Source: Pseudomonas thermotolerans DSM 14292 (lineage in GTDB: Bacteria > Pseudomonadota > Gammaproteobacteria > Pseudomonadales > Pseudomonadaceae). From it: a stretch of DNA of 64,000 bases. This document shows, piece by piece, positions 1 to 64,000 of the stretch; the stretch's first letter is position 1; each line of letters opens with the position of its first letter. The position numbers and the translations under genes are program-made. Where the stretch lies: the NCBI RefSeq assembly GCF_000364625.1, contig NZ_KB822609.1, positions 1-64,000 of the forward strand. Direction: 5' to 3'. The notes beneath the pieces are model-generated. The model was not told where the DNA came from and did not search any database. It worked only from the letters and a program-made list of their open reading frames with translations.

Positions 1-1
1 C

Positions 2-244
<243 letters not shown>

Positions 245-432
245 TCCCCGGTGGACTGGCGCCCGCCCTCCAGGTCTGGAGGGGGAGGGCTGGGTCGCCA
301 GACCGTGCCCGGTTCGATCCTCGTGCTCGGTACGCCGCCTGCGCGTGCCGGTGAATTTTGCCGACGCACTTCGGTGCGCTCTGCCTGCGGGCTGCAACCC
401 CTACTCCATTGCTTGGGCAGAGCCATGTCGCG

Positions 433-457
433 ACGCGGTCCTCGGACCGCGTTTTTT
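433..457 (+). terminator. Rho-independent terminator downstream of exaC
   Basis: ACGCGGTCC (433-441) pairs with GGACCGCGT (444-452), giving a GC-rich stem around a CTCG-type loop. A run of six T starts at 452. This is a textbook intrinsic terminator on the plus strand, 189 bases after the exaC stop. It should insulate pqqA from exaC transcription, or could act as an attenuator for pqq. Confidence 0.85.
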
Positions 458-576
458 GTTTGTGCGGCCGCCTGCGCGGAGCTCCGGCGGCGCCGGACGC
501 TGTCCTACCAATGCCAGCCGGAATTCCTCCCAAAGTACCATTCTGCCGCTCTGGTCCTCGGCGCCTAATGGAGCTC

Positions 577-590
577 CCGGAACGTTCCGG
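577..590. promoter_or_regulatory. Perfect 14-bp palindrome upstream of pqqA
   Basis: CCGGAACGTTCCGG is a perfect palindrome whose right end is 26 bases before the pqqA start codon. It is too short and has no loop, so a dimeric protein operator is more likely than an RNA terminator. The binding protein is not known to me. Confidence 0.45.
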
Positions 591-616
591 TATTCCAACA
601 ACAAGAGGACGCCATC

Positions 617-688
617 ATGTGGACCAAACCTTCCTACACCGACCTGCGCATTGGCTTTGAAGTCACCCTGTACTTCGCCAACCGCTGA
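617..688 (+). CDS. pqqA: PQQ precursor peptide PqqA
   Basis: This 23-residue ribosomal peptide is the substrate from which pyrroloquinoline quinone is made: the side chains of a Glu and a Tyr are joined and become the cofactor skeleton. The two key residues are present as Glu15 and Tyr19 in the EVTLY motif, with the usual [11 protein letters not shown] start. The length matches the Pseudomonas peptide. It has its own AGAGGA ribosome site and is followed by a hairpin (695-717) before pqqB, which fits the need to make far more peptide than enzyme. PqqD would carry it to PqqE for cross-linking. Confidence 0.97.
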
Positions 689-694
689 AACCGC

Positions 695-717
695 ATGCCC
701 CGGCGCGTCCGGGGCAT
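695..717 (+). terminator. Hairpin between pqqA and pqqB
   Basis: ATGCCCCGG (695-703) pairs perfectly with CCGGGGCAT (709-717) around a CGCGT loop, 6 bases after the pqqA stop. There is no T-run, so it is not a classic intrinsic terminator. It could be a partial terminator or an RNA-stabilising or processing element that lets pqqA be expressed above pqqB-E. Confidence 0.6.
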
Positions 718-735
718 CCCCACCGGAACGCCGTC

Positions 736-1650
736 ATGCTCATCCAGATCCTCGGTTCCGCCGCCGGCGGCGGTTTCCCGCAGTGGAACTGCAACTGCCG
801 CAATTGCGCCGGCGTGCGCAGCGGCCGCCTCAACGCCAGGCCGCGCAGCCAGTCGTCCATCGCCCTCAGCGACGGCAGCGGCAACTGGATACTCTGCAAC
901 GCCTCGCCGGACATCCGTAGCCAGATCGAGGCCTTCCCGGCACTTCAGCCTGCCCGCCGACTGCGCGACACGGCCATCGCCGGGATCATCCTGCTGGACA
1001 GCCAGATCGACCACACCACTGGCCTGCTGACCCTGCGCGAGGGTTGTCCCCATGAGGTGTGGTGCACCGAGATGGTCCACCAGGATCTGACCAGCGGCTT
1101 CCCGCTATTCCACATGCTCGAGCACTGGAACGGTGGCCTGCGCTGGAACCCCATCGGCCTCGACGGCGAGGCCTTCGCCATCCCGGCCTGCCCGGAGCTG
1201 CGCATCACTGCCATTCCTCTCTTGAGCAGCGCGCCGCCCTATTCGCCGCATCGTGGCAACCCGCACCCGGGGGACAACATCGGTCTGTTCGTCGAGGACC
1301 TGCGCAGCGGCGGCAGGCTTTTCTACGCCCCCGGCCTCGGCCAGGTGGACGACGCCCTGCGCGCCTGGATGCGCCGCGCCGACTGCCTGCTGGTGGACGG
1401 CACCCTGTGGCGCGACGACGAGCTGCTGGTCTGTGGTGTGGGCGACAAGCTCGGCAGCGAAATGGGTCACCTGCCGCAGAGTGGTCCCGGCGGCATGCTC
1501 GAAGAGCTCGCCGACCTGCCGGCCGCGCGCAAGGTGCTCATCCACATCAACAACACCAACCCGATCCTTGACGAGGACTCGCCGCAGCGCGCCGAACTCA
1601 CCGCGCGCGGCATCGAGGTCGCCTGGGACGGGATGGCCATCGAACTCTAG
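736..1650 (+). CDS. pqqB: PQQ biosynthesis protein PqqB
   Basis: PqqB (304 aa) is a metallo-beta-lactamase-fold protein. It is thought to act on the cross-linked peptide product, as a hydroxylase, before PqqC. The N-terminus [19 protein letters not shown] and the following CNCRNC cysteine cluster are diagnostic for the family. Later come [10 protein letters not shown] and [10 protein letters not shown], where family members carry metal-site residues. The length is normal. It starts 47 bases after pqqA behind a weak ribosome site, which with the hairpin suggests lower expression than pqqA, and stops 12 bases before pqqC. Confidence 0.97.
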
Positions 1651-1662
1651 GAGGTACCGCCC

Positions 1663-2412
1663 GTGACCGCTCCCATGTCGCTCGCCGAGTTCGAGCAGGC
1701 CCTGTGCGCCAAGGGCGCCTACTACCACATCCACCACCCGTTCCACGTCGCCATGTACGAGGGCCGGGCGACCCGCGAACAGATCCAGGGCTGGGTGGCC
1801 AACCGCTTCTACTACCAGGTCAACATCCCCATGAAGGACGCGGCGATCCTCGCCAACTGTCCGGACCGCGAGACCCGCCGGCTGTGGATCCAGCGCATCC
1901 TCGACCACGACGGCGCGCCCGGCGAGGACGGCGGCATCGAGGCCTGGCTGCGCCTCGCCGAGGCGGTTGGTCTGGACCGCGAGCAGGTGCTCTCCGAAGA
2001 GTTGGTGTTGCCCGGGGTGCGTTTCGCGGTGGACGCCTACGTCAACTTCGCCCGCCGTGCCAGCTGGCAGGAAGCGGCCAGCAGCTCGCTGACCGAACTG
2101 TTCGCGCCGACCATCCACCAGTCGCGGCTGGACAGCTGGCCGAAGCATTACCCCTGGATCGACCAGGCCGGCTACGACTACTTCCGCATGCGCCTCGGCC
2201 AGGCCCGCCGCGACGTGGAGCACGGCTTGCGCATCACGCTCCAGCACTACCGCACCCGCGAGGCCCAGGAGCGCATGCTGGAAATCCTGCAATTCAAGCT
2301 GGACGTGCTCTGGAGCATGCTCGACGCCATGAGCATGGCCTACGAGCTGGACCGCCCGCCGTACCACACCGTGACCCGCGAGCGGGTCTGGCACAAGGGG
2401 ATCGCGCTATGA
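1663..2412 (+). CDS. pqqC: Pyrroloquinoline-quinone synthase PqqC
   Basis: PqqC (249 aa) is a cofactorless oxidase that carries out the last step, ring closure and eight-electron oxidation of AHQQ to PQQ. The all-helical TenA/PqqC fold is recognisable from [15 protein letters not shown] near the N-terminus and [13 protein letters not shown] in the middle. The start is a GTG at 1663, preceded by TAGGAGG, the best ribosome site in the operon. The stop codon overlaps the pqqD start (ATGA), so the two are likely translationally coupled. Confidence 0.97.
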
Positions 2413-2711
2413 GCCCGTCCGCCGCCCAGCCCGTCAGCACGGTGACCCCCGACAAGACCCCGCGTCTGCGCCGCGGCTTTCGCCTGCAGTGGGAGCCGGC
2501 GCAGAACGGCCACGTGCTGCTCTACCCGGAAGGCATGATCAAGCTCAACGACAGCGCTGCGGAGATTCTCCAGCGCGTCGATGGCCAGCGCAGCGTAGCC
2601 GCGATCGTCGCCGATCTGAGCGAGCGCTTCCCCGGCGTGCCGGGCATCGACGAAGACATCCTCGCCTTCCTAGAGGTGGCACATGCACAGTTCTGGATCG
2701 AGCTTCAGTAA
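2409..2711 (+). CDS. pqqD: PqqA-binding chaperone PqqD
   Basis: PqqD (100 aa) is a small winged-helix RiPP recognition protein that binds PqqA and presents it to the radical SAM enzyme PqqE. Family signs are [21 protein letters not shown] and [14 protein letters not shown], followed by a C-terminal helical part. It overlaps pqqC by 4 bases and pqqE by 29 bases, so translation of the three is probably coupled. The overlap with pqqE is in another frame and is not a fusion; in some other bacteria pqqD is fused to pqqC or pqqE. Confidence 0.95.
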
Positions 2712-3837
2712 ACCGGGCCACGAGCCAGGTCCGCCGCTCTGGCTGCTCGCCGAGCTGACCTACCGCTGCCCGCTGCAGTGTCCGTACTGCTCCAACCCCC
2801 TGGACTTCGCCGCCCAGGGCGAGGAGCTGTCCACCGCCGAATGGATCGAGGTGTTCCGCCAGGCCCGCGAACTGGGCGCCGCGCAGCTGGGCTTCTCCGG
2901 CGGCGAGCCGCTGGTTCGTCAGGACCTCGCCGAGCTGATCGCCGCGGCGCGCGGCCTCGGCTACTACACCAACCTGATCACCTCGGGGATCGGCCTGACC
3001 GAGCGGCGCATCGCCGAGTTCGCCGAGGCCGGCCTGGACCATATCCAGATCAGCTTCCAGGCCGCCGACGAGGCGGTGAACAACCTGCTGGCCGGCTCGC
3101 ACAAGGCCTTCGCCCAGAAGCAGGCCATGGCCCGCGCGGTGAAGGCCCATGGTTATCCCATGGTGCTCAACTTCGTCACCCACCGGCACAACATCGACGA
3201 CATCGACAGGATCATCGAGCTGTGCATCGAGCTGGAGGCTGATTACGTCGAGCTCGCCACCTGCCAGTTCTACGGCTGGGCGCACCTGAACCGCGCCGGC
3301 CTGCTGCCGACCCGCGCCCAGCTGGAGCGCGCCGAGCGGATCACCAACGAGTACCGCCGGAAGCTGGCCGCCGCCGGTCACCCGTGCAAGCTGATCTTCG
3401 TCACCCCGGACTACTACGAGGAGCGCCCCAAGGCCTGCATGAACGGTTGGGGCAACCTGTTCCTCGACATCACCCCGGACGGCACCGCGTTGCCCTGCCA
3501 CAGCGCGCGGCAGCTGCCGGTGCGCTTCCCCAACGTGCGCGAGCACGACCTGGAATACATCTGGAAGCACTCCTTCGGCTTCAACCGCTTCCGCGGCGAC
3601 GACTGGATGCCCGAGCCCTGCCGCTCCTGCGACGAGAAGGGCCGCGACTTCGGCGGCTGTCGCTGCCAGGCCTTCATGCTCACCGGGGATGCCGCCAATG
3701 CCGACCCTGTGTGTGCCAAGTCCGCCCACCACGGGATGATCCTCGCCGCACGCGAGGAGGCCGAGCAGGTGCCTCTCGGCCTGGACGCCCTGCAGTTCCG
3801 CAACGAGCGGGCCTCGCGGCTGATCTGCAAGGCCTGA
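2683..3837 (+). CDS. pqqE: PqqA peptide cyclase PqqE (radical SAM)
   Basis: PqqE (384 aa) is a radical SAM/SPASM enzyme that forms the carbon-carbon bond between Glu15 and Tyr19 of PqqA. The SAM-binding cluster cysteines are Cys29, Cys33 and Cys36 in CPLQCPYC. The C-terminal SPASM part has many further cysteines, including [41 protein letters not shown] and a late DPVCAKS, which bind auxiliary Fe-S clusters. The start at 2683 lies inside pqqD with AGAGG ahead of it. It is the last pqq gene here; no pqqF-like peptidase is in the window. It converges on fahA with a 58-base gap. Confidence 0.97.
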
Positions 3838-3895
3838 GATGGCAGGCGCCGCCATGTCCCGGCAGGCGGGGCGGCGTCCTTCCGGCCGGCCGCGC

Positions 3896-5200
3896 TCAGC
3901 GCGCCGGGAGGATCAGCCCTCGGCACTCGCCGAAGCCGATGGAGGGATAGCCCTCGCGCTGGCAGCGGGCGCGGAGGATCACCTCGTCGCCGTCCTCCAG
4001 GAAGCTGCGTTGTTCGCCGGAGGGCAAGTCGATCGGCTGCCGGCCGCCGAAGGTGGTCTCCAGCAGGCTACCGAAGCTGTCCGGCTCGGGACCGGAAAGG
4101 GTGCCGGTGCCGAACAGGTCGCCGGGCTGCAGCCGGCAGCCGCCGACGCTGTGGTGGGCGACCAACTGGGCCACCGTCCAGTACATGTACAGACTGTTGC
4201 TCAGGGTCAGGCGCACCGGCGCCAGGCCCTGCTCGCGCATGGCGGCGCTCTGCAGCAGCACCTCCAGCTGGATGTCGAGGGCCCCGCGGGCCTGATCGGC
4301 GGGATCCAGCAGGTAGGGCAGCGGCTGCGGATCGCCGGCCGGGCGCGGCGGCTGCGGACTGCGGAAGGGTTCCAGAGCCTCGGCGGTGACCACCCAGGGC
4401 GACACGCTGGTGGCGAAGTTCTTCGCCAGGAAGGGGCCGAGCGGCTGGTACTCCCAGGCCTGGATGTCGCGCGCCGACCAGTCGTTGAGCAGGCAGTAGC
4501 CGGCCACGTGGCGTTCCGCCTCGGCGATGGGGATGGGCTCGCCGAGGGGGTTGCCGGGGCCGATCCAGATGCCCAGCTCCAGTTCGTAGTCGAGCCGCCG
4601 GCTAGGGCCGAACTGCGGCGCTTCGGCTCCCGGCGGCAGGGTCTGTCCGCAGGGCCGGCGCACCGGGGTGCCGGAGACCACCACGGTGGAGGCGCGGCCG
4701 TGGTAGCCGATGGGTACGTGTTTGTAGTTGGGCAGCAGCGGATTGTCCGGGCGGAACAGGCGGCCGACGTTGCAGGCGTGGTGGATGCCTACGTAGAAGT
4801 CGGTGTAGTCGCCGACCCGTGCCGGGAGGTGCAGTACGCAGCTGCTCATGGTCGGCAGCAGGGCCTGGCCCATGGCCTGCAGGCGCTCCCGCGCCGGGCT
4901 GTCCTCGGCGAGCAGGGCCTGCAGCTGCTCGCGCAGGGCACGGCGCGGGCCGGCGCCGAGGGCGAACAGCTCGTTGAGCTGGCTCGTGCAGGCGGCCAGC
5001 GCGGCGTCCGCGGCGGCACCGACGAACAGCCCGGCGTCGCAGGCCACCTTGAGGTCGAAGATGTGCTCGCCGATGGCCACCCCGCCGCGCGGTGTGCCGT
5101 CCGGTGGGCTGAACACGCCGAACGGCAGGTTCTGCAGGGGAAAGTCGGGATGGCCGTTGGCGGAGGAGATCCAGCTGCGGCGCAGGTCGGTGTGGGTCAT
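3896..5200 (-). CDS. fahA: Fumarylacetoacetase
   Basis: This 434-aa hydrolase splits fumarylacetoacetate into fumarate and acetoacetate, the last step of tyrosine and phenylalanine breakdown by way of homogentisate. The metal- and substrate-binding core is visible: DYTDFYVGIHHA, the NYKHVPIGYHGR loop, LDYELELGIWIG and NDWSARDIQAWEYQPLGPF. The length matches the bacterial and mammalian enzymes. It begins one base after the hmgA stop, so it is the second gene of an hmgA-fahA operon. No maiA/hmgC gene follows; the next gene is the convergent pqqE. Confidence 0.96.
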   Translation of the reverse strand: MTHTDLRRSWISSANGHPDFPLQNLPFGVFSPPDGTPRGGVAIGEHIFDLKVACDAGLFVGAAADAALAACTSQLNELFALGAGPRRALREQLQALLAEDSPARERLQAMGQALLPTMSSCVLHLPARVGDYTDFYVGIHHACNVGRLFRPDNPLLPNYKHVPIGYHGRASTVVVSGTPVRRPCGQTLPPGAEAPQFGPSRRLDYELELGIWIGPGNPLGEPIPIAEAERHVAGYCLLNDWSARDIQAWEYQPLGPFLAKNFATSVSPWVVTAEALEPFRSPQPPRPAGDPQPLPYLLDPADQARGALDIQLEVLLQSAAMREQGLAPVRLTLSNSLYMYWTVAQLVAHHSVGGCRLQPGDLFGTGTLSGPEPDSFGSLLETTFGGRQPIDLPSGEQRSFLEDGDEVILRARCQREGYPSIGFGECRGLILPAR

Positions 5201-5201
5201 G

Positions 5202-6488
5202 TCAGTTCCTGCCCTGGTCGAAGGTTTTTCGCAGGCCGGCCCAGCAGGCGTCGTAGTCGCTCTGCAGCTGCGGACAGTCCAGCGCGTAGCGGGTCGGCCG
5301 CAGCACGGCGCCGGTCTCGAACATGAAGGCCATGGTGTTCTCCAGCTTGTGCGGCTTCAGCTCGGCGGCGACCGCCTGCGCGGTGGTGGCCTGGTCCGGG
5401 CCGTGGGCGCTCATGCAGTTGTGCAGCGAGGCGCCGCCGGGCGCGAAGCCTTCCGCCTTGGCATCGTAGACCCCCTGGATGAGGCCCATGAACTCGTTCA
5501 TCAGGTTGCGGTGGAACCACGGCGGGCGGAAGCTGTGTTCGGCGACCATCCAGCGCGGCGGGAAGATCACGAAGTCGACGTTGGCCTGGCCGGGCACGGT
5601 GCTCGGCGAGGTGAGGACGGTGAAGATCGACGGGTCGGGGTGATCGAAGCTCACCGTGCCGAGGACGTTGAAGCGGCGCAGGTCGTACTTGTAGGGCACG
5701 TGGTTGCCGTGCCAGGCCACCACGTCCAGCGGCGAGTGATCGAGCTCGCAGGCCCACAGCTCGCCGAGGAACTTCTGCACCAGCTGCACCGGCGCCTCGA
5801 CGTCCTCGTAGTGGGCTACCGGGGCGAGGAAGTCGCGTGGGTTGGCCAGGCCGTTGCTGCCGATCGGCCCCAGGTCGGGCAGGCGCAGGACGGCGCCGTG
5901 ATTCTCGCAGACGTAGCCGCGCGCGCCGGCGTCCAGCAGCTCGACGCGGAACCGGATACCGCGCGGGATCACCGCGATCTCCAGCGGTTCCACCTCCAGC
6001 AGGCCCAGCTCGGTGGCCAGGCGCAGGCGGCCCTGTTGCGGGACGATCAGCCATTCGCCGTCGGCGTTGAAGAACACCCGCTGCATGGAGCGGTTGGCGC
6101 AATACAGGTAGAGGCTTACCCCGCTGGCCTGCTGTGGCTCGGCGGTGGCCGCCAGGGCCAGCAATCCGTCGAGGAAGTCGGTGGGTTCGGCGGGGATCTC
6201 CAGGGGATTCCAGCGCAGCCGGTTGGGATTCACCGGGCCTAGGCCGCCGCCGGTGATCTGCCGCTCCAGACGCGCGAAGCGCGGATGCAGGGCCGAGGGG
6301 CGGATGCGGTACAGCCAGGTGCGCCGGGCCTCGGCGCGTGGCACGGTGAAGGCGGTACCGGAGATCTGCTCGGCGTACAGGCCGTAGGGCACCTGCTGGG
6401 GCGAGTTCTGACCGATCGGCAGGGCGCCGGGCAGGGCCTCGCTGCTGAACTGGTTGTTGAAACCGGACTGGTAACGGAGGGCAGACAT
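5202..6488 (-). CDS. hmgA: Homogentisate 1,2-dioxygenase
   Basis: HmgA (428 aa) is a non-haem Fe(II) ring-cleaving dioxygenase that turns homogentisate into maleylacetoacetate. The iron-ligand region is clear: [16 protein letters not shown] supplies a His and a Glu, and [12 protein letters not shown] supplies the other His. The N-terminus, [17 protein letters not shown], is typical of the family. It is the first gene of the operon and is divergent from the IclR gene hmgR. On the minus strand a TTGACC -35 lies at 6553-6548, and the following -10 area falls on the palindrome at 6517-6531, as expected for a repressed promoter. Confidence 0.97.
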
Positions 6489-6516
6489 GGCGCACCTCGA
6501 TATTTTTGTAATTGAG

Positions 6517-6531
6517 TTACGGTTAACGTAA
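6517..6531. promoter_or_regulatory. Palindromic operator between hmgA and hmgR
   Basis: TTACG-GTTAA-CGTAA is a 5-bp inverted repeat with a 5-bp spacer inside an AT-rich island in otherwise GC-rich DNA. It covers the likely -10 area of hmgA and touches the -35 of hmgR. IclR-type repressors bind palindromes of this size, and HmgR of P. putida is known as a homogentisate-responsive repressor, so this is the best operator candidate here. Confidence 0.6.
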
Positions 6532-6532
6532 T

Positions 6533-6561
6533 TTGAGCGCCGGGAGAGGTCAAGCTATAAC
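6533..6561 (+). promoter_or_regulatory. Sigma-70 promoter of hmgR
   Basis: TTGAGC (6533-6538) and TATAAC (6556-6561) are separated by exactly 17 bases. The start codon of hmgR follows at 6590. The -35 box directly abuts the palindrome, so HmgR binding there would also affect its own gene. Confidence 0.65.
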
Positions 6562-6589
6562 AGCGCCTCCATTGCAGCCGGACCGACCG

Positions 6590-7387
6590 ATGAGCAACCA
6601 CGCAGAGACGCCGAAACGCCAGAAGGTGCAGGCCGCCGAGGTGGGCACGGAGATCCTCCGGGGGCTGGCCGACCTGGCGCCAGCCACCTCGCTGTCGCGC
6701 CTCGCCGCGCACCTCGGCATGCCCGCGGCCAAGGTACACCGCTACCTGCAGGCGCTGATCGCCAGCGGCTTCGCCGAGCAGGACCCCGCCACCAACCACT
6801 ACGGCCTAGGCCGCGAGGCGCTCTACGTGGGCCTTGCCGCCATCGGCGGACTGGACGTGGTGCGTGCCGCCATGCCGTCCCTTGCCGAGCTGCGCGACGC
6901 CCTCAACGAGACCTGCTTCCTCGCCGTGTGGGGCAACCGCGGGCCGACCGTGGTGCACGTCGAGCAGCCCCTGCGGGCGGTGACCCTGGTCACCCGGGTG
7001 GGGTCCGTGCTGCCGCTGCTGGGTTCCTCCACCGGACTGGTGTTCAACGCCTTTCTGCCGGAAGCCGAGACCGCGCCGCTGCGCGCGGCCGAGCAGGGCC
7101 TGCCGGGTGCGCCGGGTGCGGCGGAGCTGGAGAGCTGGATGGCGGCGATCCGCCGGCGCGGCCTGCAGTCGGTGCACGGTCTGCTGGTGCCGGGGGTGAA
7201 CGCGCTGTCGGCGCCCCTCTTCTCGGTGGGCGAGCAGCTCGCCGGGGTGCTCACCGTGGTCGGCCCGGGCAGCGTGTTCGCCGCGGACACCGAAGGCGAG
7301 GCGGCTGAGCGGCTGCTGGCCGCGGCGCGGGCGATCAGCGCGAAGCTGGCCGGGGGCTGGCCGCTGCCCGCGGGCGACGAGGCATAG
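6590..7387 (+). CDS. hmgR: IclR-family transcriptional repressor, probable HmgR
   Basis: This 265-aa protein has the IclR layout: an N-terminal winged helix-turn-helix (about residues 15-75; TSLSRLAAHLGMPAAKVHRYLQ contains the recognition helix) and a C-terminal GAF-like effector domain from about residue 85. Its position, divergent from hmgA-fahA, makes it the likely homogentisate-sensing regulator of that operon. I chose the ATG at 6590; an in-frame TTG at 6533 would overlap the promoter and has no clear ribosome site. The gene ends at a strong hairpin shared with the convergent methyltransferase gene. Confidence 0.85.
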   Translation: MSNHAETPKRQKVQAAEVGTEILRGLADLAPATSLSRLAAHLGMPAAKVHRYLQALIASGFAEQDPATNHYGLGREALYVGLAAIGGLDVVRAAMPSLAELRDALNETCFLAVWGNRGPTVVHVEQPLRAVTLVTRVGSVLPLLGSSTGLVFNAFLPEAETAPLRAAEQGLPGAPGAAELESWMAAIRRRGLQSVHGLLVPGVNALSAPLFSVGEQLAGVLTVVGPGSVFAADTEGEAAERLLAAARAISAKLAGGWPLPAGDEA

Positions 7388-7394
7388 GGGGAAG

Positions 7395-7421
7395 GCCCCG
7401 GAGCGGAGGGCGCTCCGGGGC
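7395..7421. terminator. Bidirectional terminator hairpin, hmgR / methyltransferase
   Basis: GCCCCGGAGCG (7395-7405) pairs perfectly with CGCTCCGGGGC (7411-7421) around a GAGGG loop, in the 40-base gap between two convergent genes. There is no T-run on either side, so termination would rest on stem strength or on Rho. Confidence 0.65.
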
Positions 7422-7427
7422 GAGGCG

Positions 7428-8240
7428 TCAGCGCCGGGTGATCACTACTTCCAGGTATTCGCTGGGCACCACCAGGGAATCCGGCCCGGCGTGGTTGAGG
7501 CTTTCCAGCAGTTCGGCCATGTCCTGCTCCAGCGCCGGCGCCCATTCCGCGGGCAGCGCGGCGAACGCCTTGTGCACCGGCCCGTACCAGGTGCGGAACA
7601 CCTCGATGAAGTGCGCCGCCGAGCGGTAGCGGAAGTTGAAGTGCCGGCGGGTCACCTCGATGCGCGCGGCGCTGTCGGCGAACAGCTCGTGGAGGTGCGA
7701 CTCCACCCCCCAGAGCACCGGCGGCTGTACCCCGGGCGGTGGCGGCAGGTGACGGCCGAGGGTCTTGAACAGCTGGCCGATGAAGCCCTCCGGCGTCCAG
7801 TTGGCCAGGCCGATGCGTCCGCCCGGCCGGCAGACCCGCGCCAGCTCGGCGGCAGCCTGGTCCTGGTTGGGGGTGAACATCACCCCGAAGGTGGACAGCA
7901 CCGCATCGAAGCTGGCTTCGGCGAAGGGCAGGGCCTCGGCGTCCGCGGTGCGGAAGCTGACCGGCAGGCGCTCCGCCCGGGCGCGCTCCTCGCCGCGCTC
8001 GAGCAGGGTGCTCACGTAGTCGGTGGAGGTCACCCGGCAGCCGCGACGGGCGGCGGCCAGGGTGGCGTTGCCGTTGCCGGCGGCCACGTCGAGGACTGTC
8101 TCATCGCAGCGCAGATCGCACGCCTCGGCCAGCTGTTCTCCGACGATCTGCAGGGTGGTGCCGATCACGGCGTAGTCCCCGCTCGCCCAGGTGGCCATCT
8201 GGCGGCTTTTCAGTGCGGTGAAGTCGACGGCAGTGTTCAT
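7428..8240 (-). CDS. Class I SAM-dependent methyltransferase
   Basis: This 270-aa protein belongs to the UbiE/COQ5-like class I methyltransferases. The SAM-binding motif I is VLDVAAGNGNATLAAA at about residues 50-65. Further motifs are SFRTADAEALPF, DAVLSTFGVMFTPNQ and the PGGRIGLANW post-motif. The C-terminal half, with FNFRYRSAAHFIEVFRTWYGP, would bind an unknown acceptor. It is divergent from the OsmC-AraC operon, with 286 bases between the starts. The start MNTAVDF at 8240 is preferred to upstream codons because homology-like sequence begins there. The substrate cannot be told. Confidence 0.85.
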   Translation of the reverse strand: MNTAVDFTALKSRQMATWASGDYAVIGTTLQIVGEQLAEACDLRCDETVLDVAAGNGNATLAAARRGCRVTSTDYVSTLLERGEERARAERLPVSFRTADAEALPFAEASFDAVLSTFGVMFTPNQDQAAAELARVCRPGGRIGLANWTPEGFIGQLFKTLGRHLPPPPGVQPPVLWGVESHLHELFADSAARIEVTRRHFNFRYRSAAHFIEVFRTWYGPVHKAFAALPAEWAPALEQDMAELLESLNHAGPDSLVVPSEYLEVVITRR

Positions 8241-8408
8241 GTTCAGGCTCCGTGTACCGGCCGTGGCCGGCAGGTTGAGGGCGCCTCGCTGCACGGAATG
8301 CCGGCCTGGAAGCCCCGCACTCGGCGCCGTGGTTTCTTGTTGCCCGCCCCGGCCGGAGTGGCCGGGCACAGGTGGGCGGATTGTCGGAGCCGGCCGCTGG
8401 CGGCGTCC

Positions 8409-8441
8409 TGCCTGAGCGTCGGCCATTCTTGCCCGAGCGTC
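8409..8441 (+). promoter_or_regulatory. 21-bp-spaced direct repeats, candidate AraC-type site
   Basis: TGCCTGAGCGTC (8409-8420) and TGCCCGAGCGTC (8430-8441) match at 11 of 12 bases and repeat with a 21-base period, two helical turns. AraC/XylS regulators typically bind direct repeats spaced by about 21 bp. The site is 85 bases ahead of an operon that encodes an AraC-type regulator, so self-control is likely. No clear -35/-10 pair is seen downstream. Confidence 0.55.
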
Positions 8442-8526
8442 CGGATCTGCCCATTCATCGCCTGGCCGGCCGGGCCGCCCGCGCGTGACCACACTCAGGA
8501 GACAGGTTCCGGCGTGGAGAACGGCC

Positions 8527-9060
8527 ATGACGAACCAGGACATCGCCACCGCGCTGCGGCGGCTGGAGACGGTGCTGGCGCGCCGTCCCGAGATGGGGAT
8601 GCACCCGGACGTGCCGGCGCTGGCCCGCTGGCAGGGCGGCACCCGGGTGGAGGTTTGCCATGAAAGCGGAGCCCGGCTGCATACCGACCTGCCGGTGGAG
8701 TTGGGGGGCAGCGGCGAGCAGGTCACCCCCGGCTGGCTGCTGCGCGCGGGGCTGGCCGCCTGTGCGGTGACCCGCCTGGCGATGAGCGCCGCCGGCGCCG
8801 GCATCGAGCTGGCCGCCCTGGAGGTGGAGGTCGCCAGCCAGTCCGACCTGCGCGGCCTGCTGGGCCTGGCTGATGGCGCCGGCAAGCCGCCGTCCGCCGG
8901 GCCGCAGCAGCTGACCCTGGTGCTGCGCCTGTCGGCGCCCGGGGTGCCGGCCGAACGTCTACGCGCCCTTGCCGAAGACAGCCAGCGCCTGTCGCCGGTG
9001 AGCTGCGCCCTGCAGGAGCCGGTGCCCATCGACCTGCGCATCGAGGTGCTCGGCGGCTGA
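8527..9060 (+). CDS. OsmC-like family protein
   Basis: This 177-aa protein fits the OsmC/Ohr-like fold: a strand-rich N-terminal half with VEVCHESGARLHTDLPVELGG and a long central helix GWLLRAGLAACAVTRLAMSAAGAGI. Family members often reduce organic peroxides with paired cysteines. Here one cysteine stands in the AACAVT helix and another near the end (SCALQEP), so peroxidase chemistry is possible but unproved. I chose ATG 8527 with GGAGAA ahead of it over an upstream GTG at 8485. Its stop overlaps the start of the AraC gene by one base. Confidence 0.75.
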   Translation: MTNQDIATALRRLETVLARRPEMGMHPDVPALARWQGGTRVEVCHESGARLHTDLPVELGGSGEQVTPGWLLRAGLAACAVTRLAMSAAGAGIELAALEVEVASQSDLRGLLGLADGAGKPPSAGPQQLTLVLRLSAPGVPAERLRALAEDSQRLSPVSCALQEPVPIDLRIEVLGG

Positions 9061-10043
9061 TGGACGCGCTGTCGGAAGCCCTGCGGGTGGTGCGCCTGGT
9101 CGGCGCCATCTTCATCAGTGCGCGCTTCAGTGCGCCCTGGTGCTACCAGTCGCCGCGTGCCGATTCGGTGGCGCCGCTGCTGGAGTCGGGCGCCGAGCGG
9201 GTGGTGATCTTTCATCTGATCACTGACGGCGAGTGCTACGTGGAACTGGGCAGCGAGGCGCCGGTGCATCTGGTGGCCGGCGACGCCATCGTATTTCCCC
9301 AGGGCGATGCCCACCGCATGACCTCAGAGCCGGGGCTGGCGCCGGCCAAGGGCGCGCGCCTGGACGCGGTGCTGGCACGCCGGCCGCGGTTGCTCGCCTA
9401 TGGCGGCGGCGGGGCGGTGACCCGCCTGATCTGCGGCTACCTGGCCTGCGATGCGCGCTTCGCCGGGCTGCTGCTGGCCGGGCTGCCGCCGCTGGTGCGG
9501 GTCAACGTACGCGGCTCCAGCGCTGGCGACTGGCTGGAGTCCTCGGTGCGCTACGCGCTGGCCGAGGCGCGCTCGCCGCGGCCGGGCGGCGCCGGGGTGC
9601 TGGCCAAGCTGGCCGAGGTGCTGTTCATCGAGGTGCTGCGCCTGTACATGCACGAGCAGGGCGAGGGGCGCACCGGCTGGCTGGCCGGCCTCAACGACCG
9701 CATCGTCGGCGCCGCGCTCAACGCCCTGCACCGCAAGCCGGCGCATGCCTGGACCCTCGACGAGCTGGCGCGTACCGCCGGCACCTCGCGTTCGGTGCTG
9801 GTCGAGCGCTTCCAGCTGCTGGTCGGCAACGCGCCCATGCAGTACCTGACCCAGTGGCGCATGCTGCTGGCCGCCAACCTGCTGCGCCACAGCACCACGC
9901 CCTTGCTGCGCATCGCCGAGGAGGTCGGCTACCAGACCGACAGCGCCTTCAGCCGCGCCTTCCGCCGTGAGTACGGCCTGCCCCCGGCGGCCTGGCGGCG
10001 CGCCCAGAGCGCGGCAAGCGGGGCCTCGGCGTTCGGCCGTTAG
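9060..10043 (+). CDS. AraC-family regulator with N-terminal cupin domain
   Basis: This 327-aa regulator has an N-terminal cupin-like effector domain (about residues 15-190, with ECYVELGSEAPVHLVAGDAIVFPQGDAHRM) and a C-terminal pair of AraC helix-turn-helix motifs (about 220-320, with WTLDELARTAGTSRSVLVERF and IAEEVGYQTDSAFSRAFRREYG). Pseudomonas genomes hold many relatives that control a neighbouring reductase or detoxification gene. Coupling to the OsmC gene (TGATG overlap) suggests that it controls that gene and perhaps the divergent methyltransferase by way of the repeats at 8409-8441. The ligand is unknown. Confidence 0.88.
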   Translation: MDALSEALRVVRLVGAIFISARFSAPWCYQSPRADSVAPLLESGAERVVIFHLITDGECYVELGSEAPVHLVAGDAIVFPQGDAHRMTSEPGLAPAKGARLDAVLARRPRLLAYGGGGAVTRLICGYLACDARFAGLLLAGLPPLVRVNVRGSSAGDWLESSVRYALAEARSPRPGGAGVLAKLAEVLFIEVLRLYMHEQGEGRTGWLAGLNDRIVGAALNALHRKPAHAWTLDELARTAGTSRSVLVERFQLLVGNAPMQYLTQWRMLLAANLLRHSTTPLLRIAEEVGYQTDSAFSRAFRREYGLPPAAWRRAQSAASGASAFGR

Positions 10044-10176
10044 CTGGGAAGATTCGACTGGGCGCGGGTGATCCGGCAGCGGCGCTCGGGGCCTGCGGCT
10101 TGCCATCCGCTGGCGAAGCCGTTAACACTCCCCCCGGCAGCCCTTCCAATGATTCCAATCAGGATGCACCCCGCCC

Positions 10177-10590
10177 ATGCCCACTACTGCCGAAGTCGCC
10201 GAATTCATCCGCCGCGAGTTTCCCCAGGCCCGGGTCGTCATCGACGCCGTGGGCGACCGTTCCGCCACCGTGTCCCAGCAGGTCGAGGAAGCCGACCTGC
10301 GCCCCGGCGGCACCGTCTCCGGGCCGACCCTGATGGCCCTGGCCGATGTCGCCCTGTATGCCGCGGTGCTGGGGGAGATCGGCATAGTACCGCTGGCGGT
10401 GACCACCAGCCTGACCATCAACTTCCTGCGCCGCCCGGATGCCGATCGCCGGGTGATCGCCGTGTGCCGGCTGATGAAGGTCGGCAAGAGCCTCGCCATG
10501 GGCGAGGTGTCGCTCTATTCGGAAGGCCTCGAGGAGCCGGTGGCCCACGCGGTGGGCACCTACGCGATTCCGCCCCAGCACCTGCGCTGA
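10177..10590 (+). CDS. PaaI-like hotdog-fold thioesterase
   Basis: This 137-aa protein belongs to the PaaI/YdiI group of acyl-CoA thioesterases. The family pattern runs through RPGGTVSGPTLMALADVALYAAV, where the Gly-rich turn and the Asp in the long helix sit, and TTSLTINFLRRP in the beta-sheet. The substrate acyl-CoA cannot be told. It stands alone after the AraC gene with a 133-base gap and converges on the SH3-domain gene; a perfect hairpin separates the two. Confidence 0.85.
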   Translation: MPTTAEVAEFIRREFPQARVVIDAVGDRSATVSQQVEEADLRPGGTVSGPTLMALADVALYAAVLGEIGIVPLAVTTSLTINFLRRPDADRRVIAVCRLMKVGKSLAMGEVSLYSEGLEEPVAHAVGTYAIPPQHLR

Positions 10591-10601
10591 GCGGTTCGGC
10601 A

Positions 10602-10624
10602 GCGGACGGGGGTTGCCCGTCCGC
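10602..10624. terminator. Bidirectional hairpin between convergent genes
   Basis: GCGGACGGG (10602-10610) pairs with CCCGTCCGC (10616-10624) around GGTTG. It lies 11 bases after the thioesterase stop and 12 bases after the stop of the opposing SH3 gene. No T-run follows. Confidence 0.6.
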
Positions 10625-10636
10625 CTAGGGAGCGGC

Positions 10637-11317
10637 TCAGAACCACTGGTCGTTGCGCTTGCGCCGCACGCGCAGCAGGGTCGGCAGGATCAGCCCGGCG
10701 AACAGCCCGGCGCCGGCGATGCTGCCGCCGTAGACCATGTAGCGCATCAGCACTTGCTGCTGTTCCTCGCCTAGCTGGGCCTGCACCTCGCGCAGCTCGG
10801 CGCGTGCCTCGCTGAGCTCGGTATCCAGCGCCGAGCGCGCCGCCTGCAGCTCCTCGATCAGTGCCTTGCGGGCGTCCAGGGTTTCCTGCATGCCCTGCAC
10901 GCGGGTCTTCCAGGTGTCGTTGATGTTGGCCAGCTCGGCGCTCAGGCGCTCCAGGCGGCGTTCTAGCTGCGGCAGGCGCTCGGCCTGGCCGGGCACTTCC
11001 TGCAGGTCGCGGCTGGGAATCCATACGGCCTTGCCGTTTTCGGGGCGCACCTGGCTGTAGTCGCCCTGGATGCGTAGCAGCTCCACCTTCTGCCCGGAGG
11101 TCAGGGTGCCGACGATCCGGTAGCCGTCGGTGGGACCGCTGCGCACATAGGTGCTCAGCTTGTCGCTGACCCAGCGCGCGTTGCTGGCGCCTTCCTCGCC
11201 GGAAGCCTCCTCGGCTTGCGCCGGGGCGTGGGCCAGCAGGCTGCCCAGCAGGCAGGCGGCGAGGGCACAGGAGCGGAGCGGGAAAGCACGGACGGGGAAA
11301 TGACGGGATAGGGTCAT
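10637..11317 (-). CDS. SH3-domain envelope protein, YgiM/TIGR04211-like
   Basis: This 226-aa protein has a signal peptide ending near APAQA, a bacterial SH3 domain (about residues 30-95: WVSDKLSTYVRSGPTDGYRIVGTLTSG), a long coiled coil rich in Glu, Leu and Arg (about 100-185), and one C-terminal membrane helix (GGSIAGAGLFAGLILPTLL) with a basic RVRRKR tail. This is the layout of E. coli YgiM. It is probably anchored in the inner membrane with the SH3 domain in the periplasm, perhaps touching peptidoglycan. I chose the ATG at 11317 over a TTG two codons upstream. Its role is not established. Confidence 0.8.
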   Translation of the reverse strand: MTLSRHFPVRAFPLRSCALAACLLGSLLAHAPAQAEEASGEEGASNARWVSDKLSTYVRSGPTDGYRIVGTLTSGQKVELLRIQGDYSQVRPENGKAVWIPSRDLQEVPGQAERLPQLERRLERLSAELANINDTWKTRVQGMQETLDARKALIEELQAARSALDTELSEARAELREVQAQLGEEQQQVLMRYMVYGGSIAGAGLFAGLILPTLLRVRRKRNDQWF

Positions 11318-11531
11318 GGGCAATCTTCACATGGCGATCGAAAAGGGAGCGGCGCAGCCGGCCAGATGAATGGTGTTATGTCGGACGGAGTCGGCATGGC
11401 GAAGGGCCATGTCGTCCGCCCGGGCGGCCGACGGAGGACAGACCGCAGGTGGCCGGGGGAGTTCACTGGCGGTGGGCGGCGGGGGATGAGCGGTCGTTTC
11501 GGGAGGAAAGGCGCCGATCGATGCCGGGGCA

Positions 11532-11553
11532 GGGCGCCGGGAGACCGGCGCCC
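11532..11553 (-). terminator. Hairpin after the rhodanese gene
   Basis: GGGCGCCGG (11532-11540) and CCGGCGCCC (11545-11553) form a perfect stem with a GAGA tetraloop, 7 bases beyond the rhodanese stop. There is no T-run on the minus strand. It probably ends the dioxygenase-rhodanese transcript. Confidence 0.55.
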
Positions 11554-11560
11554 GGGCGGG

Positions 11561-13144
11561 TCAGATCACGAAGAAGCCGTGGGTGCCGTCGCGGCCGAGC
11601 TGCTCGATCAGGCCGAACTCCCAGTCGAGGTAGCCCTGCATGGCTTCGCGCGGGTTGTCGGTACCCTCGTAGGGGCGGCGGTAGCGGTCGGTGCGCGGCA
11701 CCGCCAGGCGGGCCTCGCCGCTTTCCGTGGGCAGGCCGGCGGCCACCCAGGCCGTGGTGCCGCCTTCCAGCAGGTACACCGGCTTGCCGGTCAGGATCTT
11801 CAGTTCATCCACCACGAAGCGCGCCAGTAGGCTGCTGCCGCAGGTGAGCACGTAGCGGCCGGCCACTGGCAGGCGCTCCAGGGCCTGGGGCAGCTGCGAG
11901 CGCAGCGCCCACCAAGCGCCGGGGATGTGTCGAGCGACGTGGTTGGCGCTGGCGGTGAAGTCCAGCACCAGGGTGTCGCCCTCGGCCAGCCAGGCGCTGA
12001 GGGTCTGCGGGTCGATCGCCGCGGGCTGCGGCAGCGGCGGCAGCGGGGCCTTCCAGGCGCCCTGCTCGGTGAAGTCGGCGGCGCTCAGGTCGTCCAGCAC
12101 GAACACTTCCCAGCCCATCTGCGCCAGCCAGGAGGCGCTCATGTTGGCGCGCACGCCGTCGTCGTCGGCCAGCACCACCCGGGCACCGCGCACGCTGGCG
12201 TAGTGGTCGGTCTCCTGGACCAACTGGCCGCCGGGGGTGGAACGCGCGCCGGGCAGGTGGCCGGCCTCGTATTCCTCCGGGGTGCGCACGTCGAACAGGT
12301 AGGTGGTGCGCCCGGCTTCCGCCTGCCAGCGCTTGAGGTCGGCCAGCCTGGCGCGGCCGACGCCGGCCTGGTCGGCCACCGCGCGGGCAGACTGGGCGGC
12401 CAACTGGCGGTTGGCCTCGCTGACTTCGCCGAAGCGCCGCGACTGGCCGTGCTCCAGCTGCTGGCCGGCCAGGGTCCAGCCGATGGTGCCGTTGCGCAGC
12501 GCCGCCACCGGGTTGGGCAGGCCGGCGTTGATCAGCGACTGGGTACCGATGATGCTGCGGGTGCGTCCGGCGCAGTTGACGATCACCCGGGTCTGGGGAT
12601 TCGGTGCCAGCTCGCGGACGCGCAGCACCAGCTCGGCGCCCGGCACGCTGATCCCGGTGGGGATGCTCATGGTCTGGTATTCGTCGAAGCGGCGGGCGTC
12701 GAGGACCACCACGTCGGCCTTGGCATCGAGTAGGGCCTTGACCTCCTCGGCGGACAGCGAGGGGGTGTGGCGGCGGCTTTCCACCAGCTCGCCGAACGCC
12801 TTGCTGGGCACGTTGACGTCGCGGAACAGCTCGCCACCGGCATCGCGCCAGCCGGCCAGGCCGCCGTCGAGCAGGGCCACGTCGCTGTAGCCGAGGCCCA
12901 GCAGGCGTTCTGCGGCCACCTGGGCCAGCCCCTCGCCGTCGTCATAGACAGTGATCGGCGTATCGCGGCGCGGCACCCGGGCGTAGATCTCCAGCTCCAG
13001 CTTGGACAGCGGGATGTTGGCGGCAAACAGCGGATGGGCTTCGGCGAAAGGTGCCTCTTCGCGCACGTCGAGCAGGGCCACTTCACGGCGGTCGAGCAGG
13101 GCCTGGCGGATGTCGTGGAAGCTGCGGGTGGTGATTCGGCTCAT
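11561..13144 (-). CDS. Four-domain rhodanese (sulfurtransferase)
   Basis: This 527-aa protein consists of four rhodanese-like domains (roughly residues 1-110, 120-235, 260-355, 375-500). Domains 2 and 4 have a catalytic-type loop cysteine: Cys191 in NCAGRTRS and Cys435 in TCGSSLL. In domains 1 and 3 the loop has Asp (YDDGEG at 67-72, ADDDG at 326-330), so these are probably inactive and structural. Active rhodaneses carry a persulfide and move sulfane sulfur from thiosulfate or other donors. The gene overlaps the thiol dioxygenase by 4 bases, as in P. aeruginosa, which links it to handling sulfur freed from thiol breakdown. Confidence 0.9.
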   Translation of the reverse strand: MSRITTRSFHDIRQALLDRREVALLDVREEAPFAEAHPLFAANIPLSKLELEIYARVPRRDTPITVYDDGEGLAQVAAERLLGLGYSDVALLDGGLAGWRDAGGELFRDVNVPSKAFGELVESRRHTPSLSAEEVKALLDAKADVVVLDARRFDEYQTMSIPTGISVPGAELVLRVRELAPNPQTRVIVNCAGRTRSIIGTQSLINAGLPNPVAALRNGTIGWTLAGQQLEHGQSRRFGEVSEANRQLAAQSARAVADQAGVGRARLADLKRWQAEAGRTTYLFDVRTPEEYEAGHLPGARSTPGGQLVQETDHYASVRGARVVLADDDGVRANMSASWLAQMGWEVFVLDDLSAADFTEQGAWKAPLPPLPQPAAIDPQTLSAWLAEGDTLVLDFTASANHVARHIPGAWWALRSQLPQALERLPVAGRYVLTCGSSLLARFVVDELKILTGKPVYLLEGGTTAWVAAGLPTESGEARLAVPRTDRYRRPYEGTDNPREAMQGYLDWEFGLIEQLGRDGTHGFFVI

Positions 13145-13746
13145 GCAAGGTTCTCTTTGGAAAGGTCCCAGATATTGGGCAGATAGATGTTGGAATAGCC
13201 GGAGATGAACGGTTTCTCGCTGCCGTCCTCGAGGAACACCGCACGGCGTACCGCGCCGATGTTGGCGCCATAGACGTGGATGCTGATGGAGGCGCGGTCG
13301 GCGAAGGCGTTGCTGACCTTATGGATGTCGCCGATGCGCGGCGACACCGCTTCCACCTGGCCGGGCTCCAGGCGCACCGCCTCGCCCTGGGCGACCAGGC
13401 GGCCGTCAGTGCCGATGGCGTAGTTCTGCGAGTATTCGGCGCCACGCAGCATGCCGATCAGCCCCCAGACCCGGTGATCGTGCACCGGGGTGCTCTGCCC
13501 CGGGCCCCAGACGAAGCTGACGATGGAGAAGCGCTGCCGCGAGTCGGCGTGCAGCAGGTACTGGCGGTAGCGTTCGGGGTCCGGCTGGGCGAATTCCGCG
13601 GGCAGCCAGTCGTCGTGGCTGACCAGCTGGCGCAGCAGGTCGCCGCCGCGCGCCAGGATGGTCGGCTCGTCGGGCTTGGCGTCGAGCAGTGTGGCGAGCT
13701 CGGCGATGAAGGTGCGCAGGCGCTTGAGGTTGGGTTGGGCGTTCAT
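13141..13746 (-). CDS. 3-Mercaptopropionate-type thiol dioxygenase (cysteine dioxygenase family)
   Basis: This 201-aa cupin enzyme uses a mononuclear iron to oxidise a thiol to a sulfinic acid. The iron ligands are His89, His91 (VHDHRVWG) and His142 (DIHKVSN). The Ser155-His157-Tyr159 triad (SISIHVY) is intact. Gln62 stands where mammalian cysteine dioxygenase has its substrate-carboxylate Arg, and Arg168 is present. This Gln/Arg arrangement is the known signature of the P. aeruginosa 3-mercaptopropionate dioxygenase, so 3-mercaptopropionate to 3-sulfinopropionate is the likely reaction, with cysteine a weaker substrate. The numbering agrees with that enzyme. It is the first gene of a two-gene operon divergent from lysR. 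Confidence 0.9.
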   Translation of the reverse strand: MNAQPNLKRLRTFIAELATLLDAKPDEPTILARGGDLLRQLVSHDDWLPAEFAQPDPERYRQYLLHADSRQRFSIVSFVWGPGQSTPVHDHRVWGLIGMLRGAEYSQNYAIGTDGRLVAQGEAVRLEPGQVEAVSPRIGDIHKVSNAFADRASISIHVYGANIGAVRRAVFLEDGSEKPFISGYSNIYLPNIWDLSKENLA

Positions 13747-13808
13747 GACGGGGTTCCAGTGACGGTCGGCGCTAAGGTAGCAATCCGGCTATAATTACAA
13801 AAATGCAA

Positions 13809-13836
13809 TTTATTCATAAGCTAATATGCGAATAAA
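13809..13836. promoter_or_regulatory. Inverted repeat with LysR-motif copy 1
   Basis: TTTATTC (13809-13815) and GAATAAA (13830-13836) are inverted arms in the 92-base gap between the divergent dioxygenase and lysR genes. Inside lies CATAAGCTAATATGC (13815-13829), the exact reverse complement of the 15-bp motif at 14856-14870. The site ends 2 bases before the lysR start codon, a place that suits autoregulation by the LysR protein. Confidence 0.6.
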
Positions 13837-13838
13837 GA

Positions 13839-14753
13839 ATGAAGATCGATGACATGGCCGCCTTCGCCGCGGTCGTCCGCCTGCAGTCGCTGAGCCAGGC
13901 CGCGGAAGCCCTGCAGCTCACTCAGTCGGCGGTCACCCGGCGTCTGCAGAACTTCGAGGAGGCTCTGGGCGTCGAGCTGCTGGACCGCCACACCAAGCCG
14001 CTCAAGCCGACGCCCATCGGCCTGCGGGTCTACGAGCAGTGCCGCGTGGTGCTGCGCGAGATAGACGCGCTGCGCGAGTTGGTGGCGAGCGACGCCGTGC
14101 CCTCCGGCGCCCTGCGTCTCGGCGTGCCGCAAACGGTGGGCGACACCCTGCTGCTGGAGGCCCTGCAGCGCCTGCAGGAAACCTACCCGGAGCTGCACGT
14201 GCAGGTCTCCAGCGGCTGGGGCAGCGGCTTGCTCAAGCGCCTGGAGAGCGGCGAGCTGGATGCCGTGGCGGCGCTGTTCCCGGCCGGCAAGGTGTTCCCC
14301 GAGGGGCTGGTCGGCCAGTCCCTGGCGCGCATGAATCTGGTGGTGGTGGCGCCGCGCGGCTTCGCCAGCAGGAAGCACTACCGCCTCGCCGAGTGCCAGC
14401 AGCATGGCTGGATCCTCAATCCGGACGGTTGCGGCTTCCGCGCCGGCCTGCAACGTGCCCTCGCCGAGCAGGGCCTGAACCTGGCGGTGAACCTGGAGAT
14501 CTTCGGCACCGACCTGCAGCTCGGCCTGGTGGCCAACGGCATGGGCCTCGGCCTGGTCCCGCTGCCGCTGCTGGGGGGTAGCCGTCACCGCGAGCGCCTG
14601 GAGGTGCTCAACGTCACCGACTTCAAACCGGTGATCGACCTCTGGCTGGTGCGCGCCGCCTTCGTCGGCAACCTGCAGGGCGCCGTGGATCTGGTCGGCG
14701 AGGTGATCACCCGGCGCCTGGGCGGCACCCCGCCGACCGTGCCGGCGGCCTGA
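13839..14753 (+). CDS. LysR-family transcriptional regulator
   Basis: This 304-aa protein has an N-terminal LysR winged helix-turn-helix (residues 1-60, SLSQAAEALQLTQSAVTRRLQNFEEALG) and a periplasmic-binding-like effector domain (about 90-295). It lies between the divergent dioxygenase-rhodanese operon and the downstream monooxygenase-transporter genes. A shared 15-bp motif is found in both flanking promoter regions, so it probably controls both sides. The effector is likely an organosulfur compound or a sulfur metabolite; that is inference. P. aeruginosa has a LysR gene in the same relative place. Confidence 0.9.
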   Translation: MKIDDMAAFAAVVRLQSLSQAAEALQLTQSAVTRRLQNFEEALGVELLDRHTKPLKPTPIGLRVYEQCRVVLREIDALRELVASDAVPSGALRLGVPQTVGDTLLLEALQRLQETYPELHVQVSSGWGSGLLKRLESGELDAVAALFPAGKVFPEGLVGQSLARMNLVVVAPRGFASRKHYRLAECQQHGWILNPDGCGFRAGLQRALAEQGLNLAVNLEIFGTDLQLGLVANGMGLGLVPLPLLGGSRHRERLEVLNVTDFKPVIDLWLVRAAFVGNLQGAVDLVGEVITRRLGGTPPTVPAA

Positions 14754-14812
14754 GCCACTCCGCCCGGGCGCGGGGCGGCGCTGCGTCCGGGGCATGTCCA
14801 GCTTTCCTGAAT

Positions 14813-14870
14813 ATGCGTATTGCGCAATATGGAGAATTTCATTGATGCGTATTATGCATATTAGCTTATG
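14813..14870 (+). promoter_or_regulatory. Clustered operator motifs upstream of the sulfur operon (LysR-motif copy 2)
   Basis: This AT-rich stretch holds two direct copies of ATGCGTATT (14813-14821 and 14845-14853, 32-base period), a perfect 12-bp palindrome TATTGCGCAATA (14818-14829), and GCATATTAGCTTATG (14856-14870), identical in 15 of 15 bases to the reverse complement of 13815-13829. The motif has CATA-N6-TATG arms. The cluster lies 51-131 bases upstream of the -10 box at 14944, where LysR activators usually bind. Confidence 0.6.
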
Positions 14871-14919
14871 CCTAAATTGAATTTCCATCCTGTGAAACTT
14901 GTCGATAGCCTTATAAGTA

Positions 14920-14949
14920 TTCGTTAGGCACGTAGCGCTTTCTTATAAT
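14920..14949 (+). promoter_or_regulatory. Promoter of the monooxygenase operon
   Basis: TATAAT at 14944-14949 is a perfect -10 box. The -35 area (TTCGTT at 14920-14925, 18-base spacing) is poor, which suggests activator dependence. The first start codon is at 15003 behind AGGATCGCAGGAC. Confidence 0.55.
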
Positions 14950-15002
14950 CAAAAAGCAATCTGCTGCGTGCCTCCGGTATAACCGACAGAGGATCGCAGG
15001 AC

Positions 15003-16088
15003 ATGAGCCTGGAAATCTTGGGCATGATCACGGCCACGCCGAGCGCCGAGGTGGACCAGCCGCTGGGCGAGGCCGTGGACGCCGAGTTCGTCCGCGAGTT
15101 CGCCCAGGCACACGAGCAGGCTGGCTTCGACCGTGCGCTGGTGGGCTACTTCTCCAATGGCGCCGAGGGCGCGGTGGTCAGTTCCTTCATCGCCGCGGCG
15201 ACCAGTCGCCTGGGCATCCTGCTCGCCTACCGCCCCGGAGTGATCGCCCCGCCGTTGGCCGCCCGCCAGCTGGCCACCCTCGACCAGTTCAGCGACGGCC
15301 GCCTGGCCCTCAACGTGATCAGCGGCGGCAGCGACATCGACCAGCAGCGCGACGGCGACTTCCTCGACCATGACCAGCGCTACGCGCGCACCGACGAGTA
15401 CCTGAGCATCCTGAAGTCGATCTGGACCGCCGAGCGGCCGGTGGACCACGAGGGACGCTTCTACCGCTTCAAGGGCGCGTTGCCCAACGTGCGCCCCCGC
15501 CAGAAGCCGCACATCCCCATCTACTTCAGCGGTTCCTCGCCGGCGGCCATCCAGGTGGCGGCGCGGCATGCCGACACCTACATGCTCTGGGGCGAGCCGC
15601 TGGCCGACTTCGCCGAGCAGGTGCAGCGCGTGCGCCGGGCCGCCGCGGCTCTGGGGCGCAGACCGCGGATCTCGGTGTCCTTCCGGCCGATCGTCGCCGA
15701 CACCGAGGAGGCGGCCTGGAAGCGCGCCGCGGAGATCCTCGAACGGGTCCGCGAGAACCGTCTGCGCCTCGGCCTGCCGATCAGCGATCACGCCCCGGCC
15801 AACGCCGGCTCGCAGCGCCTGCTGGCCGCCGCCCGGCGCGGCGAGGTGCTGGACGAGCGGCTGTGGACCGGCGTAGCCCGGCTGACCGGCGCGCAATGGA
15901 ACTCAACCGCCCTGGTGGGCACCCCCGAGCAGGTAGCCGAGGCCCTCGGCCGCTACTGGCAGCAGGGTGCCGATACCTTCCTGATCCGCGGCTTCGACCC
16001 GCTGGACGACGCCCGACTCTACGGCCGGGGCCTGATCCCGGCGATCCGTGAACACATTGCCGCCCTGCAACGCCGCAAGGCCGGCTGA
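15003..16088 (+). CDS. LLM-class flavin monooxygenase, SsuD-like (copy 1)
   Basis: This 361-aa protein is a bacterial-luciferase-like FMNH2-dependent monooxygenase of the alkanesulfonate monooxygenase group. Family blocks are visible: LLAYRPGVIAPPLAARQLATLDQFSDGR, NVISGGSDIDQQRDGDFLDHDQRYARTDEYL, IYFSGSSPAAIQVAARHADTYMLWGEP and LWTGVARLTGAQWNSTALVG. By eye against E. coli SsuD, the active-site Cys54 (SCEDAW) is replaced by NGAEGA, and Arg226/His228 (RLH) by Ser and Arg (SFR), so a plain alkanesulfonate is doubtful. It needs a separate flavin reductase, and none is in the window. It is followed after 17 bases by the binding protein and is 1,959 bases from the start of a close paralogue. Confidence 0.85.
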   Translation: MSLEILGMITATPSAEVDQPLGEAVDAEFVREFAQAHEQAGFDRALVGYFSNGAEGAVVSSFIAAATSRLGILLAYRPGVIAPPLAARQLATLDQFSDGRLALNVISGGSDIDQQRDGDFLDHDQRYARTDEYLSILKSIWTAERPVDHEGRFYRFKGALPNVRPRQKPHIPIYFSGSSPAAIQVAARHADTYMLWGEPLADFAEQVQRVRRAAAALGRRPRISVSFRPIVADTEEAAWKRAAEILERVRENRLRLGLPISDHAPANAGSQRLLAAARRGEVLDERLWTGVARLTGAQWNSTALVGTPEQVAEALGRYWQQGADTFLIRGFDPLDDARLYGRGLIPAIREHIAALQRRKAG

Positions 16089-16105
16089 GCCTCTGGAGAC
16101 CATCG

Positions 16106-17053
16106 ATGAACCTGCTTCGCCTGTTCCGCCGCAGCCTCGCGGCCCTCGCCATCGCCGCACCGCTCAGCCAGGCCGCCGACTCCCTGGTGCTGCGCATCGG
16201 CGACCAGAACTACTACAACGTGCGCGCCTCGGTGGAAGCCTCCGGGGTGCTGGAAGGCGCGCCCTACCAGGTGGAGTGGAAGCACTTCCAGTCCGCCGCG
16301 CCGGTGGCCGAGGGCCTCGAGGTGGGCGCCCTGGACCTGGGCTTCCTGGGCGACTCCGGCTTCCTGTTCCTGGCCGCCAAGGGCGCGCCGGTGAAGCTGA
16401 TCGGCGTGTCCCGGCAGAACCCGGACACCATCGCCTTGCTGGTGCCCAAGGACTCCCCGGCGAAGAGCATCAAGGACCTCAAGGGCAAGAAGGTCGCCTA
16501 CTGGCCGGGTGCCTGGAGCCAGCAGCTGACCCTGCGCGCCCTGGAGAAGGCGGGCCTGCCCAGCGACTACGTGGAGTTCGTCAAGCTGATGCCGATCGAC
16601 GCCGCCGCCGCCTTCCCACGCGGCAGCATCGACGCCTTCCCGGTATGGGAGCCGTACATCTCCCAGCAGGTGGTGTTCTCCGGCGCCAGGCCGATCATCA
16701 CCGCCCGCGATCTGATGCCGGGGCTCTCCAGCATCGCCGCCAACGCCCAGGCCATCGAGCCGAAGCGTGCAGCCATCGCCGACTTCCTCGGCCGCCTGAA
16801 GAAGGCCCGTGCCTGGGTGGAGGCCAACAAGGAAACCTACGCCGACCTCTGGGCGAAGAAGGCCAATCTCGACCAGGCGGTGTCCCGCCACTGGATCGGC
16901 CAGGCCAACATGACCATCGGCCCGGTGGACGAGCAGGCCGCCCGCGACTACCAGGAGACCGCCGACTTCCTGGTCGAGACCGGCGCCCTGGCCGAGCGCT
17001 TCGACACCAGCCAGATCATCGACACCTCCTTCGCGCCGGCCTACGCCGACTGA
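16106..17053 (+). CDS. ABC-type sulfonate/aliphatic substrate-binding protein (orphan)
   Basis: This 315-aa protein has a signal peptide ending near LSQAADS and an SsuA/NMT1-type periplasmic binding fold: RIGDQNYYNVRASVEASGVLEG, then EGLEVGALDLGFLGDSGFLFLAAKGAPVKLI, and KDLKGKKVAYWPGAW. Such proteins deliver sulfonates, taurine or related anions to an ABC permease. No permease or ATPase gene is in this window, unlike the related P. aeruginosa locus. It lies between two SsuD-like genes, so it should bind the substrate of those enzymes or act with a permease encoded elsewhere. Confidence 0.85.
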   Translation: MNLLRLFRRSLAALAIAAPLSQAADSLVLRIGDQNYYNVRASVEASGVLEGAPYQVEWKHFQSAAPVAEGLEVGALDLGFLGDSGFLFLAAKGAPVKLIGVSRQNPDTIALLVPKDSPAKSIKDLKGKKVAYWPGAWSQQLTLRALEKAGLPSDYVEFVKLMPIDAAAAFPRGSIDAFPVWEPYISQQVVFSGARPIITARDLMPGLSSIAANAQAIEPKRAAIADFLGRLKKARAWVEANKETYADLWAKKANLDQAVSRHWIGQANMTIGPVDEQAARDYQETADFLVETGALAERFDTSQIIDTSFAPAYAD

Positions 17054-17112
17054 CCACGGCCGGGGCCTTGACCCAGTCGTCATCCCCAACAAGAAGCAGG
17101 GAATTCGCAACC

Positions 17113-18192
17113 ATGAGCATTCAATTCATCGGCATGATCGGCCATCGCCTCGGTTCGGAAATCATCGCTCCGACGGCACCGGTGTTCGACAAGGACTACA
17201 TCGTGCGCAGCGCCCAGGCCCACGAGGCCGCCGGCTTCGACCGCATCCTGGTCGGCTACTGGTCGGATCAGCCGGACGGCTTCCTGGTCACCGCACTGGC
17301 CGGGTTGTCCACCTCGCGGATCAACTTCCTGCTCGCCCACCGCCCCGGCTTCGTCGCCCCGACCCTGGCCGCGCGCAAGCTGGCGACCCTGGAGAACCTG
17401 CTCGACGGTCGTCTCGCCGTGCACATCATCAGCGGCGGCAGCGACGCCGAGCAGCGCAAGGACGGTGACTACCTCGATCACGACCAGCGCTACGCGCGCA
17501 CCGAGGAGTTCCTCGACGTGGTCAAGCAGGTCTGGACCTCGGCCCGGCCGTTCGACCACCAGGGCGAGTTCTTCCGTGCCGAGGCGGCCTTCTCGGCGCT
17601 CAAGCCGGTGCAGCAGCCGCACCTGCCGGTGTACTTCGGCGGTTCCTCGCCGGCGGCGATCCGCGTCGCCGGCCGGCACGCCGACGTCTTCGCCCTGTGG
17701 GGCGAATCCCTGGCGCAGACCCGCGAGACCATCGAGAAGGTCCGTGCCGAGGCCGCCCGGCATGGCCGGCAGATCGGCTTCAGCGTGTCCTTCCGGCCGA
17801 TCATCGCCGAAACCGAGGAGAAGGCCTGGGCCAAGGCCGAGGCCATCCTGGAGCAGGCCCGCCAGCGCATGGCGGAAAGCGGCTGGGTGTTCACGGCCAA
17901 GCCGGATAGCGTCGGCGCCCAGCGCCTGCGCGAGCTGGCCGAGCAGGGCGAGCGGGTGGATACCCGGCTGTGGACCGGAATCAGCAAGCTGGTCGGCGGC
18001 GCCTACAACTCCACCGCGCTGGTCGGTACCCCGGAGCAGGTCGCCGATGCTCTGCTCGACTACTACGACCTGGGGGTGCGCAACTTCCTGATCCGCGGCT
18101 TCGACCCGCTGAACGACGCCATCGACTACGGCCGCGAGCTGTTGCCGCTCACCCGAGCCAAGGTGGCCGAACGCGAGGCGCGCGCCGCATGA
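17113..18192 (+). CDS. LLM-class flavin monooxygenase, SsuD-like (copy 2)
   Basis: This 359-aa paralogue of the enzyme at 15003-16088 shares the blocks HRPGFVAPTLAARKLATLENL, ISGGSDAEQRKDGDYLDHDQRYARTEE, VYFGGSSPAAIRVAGRHADVFALWGES and LWTGISKLVGGAYNSTALVG. The SsuD Cys54 region reads SDQPDGF here, and the SFR replacement of RLH is also present, so both copies depart from SsuD in the same way. Small differences suggest related but not equal substrates, or successive steps. The start is the ATG at 17113 behind GCAGGGAA. The stop overlaps the next start (ATGA), so translation is coupled to the flavoprotein gene. Confidence 0.85.
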   Translation: MSIQFIGMIGHRLGSEIIAPTAPVFDKDYIVRSAQAHEAAGFDRILVGYWSDQPDGFLVTALAGLSTSRINFLLAHRPGFVAPTLAARKLATLENLLDGRLAVHIISGGSDAEQRKDGDYLDHDQRYARTEEFLDVVKQVWTSARPFDHQGEFFRAEAAFSALKPVQQPHLPVYFGGSSPAAIRVAGRHADVFALWGESLAQTRETIEKVRAEAARHGRQIGFSVSFRPIIAETEEKAWAKAEAILEQARQRMAESGWVFTAKPDSVGAQRLRELAEQGERVDTRLWTGISKLVGGAYNSTALVGTPEQVADALLDYYDLGVRNFLIRGFDPLNDAIDYGRELLPLTRAKVAEREARAA

Positions 18193-19364
18193 CCGCCATC
18201 AGCCTGGCCGTGCCGGACGCCACGCCGGTGCTCGACGAGGCCTTTCTCGCAGAGCTGACCCGCAGCCTCGCCGCGGACGCGGAGCGCTACGACCGAGACG
18301 GCGCCTTCCCGCACGCCAACCTGGCCTTGCTGCACCGCCACGGCCTGCTCGGCCTGGCCTGCGAGCGCAAGGCCGGTGGCGGTGGCGCCGACCTGGGGGA
18401 GCTGCGCCGGGTGATCGGCGCGGTGGCCAAGGGCGAGCCGTCCACCGCACTGGTGCTGTGCATGCAGTATCTCTACCACCGGCGCCTGGCCGCCAATCCC
18501 AACTGGCCGGAGGCTCTGAAGCGCCGGGTGATCCGTGAGGCGGTGGAGGAGGGCGCGCTGATCAACAGCCTGCGCGTGGAGCCGGAGCTCGGCTCGCCGG
18601 CCCGCGGCGGCCTGCCGCAAACCGTCGCCAGGCGCCAGGCCGACGGCTGGCTGCTCGACGGCCACAAGCTGTACACCACCGGCATTCCGGGGCTGACCTG
18701 GCTGGCGGTATGGGCGCGCAGCGACGATCCGGTACCGTTGGTCGGCACCTGGCTGGTGCATCGCGACGCCCCCGGCATCCGCGTCGTCGAGAGCTGGAAC
18801 CACCTGGGCATGCGCGCCACCGGCAGCCACGAGGTGATCTTCGAGAACGTGCGCCTGCCCCGGGAGCATGCCGTGGACGTCTACCCGGCGGACCGTCCGC
18901 CGCCGCTCAACGCCCCGGCGCAGGCCGACTTCAACCGTTCCACCGCGGTGCTGCTTGGCGCCCTCTACGACGGCGTGGCCCAGGCTGCCCGCGACTGGCT
19001 GGTGCAGTGGCTGGCCGAGCGCATCCCGGGCAGTCTGGGCGCGCCGCTGTCCAGCCTGCCCAGGGTGCAGGAGGCGGTCGGGCAGATCGAGGGCTGGTTG
19101 CTGGCCAACCGCCTGCAGCTGGACGTGCTCGCCAGCCAGCCGCTGAGCAGCCAGGAAGCCGGACTGATCAAGGTCGCGGTCACCGAGAACGCGGTGGCCG
19201 TGGTGGAGAAGGCCCTGGAGCTGACCGGCAACCACGGCCTGTCCCTGGACCACCCGCTGCAGCGCCACTACCGCAACGTGCTCTGCGGCCGGGTGCATAC
19301 CCCGCAGCGTGACAGCGCGCTGGTACTGGCCGGCCGGCTGGCCTTCGAGACGCTGCAGGACTGA
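18189..19364 (+). CDS. Acyl-CoA-dehydrogenase-like flavoprotein (SfnC/DszC-type candidate)
   Basis: This 391-aa protein has the acyl-CoA dehydrogenase fold: N-terminal helices, the flavin-binding middle (EPELGSPARGG; DGWLLDGHKLYTTGIPGLTWLAVWAR; NHLGMRATGSHEVIFENVRLP) and a C-terminal helical bundle. The usual catalytic Glu in an IYEGT-like motif is not seen; the region reads CGRVHTPQRDSALVLAG. Such divergence is found in flavin monooxygenases of the DszC/SfnC type and in 3-sulfinopropionyl-CoA desulfinases. With a 3-mercaptopropionate dioxygenase near by, a desulfinase or C-S-cleaving role is attractive but unproved. Confidence 0.75.
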   Translation: MTAISLAVPDATPVLDEAFLAELTRSLAADAERYDRDGAFPHANLALLHRHGLLGLACERKAGGGGADLGELRRVIGAVAKGEPSTALVLCMQYLYHRRLAANPNWPEALKRRVIREAVEEGALINSLRVEPELGSPARGGLPQTVARRQADGWLLDGHKLYTTGIPGLTWLAVWARSDDPVPLVGTWLVHRDAPGIRVVESWNHLGMRATGSHEVIFENVRLPREHAVDVYPADRPPPLNAPAQADFNRSTAVLLGALYDGVAQAARDWLVQWLAERIPGSLGAPLSSLPRVQEAVGQIEGWLLANRLQLDVLASQPLSSQEAGLIKVAVTENAVAVVEKALELTGNHGLSLDHPLQRHYRNVLCGRVHTPQRDSALVLAGRLAFETLQD

Positions 19365-19374
19365 ACCTGCGGCG

Positions 19375-19526
19375 CCCTCACCCCCGGGCCCTCTTCCGCG
19401 AGGCGGGAGAGGGGAGCGAAGTGGCGCTGCCGGGATGATTTTTCCCCGCTCTCCTCCGGGGAGCGGTCAGGGAGCGGGGCATTGCCCGCTTCTCTCCCCC
19501 CCTGCCGGCGAGCAGGCGAGGGGTGA
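19375..19526. repeat. Hairpin-rich extragenic repeat element
   Basis: The 247-base gap before tctB contains a block bounded by TCACCCC (19378-19384) and its inverse GGGGTGA (19520-19526). Within it are a stem CCCTCTTCCGC / GCGGGAGAGGG (19389-19413) and two more GC-rich stem-loops around 19449-19469 and 19500-19515. CCCTCACCCC-type extragenic repeats with such stems are common in Pseudomonas and relatives. The element may also attenuate transcription into the transporter genes. Confidence 0.5.
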
Positions 19527-19611
19527 ACGACGAATCGGTCTGCGACCGCACCGGCGGAGCAGGTTTCACGACTGTGACAACCGGCTCCGCTTCGGGGCCT
19601 CGGAGACGAGC

Positions 19612-20106
19612 ATGTCAGCCGTTGCAACTTCCCGGACCGCCCGCGGCGGTCTGCAGATCCGCGAGCCGCGCGACGCCCTCGCCGGCGCCCTGTTCATCGC
19701 CTTCGCCCTGGCCGCGGGCGCCATTTCCGCCACCTACCCGCTGGGCAGCGCCATGCGCATGGGCAGCGGCTACTTCCCGCTGCTGGTCAGCACGCTGCTG
19801 GGGCTGCTTGGCGCTGTGGTGCTGCTGCGCAGCCTGTCGTTCGGACGTGTCGAACGCCGCGCCGAGGGGCCGGCCTTCGCCCTGCGCCCGGCACTCTGCG
19901 TGGCCGCCGGAGTGGTGGCCTTCGCCCTGCTGGTGTCCGACCTGGGCCTGCTGCTGGCGACCCTGGTGCTGACCCTGCTCTGCGGCCTGGCCCACCGTCA
20001 GGTGCGCTTCGCCGAGCTGGCCGGCCTGGGTGTGGTCCTGGCCTGCTTCGGGGGGCTGGTGTTCGCCTGGGGACTGGGCCTGCAGCTGCCCGTGCTGCCG
20101 GGTTGA
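19612..20106 (+). CDS. Tripartite tricarboxylate transporter, small membrane subunit TctB
   Basis: This 164-aa protein has four predicted membrane helices (about 22-42, 58-76, 92-125 as two short helices, and 140-160). The N-terminal DALAGALFIAFALAAGAI and SAMRMGSGYFPLLVS are typical of TctB. It forms the membrane complex with TctA. I start at ATG 19612; the long upstream reading frame crosses the repeat element and is not coding. tctA follows after 10 bases. Confidence 0.85.
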   Translation: MSAVATSRTARGGLQIREPRDALAGALFIAFALAAGAISATYPLGSAMRMGSGYFPLLVSTLLGLLGAVVLLRSLSFGRVERRAEGPAFALRPALCVAAGVVAFALLVSDLGLLLATLVLTLLCGLAHRQVRFAELAGLGVVLACFGGLVFAWGLGLQLPVLPG

Positions 20107-20116
20107 GGACGTCGCC

Positions 20117-21616
20117 ATGGACCTGTGGGCCAATCTCGCCGTCGGCTTCGAGGCCGCGCTGACCTGGAGCAACCTGCTGTACTGCCTGATCGGCGTGACT
20201 CTCGGCACCCTGGTTGGCGTGCTGCCAGGGCTGGGGCCGGTGGCGACCATTGCCATGCTGCTGCCGATCACTTACGGACTGTCCCCCGCGGAAGCGCTGA
20301 TCATGCTCGCCGGCATCTACTACGGCGCCCAGTACGGCGGCTCGACCACCGCCATCCTGGTCAACCTGCCGGGGGAGTCCTCCTCGGTGGTGACCTGCCT
20401 GGACGGCCACGCCATGGCCCGCCAGGGCCGCGCCGGAGTGGCCTTGGGGATCGCCGCGATCGGCTCCTTCGTGGCTGGCAGCCTGGCCATCCTGCTGGTG
20501 GCCGCGGCCTCCACGCCACTGGCCGAGTTCGCCCTGAGCTTCGGCCCGGCGGACTACTTCTCGCTGATGCTGCTTGGCCTGGTGGCCGCCGTGGTGCTGG
20601 CCCAGGGCGATCTGCTCAAGGCCCTGGCCATGGCGCTGCTCGGCCTGCTGCTGGGACTGGTGGGGGTGGACGTCAACTCCGGCGAGGAGCGCTTCACCTT
20701 CGGCCTGCCGCAGCTGGCCGACGGCATCAGCTTCGTGGTCATTTCCATGGGCATCTTCGGCATCGGCGAGATCATCGCCAACCTGGAGCGCGACGAGTCG
20801 CGCTCGCCGCTGTCCCGCCAGCTGGGACGCCTGCTGCCGACCCGCGACGACTACAGGCGCGCCTGGAAGCCGGTACTGCGCGGCGCCGGCCTGGGCTCGC
20901 TGCTCGGCATCCTGCCCGGCGGCGGAGCGATGCTCAGCTCCTTCGCCTCCTACCTGGTGGAGAAGCGCCTGGCCAGGGACCCGGAGCGCTTCGGCCAGGG
21001 CGCCATCGAAGGAGTGGCCGGGCCCGAGGCGGCCAACAACGCCGGGGCGCAGACCTCCTTCATCCCGCTGCTGGTCATGGGCCTGCCGTCCAACGCGGTG
21101 ATGGCGCTGATGGTCGGCGCCATGATGATCCACGGCATCGTCCCCGGCCCGCAGGTGATGGGCGAGCGGCCCGAGCTGTTCTGGGGGCTGATCGTCAGCA
21201 TGTGGGTGGGCAACGTGCTGTTGCTGTTGCTCAACCTGCCGCTGGTGGGGATCTGGGTGAGGCTGCTGGCGGTGCCCTACCGGCTGCTCTACCCGGCGAT
21301 CCTGCTGTTCTGCTGCATCGGCGTGTACAGCGTCAACAATAGCCTGTTCGACGTGCTGCTGACGGTCCTCTTCGGCCTGCTCGGCTACCTGCTGATCAAG
21401 CTGCGCTGCGAACCGGCGCCGCTGCTGCTCGGCTTCATCCTCGGCCCGCTGATGGAGGAGCACCTGCGCCGCGCCATGCTGCTGTCACGCGGCGACCCCA
21501 GCGTGTTCGTCACCCGGCCGCTGAGTCTGACGCTGCTGCTGACCCTCGGCCTGGTCCTGATCCTCTGTCTGCCGCGCCTGCGCGCCACCCGGCAGGCGGC
21601 GTTCAGCGAGGACTGA
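20117..21616 (+). CDS. Tripartite tricarboxylate transporter, large permease TctA
   Basis: This 499-aa protein has about 11-12 membrane helices and the TctA hallmarks: GVLPGLGPVATIAMLLPITYGLSP near the N-terminus, YYGAQYGGSTTAIL, NLPGESSSVVTCLDG, and in the second half GILPGGGAMLSSFASY with EGVAGPEAANNAGAQTSFIPLL. TTT systems take up citrate and other carboxylates with the help of a periplasmic binding protein, driven by ion gradients. Some members carry sulfonated carboxylates. Its place after the sulfur enzymes suggests an organosulfur acid as cargo (inference). Confidence 0.93.
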   Translation: MDLWANLAVGFEAALTWSNLLYCLIGVTLGTLVGVLPGLGPVATIAMLLPITYGLSPAEALIMLAGIYYGAQYGGSTTAILVNLPGESSSVVTCLDGHAMARQGRAGVALGIAAIGSFVAGSLAILLVAAASTPLAEFALSFGPADYFSLMLLGLVAAVVLAQGDLLKALAMALLGLLLGLVGVDVNSGEERFTFGLPQLADGISFVVISMGIFGIGEIIANLERDESRSPLSRQLGRLLPTRDDYRRAWKPVLRGAGLGSLLGILPGGGAMLSSFASYLVEKRLARDPERFGQGAIEGVAGPEAANNAGAQTSFIPLLVMGLPSNAVMALMVGAMMIHGIVPGPQVMGERPELFWGLIVSMWVGNVLLLLLNLPLVGIWVRLLAVPYRLLYPAILLFCCIGVYSVNNSLFDVLLTVLFGLLGYLLIKLRCEPAPLLLGFILGPLMEEHLRRAMLLSRGDPSVFVTRPLSLTLLLTLGLVLILCLPRLRATRQAAFSED

Positions 21617-21730
21617 ACGCTACGGCCGCCTTCATCGACCTGGACGTTCGTCGACCACGGCGCCGCCAACGGCTCCGCTCACGACTGTCAGGGTTCTTCT
21701 CTGCCCTCGTGAACCACAAGGAAGCCAACC

Positions 21731-22708
21731 ATGACAACAACGAAAACCGCCTTGCGACGCCTGCTCGGGCTGACCGCCCTGTGCGCCTCGCTGCTCGCCG
21801 GCGCTGCCGAATGGCCCAGCCAGCCGGTGAAGATAGTCGTGCCCTATCCGCCGGGCGGCGCTGCCGACACCGTGGCGCGCATCTATGCCGACGCGCTAAG
21901 CGGAGCCCTCGGCCAGAGCGTGCTGGTGGACAACCGGCCGGGCGCCGGCACCGCCATTGCCGCCGAGTACGTGGCCGCCGCCCCGGCCGACGGCCACACC
22001 CTGGCATTGGTCCCCACCGGCCAGCTCACCGTGCTGCCGCATATCGTCCAGCGGCTCAAGTTCGACCCGGAGAAGAGCTTCGCGCCGATCTCCCTGCTGG
22101 CCTACACCAGCGTGGTGTTCGCCGCCAACCGACAGGTGCCGGCGCAGAGCCTGACGGAACTGGTCGAGCTGGCCAGGAGCAGGCCGGGCGAGCTGTCCTA
22201 CTCCTCCAGCGGCAGCGGCACCATCATCCATCTGGCCGGCGAGTACTTCCGCCTGACATCCGGTGCCGACCTGCTGCACGTGCCCTTCAAGGGCAGCGCC
22301 CCGGCCGTCACGGCGGTGCTCGGTGGCAGCGTGGACGTGGCGGTGGACTCCCTGACCATCCTCGCCCCGCAGATCCAGGCCGGAAAGCTCAAGGGCCTGG
22401 CCATCGCCTCCCGCCAACGCTCGCCGCTGCTGCCTGATGTGCCCACCGTGGCCGAGCTTGGCTACCCGGGCTTCGAGGTCACCTCCTGGTTCGGCCTGAG
22501 CGCTCCGGCGGCCACCCCGCAGGCGATCATCGAGCGGCTCAATGTCGAGATCGCCAAGGCCGCCGCTTCGCCGGCGGTGCAGGAAAAGCTGGCCGCCCAG
22601 GGCCTGGTGGCCTGGCCGTCCACGCCCGAAGCCTTCGCCGAACAGGTGCGCAGCGACTCGGCCAAGTACGCCGAAGTCGTCGCCAAGTCCCACATCACTT
22701 TCGACTGA
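21731..22708 (+). CDS. TTT solute-binding protein, TctC/Bug family (copy 1)
   Basis: This 325-aa periplasmic protein has a signal peptide ending at AGAAEW and the Bug family core: VPYPPGGAADTVARIYADALS, VDNRPGAGTAIAAEYVAAAPADGHTL, then HVPFKGSAPAVTAVLGG and VDSLTILAPQIQAGK. Bug proteins bind carboxylates through a conserved water-bridged site and feed TctAB. It lies 114 bases downstream of tctA and 16 bases before a second tctC. The two share many stretches but differ at the ligand loops. Confidence 0.92.
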   Translation: MTTTKTALRRLLGLTALCASLLAGAAEWPSQPVKIVVPYPPGGAADTVARIYADALSGALGQSVLVDNRPGAGTAIAAEYVAAAPADGHTLALVPTGQLTVLPHIVQRLKFDPEKSFAPISLLAYTSVVFAANRQVPAQSLTELVELARSRPGELSYSSSGSGTIIHLAGEYFRLTSGADLLHVPFKGSAPAVTAVLGGSVDVAVDSLTILAPQIQAGKLKGLAIASRQRSPLLPDVPTVAELGYPGFEVTSWFGLSAPAATPQAIIERLNVEIAKAAASPAVQEKLAAQGLVAWPSTPEAFAEQVRSDSAKYAEVVAKSHITFD

Positions 22709-22724
22709 TTCCGGGAGACCGAAC

Positions 22725-23705
22725 ATGCGCATTTCCCTTCGCATCCTGTTGCGCCGCCTGAGCCTCGGCGCTCTGCTGCTGGCCTCTGGCGCGGTCTGGG
22801 CGGCCGAGTGGCCGAGCAAGCCCCTGACCCTGATCGTGCCCTTCCCGCCGGGTGGCGGGGCCGACACCGTCGGCCGCTACTACGCCGACCAGTTGTCCAA
22901 GGCCCTCGGCCAGCCGGTGGTGGTGGACAACAGGCCGGGCGCCGGTACCGCCATCGCCGCCGAGGCCGCCGCCAAGGCTGCCCCTGACGGCTATACGCTG
23001 TCCCTGGCCACCGCCGGGCAGCTCACCGTGCTGCCCAACCTGGCCGACAACCTGCGCTACGACCCGCAGACGTCCTTCGCCCCGGTTTCGGTGGTGGCCT
23101 CGATTCCCAACGTGATTGCGGTGAACGGCAACCTCGAGGCGACCAGCCTGGAGGAGCTGGTCGCCGACGCCAGGGCGCGTCCCGGAGCGATCAGCTATTC
23201 CTCCTGCGGCAATGGCACCCTCTGCCACCTGAGCGGCGAGCTGTTCAAGCGTCTGGCCGGCATCGACCTTCTGCACGTACCCTACAAGGGCAGCGCACCG
23301 GCGATCACCGCGCTGCTCGGTGGCGAGGTGGACGTGGCGGTGGATACCCTGACCATCCTCGCCCCGCAGATCCAGGCCGGAAAGGTGCGCGGGCTGGCGC
23401 TGACCAGCGCGCAGCGCTCGCCGCTGCTGCCGGAGGTGCCGACCGCCGCCGAGGTGGGCCTGCCTGAGCTGGAGAACGCCGGCTGGTTCGGCATCGTGGT
23501 GCCGGCCCGGACGCCCAGGGCCATCGTCGAGCGGTTGAACGCGGAGATCGGTCGAATCGCCAAGGACGCGCAGACCGCCGAGCGCTTCGGACAGAGCGGA
23601 ATTACCCCGGAGTACGGCACGCCCGAGGCGTTCGCCGAGCTGATCCGTGCCGACCTGAAGCGCTGGGGCGAGGTGGCCCGGGCTGCCGACGTACGGATCG
23701 ACTGA
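22725..23705 (+). CDS. TTT solute-binding protein, TctC/Bug family (copy 2)
   Basis: This 326-aa paralogue of the preceding gene has a signal peptide ending at VWAAEW and the blocks VPFPPGGGADTVGRYYADQL, VDNRPGAGTAIAAEAAAKAAPDGYTL, HVPYKGSAPAITALLGG and VDTLTILAPQIQAGK. Unlike copy 1 it has a cysteine pair, SSCGNGTLCHLSGE, which may form a disulfide near the ligand cleft. Tandem copies suggest a recent duplication with ligand divergence, so one permease could serve two related compounds. It is the last gene of the block; the next gene converges. Confidence 0.92.
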   Translation: MRISLRILLRRLSLGALLLASGAVWAAEWPSKPLTLIVPFPPGGGADTVGRYYADQLSKALGQPVVVDNRPGAGTAIAAEAAAKAAPDGYTLSLATAGQLTVLPNLADNLRYDPQTSFAPVSVVASIPNVIAVNGNLEATSLEELVADARARPGAISYSSCGNGTLCHLSGELFKRLAGIDLLHVPYKGSAPAITALLGGEVDVAVDTLTILAPQIQAGKVRGLALTSAQRSPLLPEVPTAAEVGLPELENAGWFGIVVPARTPRAIVERLNAEIGRIAKDAQTAERFGQSGITPEYGTPEAFAELIRADLKRWGEVARAADVRID

Positions 23706-23720
23706 AGCAGGAGGCCTGCC

Positions 23721-24080
23721 TCAGCCCCGGCCGAAGAGCCGGGGCGACAGGGTCAGCCACAGGCCCAGGGGATAGAGCAGGTAGTGCAGGAAGAACAGCG
23801 CGGTGCCCATGGCGCCGGGGGCATCCTGCAGGTACATCATCCCCAGCAGGCCCAGATAGAGCAGCCCCAGGCCGGCGCCATACAGGGCGGTCAGCCGCCA
23901 GCGCTCGGCGGCCGACGGCGGGCGCCCCTCCCGCCAGCGGAAGGCCAGTGCCAGGGCTGCCGCGACCAGCAGGGCGACGAGCAGGGTGGCGAAGATCCCG
24001 CCGACCCGCACGAAGCCGCGCAGCAGCAGGTTGAGCAGCACCACGCCGGCGATCCCGGCCAGAGCGTAGTAGCGGATCAT
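23721..24080 (-). CDS. Small integral membrane protein, unknown function
   Basis: I do not recognise this 119-aa protein. It has four hydrophobic segments (about residues 3-22, 25-43, 62-80, 88-110) separated by short polar loops, one with FRWREGRPPSAAERWR. The start at 24080 overlaps the end of the upstream glycosylase-family gene by 4 bases, which supports translation and a two-gene unit. No catalytic motif is seen. Confidence 0.65.
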   Translation of the reverse strand: MIRYYALAGIAGVVLLNLLLRGFVRVGGIFATLLVALLVAAALALAFRWREGRPPSAAERWRLTALYGAGLGLLYLGLLGMMYLQDAPGAMGTALFFLHYLLYPLGLWLTLSPRLFGRG

Positions 24081-24535
24081 TCCCGGGCCTCCGGGGTGGT
24101 GCGGCGCAGCGGGCGCTCCCAGGGCTCGACGGGCCCCGGGCGCAGTTCGAACAGCGGATGCAGGTGGGGCTCGCCGGTAGCCTGCCACTTGGCGTGGAGC
24201 GCCGGGCTGCGCCGCGCCAGCTTGGCCATCAGGTGCTGCCATTCGTAGGCGATCTGACCGCTGGAAACCGGCAGCACTACTGCCGGTCCGGGCGTGGCGA
24301 TCTTCGCTCCGTCGAAGCGGTAGCCGCGGCTTACCGCCTCAGCGTGCACGGCGAGCAGGTAGTGGGCGATGGCGGAGAGCGCCTGAGGATGCTGGCGGAA
24401 GCGCTCCAGCTGCGGATGGTTGCGATAGCCTCGGGTTTCCCCGCGCAGCACGGCCTGGGCGAGCAACGCCTCGCGCCACAGGGCGACCAGGCCCGGCGGA
24501 TCGAGGTAGGCGGGGTGCAGGGACCAGAGGCGCAT
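24077..24535 (-). CDS. Pyrimidine-dimer DNA glycosylase (endonuclease V-like family)
   Basis: This 152-aa protein starts MRLWSLHPAYLDPPGLVALWREALLAQAVL and continues with GYRNHPQLERFRQHP, the pattern of proteins annotated as Pyr_excise/endonuclease V-like. The T4 enzyme of that family cuts at UV-made pyrimidine dimers through the amine of an N-terminal Thr. Here residue 2 is Arg, so glycosylase chemistry would have to use another residue, and the name is by family only. It lies between an SDR gene (10 bases upstream) and a small membrane protein (4-base overlap). Confidence 0.65.
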   Translation of the reverse strand: MRLWSLHPAYLDPPGLVALWREALLAQAVLRGETRGYRNHPQLERFRQHPQALSAIAHYLLAVHAEAVSRGYRFDGAKIATPGPAVVLPVSSGQIAYEWQHLMAKLARRSPALHAKWQATGEPHLHPLFELRPGPVEPWERPLRRTTPEARE

Positions 24536-24545
24536 GGCGATTCCT

Positions 24546-25376
24546 TCAGAGGCGGCGGTCGAGGCCGAAGCGCCTGATCAGCACCCGCTCCAGCAGGGCC
24601 TTGGGCAGCAGGCTGGCGAGCAGCGGCAGGCTGTGGCTGCCGTTGCCGAGGCGCAGCAGGCGCGGCGGATTGGGCTTGCGTGCTGCGGCGAGCAGGCCGT
24701 GGGCGAACTCCTCGGCCGGGGTGGGCCTGTCCTGGGAGGCCCGGGCGCGGGCCAGGATGCCGTCGCGGAACGGCCACCAGGGCGAGTCCTCGCGCAGCAG
24801 TTGTTCGGCCTCGCGACTGGCGTGGCTGCCGAAGTGGGAGGCGATGGCTCCCGGCTGCACTTCCATGACGCGGATGCCGAATGGTGCCAGCTCCAGGCGC
24901 AGGGCGTCGGAGAGGGCGTGCACCGCCGCCTTGGAGGCACAGTAGGCACCGGCGAAGGGGGTGACCAGCACGCCGGAGACGCTGCCGATGTTGACCACCA
25001 GGCCGCGCCTGCGGCGCAGCGCCGGGAAGAGCGCGCGGGTGACCTCCAGCACGGCGAACAGGTTGGTTTCGAATTGCCGGCGCAAGGCCTCGCTGCCGCC
25101 GTCCAGCAGGGGGCCCATGGCGCCATAGCCGGCGTTGTTGACCAGCACGTCGAGACCCTCGGTTTCCCGTGCCAGGCGCTCGCCCAGGGCGGCGACCGCC
25201 GCGCCGTCGGTGACGTCCAGCTGCACGCCGACGAAGCCGGCGGCTTCCAGGGCGGCGACGTCCGCCGCCTTGCGGGCGGTGGCCCAGACCCGGTAGCCGG
25301 TGGCCTGGAATGCCTCGGCCAGGGCGCGGCCGATGCCGCTGGAGCAGCCGGTGATCAGGACGCTGGCTTGGCTCAT
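24546..25376 (-). CDS. Short-chain dehydrogenase/reductase
   Basis: This 276-aa protein is a classical SDR. The NAD(P)-binding TGCSSGIG motif is at residues 9-16, NNAG at about 81-84, the catalytic Ser in NIGSVSG and the YCASK Tyr/Lys pair near residue 150. The Arg after the first strand (WATARK) suggests NADPH preference. The C-terminal extension with two hydrophobic-basic helices is usual in Pseudomonas SDRs that act on lipids or steroids. The start is ATG 25376 (MSQASVLITG). The substrate is unknown. Confidence 0.88.
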   Translation of the reverse strand: MSQASVLITGCSSGIGRALAEAFQATGYRVWATARKAADVAALEAAGFVGVQLDVTDGAAVAALGERLARETEGLDVLVNNAGYGAMGPLLDGGSEALRRQFETNLFAVLEVTRALFPALRRRRGLVVNIGSVSGVLVTPFAGAYCASKAAVHALSDALRLELAPFGIRVMEVQPGAIASHFGSHASREAEQLLREDSPWWPFRDGILARARASQDRPTPAEEFAHGLLAAARKPNPPRLLRLGNGSHSLPLLASLLPKALLERVLIRRFGLDRRL

Positions 25377-25422
25377 GGTGTGACTCCTTGTCGATCGTTC
25401 TGTACTGGGGCGACGGAGAGGT

Positions 25423-25887
25423 TCAGTCCGCGAAACGGCCCTGCAGGCGTTCGGCGCGGAATTCCAGGGTGGCGGCGCGATAGCCGGGGCGCAGCGCCGG
25501 CAGCGGCAGGCAGTCGCGCCAGCTGTCGCCCGGCAGCAGCTCGCCGGGGCCGCGGTAGCGCGGGGCGTCGTAGAGATTCTGCACCAGGTTGACGGTGTCC
25601 CCCGGGCGGTAGGCGGCAATCTCGAAGCGCAGCTCGACCAGCGGCAGCTGGCTACCGTTCTTCAGCTCCATGGCCAGCGGGCGGTCCGCTGGGCAGCTGT
25701 CGGGGGCGTGGCTCAGGCGCAGTTCCAGGCGGGCCAGGTTGCGCTGCTCGCGCAGGTCGTCCCAGTAGGTCCAGGCGCCGACCAGCAGCAGGCCGAGCAG
25801 CGCCGCCGCCGACACCGGCAGGGCCTTGGTAGGGTAGCGGATCAGCAGCACCAGCCAGGTGAGTACGAGCAGGATGCCGATCAGCAT
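25423..25887 (-). CDS. Conserved membrane-anchored protein, unknown function
   Basis: This 154-aa protein starts with two hydrophobic helices (MLIGILLVLTWLVLLIRYP and a second at about 25-43). A soluble, strand-rich domain follows, with RLSHAPDSCPADRPLAMELKNGS and FEIAAYRPGDTVNL, that resembles an immunoglobulin-like or FixG-type fold. Similar proteins are widespread in Pseudomonas without known role. The start at 25887 is preferred to one at 26022 that would lie in the hairpin repeat. It is the first gene of a run with the SDR, 46 bases apart. Confidence 0.6.
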   Translation of the reverse strand: MLIGILLVLTWLVLLIRYPTKALPVSAAALLGLLLVGAWTYWDDLREQRNLARLELRLSHAPDSCPADRPLAMELKNGSQLPLVELRFEIAAYRPGDTVNLVQNLYDAPRYRGPGELLPGDSWRDCLPLPALRPGYRAATLEFRAERLQGRFAD

Positions 25888-25996
25888 GCCGGGCGACCTG
25901 CGAGGGATGGGGAATGCAACATGGGAAGGGCCTCCTGCCAGGGGAGGGCTCATCCTAGTGGGGGAGGGCGGTGGAAAGGAAGTGGGAGCCCTCACC

Positions 25997-26023
25997 CTTG
26001 CCTCTCCCTGTGGGAGAGGCAAG
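25997..26023. repeat. Perfect hairpin repeat (CCCTCACCC type)
   Basis: CTTGCCTCTCCC (25997-26008) and GGGAGAGGCAAG (26012-26023) form a perfect 12-bp stem with a TGT loop, preceded by CCCTCACC as in the element at 19.4 kb. It lies 20 bases beyond the stop of the hydratase-family gene on the minus strand and may end its transcript. Confidence 0.55.
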
Positions 26024-26043
26024 CGCGTCGCTCCTGATCCTTG

Positions 26044-27147
26044 TTACAGATCCGCCAGCGGGTGCGGGCCACTCCAGGTGGGCTGGAAGTGCGCCTCGAT
26101 CACCGCCTCGGGGAGGCTCTCCACGTCTGGCCAGTGCCAGCGAGGAGCATTGTCCTTGTCGATCAGCCGGGCGCGCACGCCCTCCGGGAATTCCGGGTGG
26201 CGGCAGCAGTTCAGGCTCATGGTGTATTCCATGCGGAACACCTCGGCGAGGGACAGGTAGCGGGCGCGGCGCAGCTGCTCCCAAACCAGGTGGGCGGTGA
26301 GCGGGCAGCCGTTGGCCAGGGTTTCGCCGGCCTTGACCAGGAAGGGATCGGGATCCTCGCGCAGGCTGGTGATCGCCCGCCAGGCGCCGGGCAGGTCGGC
26401 CACGTCGAGCAGGTGGTCGAGGTACTCGCGGCGCGGCAGCAGCTGGGAGTCCGGGCGCTCCGGCACGGCCTGGCGCTCCAGGGCCTGGAGCAGGCTGTTC
26501 AGCTGCCGGGCCGGCTGTTCCTGCCAGTTGAGGCGCTGCAGGCCGTGGATCAGCTCCTCCTGGTGGTCGCCGAGCAGGAAACGGTCGGCGAGGCCCAGCT
26601 CCAGGGCGTCGCGGGCGTTGATCTGGGTGGCGGTCAGGCTGAGGAACAGGCCGAGCCTGCCGGGCAGGCGGTTGAGGAACCAACTGCCGCCGACGTCCGG
26701 GTACAGGCCGATGCTGATTTCCGGCATGGCCAGGCGGGTGTTGCTGGTGACGATGCGGATCGCCGCGCCCTGCATCAGGCCCATGCCGCCGCCCATCACG
26801 TAGCCGTGGGCCCAGCAGATCAGCGGCTTGGGGTAACGGTGGATGAGGTAGTCGAGGCGGTACTCGTCGGCGAAGAAGCGCGCCGCCAGCGGCGGTACCT
26901 CACCGGGGTGGGCGCGGCAGGCCTCGACCAGCCTGACAACGTCGCCGCCGGCGCAGAACGCCTTGGGCCCGTTGCCGCGCAGCAGCACGCAGGCGATCGC
27001 CGGATCGTCCTGCCAGGCGCGCAGTTGGTGGCTCAGTGCCTCGATCATCGGCAGCGACAGAGCATTCAGGCTGCGCTCGGCATCCAAGGTGGCGATGCCG
27101 ATGCGTGCGCCGTGCAGACCGGGCAGTTCTTGGAAAATCACGTTCAT
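26044..27147 (-). CDS. Enoyl-CoA hydratase/isomerase family, 3-hydroxyisobutyryl-CoA hydrolase-like
   Basis: This 367-aa crotonase-fold protein has the oxyanion-hole segments FCAGGDVVRL and GYVMGGGMGLMQG. MPEISIGLYPDVGGSWFLN follows, where the Glu and Asp match the catalytic pair of 3-hydroxyisobutyryl-CoA hydrolase. The length (about 100 aa longer than a simple hydratase, with a C-terminal helical part) also fits that enzyme, which acts in valine breakdown. It lies 66 bases after a shorter paralogue; the same pair is found side by side in P. aeruginosa near acyl-CoA and acyl-aldehyde dehydrogenases, which are missing here. Confidence 0.85.
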   Translation of the reverse strand: MNVIFQELPGLHGARIGIATLDAERSLNALSLPMIEALSHQLRAWQDDPAIACVLLRGNGPKAFCAGGDVVRLVEACRAHPGEVPPLAARFFADEYRLDYLIHRYPKPLICWAHGYVMGGGMGLMQGAAIRIVTSNTRLAMPEISIGLYPDVGGSWFLNRLPGRLGLFLSLTATQINARDALELGLADRFLLGDHQEELIHGLQRLNWQEQPARQLNSLLQALERQAVPERPDSQLLPRREYLDHLLDVADLPGAWRAITSLREDPDPFLVKAGETLANGCPLTAHLVWEQLRRARYLSLAEVFRMEYTMSLNCCRHPEFPEGVRARLIDKDNAPRWHWPDVESLPEAVIEAHFQPTWSGPHPLADL

Positions 27148-27213
27148 GGAAACAGCAGCCTCCAGCTTCCGGTGCCGGGCGGCAGGTCGGCCCTGCGCAC
27201 CCGGGGCCTGGGT

Positions 27214-28032
27214 TCACTTGTTGCGCCAACGGGGCTCGCGTTTTTCCAGGAAGGCGTTAACCCCCTCGCGGGTATCCTCGGCGTCGAACAGGTCGACGAA
27301 GCGCTCGCGCTCCTCGGGCAGCCAGCTGTTCGGGCCGCGCTCGCGGGCGCCCTGGATCAGCGGCTTGATGGTGCGTACCGCCACCGGGCTCTGGCGGCCC
27401 ACCCTGGCCGCTAGCAGTAGGGCGTGGTCGCGAGCCTCGCCGCTGTCCACCACCTGCTCGACCAGGCCGATGCGCAGCGCGGTGTCGGCATCCACCCGCT
27501 CGCCGCAGAGGATCATGCGCTTGGCCCAGCCTTCGCCGACCAGCCAGGGCAGCGCCTGGGTGCCGCCGGCGCAGGGCAGCAGGCCCACCGCGGCTTCCGG
27601 CAGGGCCATCTGCGCGTGGCGCTCGGCGATGCGGATGTCGCAGGCCAAGGCGCACTCCAGGCCGCCGCCCATGGCGTAGCCGTTGATCGCGGCGATGGAC
27701 ACGCCGCGGAAGTCGCGCAGGGTCTCGAAGGCCTCGCCGAAGCGCCGCGCCAGCTCGCGGGCACGGGCCTTGTCGCCGTCGGCGAAGAGGTTGAGATCGG
27801 CGCCGGCGCTGAAGAACTTGCTGCCTTGGCCGGTGATCACCAGGGCGTAGATATCGTCGTCGCGGTTGAGGTGCTCGACCACCAGCTTGAGACCGATCAG
27901 CGAGTCGCGGTCCCAGGTGTTGGCGGGCGGGTGGTTGATGGTCAGCAGGGCGGTGTGGCCATGCTTCTCCACGGTCAGCTTGTGGGTGACGTCGAGCAGG
28001 CCGGGTTTGTAGGGTTCGACGGCGTGACTCAT
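27214..28032 (-). CDS. Enoyl-CoA hydratase
   Basis: This 272-aa crotonase-family protein has FFSAGADLNLF (first oxyanion-hole strand), GYAMGGGLECALACDIRIAE (second) and MALPEAAVGLLPCAGGTQALP. In the last motif the second catalytic Glu of hydratases is replaced by Cys-Ala, a pattern seen in many specialised members. Hydration of a branched or short 2-enoyl-CoA is likely. I chose the ATG at 28032 with GGAG at a good distance; an ATG four codons upstream overlaps that ribosome site. It probably forms one transcript with the longer paralogue downstream. Confidence 0.82.
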   Translation of the reverse strand: MSHAVEPYKPGLLDVTHKLTVEKHGHTALLTINHPPANTWDRDSLIGLKLVVEHLNRDDDIYALVITGQGSKFFSAGADLNLFADGDKARARELARRFGEAFETLRDFRGVSIAAINGYAMGGGLECALACDIRIAERHAQMALPEAAVGLLPCAGGTQALPWLVGEGWAKRMILCGERVDADTALRIGLVEQVVDSGEARDHALLLAARVGRQSPVAVRTIKPLIQGARERGPNSWLPEERERFVDLFDAEDTREGVNAFLEKREPRWRNK

Positions 28033-28120
28033 GCCGGGCTCCATTTCTTGCTGTTGTTGTCTGGCTACAGATTTACAACAGTTGGCGCCGGAAGTCCCGC
28101 GCGGATGTCTAGGACGCGTC

Positions 28121-28546
28121 TCAGCCTCCGGCGGACAGCTCGCCCATGCGCTGCAGCACGGCGTTCAGGCCGTTGCTGCGCGACGGGGAAAGATGCCGGG
28201 CCAGGCCCAGGCGGGCGAACCAATCGGCCAGGTCGATGCGCTGCAGTTCGCCGGGCTCCAGGCCGTCGACCCGGGCCAGCAGCACCGCCAGCAGCCCGCG
28301 CAGCAGGCGCGCCTCGCTGCTGGCACGGAAGTGCCGGCGGCCGTCGCGGGTTTCCGCGACCAGCCAGACCCGGCTCTCGCAGCCGTGCACCAGGTTGGCC
28401 GCGCAGCGCTCCGCCTCGTCCAGCGGCTCCAGGCGCTCGCCCCACTGAATCAGCAGGCGCACGCGCTGTTCCCAGCCGGGGCATTGGGCGAAGGCCGCCA
28501 AGGCCTCGCAGGCGCGGGGCGGCAGGTGCGGCGTCTGGTCGTTCAT
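28121..28546 (-). CDS. csdE: SufE-like sulfur acceptor CsdE
   Basis: This 141-aa protein accepts persulfide sulfur from the cysteine desulfurase and passes it on. The acceptor is Cys56 in the HGCESRVW loop, equal to the SufE/CsdE active cysteine. Later family parts are HFRASSEARLLRGLLAVLL and HLSPSRSNGLNAVLQRM. The start overlaps the csdA stop by 4 bases, so the partner enzymes are made together. No sufBCD genes are near, which favours the Csd name over Suf. Confidence 0.92.
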   Translation of the reverse strand: MNDQTPHLPPRACEALAAFAQCPGWEQRVRLLIQWGERLEPLDEAERCAANLVHGCESRVWLVAETRDGRRHFRASSEARLLRGLLAVLLARVDGLEPGELQRIDLADWFARLGLARHLSPSRSNGLNAVLQRMGELSAGG

Positions 28547-29748
28547 CGCAGCAGCTCCAGGGCGCGGTCCAGGGCGGCGAAGAAGCGCTCCAGGTCCGCG
28601 CCGTCGTTGTACAGGCCGAGGGACACCCGCACTGCGCCGCCGAGGCCTAGGGAGGCGTACAGCGGCATGGCGCAGTGGTGGCCGGCGCGCACCGCGATGC
28701 CCTGCTCGCCGAGCAGCTGGGCGAGGTCGGCGTTGTGCACACCCTCGACCACGAAGCTGGCCAGAGCCACCTCGGGCGCGCCGAGCACGCGCAGGCCGTC
28801 GCGCTGGCGCAGGCCTTCCAGCAGCCGGGCATGTAGCGCCGCCTCGTGGCGGGCCACGGCCTCGGCATCCAGACCCAGCAGGTAATCGAGCGTGCTGCCC
28901 AGGGCGATCACCGCGCCGATCGCCGGGGTGCCGGCCTCGAAGCCCAGGGGCGGCGGGCGGAAGGTGGCGCTGCGGTAGTCGGCCACCTGCACCATCTCGC
29001 CGCCGAACTGCCAGTGCTCGAGGCGCTGCAGGGCTTCCGCGCGGCCATAGAGCACGCCGACCCCTTCCGGGCCGTACAGCTTGTGCGCGGAGAAGGCGTA
29101 GAAGTCGCAGTCCAGGGCCTGCACGTCGGGGCGCGCATGGACCGCGCCCTGGGCGCCGTCGACCACGGTCAGGGCGCCGCGGGCGCGGGCCAGAGCGAGC
29201 AGCTCGGCCAGCGGCTGCCAGCGGCCGAGAACGTTGGACAGTTGGCCGATGGCCAGCAGCCGGCACTGCGGGCCGATCAATCGGGCCGCCTCGGTGAGGT
29301 CGATGGCACCGTCCGCGTCCAGCGGCAGCACCACCAGTTCCAGGCCGCGACGCAGGGCCAGCTGCTGCCAGGGCAGCAGGTTGGCGTGGTGTTCGGCGGC
29401 ACCGATCACCAACTGGTCGCCGGGGTGGAACTGCTCCTCCAGGGCATAGGCCAGCAGGTTGATGGCCTCGGTGCAGCCGCGGGTGAAGATGATCTGCCCC
29501 GGCGAGTCGGCGTTCAGCCAGTGCGCGACCTTCGCCCGGCTCGCTTCGAAGGCGCGGGTGGCGCGCTCGGCGGGCAGGTGCTGGGCGCGGTGCACGTTGG
29601 CCGTGCCGCGGGCGTAGTAGTCGGTGAGGGCGGCGGTCAGCGCCTGGGGTTTCTGGCTGGTGGCGGCGCTGTCCAGGTAGGTCTGGCCTTCCTTCTCGAG
29701 GGCCAGGATGCCGGGAAAGTCGCCGCGCCAGGGAGAGGACAGGGTCAT
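28543..29748 (-). CDS. csdA: Group II cysteine desulfurase CsdA
   Basis: This 401-aa PLP enzyme removes sulfur from cysteine, giving alanine and an enzyme persulfide. Lys223 in FSAHKLYGPEG holds PLP, and Cys359 in VRAGHHCAMPLY is the nucleophile. The N-terminal part has YLDSAATSQKP and TRGCTEAINL, and the PLP-binding Asp is in TVVDGAQ. It is followed by csdE and preceded by dapD, an arrangement also known in P. aeruginosa. Confidence 0.94.
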   Translation of the reverse strand: MTLSSPWRGDFPGILALEKEGQTYLDSAATSQKPQALTAALTDYYARGTANVHRAQHLPAERATRAFEASRAKVAHWLNADSPGQIIFTRGCTEAINLLAYALEEQFHPGDQLVIGAAEHHANLLPWQQLALRRGLELVVLPLDADGAIDLTEAARLIGPQCRLLAIGQLSNVLGRWQPLAELLALARARGALTVVDGAQGAVHARPDVQALDCDFYAFSAHKLYGPEGVGVLYGRAEALQRLEHWQFGGEMVQVADYRSATFRPPPLGFEAGTPAIGAVIALGSTLDYLLGLDAEAVARHEAALHARLLEGLRQRDGLRVLGAPEVALASFVVEGVHNADLAQLLGEQGIAVRAGHHCAMPLYASLGLGGAVRVSLGLYNDGADLERFFAALDRALELLR

Positions 29749-29763
29749 GGGTACAAGCCTCGA

Positions 29764-29813
29764 GCTGCAAGACCAAGCGCCAGGGCTGGTGCCAGCAGCT
29801 TAGGGCTTGCAGC
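29764..29813. repeat. Inverted repeat between dapD and csdA
   Basis: GCTGCAAG (29764-29771) and CTTGCAGC (29806-29813) are perfect 8-base arms, and the sequence between contains CTGGTGCCAG, a smaller stem. The gap is 79 bases. It could be the dapD terminator stem, although no T-run follows. Confidence 0.35.
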
Positions 29814-29827
29814 GCGTCTCTGCCGGA

Positions 29828-30862
29828 TCAGTTGTGGGCGTGCAGGGCTTCGTTCAGTTCGATCGCGGTGCGGTTGGTCTTGCACTCCACTGCGCCAGTC
29901 TGCGAGTTGCGGCGGAACAGCAGGTCGGACTGGCCGGCCAGATCGCGGCCCTTGACCACCTTGACCAGGTTGTTCTGGTCGTCGAGCAGAGCCACCTTGG
30001 TGCCGGCGGTGACGTACAGGCCGGCTTCCACGGTACAGCGGTCGCCCAGCGGGATGCCGATGCCGGCGTTGGCGCCGATCAGGCAGCCTTCGCCCACGGA
30101 GATGACGATGTTGCCGCCGCCGGACAGGGTGCCCATGGTCGAGCAGCCGCCGCCCAGGTCGGAGCCCTTGCCGACGAACACGCCGGCGGAAACGCGGCCT
30201 TCGATCATGCCCGGGCCTTCGGTGCCGGCGTTGAAGTTGACGAAGCCCTCGTGCATCACGGTGGTGCCTTCGCCGATGTAGGCCCCCAGGCGCACCCGGG
30301 CGGTGTCGGCGATGCGTACGCCGCTCGGCACCACGTAGTCGGTCATCTTCGGGAACTTGTCCACCGAGATGACCTCCAGCAGCTCGCCCTTCAGGCGCGC
30401 TTCCAGCTGGCGCTCGGCCAGCTCGGCCAGGTCGATGGCGCCCTGGTTGGTCCAGGCCACGTTGGGCAGCAGAGGGAAGATGCCGGTCAGGTTGACGCCG
30501 TGCGGCTTGACCAAGCGGTGGGAGAGCAGGTGCAGCTTGAGGTAGGCCTCCGGGGTGGAGCTCAGCGCGGCGTCCTCGGCCAGCAGGGTGGCGACCAGCG
30601 GCCGGTGGCTCTCGGCCAGGCGGGTGAGCAGGGCGGACTGCGCGGCGTCCACGCCCTTCAGGGCGTCGGCCAGCTTGGCGGCCTGGTTGTTGCTGATGGC
30701 GATGGCCTGGTTGCCGCCGGTGTAGCCGAGGACTTCACTGACCTTGGCGACCAGTTCGGTGGAAGGGGCAAGCAGGGGCCGAGCATAGAAGACTTCCAGC
30801 CAGTTGCCCTGGCGGTTCTGAGTGCCGACGCCGAAGGCGATGCTGAACAGGGAGGTGGTCAT
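29828..30862 (-). CDS. dapD: 2,3,4,5-Tetrahydropyridine-2,6-dicarboxylate N-succinyltransferase
   Basis: DapD (344 aa) adds a succinyl group from succinyl-CoA to tetrahydrodipicolinate in the lysine and diaminopimelate pathway, needed for peptidoglycan. The long Pseudomonas-type N-terminal domain (MTTSLFSIAFGVGTQNRQGNWLEVFYARPL) precedes a left-handed beta-helix made of hexapeptide repeats (about residues 180-300; RVRLGAYIGEGTTVMHEGFVNF, GRVSAGVFVGKGSDLGGG). dapC, the next enzyme of the pathway, lies 3.7 kb further on the same strand. Confidence 0.96.
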   Translation of the reverse strand: MTTSLFSIAFGVGTQNRQGNWLEVFYARPLLAPSTELVAKVSEVLGYTGGNQAIAISNNQAAKLADALKGVDAAQSALLTRLAESHRPLVATLLAEDAALSSTPEAYLKLHLLSHRLVKPHGVNLTGIFPLLPNVAWTNQGAIDLAELAERQLEARLKGELLEVISVDKFPKMTDYVVPSGVRIADTARVRLGAYIGEGTTVMHEGFVNFNAGTEGPGMIEGRVSAGVFVGKGSDLGGGCSTMGTLSGGGNIVISVGEGCLIGANAGIGIPLGDRCTVEAGLYVTAGTKVALLDDQNNLVKVVKGRDLAGQSDLLFRRNSQTGAVECKTNRTAIELNEALHAHN

Positions 30863-30893
30863 GAGCGGGGTTCCTTGTAACGAATGGGGATGG

Positions 30894-31241
30894 TCAGGCC
30901 AGGGCGGCAGCGTAGAGTTCGGGCTTGAAGCCGACTAGGGTACGCTCGCCGAGGTCGAGCACCGGACGCTTGATCATCGACGGCTGGGCGAGCATCAGCT
31001 CGATGGCCTTGGCTTCGTCGAGATCGGCCTTCTGGGCCTCGTCCAGCTTGCGGAAGGTGGTACCGGCGCGGTTCAGGATGGTCTGCCAGCCATGCTCGGC
31101 ACACCACCTGCGCAGACTGTCGCGGTCGATGCCGGCGCTCTTGTAGTCGTGGAAGCGGTACTCCACCTGATGCTCGTCGAGCCAGGCGCGGGCCTTCTTC
31201 ATGGTGTCGCAGGCCTTGATGCCATAAAGGGTGTAGGTCAT
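30894..31241 (-). CDS. ArsC/Spx-like protein (YffB type)
   Basis: This 115-aa thioredoxin-fold protein belongs to the ArsC/Spx superfamily. The N-terminus MTYTLYGIKACDTMKKARAWLDEH has one cysteine of the usual CxxxxKA motif, and the SMIKRPVLD block near residue 90 is conserved in YffB. Related proteins use glutathione in reductase-like reactions, but the role is not settled. It lies 31 bases upstream of dapD and probably shares its transcript; this neighbourhood is conserved in Pseudomonas. Confidence 0.87.
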   Translation of the reverse strand: MTYTLYGIKACDTMKKARAWLDEHQVEYRFHDYKSAGIDRDSLRRWCAEHGWQTILNRAGTTFRKLDEAQKADLDEAKAIELMLAQPSMIKRPVLDLGERTLVGFKPELYAAALA

Positions 31242-31410
31242 CGGTCTCCTCGAGAAAGGGGCAACCCTGAGTCTGGGCGGCGATTATGCCATGTCGTGCT
31301 GCTTCCCGGTCGCTCCTGCGTGCGCCCTCGTGGCGCACCTTTCCCGAGAGTCTCAGGGGGCGTCGTGCTCGCTTTCCCCGGGCAGCGCCGGCACCGGGAC
31401 GGCCCAGCGG

Positions 31411-31920
31411 CGCCAGCTGGCACTGCTTGAGCCACCCGGTCAGCGGCAGCTCCATGAGCCGGTAGATGCCGATCGCTACCCGCAGAGAGCCAGGGGCAGG
31501 GGCGCCAGTCCTCCGTCGCGTCGGGCGGCGCCATGGGCGTAGAGGACGTAGCAGGCCATGTCGAAGACTAAGTCGGGATAAGTCGGGAAGGATGTCGTCG
31601 GTATAGAAATCCAGCACCACCGATTTGAAGTGCAGCAGCGAGCCCAGCTTGACCCGCCCCACGAGCAGGGCCACGCTGCCCCCCGAAGGTACCCGGCCAG
31701 TGCAGCGGCACGATGCGAATGAGGCGCCGGATGAAGAATTGCCGGGGGAGCGCTCGGTGACCAAGGCCATGGATGAAGCCGCTGATCATGAAGAAGATGT
31801 CTACGCCCCAGGCGCCTTCGCGGAACAGCGGGATGTGCTGGACGACCACCGCCGGGTGGCGATCGCCAGCAGGACCTGGGCGCTGTCCGGCTTGTCGGCC
31901 GAAGTCGGAATGGCTGTCAT
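31411..31920 (-). pseudogene. Decayed acyltransferase-3 (OafA/ExoZ-like) gene
   Basis: Pieces of one acyltransferase-3 protein occur in order but in different frames on the minus strand: MTAIPTSADKPDSAQVLLAIA from 31920, then VVVQHIPLFREGAWGVDIFFM and FFIRRLIRIVPLHW in a shifted frame, then GSVALLVGRV and SLLHFKSVVLDFY in another, FDMACYVLYAHGAAR near 31550, and finally GIYRLMELPLTGWLKQC near 31411-31461. The family is normally about 330-380 aa; about 170 codons remain, so there are frameshifts and a large internal loss. The intact gene would have been a multi-helix membrane O-acyltransferase modifying a surface sugar. Confidence 0.75.
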
Positions 31921-32185
31921 CGGGAGGTCGCTTTTCGCGTGGAGCCGGCGGGCAGTACGATGCTTGAGTAAAGCCGCTGCGAATCGTTTTGCAGCTGGCG
32001 CGGAGCTGGACGCGTGGGCGGTGGGCACAACGAAGAGTGCCGCAGGACTTCCGGTAACCTCTCGTCCGGTGGGAGATGCACGGAGATGGAGCCTACCGGC
32101 GTCAAGGGTATCGCGGGACGAATCATATTCTTTAAACTCTGCCGGAACCCTTCGCAGAGCAGACGAAATCCTTCGGAGCCTTTCC

Positions 32186-32740
32186 TTGATTCCTTTTCTT
32201 CTGGTCTCGCTGTGGCGCTGTTTCGTCTGCCTCCTGCTTATTATCGGCATCGCTCTGCCGCTACGGGCCGAGGAGGCGCACCTGCCGCTGGACCAGCAGA
32301 CCGCGGCGGTCAGCCAGGTGGTGCTGGGCATCCTCAGCTTCGCGCGCTGGCCGCAGCCCGTCGAGGTGCTGCAGCTCTGCGTGGTTGGTCCCACCGAATA
32401 CGCTGACGGCCTCCTGCAGGGGGCGGTGCAGTCCGACGGCCTGCCTGTGCAGGCGCGTCGTCTGGCTCTCGACGATCCTCGCCTGGTCAGTGATTGCCAG
32501 GCGCTCTACCTGGGAGTGCTCAGCGAAGCGGAGCACCGCGGGCTGTTCACCCGGATCGCCGGCCAGGCGGTACTGTCGATCAGCGAGCACGACCCCGAGT
32601 GCAGCGTGGGCACCATGTTCTGCCTGAAGACCGGCGGCCCCCGGGTGGGCTTCGCTGTCAACCTCGACTCGGTGGCGCGCAGCGGCGTGCGCGTGCATCC
32701 CAACGTCCTCAAGCTGGGCCGACGGGGGAGCGCGCCATGA
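32186..32740 (+). CDS. yfiR: YfiR, periplasmic inhibitor of the diguanylate cyclase YfiN
   Basis: YfiR (184 aa) is a small periplasmic protein that holds YfiN inactive. A signal peptide (FLLVSLWRCFVCLLLIIGIALPLRA) is followed by the mature domain, with LSFARWPQPVEVLQLCVVGPTEYAD, SDCQALYLG, and ECSVGTMFCLKTGGPRVGFAVNL. The mature part keeps the four cysteines expected for two disulfides that tune its activity. No ATG fits: the best start is the TTG at 32186, with CGGAG just upstream. The stop overlaps the yfiN start (ATGA). Confidence 0.87.
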   Translation: MIPFLLVSLWRCFVCLLLIIGIALPLRAEEAHLPLDQQTAAVSQVVLGILSFARWPQPVEVLQLCVVGPTEYADGLLQGAVQSDGLPVQARRLALDDPRLVSDCQALYLGVLSEAEHRGLFTRIAGQAVLSISEHDPECSVGTMFCLKTGGPRVGFAVNLDSVARSGVRVHPNVLKLGRRGSAP

Positions 32741-34020
32741 AGCCGCAGCCATCCGGTGCCCAGGTGCGGCGCCCCTCGTTGCGCCGAGTGTTCTACCGCG
32801 CCAACCTGCTGGTGGCGCTCGGCGCGGTGTGCATGGCTGGCCTGGCGGTGACCGTGGTCGGCCTGCTCACCCTGCGCGCATACGCCGAGCACAACCTACA
32901 CCTGATCGCCCGCTCCATGACCTACACGGTGGAAGCCGCCGTGGTATTCGACGACCCGGTCGCTGCCGAGGAGGCCCTGCGCGCCATCGCGGTCGAAGAG
33001 GAGGTGGCCGAGGCCGCGGTGCACGACGCCCGAGGTCGGTTGCTGGCCGTCTACCAGCGTGCCGGAGGGCCTATGGTCGGTGTGGAGCGACGGCTGAGCG
33101 TCTGGCTACTCGGCGATGGGATCTCCCAGCCGATCCTCCGCGACGGACGGTACCTCGGCGAGGTGTGGGTGGCCGGCTATGGCGGCAACCTGCTGCTCTA
33201 CCTGCTCGCCGCGCTCGCGGGTGTCTTCCTCGGCCTGGCGCTGTCCGCGCTGGGCGCGCTCTACCTGTCGCGGCACATGGTGGCCAGGGTGCTTGGTCCC
33301 CTCGACCGCCTGGCGAGCGTTGCCCATGCCATCCGTCGCGACCGCGACTTCGCCCAGCGGGTGCCGCCGGCCCATATCGTCGAGCTCAACGAGTTGAGCG
33401 AGGACTTCAACGCCCTGCTCGACGAGCTGAATGCCTGGCAGGTCCACCTGGAGCAGGAAAATGCCGTCCTGGCCCACCAGGCCAGCCACGACAGCCTGAC
33501 CCGTCTGCCCAACCGCGCCTTCTTCGAGGGCCGCCTGAGCCGCGTGCTGCGCGATGCCGCGGCGCGTGGCGAGCAGGTGGCGCTGATGTTCATCGACAGC
33601 GACCGCTTCAAGGAAATCAACGACAAGCTCGGCCACGCGGCCGGCGACGCGGTGCTGGTCAACGTCGCCGCGCGCATTCGCGGCCAGCTGCGCGAGAGCG
33701 ATCTGGTGGCGCGCCTGGGCGGCGACGAGTTCGCGGTGCTGCTGGCGCCGATCGGTTGCGCCGAGGATGCGGTGCGCATCGCCGAGGACATCATCGCCAG
33801 CATGGAGGTGGCGATTCCGCTGCCGGACGGCAGCCAGGTACATACCTCGCTGACCATCGGCATTGCCCTCTTTCCCGAGCATGGCGACGGTCCGGAAGCG
33901 CTGCTGCACAGCGCCGACCTGGCCATGTACCACGCCAAGCGCCAGCAGCGGGGGACCTGGCACTTGGCGCAGCCTAGCCTGTTGTCCGCCCCCACTCGAG
34001 ATACGGGAGAAGTTTCATGA
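32737..34020 (+). CDS. yfiN: YfiN, membrane diguanylate cyclase
   Basis: YfiN/TpbB (427 aa) makes cyclic di-GMP and drives biofilm and small-colony growth. Layout: membrane helix (about 23-45), periplasmic CHASE8-like sensor (about 46-150), second helix (about 151-175), HAMP (about 178-235) and a C-terminal GGDEF domain. The active-site GGDEF is at 328-332, and an inhibitory I-site RESD is at 319-322, exactly five residues upstream, so product inhibition is expected. Its regulators are encoded on both sides, with 4-base overlaps, as one translationally coupled operon. Confidence 0.94.
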   Translation: MKPQPSGAQVRRPSLRRVFYRANLLVALGAVCMAGLAVTVVGLLTLRAYAEHNLHLIARSMTYTVEAAVVFDDPVAAEEALRAIAVEEEVAEAAVHDARGRLLAVYQRAGGPMVGVERRLSVWLLGDGISQPILRDGRYLGEVWVAGYGGNLLLYLLAALAGVFLGLALSALGALYLSRHMVARVLGPLDRLASVAHAIRRDRDFAQRVPPAHIVELNELSEDFNALLDELNAWQVHLEQENAVLAHQASHDSLTRLPNRAFFEGRLSRVLRDAAARGEQVALMFIDSDRFKEINDKLGHAAGDAVLVNVAARIRGQLRESDLVARLGGDEFAVLLAPIGCAEDAVRIAEDIIASMEVAIPLPDGSQVHTSLTIGIALFPEHGDGPEALLHSADLAMYHAKRQQRGTWHLAQPSLLSAPTRDTGEVS

Positions 34021-34502
34021 AACTGCCGAACCGCCTGCTTACCCTTGTCCTGTTGGCAGTGGCCCTGGTTGCCTGCCAGACGCAGCCGTCGTCCGGCTTG
34101 ACCGCGGAGCAGATAGCCGTGCTCAAGCGCGAGGGCTTCCGGCTGACCGACGACGGCTGGGAGTTCGGCCTGTCCAGCAAGGTGCTGTTCGGCAACAACA
34201 AGGACGAGATATTTCCGGAGAGCCGGGCGACCATAGAGCGGCTCGGCCGCACCTTGCACGAGGTGGGCCTGGATCAACTGCGCCTGGAGGGGCATACCGA
34301 TTCCTACGGTGATCCCGAGTACAACCGGCAGCTCTCGGTGCGCCGTGCCCAGGCGGTGGCCGACGTGCTGGTCGGCGTCGGCATGCGGGCGGAGCACCTG
34401 GAGGTGCGCGGCCTCGGCATGAGCAAGCCGGTGGCCGACAACAGCACCGCCGCCGGGCGCATGGAGAACCGCCGGGTGGCGATCATCGTGCCGGTGGAGT
34501 GA
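34017..34502 (+). CDS. yfiB: YfiB, OmpA-like outer-membrane lipoprotein
   Basis: YfiB (161 aa) is a lipoprotein that captures YfiR at the outer membrane or peptidoglycan and so frees YfiN. The lipobox is LVAC with Cys20; the residues after it (QT) do not signal inner-membrane retention. The OmpA-like peptidoglycan-binding domain spans about 55-160, with LEGHTDSYGDPEYNRQLSVRRAQAV and NRRVAIIV. It ends the yfiRNB operon and converges on dapC, with a hairpin in the 42-base gap. Confidence 0.92.
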   Translation: MKLPNRLLTLVLLAVALVACQTQPSSGLTAEQIAVLKREGFRLTDDGWEFGLSSKVLFGNNKDEIFPESRATIERLGRTLHEVGLDQLRLEGHTDSYGDPEYNRQLSVRRAQAVADVLVGVGMRAEHLEVRGLGMSKPVADNSTAAGRMENRRVAIIVPVE

Positions 34503-34508
34503 GTTCGC

Positions 34509-34533
34509 GGGGTGCCCACCGGCCGGGCGCCCC
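34509..34533. terminator. Bidirectional hairpin between yfiB and dapC
   Basis: GGGGTGCCC (34509-34517) pairs with GGGCGCCCC (34525-34533), with one T-G pair, around ACCGGCC. It fills most of the gap between the convergent stop codons. Confidence 0.55.
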
Positions 34534-34544
34534 ACCGGCCAGCC

Positions 34545-35741
34545 TCAGAGACTGGAGCAGAGCTCGCGGATGCGCTGGGCGGCTTCCACGCACTCGGCGA
34601 GCGGCGCGACCAGGGCCATGCGCACCCGGTTGGCGCCCGGGTTCTCGCCGTTCACCTCGCGGGACAGGTAGGAGCCCGGCACCACGGTGACGTGCTGGCG
34701 GGCGAACAGCTCGCGGGTGAAGGTCTGGTCGTCCACCGGGGTCTTCGGCCACAGGTAGAAGCCGCCGTCCGGGCGCTGCACGTCCAGCGCCCCGGCGAGG
34801 ATGTCCAGCACCGCATCGAACTTCTCGCGGTAGAGGGCGCGGTTGGCACGCACGTGGACCTCGTCTTGCCAGGCGGCCACGCTGGCCAGCTGGGTCTGCA
34901 CCGGCATGGCGCAGCCGTGGTAGGTGCGGTAGAGCAGGAAGGCCTTGAGGATGTCGGCGTCTCCGGCCACGAAGCCGGAGCGCAGCCCCGGCAGGTTGGA
35001 GCGCTTGGACAGGCTGTGGAACACCACGCAGCGCTTGAAGTCGCTGCGGCCCAGTTCGGCGCAGGCGGTCAGCAGGCCGGGCGGCGGGTTCTGCTCGTCG
35101 AAGTACAGCTCGCTGTAGCATTCGTCGGCGGCGATCACGAAGTCGTACTCGTCGGCCAGGGCGATCAGTTTCTTCAGGGTCTCCAGCGGCACCAGGGCGC
35201 CGGTGGGGTTGCCCGGCGAGCAGAGGAACAGCAGCTGGGTGCGCTGCCAGATCTCGGCGGGCACTGCGTCGAAGTCCGGGTTGAAGCCGTTCTCCGCCAG
35301 GCACGGCAGGTAGTGCGGGGTGGCCCCGGCGAGCAGGGCTGCGCCCTCGTAGATCTGGTAGAAGGGGTTGGGGCTGACCACCAGGCCGGCCTCGCTGCGG
35401 TTCACCACGGTCTGGGTGAAGGCGAACAATGCCTCGCGAGTGCCGTTGACCGGCAGCACGTGACGCGCGGCGTCCAGCCAGCCGGCCGGAACCCGGAAGC
35501 GTCGTTCGCACCAGCCGGCGATGGCCTCGCGCAGGGCCGGCAGCCCCAGGGTGGTCGGGTAGACTGCCAACTGGTCGAGATTGCTGCTCAGCGCCTCGGC
35601 GACGAAGCTCGGCGAGCGGTGCTTGGGCTCGCCGATGGACAGGGCGATGGCCCGCTTGTCGGCTGGCGGCTGCACGCCGGCGAGCAGGGCACGGAGTTTC
35701 TCGAAGGGGTAGGGCTGCAACTGGTTCAAGGCGTCGTTCAT
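34545..35741 (-). CDS. dapC: Succinyldiaminopimelate transaminase
   Basis: DapC (398 aa) is a fold-type I PLP aminotransferase that makes N-succinyl-LL-diaminopimelate in the lysine pathway, the step after DapD. Visible motifs are [62 protein letters not shown] and [15 protein letters not shown], in which the Lys binds PLP. The start overlaps the glnD stop by 4 bases, an unusual coupling of a lysine gene to the nitrogen sensor gene that is also present in P. aeruginosa. Confidence 0.93.
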
Positions 35742-38512
35742 TTCGGTTTCCTGGCGCCCGGCGTGCCGGCGCTTGCTGCTTGTGGCTCGCAGCTGGCTGC
35801 TGCTTTTCTTCTAGATGCTGATCCGGGGGGCACGTTCGCCGTGTCGCGGGTCGGTGACAACTGCTCGATGATCGCCTGCTGCAGCCGGGCGCAGAGTTCC
35901 GGGTCGGACAGCGGCTGGTTGTTGGCGTCGGTGACGAAGAACACGTCCTCGACCCGTTCGCCCAGGGTGGCGATCTTGGCGTTCTGCACCGACAGGTCGA
36001 AGTCGAGGAAGATCCGCCCGATGCGCGCCAGCAGGCCCGGGCGGTCCGGGGCGGTGATTTCCAGCATGGTGACCTGGCGCTGGGCGTCGTTGGAGATGGT
36101 CACCTCCGGGGCGAAGGCGAAGTGCTTGAGCTGGCGCGGCACGCGGCGCTGGATGATCGCCGGGTAGTCGTCGGGGTTCTTCAGGGCGTCCACCAGCCCC
36201 TCGCGGATTTCCTTGATCCGCGCCGGATCGTTGCCGATCTGCCCGCCGTCGGCATCCAGCACTATGTAGGTGTCCAGGGTGAACTGGCTGGTGGAGGTGA
36301 GGATCCGCGCGTCGTGGATGTTCAGGTTGAGCTGGTCCATGGCCGCCACGGTCACCGCGAAGAAGTCGTGCTGGTCGGGGGCGTAGATGAAGATCTGGGT
36401 GCCGCCCTCGAACTCGCGCTGGGTGGTTTCCTTGATCAGCACCAGCGGGCCGCCGTCCTGCGGGTGCTGGAGGATCGCCTCGGTGTGCCAGGCCACGTCG
36501 CCGGCGGTGTGGCGCAGGAAGTAGTCGTCGCCGAGCTGGGCCCAGAGCTGCTCAGCGTCGTCCTGGTCGGTGCCGTTGCGCACCAGGATGTCCAGCGCAG
36601 CGCTCTGGGTACGGCGGATCTGCTCCTCGCGATCAAGCGGGTTCTCCAGGCCGCGGCGCAGGGCGCGCTTGGTCTCGGTGTAGAGCTGGCGCAGCAGGCT
36701 GGCTCGCCAGGAGTTCCACAGCGTCGGGTTGGTGGCGTTGATGTCCGCCACGGTTAGCACGTAGAGGTAGTCGAGGCGCGTCTGGTCACCGACGTGCTGG
36801 GCGAAGTCGTAGATCACCTGCGGGTCGGAGAGGTCCTTGCGCTGCGCGGTGGTGGACATCACCAGGTGGTTGCGCACCAGCCAGACTACCAGGCGGGTGT
36901 CCCAGGCAGGGAGGTGGTGGCGGACGCAGAAGGCCTCGGCGTCCACCGCGCCCAGCTCGGAGTGGTCGCCGCCGCGGCCCTTGCCGATGTCGTGGTAGAG
37001 TCCGGCGATGTAGATCAGCTCGGGCTTGGGCAGGCGGTCGATGAGCTTGCTGGCCAGCGGGAACTTCTCGGCCAGTTCCGGCCACTTCAGCTTGCGCAGG
37101 TGCTTGATCAGGTTGAGGGTGTGGGCGTCGACCGTGTAGATGTGGAACAGATCGTGCTGCATCTGCCCGACGATGTGCCCGAACTCCGGCAGGTAGCGGC
37201 CGAGGATCCCGTAGCGGTTCATCCGCCGCAGGTTGCGGTGGATGCCCTGACTGCACTTGAACAGCTCGATGAACAGACTGGTGTTGCGGATGTCCTTGCG
37301 GAAGTCGTCGTCGATCAGGTGGCGGCTGTCGCGCAGTAGGCGAATGGTGTCGGCGCGCACGCCCTTGATCTCCGGGTGCTGGGCCATCAGCACGAAGATC
37401 TCCATGATCGCGAAGGGGGTACGTCTGAAGACGTGTGGGTGGGTCACCTCGATGTAGTCGTCGCGCACCTGGAAGCGACTGTTCAGCGGGCGCACCTGGC
37501 CGCTGCCGCCGTCGCCGAGGATGGCCTCCTCGAAATGCAGCACCACCAGCTCGCTGAGCTCGGCGATGCTCATCACCGTACGGTAGTACTTCTGCATGAA
37601 GCGCTCGATGGCACGCTTCGGGTCGCTGTCCACGAAACCGAGCAGCTCGGCGATGTTTCGCTGGTAGTCGAACAGCAGGCGGTCCTCGGCCCGGCCGGCC
37701 AGCATATGTAGGGCGTAGCGCACCTTCCAGAGGAACTCCTGGGCCGAGGAGAGCAGAGCGTACTCACTCTCCAGCAGGAAGCCCTGGCCGACCATGGCGT
37801 GCAGGTTGAGGGTGCCGAAGTGGCGGCGGGCCACCCAGAGGATGGTCTGCACGTCGCGCAGACCGCCCGGGGAGCCCTTCACGTTGGGCTCCAGGTTGTA
37901 CTCGGTGTCGTTGTACTTGGCGTGGCGGGCGCGCTGTTCCTTACGCTTGGCGAGGAAGAAGTGCCTGCTCGGCCACATCCGCTCCGGGCCGGTGACCTCG
38001 ATCATGCGCTGGCGCAGCTGCTCGGGGCCGGCGATGGTGCGGCTCTCCATCAGGTTGGTGATCACCGTCAGGTCGGCGCGCGCCTCCTCGGCGCATTCTT
38101 CCACGCTGCGCACGCTCTGGCCGACTTCCAGACCGATGTCCCAGAGTAGGGTGAGGAAGCGTTCGATGGGTTCGCGGTAGCGCTCGTGGTCGGCGTCGCC
38201 GAGGAGGATCAGCAGGTCGATGTCGGAGAAGGGATGCAGCTCGCCGCGTCCGTAGCCGCCCACCGCCAGCAGGGCGATGTCGGCGTCCGTGCCCCAGTCG
38301 AGGCGGGCCCAGGCCTCGCGAAGGATCTGGTCGACGAACCAGGCGCGGGCCTCGACCAGGCGGCGTATGTCATGGCCCTGGCGGAAGCGCGCGTCGAGCA
38401 CCTCGTTGGCGGTGCGGATGGCCTTCTTGAAAGCGGCGATGGGGCTCGCCTTGAGGGCCAGCTCGGCCTGGAACTGGCCGCGGTCGAACAGCTCGGAGTC
38501 AACCTGCGGCAT
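35738..38512 (-). CDS. glnD: [Protein-PII] uridylyltransferase / uridylyl-removing enzyme
   Basis: GlnD (924 aa) senses glutamine and adds or removes UMP on the PII protein, setting nitrogen control. Domains in order: nucleotidyltransferase (about 60-250; [19 protein letters not shown] with the metal-binding Asp pair), a helical linker, an HD domain for UMP removal (about 440-570; [17 protein letters not shown]), and two C-terminal ACT domains (about 700-890; [21 protein letters not shown] and [20 protein letters not shown]) that bind glutamine. The tail past residue 895 is Ala- and Lys-rich and looks poorly ordered. Confidence 0.96.
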
Positions 38513-38539
38513 GCTGCTTCCTTCTCTTGTGGCGGCGGA

Positions 38540-39325
38540 TCAGTGGGACGAGGTGCGCGGGATGGTGTCGTCGCTGCGCAGGGTGAGGATCTCGTAGCCG
38601 TCGGCGGTGACCAGCACGGTGTGTTCCCACTGGGCGGACAGCTTGCGGTCCTTGGTGATCGCGGTCCAGCCGTCGCCGAGCAGGCGGGTTTCCGGGCGGC
38701 CCTGGTTGATCATCGGCTCGATGGTGAAGGTCATGCCTTCCTTCAGTTCCAGGCCGGTACCGGCGCGGCCGTAGTGCAGCACTTGGGGCTCCTCGTGGAA
38801 CACCGCGCCGATGCCATGGCCGCAGTACTCGCGGACCACCGAGAAGCCATGCTTCTCGGCATGCTTCTGGATCACCTCGCCGATGTCGCCGAGACGGGCG
38901 CCCGGGCGGACCAGTTCGATGCCCTTGTACATGCACTCCTGGGTGATCCGGCTGAGGCGCTCGGCCCACTCCGGCACCTTGCCGACCAGGAACATCTTGC
39001 TGGTGTCGCCGTGATAGCCGTCCTTGATCACCGTGACGTCGATGTTGAGGATGTCGCCTTCCTTCAGCGGCTTCTCGTTGGGAATGCCGTGGCAGACCAC
39101 GTGGTTGATCGAGGTGCAGATCGACTTGGGGAAGCCCTTGTAGTTGAGCGGCGCCGGGATGGCCTTCTGCACGTTGACGATGTAGTCGTGACAGATACGG
39201 TCCAGTTCCTCGGTGGTGACCCCGGGTTTGACGTACTCCCCGATCATCTCCAGCACTTCGGCGGCCAGGCGGCCGGCGACGCGCATTTTTTCGATTTCCT
39301 CGGGCGTCTTGATGGTGACGGTCAT
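38540..39325 (-). CDS. map: Methionine aminopeptidase, type I
   Basis: MAP (261 aa) removes the initiator Met from new proteins. The five metal ligands are in INIDVTVIKDGYHGDTSKMF (two Asp), CGHGIG (His), FTIEPM (Glu) and WEHTVLV (Glu). The substrate His is in SINHVVCHGIP. I use ATG 39325 (MTVTIKTPEEIEKMR), since the longer upstream frame runs into the rpsB regulatory region. It is divergent from rpsB and lies 27 bases from glnD, the usual Pseudomonas arrangement. Confidence 0.96.
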   Translation of the reverse strand: MTVTIKTPEEIEKMRVAGRLAAEVLEMIGEYVKPGVTTEELDRICHDYIVNVQKAIPAPLNYKGFPKSICTSINHVVCHGIPNEKPLKEGDILNIDVTVIKDGYHGDTSKMFLVGKVPEWAERLSRITQECMYKGIELVRPGARLGDIGEVIQKHAEKHGFSVVREYCGHGIGAVFHEEPQVLHYGRAGTGLELKEGMTFTIEPMINQGRPETRLLGDGWTAITKDRKLSAQWEHTVLVTADGYEILTLRSDDTIPRTSSH

Positions 39326-39458
39326 GGCGACTCTCAGGCGTGTTTCCGGAAACAAAGAGTGTAATCTTAACAGTTGGAGGGCCGAAGCATGAAGCTGAAA
39401 GGGCGTTCGGCCGGGCGGCACTCCGTGGCTTTGGCTTATAGCTTCGGGGCGCTTTTTG

Positions 39459-39467
39459 TGCTATAAA
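39459..39467 (+). promoter_or_regulatory. Extended -10 promoter of rpsB-tsf
   Basis: TGCTATAAA (39459-39467) is an extended -10 element in an AT-richer patch; the -35 area is weak. It lies about 130 bases upstream of the rpsB start, leaving a long structured leader. Confidence 0.5.
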
Positions 39468-39469
39468 AC

Positions 39470-39597
39470 GCGCCGCTTTGCGGGCAGGTGTCCGTAAAAG
39501 CCTTAACCCACACACGCATCGACACGGTTTCCTGGGTGCCCGCGAGGGTTGGAAATTGGGGTGCGTGGAGGCCTAACCCGACTACTGAGGAACGATC
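39470..39597 (+). promoter_or_regulatory. Structured rpsB leader, candidate S2-binding region
   Basis: The leader can fold: CACGCA (39513-39518) pairs with TGCGTG (39562-39567), and inside it TTTCC pairs with GGAAA. In gammaproteobacteria the rpsB-tsf mRNA is known to be repressed by protein S2 through a conserved leader structure. The length and base pairing here fit, but I could not align it to a known model. Confidence 0.5.
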
Positions 39598-40338
39598 ATG
39601 TCCCAAGTCACCATGCGCGATATGCTGAAGGCCGGTGTGCACTTCGGCCACCAGACCCGTTACTGGAACCCGAAAATGGGTAAGTACATTTTCGGCGCGC
39701 GTAACAAGATTCACATCATCAACCTCGAGCAGACCCTGCCGATGTTCAACGAAGCCCTGAGCTTCGTTGAGAAGCTGGCGGCCGGCAAGAACAAGATCCT
39801 GTTCGTCGGCACCAAGCGTTCGGCCAGCAAGATCGTCGCCGAGGAAGCTGCCCGTTGCGGCATGCCCTACGTCGACCACCGCTGGCTGGGCGGCATGCTG
39901 ACCAACTACAAGACCATCCGCGCTTCCATCAAGCGTTTGCGCGAGCTGGAAACCCAGTCCCAGGACGGCACCTTCGACAAGCTGACCAAGAAGGAAGCCC
40001 TGATGCGCACCCGCGACCTGGAGAAGCTGGAGCGCAGCCTGGGTGGTATCAAGGACATGGGCGGTCTGCCGGACGCGCTGTTCGTGATCGACGTTGACCA
40101 CGAGCGCATCGCCGTCTCCGAAGCCAACAAGCTGGGCATCCCGGTCATCGGCATCGTCGATACCAACAGCAGCCCGGAAGGCGTCGACTACGTGATCCCT
40201 GGCAACGATGATGCCATCCGCGCCATCCAGCTGTACATGGGGGCCATGGCCGATGCCGTGCTGCGTGGTCGCAGCAACGCCGTTGGTGGTGCCGAAGAGT
40301 TCGTCGAGGAAACTGCCGTCGAGGCCAGCGAAGGCTGA
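39598..40338 (+). CDS. rpsB: 30S ribosomal protein S2
   Basis: S2 (246 aa) binds 16S rRNA and helps recruit S1 to the small subunit. The start [25 protein letters not shown] and the block [39 protein letters not shown] are invariant in the family. GAGGAACG stands before the ATG. It is cotranscribed with tsf, with a terminator-like attenuator between them that should lower tsf relative to rpsB. Confidence 0.98.
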
Positions 40339-40372
40339 TCGGGCGGGCGATAGACGTTTCCCGTTGCGCAGG

Positions 40373-40394
40373 AAGGGGGCTAGGCCCCCTTTTT
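40373..40394 (+). terminator. rpsB-tsf intergenic attenuator
   Basis: AAGGGGG (40373-40379) pairs with CCCCCTT (40385-40391) around CTAGG, followed by further T residues. It has all parts of an intrinsic terminator but lies inside the rpsB-tsf operon, so partial read-through is expected. Confidence 0.75.
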
Positions 40395-40469
40395 GCCACT
40401 TTGGAATTAGAGCGCACCCGGGCGTTCCGGGTGAAATGGTCGAAACACCGTTTCTAGAGGATTTTGAAC

Positions 40470-41339
40470 ATGACAGAAATTACCGCAGCCCTGGTTAAAG
40501 AACTGCGTGAGCGCACCGGCCAAGGCATGATGGAATGCAAGAAGGCCCTGGTGGCTGCCAACGGCGACATCGAGAAGGCCATCGACGACATGCGCGCTTC
40601 CGGCGCCATCAAGGCCGCCAAGAAAGCCGGCAACATCGCCGCTGAAGGCTCCATCGCCGTGAAAGTGGCCGACGACCACAAGTCCGCGGTGATCATCGAA
40701 GTCAACTCGCAGACCGACTTCCTGGCCCTGCAGGACGACTTCAAGGCCTTCGTTGCCGAAAGCCTGAACGAAGCCTTCGAGCAGAAACTGACCGACGCCG
40801 CTCCGCTGATCGCTTCCCGCGAAGAAGCTCGCCAGGCACTGGTCGCCAAGTGCGGTGAGAACGTCAACATCCGTCGCCTGACCCGCGTCGAGGGTGATCT
40901 GGTCGGCGCCTATCTGCACGGCCACCGCATCGGCGTGGTGGTTGCACTGAAAGGCGGCAACCCCGAGCTGGCCAAGGACATCGCCATGCACGTGGCGGCC
41001 AGCAACCCGCAGTTCCTGAACCCCAGCGACGTTTCCGAAGAGGCCATCGCCAAGGAGAAGGAAATCTTCCTGGCTCTGAACGCCGACAAGATCGCCGGCA
41101 AGCCGGAAAACATCGTCGAGAACATGGTCAAGGGCCGCATCAACAAGTTCTTGGCCGAAAGCAGCCTGGTCGAGCAGCCGTTCGTCAAGAACCCCGACGT
41201 GAAGGTCGGCGAGCTGGCCAAGCAGGCCGGTGCCGAGATCGTCTCCTTCGTCCGCTACGAAGTGGGTGAGGGCATCGAGAAGGCCGAAGTGGACTTCGCT
41301 GCCGAGGTTGCCGCGCAGGTCGCCGCTTCCAAGCAGTAA
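40470..41339 (+). CDS. tsf: Translation elongation factor Ts
   Basis: EF-Ts (289 aa) regenerates EF-Tu-GTP by nucleotide exchange. The N-terminal UBA-like part (ITAALVKELRERTGQGMMECKKAL) is followed by the TDFLAL segment (ANSQTDF-like, here VNSQTDFLALQDDF) that contacts EF-Tu. I use ATG 40470, which gives the normal 289 aa; a TTG two codons earlier is in frame. AGAGGAT precedes it. A strong terminator follows. Confidence 0.97.
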   Translation: MTEITAALVKELRERTGQGMMECKKALVAANGDIEKAIDDMRASGAIKAAKKAGNIAAEGSIAVKVADDHKSAVIIEVNSQTDFLALQDDFKAFVAESLNEAFEQKLTDAAPLIASREEARQALVAKCGENVNIRRLTRVEGDLVGAYLHGHRIGVVVALKGGNPELAKDIAMHVAASNPQFLNPSDVSEEAIAKEKEIFLALNADKIAGKPENIVENMVKGRINKFLAESSLVEQPFVKNPDVKVGELAKQAGAEIVSFVRYEVGEGIEKAEVDFAAEVAAQVAASKQ

Positions 41340-41361
41340 GGCCTTTATACTGCTGTCCCGA

Positions 41362-41395
41362 AGAGGCTGCCCGCTCAAGCGCGCAGCCTCTTTTT
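41362..41395 (+). terminator. Rho-independent terminator of rpsB-tsf
   Basis: AGAGGCTGC (41362-41370) pairs perfectly with GCAGCCTCT (41383-41391), followed by a T-run to 41395. It ends the operon 22 bases after the tsf stop and separates it from pyrH. Confidence 0.9.
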
Positions 41396-41468
41396 CAAGG
41401 TGGGAGTGGACTTTCCCCGCCACGATGCAATGAATGTTCGCGGGCGCGGTCATAGCGTCCGACTGAAG

Positions 41469-41494
41469 CCGGAGTCCTAGCAGACAGACTCCGG
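41469..41494 (+). other. Perfect stem-loop in the pyrH leader
   Basis: CCGGAGTC (41469-41476) and GACTCCGG (41487-41494) form a perfect 8-bp stem with a 10-base loop, 31 bases ahead of the pyrH start. No T-run follows, so it is a leader structure rather than a terminator. Its role is unknown. Confidence 0.5.
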
Positions 41495-41525
41495 TTCCCC
41501 CAACAGCGCCGCAGGAGAGATACGC

Positions 41526-42269
41526 ATGGCTCAGCAGGTGAGTGGTCGACAACCTCGCTATAAACGCATTCTGCTCAAACTAAGCGGCGAGGCCCTGATG
41601 GGCTCGGAAGATTTCGGCATTGATCCCAAGGTGCTCGATCGCATGGCCCTGGAGGTCGGCCAACTGGTCGGCATCGGCGTGCAGGTCGGCTTGGTGATCG
41701 GCGGTGGCAACCTGTTCCGCGGCGCGGCACTGCATGCCGCCGGCATGGACCGGGTGACCGGCGACCATATGGGCATGCTGGCCACGGTGATGAACGCCCT
41801 GGCGATGCGCGATGCCTTGGAACGCTCCAACATTCCCGCTCTGGTCATGTCGGCGATCTCCATGGTCGGCGTCACCGACCATTACGACCGCCGCAAGGCC
41901 ATGCGCCACCTGAGCAGCGGCGAGGTGGTGATTTTCGCCGCCGGTACCGGCAACCCCTTCTTCACTACCGACTCGGCCGCCTGCCTGCGGGCCATCGAGA
42001 TCGATGCGGACGTGGTGCTGAAAGCCACCAAGGTCGATGGCGTATACACTGCCGATCCGTTCAAGGACCCGCACGCCGAGAAATTCGAGCGGCTGACCTA
42101 CGACGAGGTGCTGGACCGCAAGCTGGGTGTGATGGACCTGACCGCCATCTGCCTGTGCCGCGACCATGCCATGCCGCTGCGGGTATTCAACATGAACAAG
42201 CCCGGCGCCCTGCTCAACGTGGTGGTGGGGGGAGCCGAAGGCACTCTGATCGAGGAGGATGCACAATGA
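41526..42269 (+). CDS. pyrH: UMP kinase
   Basis: PyrH (247 aa) phosphorylates UMP to UDP, an essential step of pyrimidine supply. Family motifs are [13 protein letters not shown] near the start, [30 protein letters not shown] and [20 protein letters not shown]. Bacterial enzymes of this amino-acid-kinase fold are hexamers controlled by GTP and UTP. It starts the pyrH-frr-uppS-cdsA-dxr-rseP run, and its stop overlaps the frr start by 4 bases. Confidence 0.97.
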
Positions 42270-42823
42270 TCAACGAGATCAAGAAAGACGCGCAGGAGCG
42301 CATGAAGAAGTCCGTGGAAGCGCTGGAGCATGCCTTCGCCAAGATCCGTACCGGCCGCGCGCATCCCAGCATTCTGGACGGCATCATGGTCTCCTACTAC
42401 GGCAGCGATACCCCGCTGCGGCAGATCGCCAACGTGGTGGCGGAGGACTCCCGCACCCTGGCTCTGACCGTGTTCGACAAGAGCATGATCCAGGCGGTCG
42501 AGAAGGCCATCATGACTTCCGATCTGGGCCTCAACCCGGCCACCGCCGGCACCACCATCCGCGTGCCCATGCCGCCGCTGACCGAGGAAACCCGCAAGGG
42601 CTACACCAAGCAGGCTCGTCAGGAGGCCGAGAATGCCCGCGTGGCGGTGCGCAACATCCGGCGCGATGCCCTGGCGCAGCTCAAGGACCTGGTCAAGGAG
42701 AAGGAAATCAGCGAGGACGAGGAGCGTCGTGCGGCCGACGAGGTGCAGAAGCTCACCGACAAGTTCGTGGCCGAGATCGACAAGGCGCTGGAAGCCAAAG
42801 AAGCCGACCTGATGGCTGTCTGA
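42266..42823 (+). CDS. frr: Ribosome recycling factor
   Basis: RRF (185 aa) splits post-termination ribosomes together with EF-G. The L-shaped protein is recognisable by [35 protein letters not shown] and the C-terminal helix [27 protein letters not shown] precedes the ATG at 42266, inside the pyrH end. Normal length. Confidence 0.97.
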
Positions 42824-42835
42824 CGGCCTGCGACC

Positions 42836-43591
42836 ATGGATACGAAGGACAAGGCGGTACCGGCCAAAGTGCCCCGGCACGTGGCCATCATCATGGACGG
42901 CAACAACCGCTGGGCGAAGAAGCGCCTGATGCCGGGTGTCGCCGGGCACAAGGCAGGCGTTGATGCGGTGCGCGCGGTCATCGAGGTGTGCGCCGAGGCC
43001 GGGGTCGAGGTGCTGACCTTGTTCGCCTTCTCCAGCGAGAACTGGCAGCGCCCGGCCGATGAGGTCAGCGCCCTGATGGAGCTGTTCCTCAACGCCTTGC
43101 GCCGCGAAGTGCGGCGCCTCGACGAGAACGGTATCCGCCTGCGCATCATCGGCGATCGCTCGCGCTTCCATCCCGAGCTGCAGGCCGCGATGGACAAGGC
43201 CGAGGCGGCTACTGCCGGCAACTCGCGGTTCATCTTGCAGGTCGCGGCCAACTACGGCGGACAGTGGGACATCACCCAGGCCACCCAGCGCCTGGCCAAG
43301 CAGGTCAGCGAGGGCCGGCTGCGGCCTGAGGAGATCACCCCGGCGCTGCTGCAGTCCCAACTGGCCACCGGCGAGCTGCCGTTGCCGGACCTGTGCATCC
43401 GTACCGGCGGCGAGCATCGCATCAGCAACTTCCTGCTCTGGCAACTGGCGTACGCCGAGCTGTACTTCTCCGATCTGCTCTGGCCGGACTTCAAGCACGA
43501 GGCCATGCGCAACGCGCTGGCCAACTACGCAACCCGGCAGCGACGCTTCGGTAAGACCAGCGAGCAGGTGGAAGCCGAGGCCCGTCAATAA
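42836..43591 (+). CDS. uppS: Undecaprenyl diphosphate synthase
   Basis: UppS (251 aa) is the cis-prenyltransferase that makes C55-PP, the lipid carrier for peptidoglycan and O-antigen. The catalytic motif HVAIIMDGNNRWAKKR is at the N-terminus (Asp of MDGN), with TLFAFSSENWQRP and a C-terminal RTGGEHRISNFLLWQLAYAE. The stop overlaps the cdsA start by one base (TAATG). Confidence 0.97.
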   Translation: MDTKDKAVPAKVPRHVAIIMDGNNRWAKKRLMPGVAGHKAGVDAVRAVIEVCAEAGVEVLTLFAFSSENWQRPADEVSALMELFLNALRREVRRLDENGIRLRIIGDRSRFHPELQAAMDKAEAATAGNSRFILQVAANYGGQWDITQATQRLAKQVSEGRLRPEEITPALLQSQLATGELPLPDLCIRTGGEHRISNFLLWQLAYAELYFSDLLWPDFKHEAMRNALANYATRQRRFGKTSEQVEAEARQ

Positions 43592-44418
43592 TGCTGAAAC
43601 AACGAGTCATCACCGCCCTGATCCTTCTGCCGATCGCTCTGGGTGGTTTCTTCCTGCTCGACGGTGCGGTCTTCGCCGCCTTCATCGGGCTGGTCGTGAC
43701 CCTGGGCGCCTGGGAGTGGGCGCGTCTGGCCGGCATCGAGACGCAGCCCGGGCGGATCGCCTACGCCGCTCTGGTGGCGGCGCTGGTGCTGCTGCTGTAC
43801 CTGGCTCGCGCCGGCCTGCCCTGGCTGGCCGGCGCCGTGCTGCTGCTGGCCATGCTCTGGTGGCTGGCGGCCATCGCCCTGGTGATTGGCTATCCGGCGA
43901 GCAGCCGCTGCTGGTCGGCCGTGCCGGTACGTCTGGCGATCGGTCTGCTGATCCTCCTGCCAGCCTGGCAGGGGCTGGTACTGTTCAAAGAATGGCCGCT
44001 GGCCAACTGGCTGATCGTCGCGGTGATGGTACTGGTCTGGGCCGCGGACATTGGCGCCTACTTCGCCGGGCGGACTTTCGGGCGCCGCAAGCTGGCGCCG
44101 CGGGTCAGCCCCGGCAAGAGCTGGGAGGGGCTATACGGCGGTCTGGCGTTCAGCCTGCTGATCGTGGTCGGCGTCGGTCTGTGCCGTGGCTGGGCGCCCG
44201 TCGACTTCGTTAAGGGGCTGCTCGGCGCCGCGCTGGTGGTGCTGCTCTCGGTGGTCGGTGACCTGGCCGAAAGCATGTTCAAGCGTCAGGCCGGGGTGAA
44301 GGACAGCAGTAACCTGCTGCCCGGCCACGGCGGCGTGCTCGACCGCATCGACAGCCTGACGGCGGCCATCCCGGTGTTCGCCGTGCTGCTCTGGAGTCAG
44401 GGCTGGGGGACGCTGTGA
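43591..44418 (+). CDS. cdsA: Phosphatidate cytidylyltransferase
   Basis: CdsA (275 aa) forms CDP-diacylglycerol, the branch point of phospholipid synthesis. It is an inner-membrane protein of about eight helices. The C-terminal signature is present: [66 protein letters not shown] precedes it and holds the metal-binding Asp. Its stop overlaps the GTG start of dxr by 4 bases. Confidence 0.96.
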
Positions 44419-45605
44419 ACAGGCCGCAACAGATTACCGTGCTGGGGGCGACCGGCTCGATCGGTGCCAGCACCCTGGACGTGCTGGCGCGCCATCCGGA
44501 GCGCTACCAGGTGTTCGCGCTGACCGGCTTCTCCCGGCTCGCCGAGCTCAGGACCCTCTGCCTGCGCCATAACCCGCGTTTCGCGGTGGTGCCCGACGAG
44601 CGTGCCGCGCGCAATCTGCAGGAGGCCCTGAGGGCCGCCGGGCTGAGCACCGAGGTGCTGCACGGCGAGGCCGGGCTCTGCACGGTGGCCGCGGCACCCG
44701 AGGTGGACGCGGTGATGGCCGCCATCGTTGGCGCCGCCGGTCTACGGCCGACCCTGGCGGCGGTGCAGGCAGGCAAGAAGGTGCTGCTCGCCAACAAGGA
44801 AGCTCTGGTGATGTCCGGCGCTCTGTTCATGCGCGCGGTGCAGGCCAGCGGCGCCATGCTGCTGCCGATCGACAGCGAGCACAACGCCATCTTCCAGTGC
44901 CTGCCGAGCAACTATGCTCGCGGCCTGGCGGCCAGCGGCGTGCGGCGCATCCTCCTCACCGCCTCCGGCGGGCCGTTCCGCGAGACGCCCCTGGCGGCCC
45001 TGGATCATGTGACCCCGGAGCAGGCCTGTGCCCACCCCAACTGGACCATGGGGCGGAAGATCTCGGTGGACTCGGCGAGCATGATGAACAAGGGGCTGGA
45101 GCTGATCGAGGCCTGCTGGCTGTTCGATGCCCGCCCGGCCCAGGTCGAGGTGCTCATCCATCCGCAGAGCGTGATCCACTCGCTGGTGGACTACGTGGAT
45201 GGCTCGGTACTCGCCCAGTTGGGCAATCCGGACATGCGCACGCCCATCGCCCATGCCCTGGCCTGGCCGGAGCGCATCGACTCCGGGGTGGCGCCGCTGG
45301 ACCTGTTCTCCGTGGCTCGCCTGGACTTCCAGGAGCCGGACGTCGAGCGCTTCCCCTGCCTGCGCCTGGCGCGTCAGGCCGCCGAGGCGGGCGGCACCGT
45401 GCCGGCCATGCTCAATGCGGCCAACGAGGTGGCGGTGGCGGCATTTCTCGAACGGCGCGTCCGCTTCACCGAGATCGCGAGTATCATCGACCACGTGTTG
45501 AATCACGAGGCTAGCGGCACCGCGGACAGTCTCGACTGCGTACTGGGCGCCGACGCGCGGGCGCGTGCTCAGGCCAGACGCTGGCTGGAGCGAGGAGGGC
45601 GGTAA
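44415..45605 (+). CDS. dxr: 1-Deoxy-D-xylulose-5-phosphate reductoisomerase
   Basis: Dxr/IspC (396 aa) makes MEP from DXP with NADPH, the first committed step of the MEP isoprenoid route and the target of fosmidomycin. The NADPH motif is [11 protein letters not shown]. The metal and substrate region is [23 protein letters not shown], and [12 protein letters not shown]. The start is GTG, overlapping the cdsA stop, and the stop overlaps the rseP start by one base. It supplies the precursor for the UppS product encoded near by. Confidence 0.97.
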
Positions 45606-46957
45606 TGAACACCCTGTACATGGTTCTGGGCTTGCTGGTGGCACTGGGGGTGCTGGTCACCTTCCATGAGTTCGGCCATTTCTGGGTGGCACGTCGGTGT
45701 GGCGTCAAAGTGCTGCGCTTCTCCGTGGGTTTCGGTACCCCGCTGCTGCGCTGGCACGATCGGCACGGCACCGAGTTCGTGGTCGCCGCCGTTCCCTTGG
45801 GTGGCTACGTGAAGATGCTCGACGAGCGGGAAGGCGAAGTGCCCGCCGAACTGCTCGATCAGGCGTTCAACCGCAAGTCGGTTAAGCAGCGCTTCGCCAT
45901 CGTTTCTGCCGGGCCGATCGCCAACTTCCTGCTCGCCCTGCTGTTCTTCTGGATCCTTGCCATGCTGGGCAGCCAGCAGGTGCGCCCGGTCATCGGCGCG
46001 GTGGAGGAGGGCAGTCTGGCCGCCCAGGCCGGTCTCGTGGCCGGTCAGGAAATCGTCGCGGTGGACGGCAAGCGCACCCCGGGCTGGGCCGCGGTAAGCC
46101 TGCAGCTGGTGCGCAGGCTGGGGGAAAGCGGTGAGCTGGCGCTGACCGTCCGGGAGTCGGACTCCAGCCTCGAGCGCGACTATCGGCTGAGCCTCAACGA
46201 CTGGCTGCGTGGCGCTGACGATCCTGATCCCGTCGCCTCCCTGGGCATCCGCCCGTGGCGTCCGCAGACCCCCGCGGTGCTCGCTCAGTTGGCGCCGGAC
46301 GGCCCGGCCCTGGCGGCCGGCCTGCAGGTGGGCGACCGCGTGCTGGCCATCGACGGTCTGGTCCTGGCCGACTGGCAGCAGCTGGTCGATGCGGTGCGCC
46401 AGCGCCCGGACGAGGCGGTCACCCTGCGCATCGAGCGCGGCGGCGAGGAGCGCGAGGTGCGTCTGACCCTGGCCTCGCGCGGCGAAGGCGAGGCCCGCAT
46501 GGGCTATCTGGGCGCCGGGGTGGAAGGCGTCGAATGGCCGGCGGAAATGCTCCGCGAAGTCAGCTTCGGCCCGTTCGAGGCGGTGGCCGAGAGCCTGCGC
46601 CGGACCTGGTCGATGAGCGTGCTGACCCTCGACTCGCTGAGGAAAATGCTGTTCGGCGAGCTCTCGGTAAAAAACTTGAGCGGGCCGATAACCATTGCTA
46701 AAGTGGCGGGCGCTTCGGCCCAGTCCGGGGTGGGGGATTTCCTCAATTTCCTCGCCTATTTGAGCATCAGCCTGGGGGTTCTGAACCTCTTGCCGATCCC
46801 CGTGCTGGATGGGGGGCATCTGCTGTTCTACCTCATCGAGTGGGCGCGGGGGCGCCCGCTTTCGGAACGGGTGCAGGTTTGGGGAATGCAGATCGGTATC
46901 AGTGTGGTCGTAGGGGTCATGCTGCTGGCCTTGGTCAACGATTTGAGCCGGCTGTAA
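45605..46957 (+). CDS. rseP: Site-2 intramembrane protease RseP (MucP)
   Basis: RseP (450 aa) cuts the membrane anti-sigma factor (MucA/RseA) after a first cut and so releases the envelope-stress sigma factor. In Pseudomonas this controls alginate. The zinc motif HEFGH is at 21-25 in the first helix. The third ligand is the Asp in PVLDGGHLL near residue 400, and two PDZ domains lie between (about 115-300). A terminator hairpin follows, so bamA has at least partly separate expression. Confidence 0.96.
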   Translation: MNTLYMVLGLLVALGVLVTFHEFGHFWVARRCGVKVLRFSVGFGTPLLRWHDRHGTEFVVAAVPLGGYVKMLDEREGEVPAELLDQAFNRKSVKQRFAIVSAGPIANFLLALLFFWILAMLGSQQVRPVIGAVEEGSLAAQAGLVAGQEIVAVDGKRTPGWAAVSLQLVRRLGESGELALTVRESDSSLERDYRLSLNDWLRGADDPDPVASLGIRPWRPQTPAVLAQLAPDGPALAAGLQVGDRVLAIDGLVLADWQQLVDAVRQRPDEAVTLRIERGGEEREVRLTLASRGEGEARMGYLGAGVEGVEWPAEMLREVSFGPFEAVAESLRRTWSMSVLTLDSLRKMLFGELSVKNLSGPITIAKVAGASAQSGVGDFLNFLAYLSISLGVLNLLPIPVLDGGHLLFYLIEWARGRPLSERVQVWGMQIGISVVVGVMLLALVNDLSRL

Positions 46958-46975
46958 CGACGTAACGAATGACAA

Positions 46976-47003
46976 ATCTGCTGCCTTGGCGGCAGATTTT
47001 TTT
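46976..47003 (+). terminator. Rho-independent terminator between rseP and bamA
   Basis: ATCTGCTGCC (46976-46985) pairs with GGCGGCAGAT (46988-46997), with one T-G pair, and runs straight into seven T residues to 47003. It lies 18 bases after the rseP stop. Confidence 0.85.
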
Positions 47004-47031
47004 ATCGCCAGTTGGAAATAAAAAGGACTTC

Positions 47032-49425
47032 ATGAAACGTCTGCTGCTACCTGTGGCGCTGGCCACATTGATGATTGCCGAAGTTCACGCCGAGTCCTTC
47101 ACCATCTCCGACATCCGCGTCAACGGCTTGCAGCGGGTCTCCGCCGGCAGCGTTTTCGGGGCCCTGCCGCTCAACGTCGGTGATCAGGTCGACGACCGCG
47201 AACTGGTCGAGGCGACCCGTGCCCTGTTCAAGACCGGCTTCTTCCAGGACATCCAGCTCGGCCGTGATGGCGACGTGCTCGTCATCACCGTGGTCGAGCG
47301 TCCGTCCATCTCCAGCATCGAGATCGAGGGCAACAAGGCGATTTCCACCGAAGATCTGCTCAAGGGGCTGAGCCAGTCCGGCCTGGCCGAGGGCGAGATC
47401 TTCCAGCGCGCCACCCTGGAAGGCGTGCGCAATGAGCTGCAGCGCCAGTACGTGGCTCAGGGCCGCTACTCGGCGGAGATCGAGACCGAGGTGATTCCCC
47501 AGCCGCGCAACCGGGTGGCGCTGAAGATCACCATCAATGAAGGCACTGTGGCGTCCATCCAGCATATCAACGTGGTGGGCAACACCGTTTTCCCCGAAGA
47601 GGATCTGCTCGACCTCTTCGAGCTGAAGACCACCCACTGGCTGTCGTTCTTCAAGAACGATGACAAGTACGCCCGCGAGAAGCTTTCCGGTGACTTGGAG
47701 CGGCTGCGTTCCTACTATCTGGACCGCGGCTACATCAACATGGACATCACCTCCACCCAGGTGTCCATCACCCCGGACAAGAAGCACGTCTACATCACCG
47801 TGAACATCGACGAGGGCGAGAAGTACACGGTGCGTGAGGTCAAGCTGTCCGGCGACCTCAAGGTGCCGGAGGACGAGGTCCGCAAGCTGCTCCTGGTGCA
47901 GAAGGGTCAGGTGTTCTCCCGCAAGGTGATGACCACCACCTCCGAGCTGATCACCCGCCGCCTGGGCAACGAGGGCTACACCTTCGCCAACGTCAACGGC
48001 GTGCCGGAAGCCCACGACGAGGATAACACCGTCTCCATCACCTTCTTCGTCGACCCTGGCAAGCGCGCCTACGTCAACCGCATCAACTTCCGCGGCAACA
48101 CCAAGACCGAGGACGAGGTGCTGCGTCGCGAGATGCGCCAGATGGAAGGCGGCTGGGCCTCCACCTACCTGATCGACCAGTCGAAGACCCGCCTGGAGCG
48201 CCTCGGCTACTTCAAGGAGGTGAACGTCGAGACCCCGCAGGTGCCGGGTACCGACGATCAGATCGACGTCAACTACACGGTCGAGGAGCAGCCTTCCGGT
48301 TCGATCACCGCCAGCGTCGGCTTCGCCCAGAACGCCGGTCTGATCCTCGGCGGCTCGATCAGTCAGAGCAACTTCCTGGGTACCGGCAACAAGGTCAGCA
48401 TCGGTCTGACCCGCAGCGAGTACCAGGAGCGCTACAGCTTCGGTTTCGTCAATCCCTACTGGACCGTGGACGGCGTCAGCCTGGGCTGGAACGCCTTCTA
48501 CCGCACCACCGACTACGACGACCTGGATGTCGACGTGTCCAGCTATGCAGTGGATAGCTACGGCCTGGGTGTCAACATCGGCTACCCGATCAGCGAGACC
48601 TCGCGCCTGAGCTTCGGCCTGACCGTCCAGCAGGACGACATCAACACCGGCGTCTACACCGTCGATGAGATCTTCGACTTCATCAAGCAGGAAGGCGACA
48701 GGTATCTGAACTTCAAGGGCTCCATCGGCTGGTCCGAGTCGACTCTGAACCGTGGCGTGCTGGCCACCCGCGGCCACTCGCAGAGCCTGGTGCTGGAAAC
48801 CACCCTGCCGGGCAGTGACCTGTCGTTCTACAAACTCGACTACCGGGGTCAGATCTTCGCGCCGTTGACCCAGAACACCGCGCTGCGCTTCCATACCGAG
48901 CTGGGCTACGGCGACAGCTACGGCTCCACCGCCGAGCTGCCGTTCTACGAGCACTACTATGCGGGTGGCTTCAACTCGGTCCGCGGCTTCGAGGACAGCA
49001 GCCTCGGTCCGCGCAGTACCCCGAGCCGCGGCGCCAGCGTGACCGGCAACGAGGGCACCCTGGCCGACCCGGACACCGATCCGCTGCCGTTCGGTGGTAA
49101 CGTGCTGATCCAGGGCGGTGTCGAGTACCTGTTCCCCTTGCCCTTCGTGAAGGATCAGCGTCAACTGCGCACCGTGCTGTTCTGGGACGTGGGTAACGTG
49201 TTCGACACCAACTGCAGTAGCGCGCAGAAGCACGGCGTGGCGGGCTTCCGCAGCAAGGACGAGGCGTGCGATATCGACTTCTCCAACCTGGCCAGCTCCG
49301 TGGGTGTCGGCCTGACCTGGATCACCGCGTTGGGCCCGCTGAGCTTCAGTCTGGGCATGCCGATCAAGAAGCCGGACGATGCGGATACCCAGGTCTTCCA
49401 GTTCTCGCTGGGCCAGACTTTCTAA
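47032..49425 (+). CDS. bamA: Outer-membrane protein assembly factor BamA
   Basis: BamA (797 aa) is the core of the BAM machine that folds and inserts beta-barrel proteins. Signal peptide MKRLLLPVALATLMIAEVHA, five POTRA domains (about 22-425), then a 16-strand barrel. The conserved loop-6 VRGF motif is present (FNSVRGFED), and the chain ends in FSLGQTF with the C-terminal Phe that marks outer-membrane proteins. I use ATG 47032 behind AAAGGAC; the frame upstream crosses the terminator. Confidence 0.97.
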   Translation: MKRLLLPVALATLMIAEVHAESFTISDIRVNGLQRVSAGSVFGALPLNVGDQVDDRELVEATRALFKTGFFQDIQLGRDGDVLVITVVERPSISSIEIEGNKAISTEDLLKGLSQSGLAEGEIFQRATLEGVRNELQRQYVAQGRYSAEIETEVIPQPRNRVALKITINEGTVASIQHINVVGNTVFPEEDLLDLFELKTTHWLSFFKNDDKYAREKLSGDLERLRSYYLDRGYINMDITSTQVSITPDKKHVYITVNIDEGEKYTVREVKLSGDLKVPEDEVRKLLLVQKGQVFSRKVMTTTSELITRRLGNEGYTFANVNGVPEAHDEDNTVSITFFVDPGKRAYVNRINFRGNTKTEDEVLRREMRQMEGGWASTYLIDQSKTRLERLGYFKEVNVETPQVPGTDDQIDVNYTVEEQPSGSITASVGFAQNAGLILGGSISQSNFLGTGNKVSIGLTRSEYQERYSFGFVNPYWTVDGVSLGWNAFYRTTDYDDLDVDVSSYAVDSYGLGVNIGYPISETSRLSFGLTVQQDDINTGVYTVDEIFDFIKQEGDRYLNFKGSIGWSESTLNRGVLATRGHSQSLVLETTLPGSDLSFYKLDYRGQIFAPLTQNTALRFHTELGYGDSYGSTAELPFYEHYYAGGFNSVRGFEDSSLGPRSTPSRGASVTGNEGTLADPDTDPLPFGGNVLIQGGVEYLFPLPFVKDQRQLRTVLFWDVGNVFDTNCSSAQKHGVAGFRSKDEACDIDFSNLASSVGVGLTWITALGPLSFSLGMPIKKPDDADTQVFQFSLGQTF

Positions 49426-49473
49426 CCGTGACCTGATCCCGGCCACGACAACAGTGTTTCGCAGGAGTGCATC

Positions 49474-49977
49474 GTGCGTAAGTTGACTCAACTGGTTCTG
49501 CTGGCCGCGGTCTGCGCGGCTTCCCCGGCATTCGCGGAAATGAAGATCGCGGTGCTCAACTATCAAATGGCGCTGCTCGAGTCCGACGCTGCCAAGCGCT
49601 ACGCCGTGGATGCCGAGAAGAAATTCGGCCCCCAGCTGAACAAGCTGAAGGCCCTGGAGAGCGATGCCAAGCGCATCCAGGACCGACTGATCAAGGACGG
49701 TTCGAAGATCGCCCAGGCCGAGCGCGAGCGCCTCGAGCTGGAATTCAAGCAGAAGGCCCGTGACTTCCAGTTCCAGTCCAAGGAGCTGAACGAGGCCAAG
49801 GCCCTGGCCGACCGCGAGATGCTGCAGAAGCTCAAGCCGAATCTGGACAAGGCCGTCGAGGAAGTGATCAAGAAGGGCGGTTATGACCTGGTGCTGGACC
49901 GCGCCGCAGTGGTGGATGTCAAACCCCAGTACGACATCACCCGTCAGGTCATCGAGCGCATGAACCAGCTGCGTTGA
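49474..49977 (+). CDS. skp: Periplasmic chaperone Skp/OmpH
   Basis: Skp (167 aa) is a jellyfish-shaped trimeric chaperone that holds unfolded outer-membrane proteins on their way to BamA. Signal peptide to ASPAFA, then [23 protein letters not shown] and a long charged coiled coil (about 45-120) with repeated Lys, Glu and Gln. The start is GTG at 49474 behind CAGGAG. It follows bamA and is 2 bases from the lpxD start, the usual order. Confidence 0.95.
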
Positions 49978-49979
49978 TC

Positions 49980-51041
49980 ATGTCTGCCCCGCTCTTCACC
50001 CTTGGCCAACTGGCCGAACGTCTCGGCGCCACTCTGCGTGGCGCCGCCGACAAGCCGATCAACGGTCTGGCCACCCTGCAGGAGGCCGGTCCGGATCAGC
50101 TGAGCTTCCTGGCCAACCCGCAGTACCGCAAGTTCCTGGCCGACACCAGGGCCGGCGCGGTGCTGCTGACCCCCGCGGATGCCGAGGGTTATGCCGGCGA
50201 TGCGCTGCTGATCGACAACCCCTATCTGGCCTACGCACGGCTCTCCCACCTGTTCGACCGCAAGCCCCAAGCGGTGCCCGGACAGATCCACCCCAGCGCA
50301 GTGATCGCCGCGGATGCGCAGGTCGATCCCAGCGCCAGCATCGGTGCCTATGCGGTGATTGAGAGCGGTGCGCAGATCGGCCCCGGCGTCAGTATCGGCG
50401 CGCACTGCTTCATTGGCGCCCGCTCGGTGATCGGCGAGGGCGGCTGGCTGGCGCCGCGGGTGACCCTCTATCACGACGTGAAGATCGGCAAGCGGGTGGT
50501 GATCCAGTCCGGCGCGGTGATCGGCGGCGAGGGCTTCGGCTTCGCCAAGGAGCAGGGTGCCTGGCAGAAGATCGCGCAGATCGGCGGGGTGACCATCGGC
50601 GACGACGTCGAGATCGGTGCCAATACCACCATCGACCGCGGTGCGCTGTCCGACACCCTGATCGGCAACGGCGTCAAGCTGGACAACCAGATCATGATCG
50701 CCCACAACGTGCAGGTCGGCGATCACACCGCCATGGCCGCCTGTTGCGGGATCTCCGGCAGCGCCAAGATCGGCAAGCACTGCATGCTGGCCGGCGGCGT
50801 CGGCCTGGTCGGGCACATCGAGATCTGCGACGGGGTGTTCATCACCGGCATGACCATGGTCACCCGCTCGATCACCGAGCCGGGGGCCTATTCCTCGGGC
50901 ACGGCCATGCAGCCGGCGGCGGAGTGGAAGAAGAGCGCCGCGCGCATCCGTCAGCTCGACGACATGGCGCGTCGTCTGCAACAACTGGAAAAGCGCCTGG
51001 CTGCCGTGACCTCGGCCGGGGATGCTTCATCTGATGTCTGA
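49980..51041 (+). CDS. lpxD: UDP-3-O-(3-hydroxyacyl)glucosamine N-acyltransferase
   Basis: LpxD (353 aa) adds the N-linked 3-hydroxyacyl chain in the third step of lipid A synthesis. The N-terminal uridine-binding part ([16 protein letters not shown]) is followed by a left-handed beta-helix of hexapeptide repeats (about 100-300; [45 protein letters not shown]). The catalytic His is in [17 protein letters not shown] start at ATG 49980, giving the family length, rather than an in-frame TTG at 49974. Confidence 0.96.
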
Positions 51042-51090
51042 TCATGCGCAAGGCGCGCATGCTTTTCTCTTGACTACAGGCTTCCCCACT

Positions 51091-51534
51091 ATGATGGACA
51101 TCAATGAAATCCGCGAATACCTGCCCCACCGCTATCCCTTCTTGCTGGTGGATCGGGTAGTCGAGCTGGATGTCACTGAAGGCAAGACCATTCGCGCCTA
51201 CAAGAACGTCAGCGTCAATGAGCCGTTCTTCAATGGGCACTTCCCGGCCCACCCGATCATGCCGGGCGTGCTGATCATCGAGGCCATGGCCCAGGCGGCC
51301 GGCATCCTCGGCTTCAAGATGCTCGACGTGAAGCCGGCCGATGGCACTCTCTACTACTTCGTCGGCTCCGACAAGCTGCGCTTCCGTCAGCCGGTGCTGC
51401 CGGGCGACCAACTGGTCCTTGAGGCCCGTTTCCTGAGCAACAAGCGCAGCATCTGGAAATTCGAATGCCGGGCCAGCGTCGACGGCAAAGAGGTCTGTTC
51501 GGCGGAAATCACCTGTGCGGAACGCAAGCTATGA
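51091..51534 (+). CDS. fabZ: 3-Hydroxyacyl-[acyl-carrier-protein] dehydratase FabZ
   Basis: FabZ (147 aa from the first of two adjacent ATGs) dehydrates 3-hydroxyacyl-ACP in fatty acid elongation. The catalytic His is in [21 protein letters not shown] and the Glu in the same helix. The start [23 protein letters not shown] is the known Pseudomonas N-terminus; the longer upstream frame is not needed. It shares 3-hydroxyacyl-ACP with LpxA and LpxD, which explains its place in the lipid A run. The stop overlaps the lpxA start. Confidence 0.96.
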
Positions 51535-52307
51535 GTTTGATCGACCCTCGCGCCATCATTGATCCGTCGGCCAAGCTGGCGGACGACGTCGAAGTCGGCC
51601 CCTGGTCGATCATCGGGCCCAATGTGGAAATCGGCGAGGGTACGGTTGTAGGTCCGCACGTGATCATCAAGGGGCCTACACGGATCGGCAAATATAACCG
51701 CATCTTCCAGTTCTCCACGGTGGGCGAGGACACCCCCGACCTCAAGTACAAGGGTGAGCCCACCCGGCTGGTGATCGGCGATCACAACGTGATCCGCGAG
51801 GGGGTCACCATCCACCGCGGTACCATCCAGGACCGCTCGGAAACCACCATCGGCAATCACAACCTGATCATGGCCTATGCCCACATCGGCCATGACAGCG
51901 TGATCGGCAACCACTGCATCCTGGTCAACAACACCGCGCTGGCCGGCCACGTGCACGTCGACGACTGGGCGATCCTCTCCGGCTATACCTTGGTCCACCA
52001 GTTCTGTCGCATAGGCGCGCACAGTTTCTCCGGCATGGGCAGCGCCATCGGCAAGGACGTGCCAGCCTTCGTCACGGTGTTCGGCAACCCCGCCGAGGCG
52101 CGCAGCATGAACTTCGAAGGCATGCGCCGGCGCGGCTTCAGCGACGAGGTCATCCAGGCGCTGCGACGCGCCTACAAGGTGGTCTACCGCCAGGGGCTGA
52201 CCGTCGACAAGGCGCTCGCCGAGCTGGCCGAGGCCGCCGCCCAGTACCCCGAGGTGGCGGTGTTCGTCGAGTCGATCCGCGCCTCCTCGCGGGGCATCAC
52301 CCGCTGA
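51531..52307 (+). CDS. lpxA: UDP-N-acetylglucosamine O-acyltransferase
   Basis: LpxA (258 aa) performs the first step of lipid A synthesis, moving a 3-hydroxyacyl chain from ACP to UDP-GlcNAc. Hexapeptide repeats fill residues 1-185 ([34 protein letters not shown]). The catalytic His lies in the [16 protein letters not shown] / [11 protein letters not shown] region, and a helical C-terminus follows. The length is exactly that of the P. aeruginosa enzyme, which uses C10 chains. Confidence 0.97.
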
Positions 52308-52312
52308 CCGGC

Positions 52313-53446
52313 ATGAGCCGTAGGTTGCGAATCGCCCTGGTGGCCGGCGAAGCCTCGGGCGACATCCTCGGCGCCGGGCTGATGCGCGAGCTCAAGCGCC
52401 AGTATGGCGAGGTGGAATTCATCGGTGTCGGCGGCCCGCTGATGGCCGCCGAAGGGCTGAACTCCTACTTCCCAATGGAACGCCTGGCGGTAATGGGGCT
52501 GGTCGAGGTGCTCGGCCGCCTGCCCGAGCTGCTGGCGCGCCGCAAGCGGCTGATTCTCAGCCTGATCGAGGCGCGCCCGGATGCCTTCATCGGCATCGAC
52601 GCGCCGGACTTCAACCTGGGCGTCGAGCTGCGCCTGCGTCGTGCGGGAATCCGCACCGTGCACTACGTCAGTCCCTCGGTGTGGGCCTGGCGCCAGAAGC
52701 GCGTGCTGAAGATCCGCGAAGCCTGCGACCTGATGCTCACCCTGTTTCCCTTCGAGGCGCAGTTCTACGTCGAGCACGGCGTGCCGGTGCGCTTCGTCGG
52801 CCATCCGCTGGCCGATACCATCCCCCTGGAGGCCGACCGACAGGCTGCCCGTGGCGAGCTGGAGCTGCCCCAAGATGCCCCGGTGGTAGCCCTGATGCCC
52901 GGCAGCCGCGGCGGCGAGGTGGCGCGCCTGGGCGGCCTGTTCCTGGACGCCGCTGAGCAGTTGCTGGCCGAGCGCCCGGAGCTGCGCTTCGTGCTGCCCT
53001 GTGCCTCGCCCGAGCGGCGCGCCCAGTTGGAAGCCCTGCTGGCCGGCCGCGACCTGCCGCTGATCCTGCTCGACGGCCGTTCCCACACGGCTCTGGCGGC
53101 CTGCGATGCGGTGCTGATCGCCTCGGGCACCGCCACCTTGGAGGCCCTGCTCTACAAACGGCCGATGGTGGTGGCCTATCGGCTGGCGCCGCTGACCTAT
53201 CGGATCCTCCGCCACCTGGTGAAGAGCCCCTACGTCTCCCTACCCAACCTGCTGGCCCAGCGTCTGCTAGTGCCCGAGCTACTGCAGGATGCGGCGACCC
53301 CCGCGGCGCTGGCCGCGACCCTGCTGCCGCTGCTGGACGACGGCGCCACCCAGACCGCGGGCTTCGACGCCATCCACCGTACCCTGCGCCAGGACGCCTC
53401 GTGCAGTGCCGCCACCGCGGTGCTGGAACTGGTGGGGGCGGCCTGA
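52313..53446 (+). CDS. lpxB: Lipid A disaccharide synthase
   Basis: LpxB (377 aa) is a GT19 glycosyltransferase that joins lipid X to UDP-diacylglucosamine. The N-terminus [19 protein letters not shown] and the middle [17 protein letters not shown] and LFPFEAQFY are conserved in the family, as is GHPLADT. The C-terminal donor-binding half has [14 protein letters not shown] and [11 protein letters not shown]. It follows lpxA by 5 bases and overlaps rnhB by one base. Confidence 0.96.
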
Positions 53447-54051
53447 TGCAGCTGGGCCTGGATTTCGCCCTGGTCGAGGAGCTGGTCGCCGGGGTCGACG
53501 AGGTGGGCCGTGGCCCGCTGTGTGGTGCGGTGGTCACCGCCGCGGTGATTCTCGACCCGCAACGGCCGATCCAGGGCCTCAACGACTCCAAGCAGCTCAG
53601 CGAGGCGCGCCGCGAGCATCTCTTCGACGAGATCCGCGAGAAGGCCTTGGCCTGGTGCATCGCCCGCGCCGAAGTGGAGGAGATCGACCGTCTGAACATC
53701 CTCCAGGCCACCATGTTGGCCATGCAGCGGGCTGTGGCGGGTCTATCCGTCACCCCGATGCTGGCGCTGATCGACGGCAACCGCTGTCCGAAGCTGCAGG
53801 TGCCGGCCGCTCCGGTGGTCAAGGGCGATAGCCGGGTGCCGGCGATAGCCGCTGCTTCCATTCTCGCCAAGGTCAGTCGCGACCGGGAGATGCTCGAGCT
53901 GGATCGCCAGTATCCCGGCTATGGCATCGCCGGGCACAAGGGCTATCCTACCCGCGAGCATCTCGAGGCTCTGCGCCGCCTAGGCCCGACCCCCATCCAC
54001 CGGCGCTCCTTCGGTCCGGTGCGTGCTTTGCTGGAAGGCCGGCCCTGCTAG
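53446..54051 (+). CDS. rnhB: Ribonuclease HII
   Basis: RNase HII (201 aa) nicks RNA-DNA hybrids and removes single ribonucleotides from DNA. The DEDD active site is visible: [15 protein letters not shown] (Asp-Glu), ALIDGNRC (Asp) and later [15 protein letters not shown] (Asp). The C-terminal [24 protein letters not shown] is also typical. It ends the bam-lpx run and is followed by two GC-rich stems. Confidence 0.96.
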
Positions 54052-54063
54052 GCCGAACGCTCA

Positions 54064-54103
54064 GCCTGCCGCTGTGCTTCGGGCAGGCCGGACTGGTCCG
54101 GCC
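54064..54103. terminator. Stem-loops after rnhB
   Basis: GCCTGCC (54064-54070) pairs with GGCAGGC (54082-54088). The overlapping palindrome GGCCGGAC-TG-GTCCGGCC (54086-54103) can fold as an alternative. No T-run is present. The two structures exclude each other, which could matter for read-through into the symporter gene. Confidence 0.5.
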
Positions 54104-54194
54104 CCGTGCCTGGCGTATGTAGGCACGCACCTATACTCGAGCGGACCCTAGGTCTCTCCTGTGGTTTTCATTTCGTCCTGACAGGGAGTCTCCC

Positions 54195-55607
54195 ATGCAA
54201 GAAATCGCCGATAACCTAGTCAACCTCCTCAACGGTCTGATCTGGGGCAAGATCCTTATCTGGCTGTTGGTTGGGGCAGGCATCTACTTCACCCTGCGTC
54301 TAGGACTGATCCAGCTGCGTCATTTCGGGCATACCTTCAGTGTCCTCAAGGGCAGCCGACAGAGCGACGAAGCGGGCATCTCCTCGTTCCAGGCGCTGTG
54401 TACCTCGTTGGCTGCCCGGGTCGGTACCGGCAACGTCGCCGGGGTGGCGGTGGCCATCACCCTGGGTGGCCCCGGGGCGATCTTCTGGATGTGGGTGATT
54501 GCCCTGGTGGGCATGGCCACCGGTTTCGTCGAGGCCACCCTGGCACAGCTGTTCAAGGTGCGCGACAAGAACGGCCAGTATCGCGGCGGACCGGCCTACT
54601 ACATGGAGAAGGGGCTGGGAGCGCGCTGGATGGGCGTGCTGTTCTGCCTGTTCCTGATTCTCGCCTTCGGCTTCGTGTTCAACTCGGTGCAGGCCAACAC
54701 TATCAGCGGTGCCTTGCAGGGCGCTTTCGGCATTCCCCTGTGGCTTTCCGGCAGCGCGGTGATGATCCTCACCGCACTGATCATCTTCGGCGGCCTGCGC
54801 TCCATCGCGCGCTTCGCCGAACTGGCTGTGCCCTTCATGGCGGTGGCCTACCTGCTGATGGCAATAGGGCTGATCGTGGTGAACATCGGCGAGATCCCCG
54901 GCATATTGGTGCAGATCGTCAAGAGCGCCTTCGGCTTCCAGGAGGCGGCGGCCGGCGGCATGGGCGCGGCGATCATGAACGGCTTCAAGCGCGGTCTGTT
55001 CTCCAACGAGGCGGGCATGGGCTCGGCGCCCAACGCCGCGGCTTCGGCCACTCCCTATCCGCCGCACCCGGCCTCCCAGGGCTATGTGCAGATGGCCGGG
55101 GTGTTCATCGACACCCTGCTGATCTGCTCCGCTTCGGCGGCGATCATCCTGCTCGCCGGGCCGCAGCCGGGCGAGGGCATCATGCTGGTGCAGAACGCCC
55201 TGACCAATCAGGTCGGCGACTGGGGCAAGTACTTCCTGGCGGTGATCATCCTGTTCTTCGCCTTCACGTCCATAGTCGCCAACTATTTCTACGCGGAGAA
55301 CTGCCTGGTGTTCCTCGAACACAACAAGGCCAGCGGCCTGCTGGTGTTCCGCCTGCTGGTGCTGGGCATGGTGATGTTCGGCGCCCTGGCTTCGCTGCCG
55401 TTCGTCTGGAACCTCGCCGACCTGTTCATGGGGCTGATGGCGATCACCAACCTGATCGCCATCCTGCTGCTCTCCAACCTGGCCATCAAGCTGGCCCGCG
55501 ACTACAACCAGCAGCGCAGGGCCGGCAAGCTGCCCACCTTCGACCCCAGCCAGTACCCGGAAATCCAGGCCCGGCTGGAGCCTGGCATCTGGGACGCTCC
55601 GCGCTGA
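54195..55607 (+). CDS. Alanine/glycine:cation symporter (AGCS family)
   Basis: This 470-aa inner-membrane protein has about 10-11 helices and the AGCS signs: SSFQALCTSLAARVGTGNVAGVAVAI near the N-terminus, EATLAQLFKVRDKNGQYRGGPAYYMEKGLG and GLFSNEAGMGSAPNAAASA. Such proteins import alanine or glycine with sodium. A likely -10 (TATACT at 54132-54137) suggests its own promoter. The gene holds the same place between rnhB and dnaE in P. aeruginosa. Confidence 0.93.
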   Translation: MQEIADNLVNLLNGLIWGKILIWLLVGAGIYFTLRLGLIQLRHFGHTFSVLKGSRQSDEAGISSFQALCTSLAARVGTGNVAGVAVAITLGGPGAIFWMWVIALVGMATGFVEATLAQLFKVRDKNGQYRGGPAYYMEKGLGARWMGVLFCLFLILAFGFVFNSVQANTISGALQGAFGIPLWLSGSAVMILTALIIFGGLRSIARFAELAVPFMAVAYLLMAIGLIVVNIGEIPGILVQIVKSAFGFQEAAAGGMGAAIMNGFKRGLFSNEAGMGSAPNAAASATPYPPHPASQGYVQMAGVFIDTLLICSASAAIILLAGPQPGEGIMLVQNALTNQVGDWGKYFLAVIILFFAFTSIVANYFYAENCLVFLEHNKASGLLVFRLLVLGMVMFGALASLPFVWNLADLFMGLMAITNLIAILLLSNLAIKLARDYNQQRRAGKLPTFDPSQYPEIQARLEPGIWDAPR

Positions 55608-55706
55608 GTGCTGAAACCGGGCCGGCGACGGGGCTTTTCGCCGGCCTCGCGCCGCCCGCTTGTTGCTACAATCGACGCTTTGTCGATTCAGCAGCAAGGC
55701 CCGTCC

Positions 55707-59231
<3,525 letters not shown>

Positions 59232-59260
59232 TAACGCCTGCGTATCAGCTCCGATTTTCC

Positions 59261-59290
59261 GGCAGCCGGTGGCGAACCTCGCTGGCTGCC
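59261..59290 (+). terminator. Stem-loop between dnaE and accA
   Basis: GGCAGCC (59261-59267) pairs with GGCTGCC (59284-59290), with an inner GCGA/TCGC pair (59272-59275, 59279-59282). It begins 30 bases after the dnaE stop and has no T-run. Confidence 0.45.
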
Positions 59291-59389
59291 CGATTGAGTC
59301 TCGACCTGGATGCGCCCGTCCCTTAAGGTAGGGCGCAAAACGGAATCAGCCGCCCGGCCGCCCCGGCCGCCGACGCAAGACGGATGCCT

Positions 59390-60340
59390 ATGAACCCGAA
59401 CTTTCTCGATTTCGAACAGCCGATCGCCGACCTGCAAGCCAAGATCGAAGAGCTGCGTCTGGTCGGTAACGACAATGCCATCAACATCAGCGACGAGATT
59501 GCCCGTTTGCAGGAAAAGAGCCGGGCGCTCACTGAGAGCATCTTCGGCAATCTGAGCAGCTGGCAGATCGCCAAGCTGGCCCGCCATCCGCGCCGCCCCT
59601 ACACCCTGGACTACGTGCAGCACATCTTCACCGAGTTCGAGGAGCTACACGGCGACCGCCACTTCGCCGACGACGCCGCCATCGTCGGCGGGGTAGCCCG
59701 CCTGGATGGCCAGCCGGTGATGGTCATCGGCCACCAGAAGGGCCGCGAGGTGCGCGAGAAGGTCCGTCGCAACTTCGGCATGCCGCGTCCCGAAGGCTAT
59801 CGCAAGGCCTGCCGCCTGATGGAGATGGCTGAGCGCTTCAAGCTGCCGATCCTCACCTTCATCGACACCCCCGGCGCCTACCCGGGTATCGACGCCGAGG
59901 AGCGCGGGCAGAGCGAGGCGATCGCCTGGAACCTGCGGGTCATGGCCCGCCTGAAGACCCCGATCATCTCCACCGTGATCGGGGAGGGCGGCTCCGGCGG
60001 TGCCCTGGCCATCGGCGTCTGCGACCAGCTGAACATGCTGCAGTACTCCACCTACGCGGTGATCTCCCCGGAAGGCTGCGCCTCCATCCTTTGGCGCACC
60101 GCCGAGAAGGCCCCGGAAGCCGCCGAGGCCATGGGCATCACCGCCGAGCGTCTGAAGGAACTGGGCATCGTCGATCAGGTCATCCCGGAACCCTTGGGCG
60201 GCGCCCACGCCGACCCGGCTGCCGCCGCCAACACCATCCGCGAGGCGCTGCTTGAGCAACTGACCCGGCTGCGCAAGCTGGATACCGAGAAGCTGCTGGC
60301 CCGTCGCTACGAGCGCCTGATGAGCTACGGCGCGCCGTGA
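59390..60340 (+). CDS. accA: Acetyl-CoA carboxylase carboxyltransferase subunit alpha
   Basis: AccA (316 aa) forms, with AccD, the transferase that moves CO2 from biotin to acetyl-CoA to give malonyl-CoA. The family part [28 protein letters not shown] is followed by [24 protein letters not shown] and [13 protein letters not shown], which form the oxyanion holes. I use the second of two near ATGs (59390, [12 protein letters not shown]), the known Pseudomonas N-terminus. Confidence 0.97.
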
Positions 60341-60412
60341 TTCACCGGCACCCGGCCGCGGGCTGTGTAGTGGGGCCTTCCCCGCGCGCAGCCTGCGGCC
60401 AATAACCCCGTC

Positions 60413-61726
60413 ATGTCCCTGCCGGCCCGCCTGCTTTCCGTCCTTTCCCCCTGGCGCTCTGCCTCGGCCTGGCGCGTCGCCCTCTCCGGGGGAGTGGATT
60501 CCACCGTCCTGCTCCACCTGCTCGCCAGCCTGGCGCGTACCGAGGCCCTGCCGCCGCTTTCCGCCATTCATGTCCAGCACGGCCTGCAGGCCGTGGCCGC
60601 CGCCTGGCCGGAGCATTGCCGTCGGCTCTGCGACGAGCTCGGCGTGCCCCTGCAGGTGCTTGAGGTGCGGGTCGATGCCGGTGCCAGCCTGGAGCGGGCT
60701 GCTCGCGAGGCGCGTTACGCGGCGCTGGCCGGCTGCCTGGAAGAGGGCGAGCTGCTGCTGCTCGCCCAGCACCGCGACGATCAGGCCGAGACCCTGCTGT
60801 TCCGTCTGCTGCGCGGCGCGGGCGTGCGTGGCCTCGCCGGCATTCCAGCGAGCCGCCCGCTGGGGCGAGGTACCCTGCTGCGCCCTCTGCTGGACTGCTC
60901 ACGGGCCGAGCTGGAGGCCTATGCTCACGCTCATGGCCTGGACTGGGTGGAGGACCCCTCCAACGCCGATACCCGCCTCGACCGCAATTACCTGCGCCAC
61001 TGTATCTTCCCGGCGCTGCACGCCCGCTGGCCTGACGCCGCGGCCAGCCTGGCGCGGGCTGCCGGCCATTTGCGCGAGGCTCAGGAGCTGCTCGACGAGC
61101 TGGCCGAGCAGGACCTCGAGGCCGCGCGCAGCGCCTCGCCCTGGCCCTGGCTGGCGCTGCCGTCTCTGACGCTGGAGCCCCTGGCGCGCCTGTCGCCGGC
61201 CCGCCAGCGCAATGCCCTGCGCCGCTGGCTGGCCGCGTACACGCGGATGCCGGACAGCGCTCACTGGGCCGGCTGGCAGGCACTGCGCGATGCCGCTGCC
61301 GATGCCTGCCCGGTCTGGCGCCTGGAAGGCGGTGAGCTGCACCGTGCTGTCGGGCGGCTCTGGTGGCTGAGTGGCGACTGGCTGGTGCAGCCGGTCGCGC
61401 CGGTTCCCTGGGCCGAGCCCGGGCAACCCCTGGTGCTGCCCGGCAATGGCGAGGTCTGGCTGCAGGGGCGGGCGCCGTCCGGTGGCCTGGAGATCCGCTA
61501 CCGGCAGGGCGGGGAAGTGTTGCAGATTCCCGGGCGCGGCCATCGGGATCTCAAGCGCCTGCTCAACGAGGCCGGTCTGCCGGCCTTCCTGCGCGGCCGA
61601 TTGCCGCTGCTCTACCAGGCGGATTCGCTGCTCGCAGTGGCCAATCTGCCGCTGCCGGCGCCGCCGGGCGGGGAGGTTCTGCGGCTGCATTGGCAGGCTC
61701 CGACGAGTGACCAAGGTTTGAGCTGA
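60413..61726 (+). CDS. tilS: tRNA(Ile)-lysidine synthetase
   Basis: TilS (437 aa) attaches lysine to C34 of the AUA-reading tRNA-Ile, changing both its codon and amino acid identity. The PP-loop ATP motif SGGVDS is at 25-30, with AQHRDDQAETLLFRLLRGAG and DWVEDPSNADTRLDRNYLRH as the other catalytic blocks. The C-terminal TilS domain has GLEIRYRQGGE and HRDLKRLLNEAGLPAFLRGRLPLLY. It lies between accA and pyrG as in P. aeruginosa. Confidence 0.96.
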   Translation: MSLPARLLSVLSPWRSASAWRVALSGGVDSTVLLHLLASLARTEALPPLSAIHVQHGLQAVAAAWPEHCRRLCDELGVPLQVLEVRVDAGASLERAAREARYAALAGCLEEGELLLLAQHRDDQAETLLFRLLRGAGVRGLAGIPASRPLGRGTLLRPLLDCSRAELEAYAHAHGLDWVEDPSNADTRLDRNYLRHCIFPALHARWPDAAASLARAAGHLREAQELLDELAEQDLEAARSASPWPWLALPSLTLEPLARLSPARQRNALRRWLAAYTRMPDSAHWAGWQALRDAAADACPVWRLEGGELHRAVGRLWWLSGDWLVQPVAPVPWAEPGQPLVLPGNGEVWLQGRAPSGGLEIRYRQGGEVLQIPGRGHRDLKRLLNEAGLPAFLRGRLPLLYQADSLLAVANLPLPAPPGGEVLRLHWQAPTSDQGLS

Positions 61727-61871
61727 AAGCGCCTTTGACGTAGACTACGCTCCCGTCTAACAGAGACCCGCCGACTCCCTCGGAACCGGCGGTGCTTTGC
61801 ATTTTCACAGGTAGTGGGCAGGCTGCGGCCTTCCTTCGCATCTCCGGCGGCGCCAACCGCCTAAACGCTGA

Positions 61872-64000
<2,129 letters not shown>

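Follow-up and report, generated by a model that had tools for sequence, protein, structure and literature searches.

The window (the whole stretch analysed, 64,000 nt) contains a 286-nt spacer with a divergently oriented methyltransferase gene on one side and an OsmC-AraC gene pair on the other, and within this spacer lies a pair of direct repeats. The coordinates and domain matches are collected in Table 1; the gene calls of the earlier note, which had placed an AraC protein in the operon downstream of the repeats, hold. The OsmC stop codon and the AraC start codon overlap in the sequence TGATG. The OsmC gene was classed as OsmC-like by Pfam and rejected as an Ohr peroxiredoxin (TIGR03561, 23.8 bits against a cut-off of 88.85). 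Proteins matching it at E <= 1e-20 were found in one of 398 genomes of the genus, the source genome itself, and in 3 of 293 genomes of the order, again with the source genome included. By eye, two cysteines are present in the OsmC-like protein of the window, presumably at the positions where OsmC and Ohr proteins carry theirs, and the protein at locus L038 (1501-2031) is without the second. The AraC regulator has orthologues that are 79-85% identical. Its top NCBIfam match is RclR (NF040475), but the score of 105.9 bits falls far short of the 400 bits set as curated cut-off, and an assignment as RclR was rejected. The AraC orthologue at L020 (1501-2448) contains an in-frame stop codon. Among the literature matches listed, nothing dealt with this Cupin_6 AraC regulator or its half-site word, and the excerpt of PMC7950407 held nothing usable on RclR binding sites. 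An RNA element at 8200-8560 was considered and dropped, there being no Rfam match in that interval.

Table 1. Genes, half-sites and predicted promoter hexamers around the repeat pair (positions in the window).
Feature	Position	Strand	Remarks
Class I SAM-dependent methyltransferase, 270 aa	7428-8240	-	PF08241, PF13649; divergent
-10-like hexamer GACAAT, methyltransferase side (predicted)	8380-8385	-	Offset -29 from the pair
Half-site 1, CTGCCTGAGCGTCGG	8408-8422	+	Adjoins the predicted methyltransferase promoter; 20.5 bits, best in the window; conserved in orthologous loci
Half-site 2, TTGCCCGAGCGTCCG	8429-8443	+	21 bp after half-site 1; 20.4 bits, second in the window; conserved
Third half-site (probable, weaker), CTGCCCATTCATCGC	8447-8461	+	18 bp after half-site 2; 9.8 bits
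-10-like hexamer CACACT, OsmC-AraC side (predicted, chosen after looking)	8490-8495	+	Offset +81
OsmC-like protein, 177 aa	8527-9060	+	PF02566
AraC-family regulator, 327 aa	9060-10043	+	N-terminal Cupin_6 (PF12852), C-terminal HTH_18 (PF12833)

The two repeats, TGCCTGAGCGTC (8409-8420) and TGCCCGAGCGTC (8430-8441), are identical at 11 of 12 positions with a period of 21 bp from start to start, exactly as the earlier note had described them, and their likeness reaches 15 bp (8406-8420 against 8427-8441) at 87%. With fewer than two mismatches, the 12-mer TGCCYGAGCGTC matches just these two places in the 64 kb, and a degenerate pattern of the pair has a single match in the entire 3.75-Mb genome. 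Conservation aside, the bare repeat pair is only moderately unusual: among 5000 simulated first-order spacers of 286 nt, a repeat of at least 11/12 occurred at period 21 in 10 and at periods 20-22 in 36, and the window holds one other repeat of such quality, at 9591 within the AraC gene. A weight matrix was made from 33 distinct half-sites of other loci, with the window left out; it ranked half-sites 1 and 2 first and second in the 64 kb, the next place scoring 15.5 bits. The score of the probable third half-site has to be read against 27 places in the window that reach at least 9 bits. Its degenerate word, TGCCCATTCATC (8448-8459), is the last half-site also in L042, L047, L053 and L056. A wider regulon in the same genome was looked for and rejected. 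Allowing up to three mismatches, the pair pattern has seven further places there, all with three mismatches, and the total of eight equals the eight found with a reversed control.

We examined the conservation of the pair in several sets of genomes. The pair pattern with at most one mismatch was present in 18 of 298 genomes of the family, against one match for the reversed control, and in 12 of these 18 (source genome included) the pair lies between this methyltransferase and this AraC gene. A protein search that made no use of the motif, covering 95 genomes (source genome included), found an AraC orthologue (80-83% identity) in six relatives, all of which have the 21-bp pair. We then scanned named genomes with an alignment of eight AraC sequences and kept the best 80 of 251 related stretches. 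Each locus received the score, out of 20 fixed positions, of the best 21-bp pair in the 1.6 kb upstream. Of these loci, chosen by the AraC protein alone, 74 of 80 reached 17/20 or more with a spacing of exactly 21 bp, a set that spans Pseudomonas, Variovorax and a Rhizobacter metagenome-assembled genome (MAG). With L038, L039 and the window added, 77 of 83 loci did so; the scores were 13 (one locus), 15 (one), 16 (four), 17 (five), 18 (18), 19 (35) and 20 (19). For comparison, the 83 downstream regions scored 12-15, 415 shuffles 11-16, and the best over 18 other spacings 14-18. The six named loci below 17 are L053, L088, L107 and L111 (16 each), L075 (15) and L115 (13); the outline of the element is still visible in them by eye, yet L075 and L115 fall within the control range. 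The site stands out from poorly conserved surroundings, also among the more diverse OsmC-type loci, and the consensus of the OsmC-free loci is about GGCGTCCTGYCCGATCGTCGGCCAACCCTGYCCGATCGTCCGGAG. The earlier note had proposed an AraC-type direct-repeat site tied to the adjacent AraC gene and phylogenetic footprinting as a check, and both the tie and the conservation are borne out. Chance similarity in GC-rich DNA, which the simulated spacers would allow, is ruled out by conservation across loci chosen independently through AraC, and we regard its probability as negligible.

At 11 loci with distant AraC paralogues, no such pair exceeded the best of 100 shuffles each. By eye, a single half-site of the kind seen in L027 (TTGCCCAAACGTCCGG) recurs at the paralogue loci in a looser form. 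The AraC orthologues at L040-L119 are 80-85% identical in Pseudomonas and Variovorax (Comamonadaceae), which may point to past horizontal transfer of the module. Six pattern matches lie away from this AraC gene. Those in L003, L004 and L008 are near-identical, that in L005 falls inside a coding frame (which we take to be dnaX-like), and that in L017 touches a different AraC gene at its 3' end. At the sixth, L018 (1501-1533), a similar pair lies between a regulator of the AraC_N type and a divergent gene that looks dehydrogenase-like by eye; the half-site word may thus be common to other AraC proteins. As the word also occurs outside this orthologue group, one could suppose that the repeats are bound by some factor other than the adjacent AraC. 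We consider this very unlikely, as the L018 regulator again belongs to the AraC/XylS family and the pair accompanies this AraC in the great majority of the loci while the OsmC and SCO4226-like genes vary. Dozens of other bacteria have a near-identical pair, equally spaced, in front of this regulator, which argues that the pair is very probably the operator of the adjacent Cupin_6-type AraC regulator.

The neighbouring genes of the same loci indicate which promoters the site may serve. In 62 of the 80 named loci (best 80 of 251), the methyltransferase gene and a gene for an SCO4226-like protein (PF14026) face AraC, with no OsmC match between them and AraC next after the site. In 14 of the 80 (Variovorax, a Polaromonas MAG and a Rhizobacter MAG), the methyltransferase gene faces OsmC-AraC, and the window is a fifteenth case. 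All four genes are present in one of the 80, from P. jinjuensis, and likewise in L038 and L039 of the window's family. The remaining three (L088, L107 and L115) pair OsmC-AraC with a divergent methyltransferase of another subfamily, confirmed by Pfam. A divergent methyltransferase gene therefore lies opposite the site in 80 of 80 named loci; 77 of these are orthologues of this subfamily by tblastn, at 75-83% identity. The methyltransferase is the constant partner of the site, and the presence of OsmC and the SCO4226-like gene varies from locus to locus. Where the earlier note had added the methyltransferase as a gene possibly under the same control, its presence throughout and the absence of OsmC from 62 loci move it from a possible to the principal target.

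A search of the 62 OsmC-free spacers with OsmC proteins returned one clear relic, in L053, where about 38 residues align to OsmC N-termini (best E 1.5e-5) and the truncated frame reads into a TGATG overlap with AraC. This suggests that OsmC was lost there from an OsmC-AraC operon, and that the OsmC-AraC arrangement is the older state, at least at that locus. A short frame in L104 resembles the L053 relic by eye. Rooting of an AraC tree favoured neither gain nor loss of OsmC, as the outgroup branches were saturated and the window's own branch was long and arose from a polytomy. The SCO4226-like family had no match in the source genome, was present in three of three positive-control relatives and was absent from 14 named control genomes, so that the set here consists of the methyltransferase, OsmC and the regulator. 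A remnant of the SCO4226-like gene at 8241-8408 was also sought and rejected, tblastn giving no meaningful match.

In most loci, the pair keeps a near-fixed spacing to -10-like hexamers. As these hexamers were picked after looking, the distances are a pattern to test and not proof. On the methyltransferase side, 58 of 62 OsmC-free loci have GATAGT at offset -28 relative to the pair. Apart from the window, 17 loci combine OsmC with this methyltransferase; their hexamers are weaker and vary in position, with GACAGT at -29 in five, at -28 in four, and other words in the rest. Taken as -10 elements, the hexamers would place half-site 1 of the window at about -35 to -49, counted from the predicted start, and half-site 2 at about -56 to -70. 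By the predicted -10, the promoter-proximal half-site on this side would fit the -35 position, whereas on the OsmC/AraC side it ends about 5 bp short, which speaks against a shared operator; of the two spacings, that on the methyltransferase side is compatible with class II activation. Searches of the spacer for consensus sigma-70 promoters and terminators gave none, which says little since shuffled sequences average 0.0 promoters and 0.3 terminators.

The spacing on the other side bears on whether OsmC-AraC is served as well. In 55 of 62 OsmC-free loci a CACAAT-type hexamer sits at +63, 42 nt beyond the point where half-site 2 begins. The window keeps this 42-nt distance between CACACT and its third half-site, which starts at +39; a similar third element lies 43 nt from the hexamer in L060, L072 and L077, and in L038 and L039 half-site 2 itself is 43 nt away. 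Taken together, the nearest half-site is 42-43 nt from the OsmC/AraC-side hexamer in 61 of 83 loci. The site might instead serve the methyltransferase promoter only, with OsmC-AraC expressed constitutively from its own promoter and adjoining the site because the spacer is short. The methyltransferase is indeed the constant partner, its -10-like hexamer is compatible with class II, and the 17 OsmC-containing loci described above showed no OsmC-side hexamer at a constant distance from the first pair. We nevertheless hold this to be unlikely: the 42-43 nt distance is kept in most loci, in the window by a different half-site, and several loci with long spacers carry second half-site pairs on the OsmC side. 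The distance makes autoregulation of the OsmC-AraC operon likely. The earlier note had named the site for such self-regulation of an AraC/OsmC operon, an arrangement that the L053 relic favours; the note's emphasis on OsmC does not extend to the 62 of 80 loci where that gene is missing.

The site resembles known tandem operators of the AraC/XylS type. It has two similar 15-bp half-sites that repeat directly at a distance of 21 bp, about two helical turns, and it is linked to a regulator gene of the AraC/XylS family, with the adjoining PF12852-PF12833 protein here and the pair scores across loci given above. The XylS operator at Pm has a 21-bp period and overlaps the -35 region. From the title of one study, the XylS and polymerase sites are reportedly overlapping. 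In the excerpt of PMC5481539, the Pm operator consists of two 15-bp direct repeats with a box A (TGCA), 6 bp and a box B. The site here shares with it the 15-bp direct repeats, the TGC-type box, the 6 bp and a second four-base box, and differs in that this second box is TCSG rather than GGTA. It also differs in lying between two divergent promoters and in the Cupin_6 N-terminal domain of its regulator. Read in the XylS direction, with the TGC box upstream, the repeats would point to OsmC-AraC rather than to the methyltransferase, which counts against activation of the latter. For MtlR at PmtlE of Pseudomonas fluorescens, the excerpted text of PMC4514859 places two 15-bp direct-repeat blocks just upstream of -35, at -72/-58 and -50/-36; these are close to the positions of -56/-70 and -35/-49 predicted here. 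The MtlR regulon, in contrast, concerns mannitol, and that excerpt describes no shared divergent operator. The operator is of an already known kind (AraC/XylS-type tandem), and the gene set so regulated is unstudied.

From these comparisons we propose that two AraC subunits would bind head-to-tail to the two half-sites, of the form TGYC-N6-TCSG and 21 bp apart, and that with an inducer they would activate the methyltransferase promoter in class II manner, as half-site 1 abuts its -35 region. The same operator, in this species with the weaker third half-site, would also control the OsmC-AraC operon and hence the level of AraC itself. We infer AraC binding, the inducer, the start sites and activation over repression from sequence, and give a single AraC operator common to the two divergent promoters a probability of about 0.8. 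Alternatively, AraC could repress, perhaps through a DNA loop or by occupying both promoters, with the inducer giving relief; half-sites lie near both predicted promoters, and in some relatives two pairs about 62 bp apart would make bridging possible. Repression appears quite improbable to us, given a methyltransferase-side geometry that matches known activator sites and predicted hexamers that are poor matches to consensus.

The analysis provides a predicted binding motif and minimal regulon for a Cupin_6 AraC regulator of Pseudomonas, Variovorax, Polaromonas and several metagenome genomes, and it ties methyltransferase, OsmC-like and SCO4226-like proteins together as one regulated set. The SCO4226-like proteins form a nickel-binding family, according to the Pfam name and the excerpt of PMC4186839. 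A role of this set in detoxification is a guess.

The half-sites form varied arrays among the loci, a natural series for how shared operators keep their geometry. A second 21-bp pair lies at +62/+83 in L076, L081 and L115, at +61/+82 in L111, at +51/+72 in L042, L047 and L056, and at -62/-41 in L088; L058 carries three consecutive half-sites spaced by 21 bp. In ten loci the last half-site is 64-65 nt from the hexamer (OsmC-free L053 included; the half-site of L096, below threshold, was assigned by analogy), about one 21-bp step more than 42-43 nt. Other distances from the last half-site are 55 nt (L107), 68 (L058), 74 (L075), 75 (L042), 88 (L057 and L059) and 92 (L041). No hexamer of the CACAAT type was found on the OsmC/AraC side in L070, L108 and L111; in L071 and L079 the hexamer is at +82, with a possible third element seen in the alignment only. 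Tentatively, the operator may evolve by gain and loss of 21-bp half-site modules as the genes that it serves are gained or lost. One pair would then stay fixed to the methyltransferase promoter, further half-sites would vary with the SCO4226-like gene or OsmC, and the spacing between the last half-site and the other promoter would be kept at 42-43 or 64-65 nt. A GGCATAG word was also seen about 9-13 bp past the last half-site in L042, L047, L056, L058 and L096.
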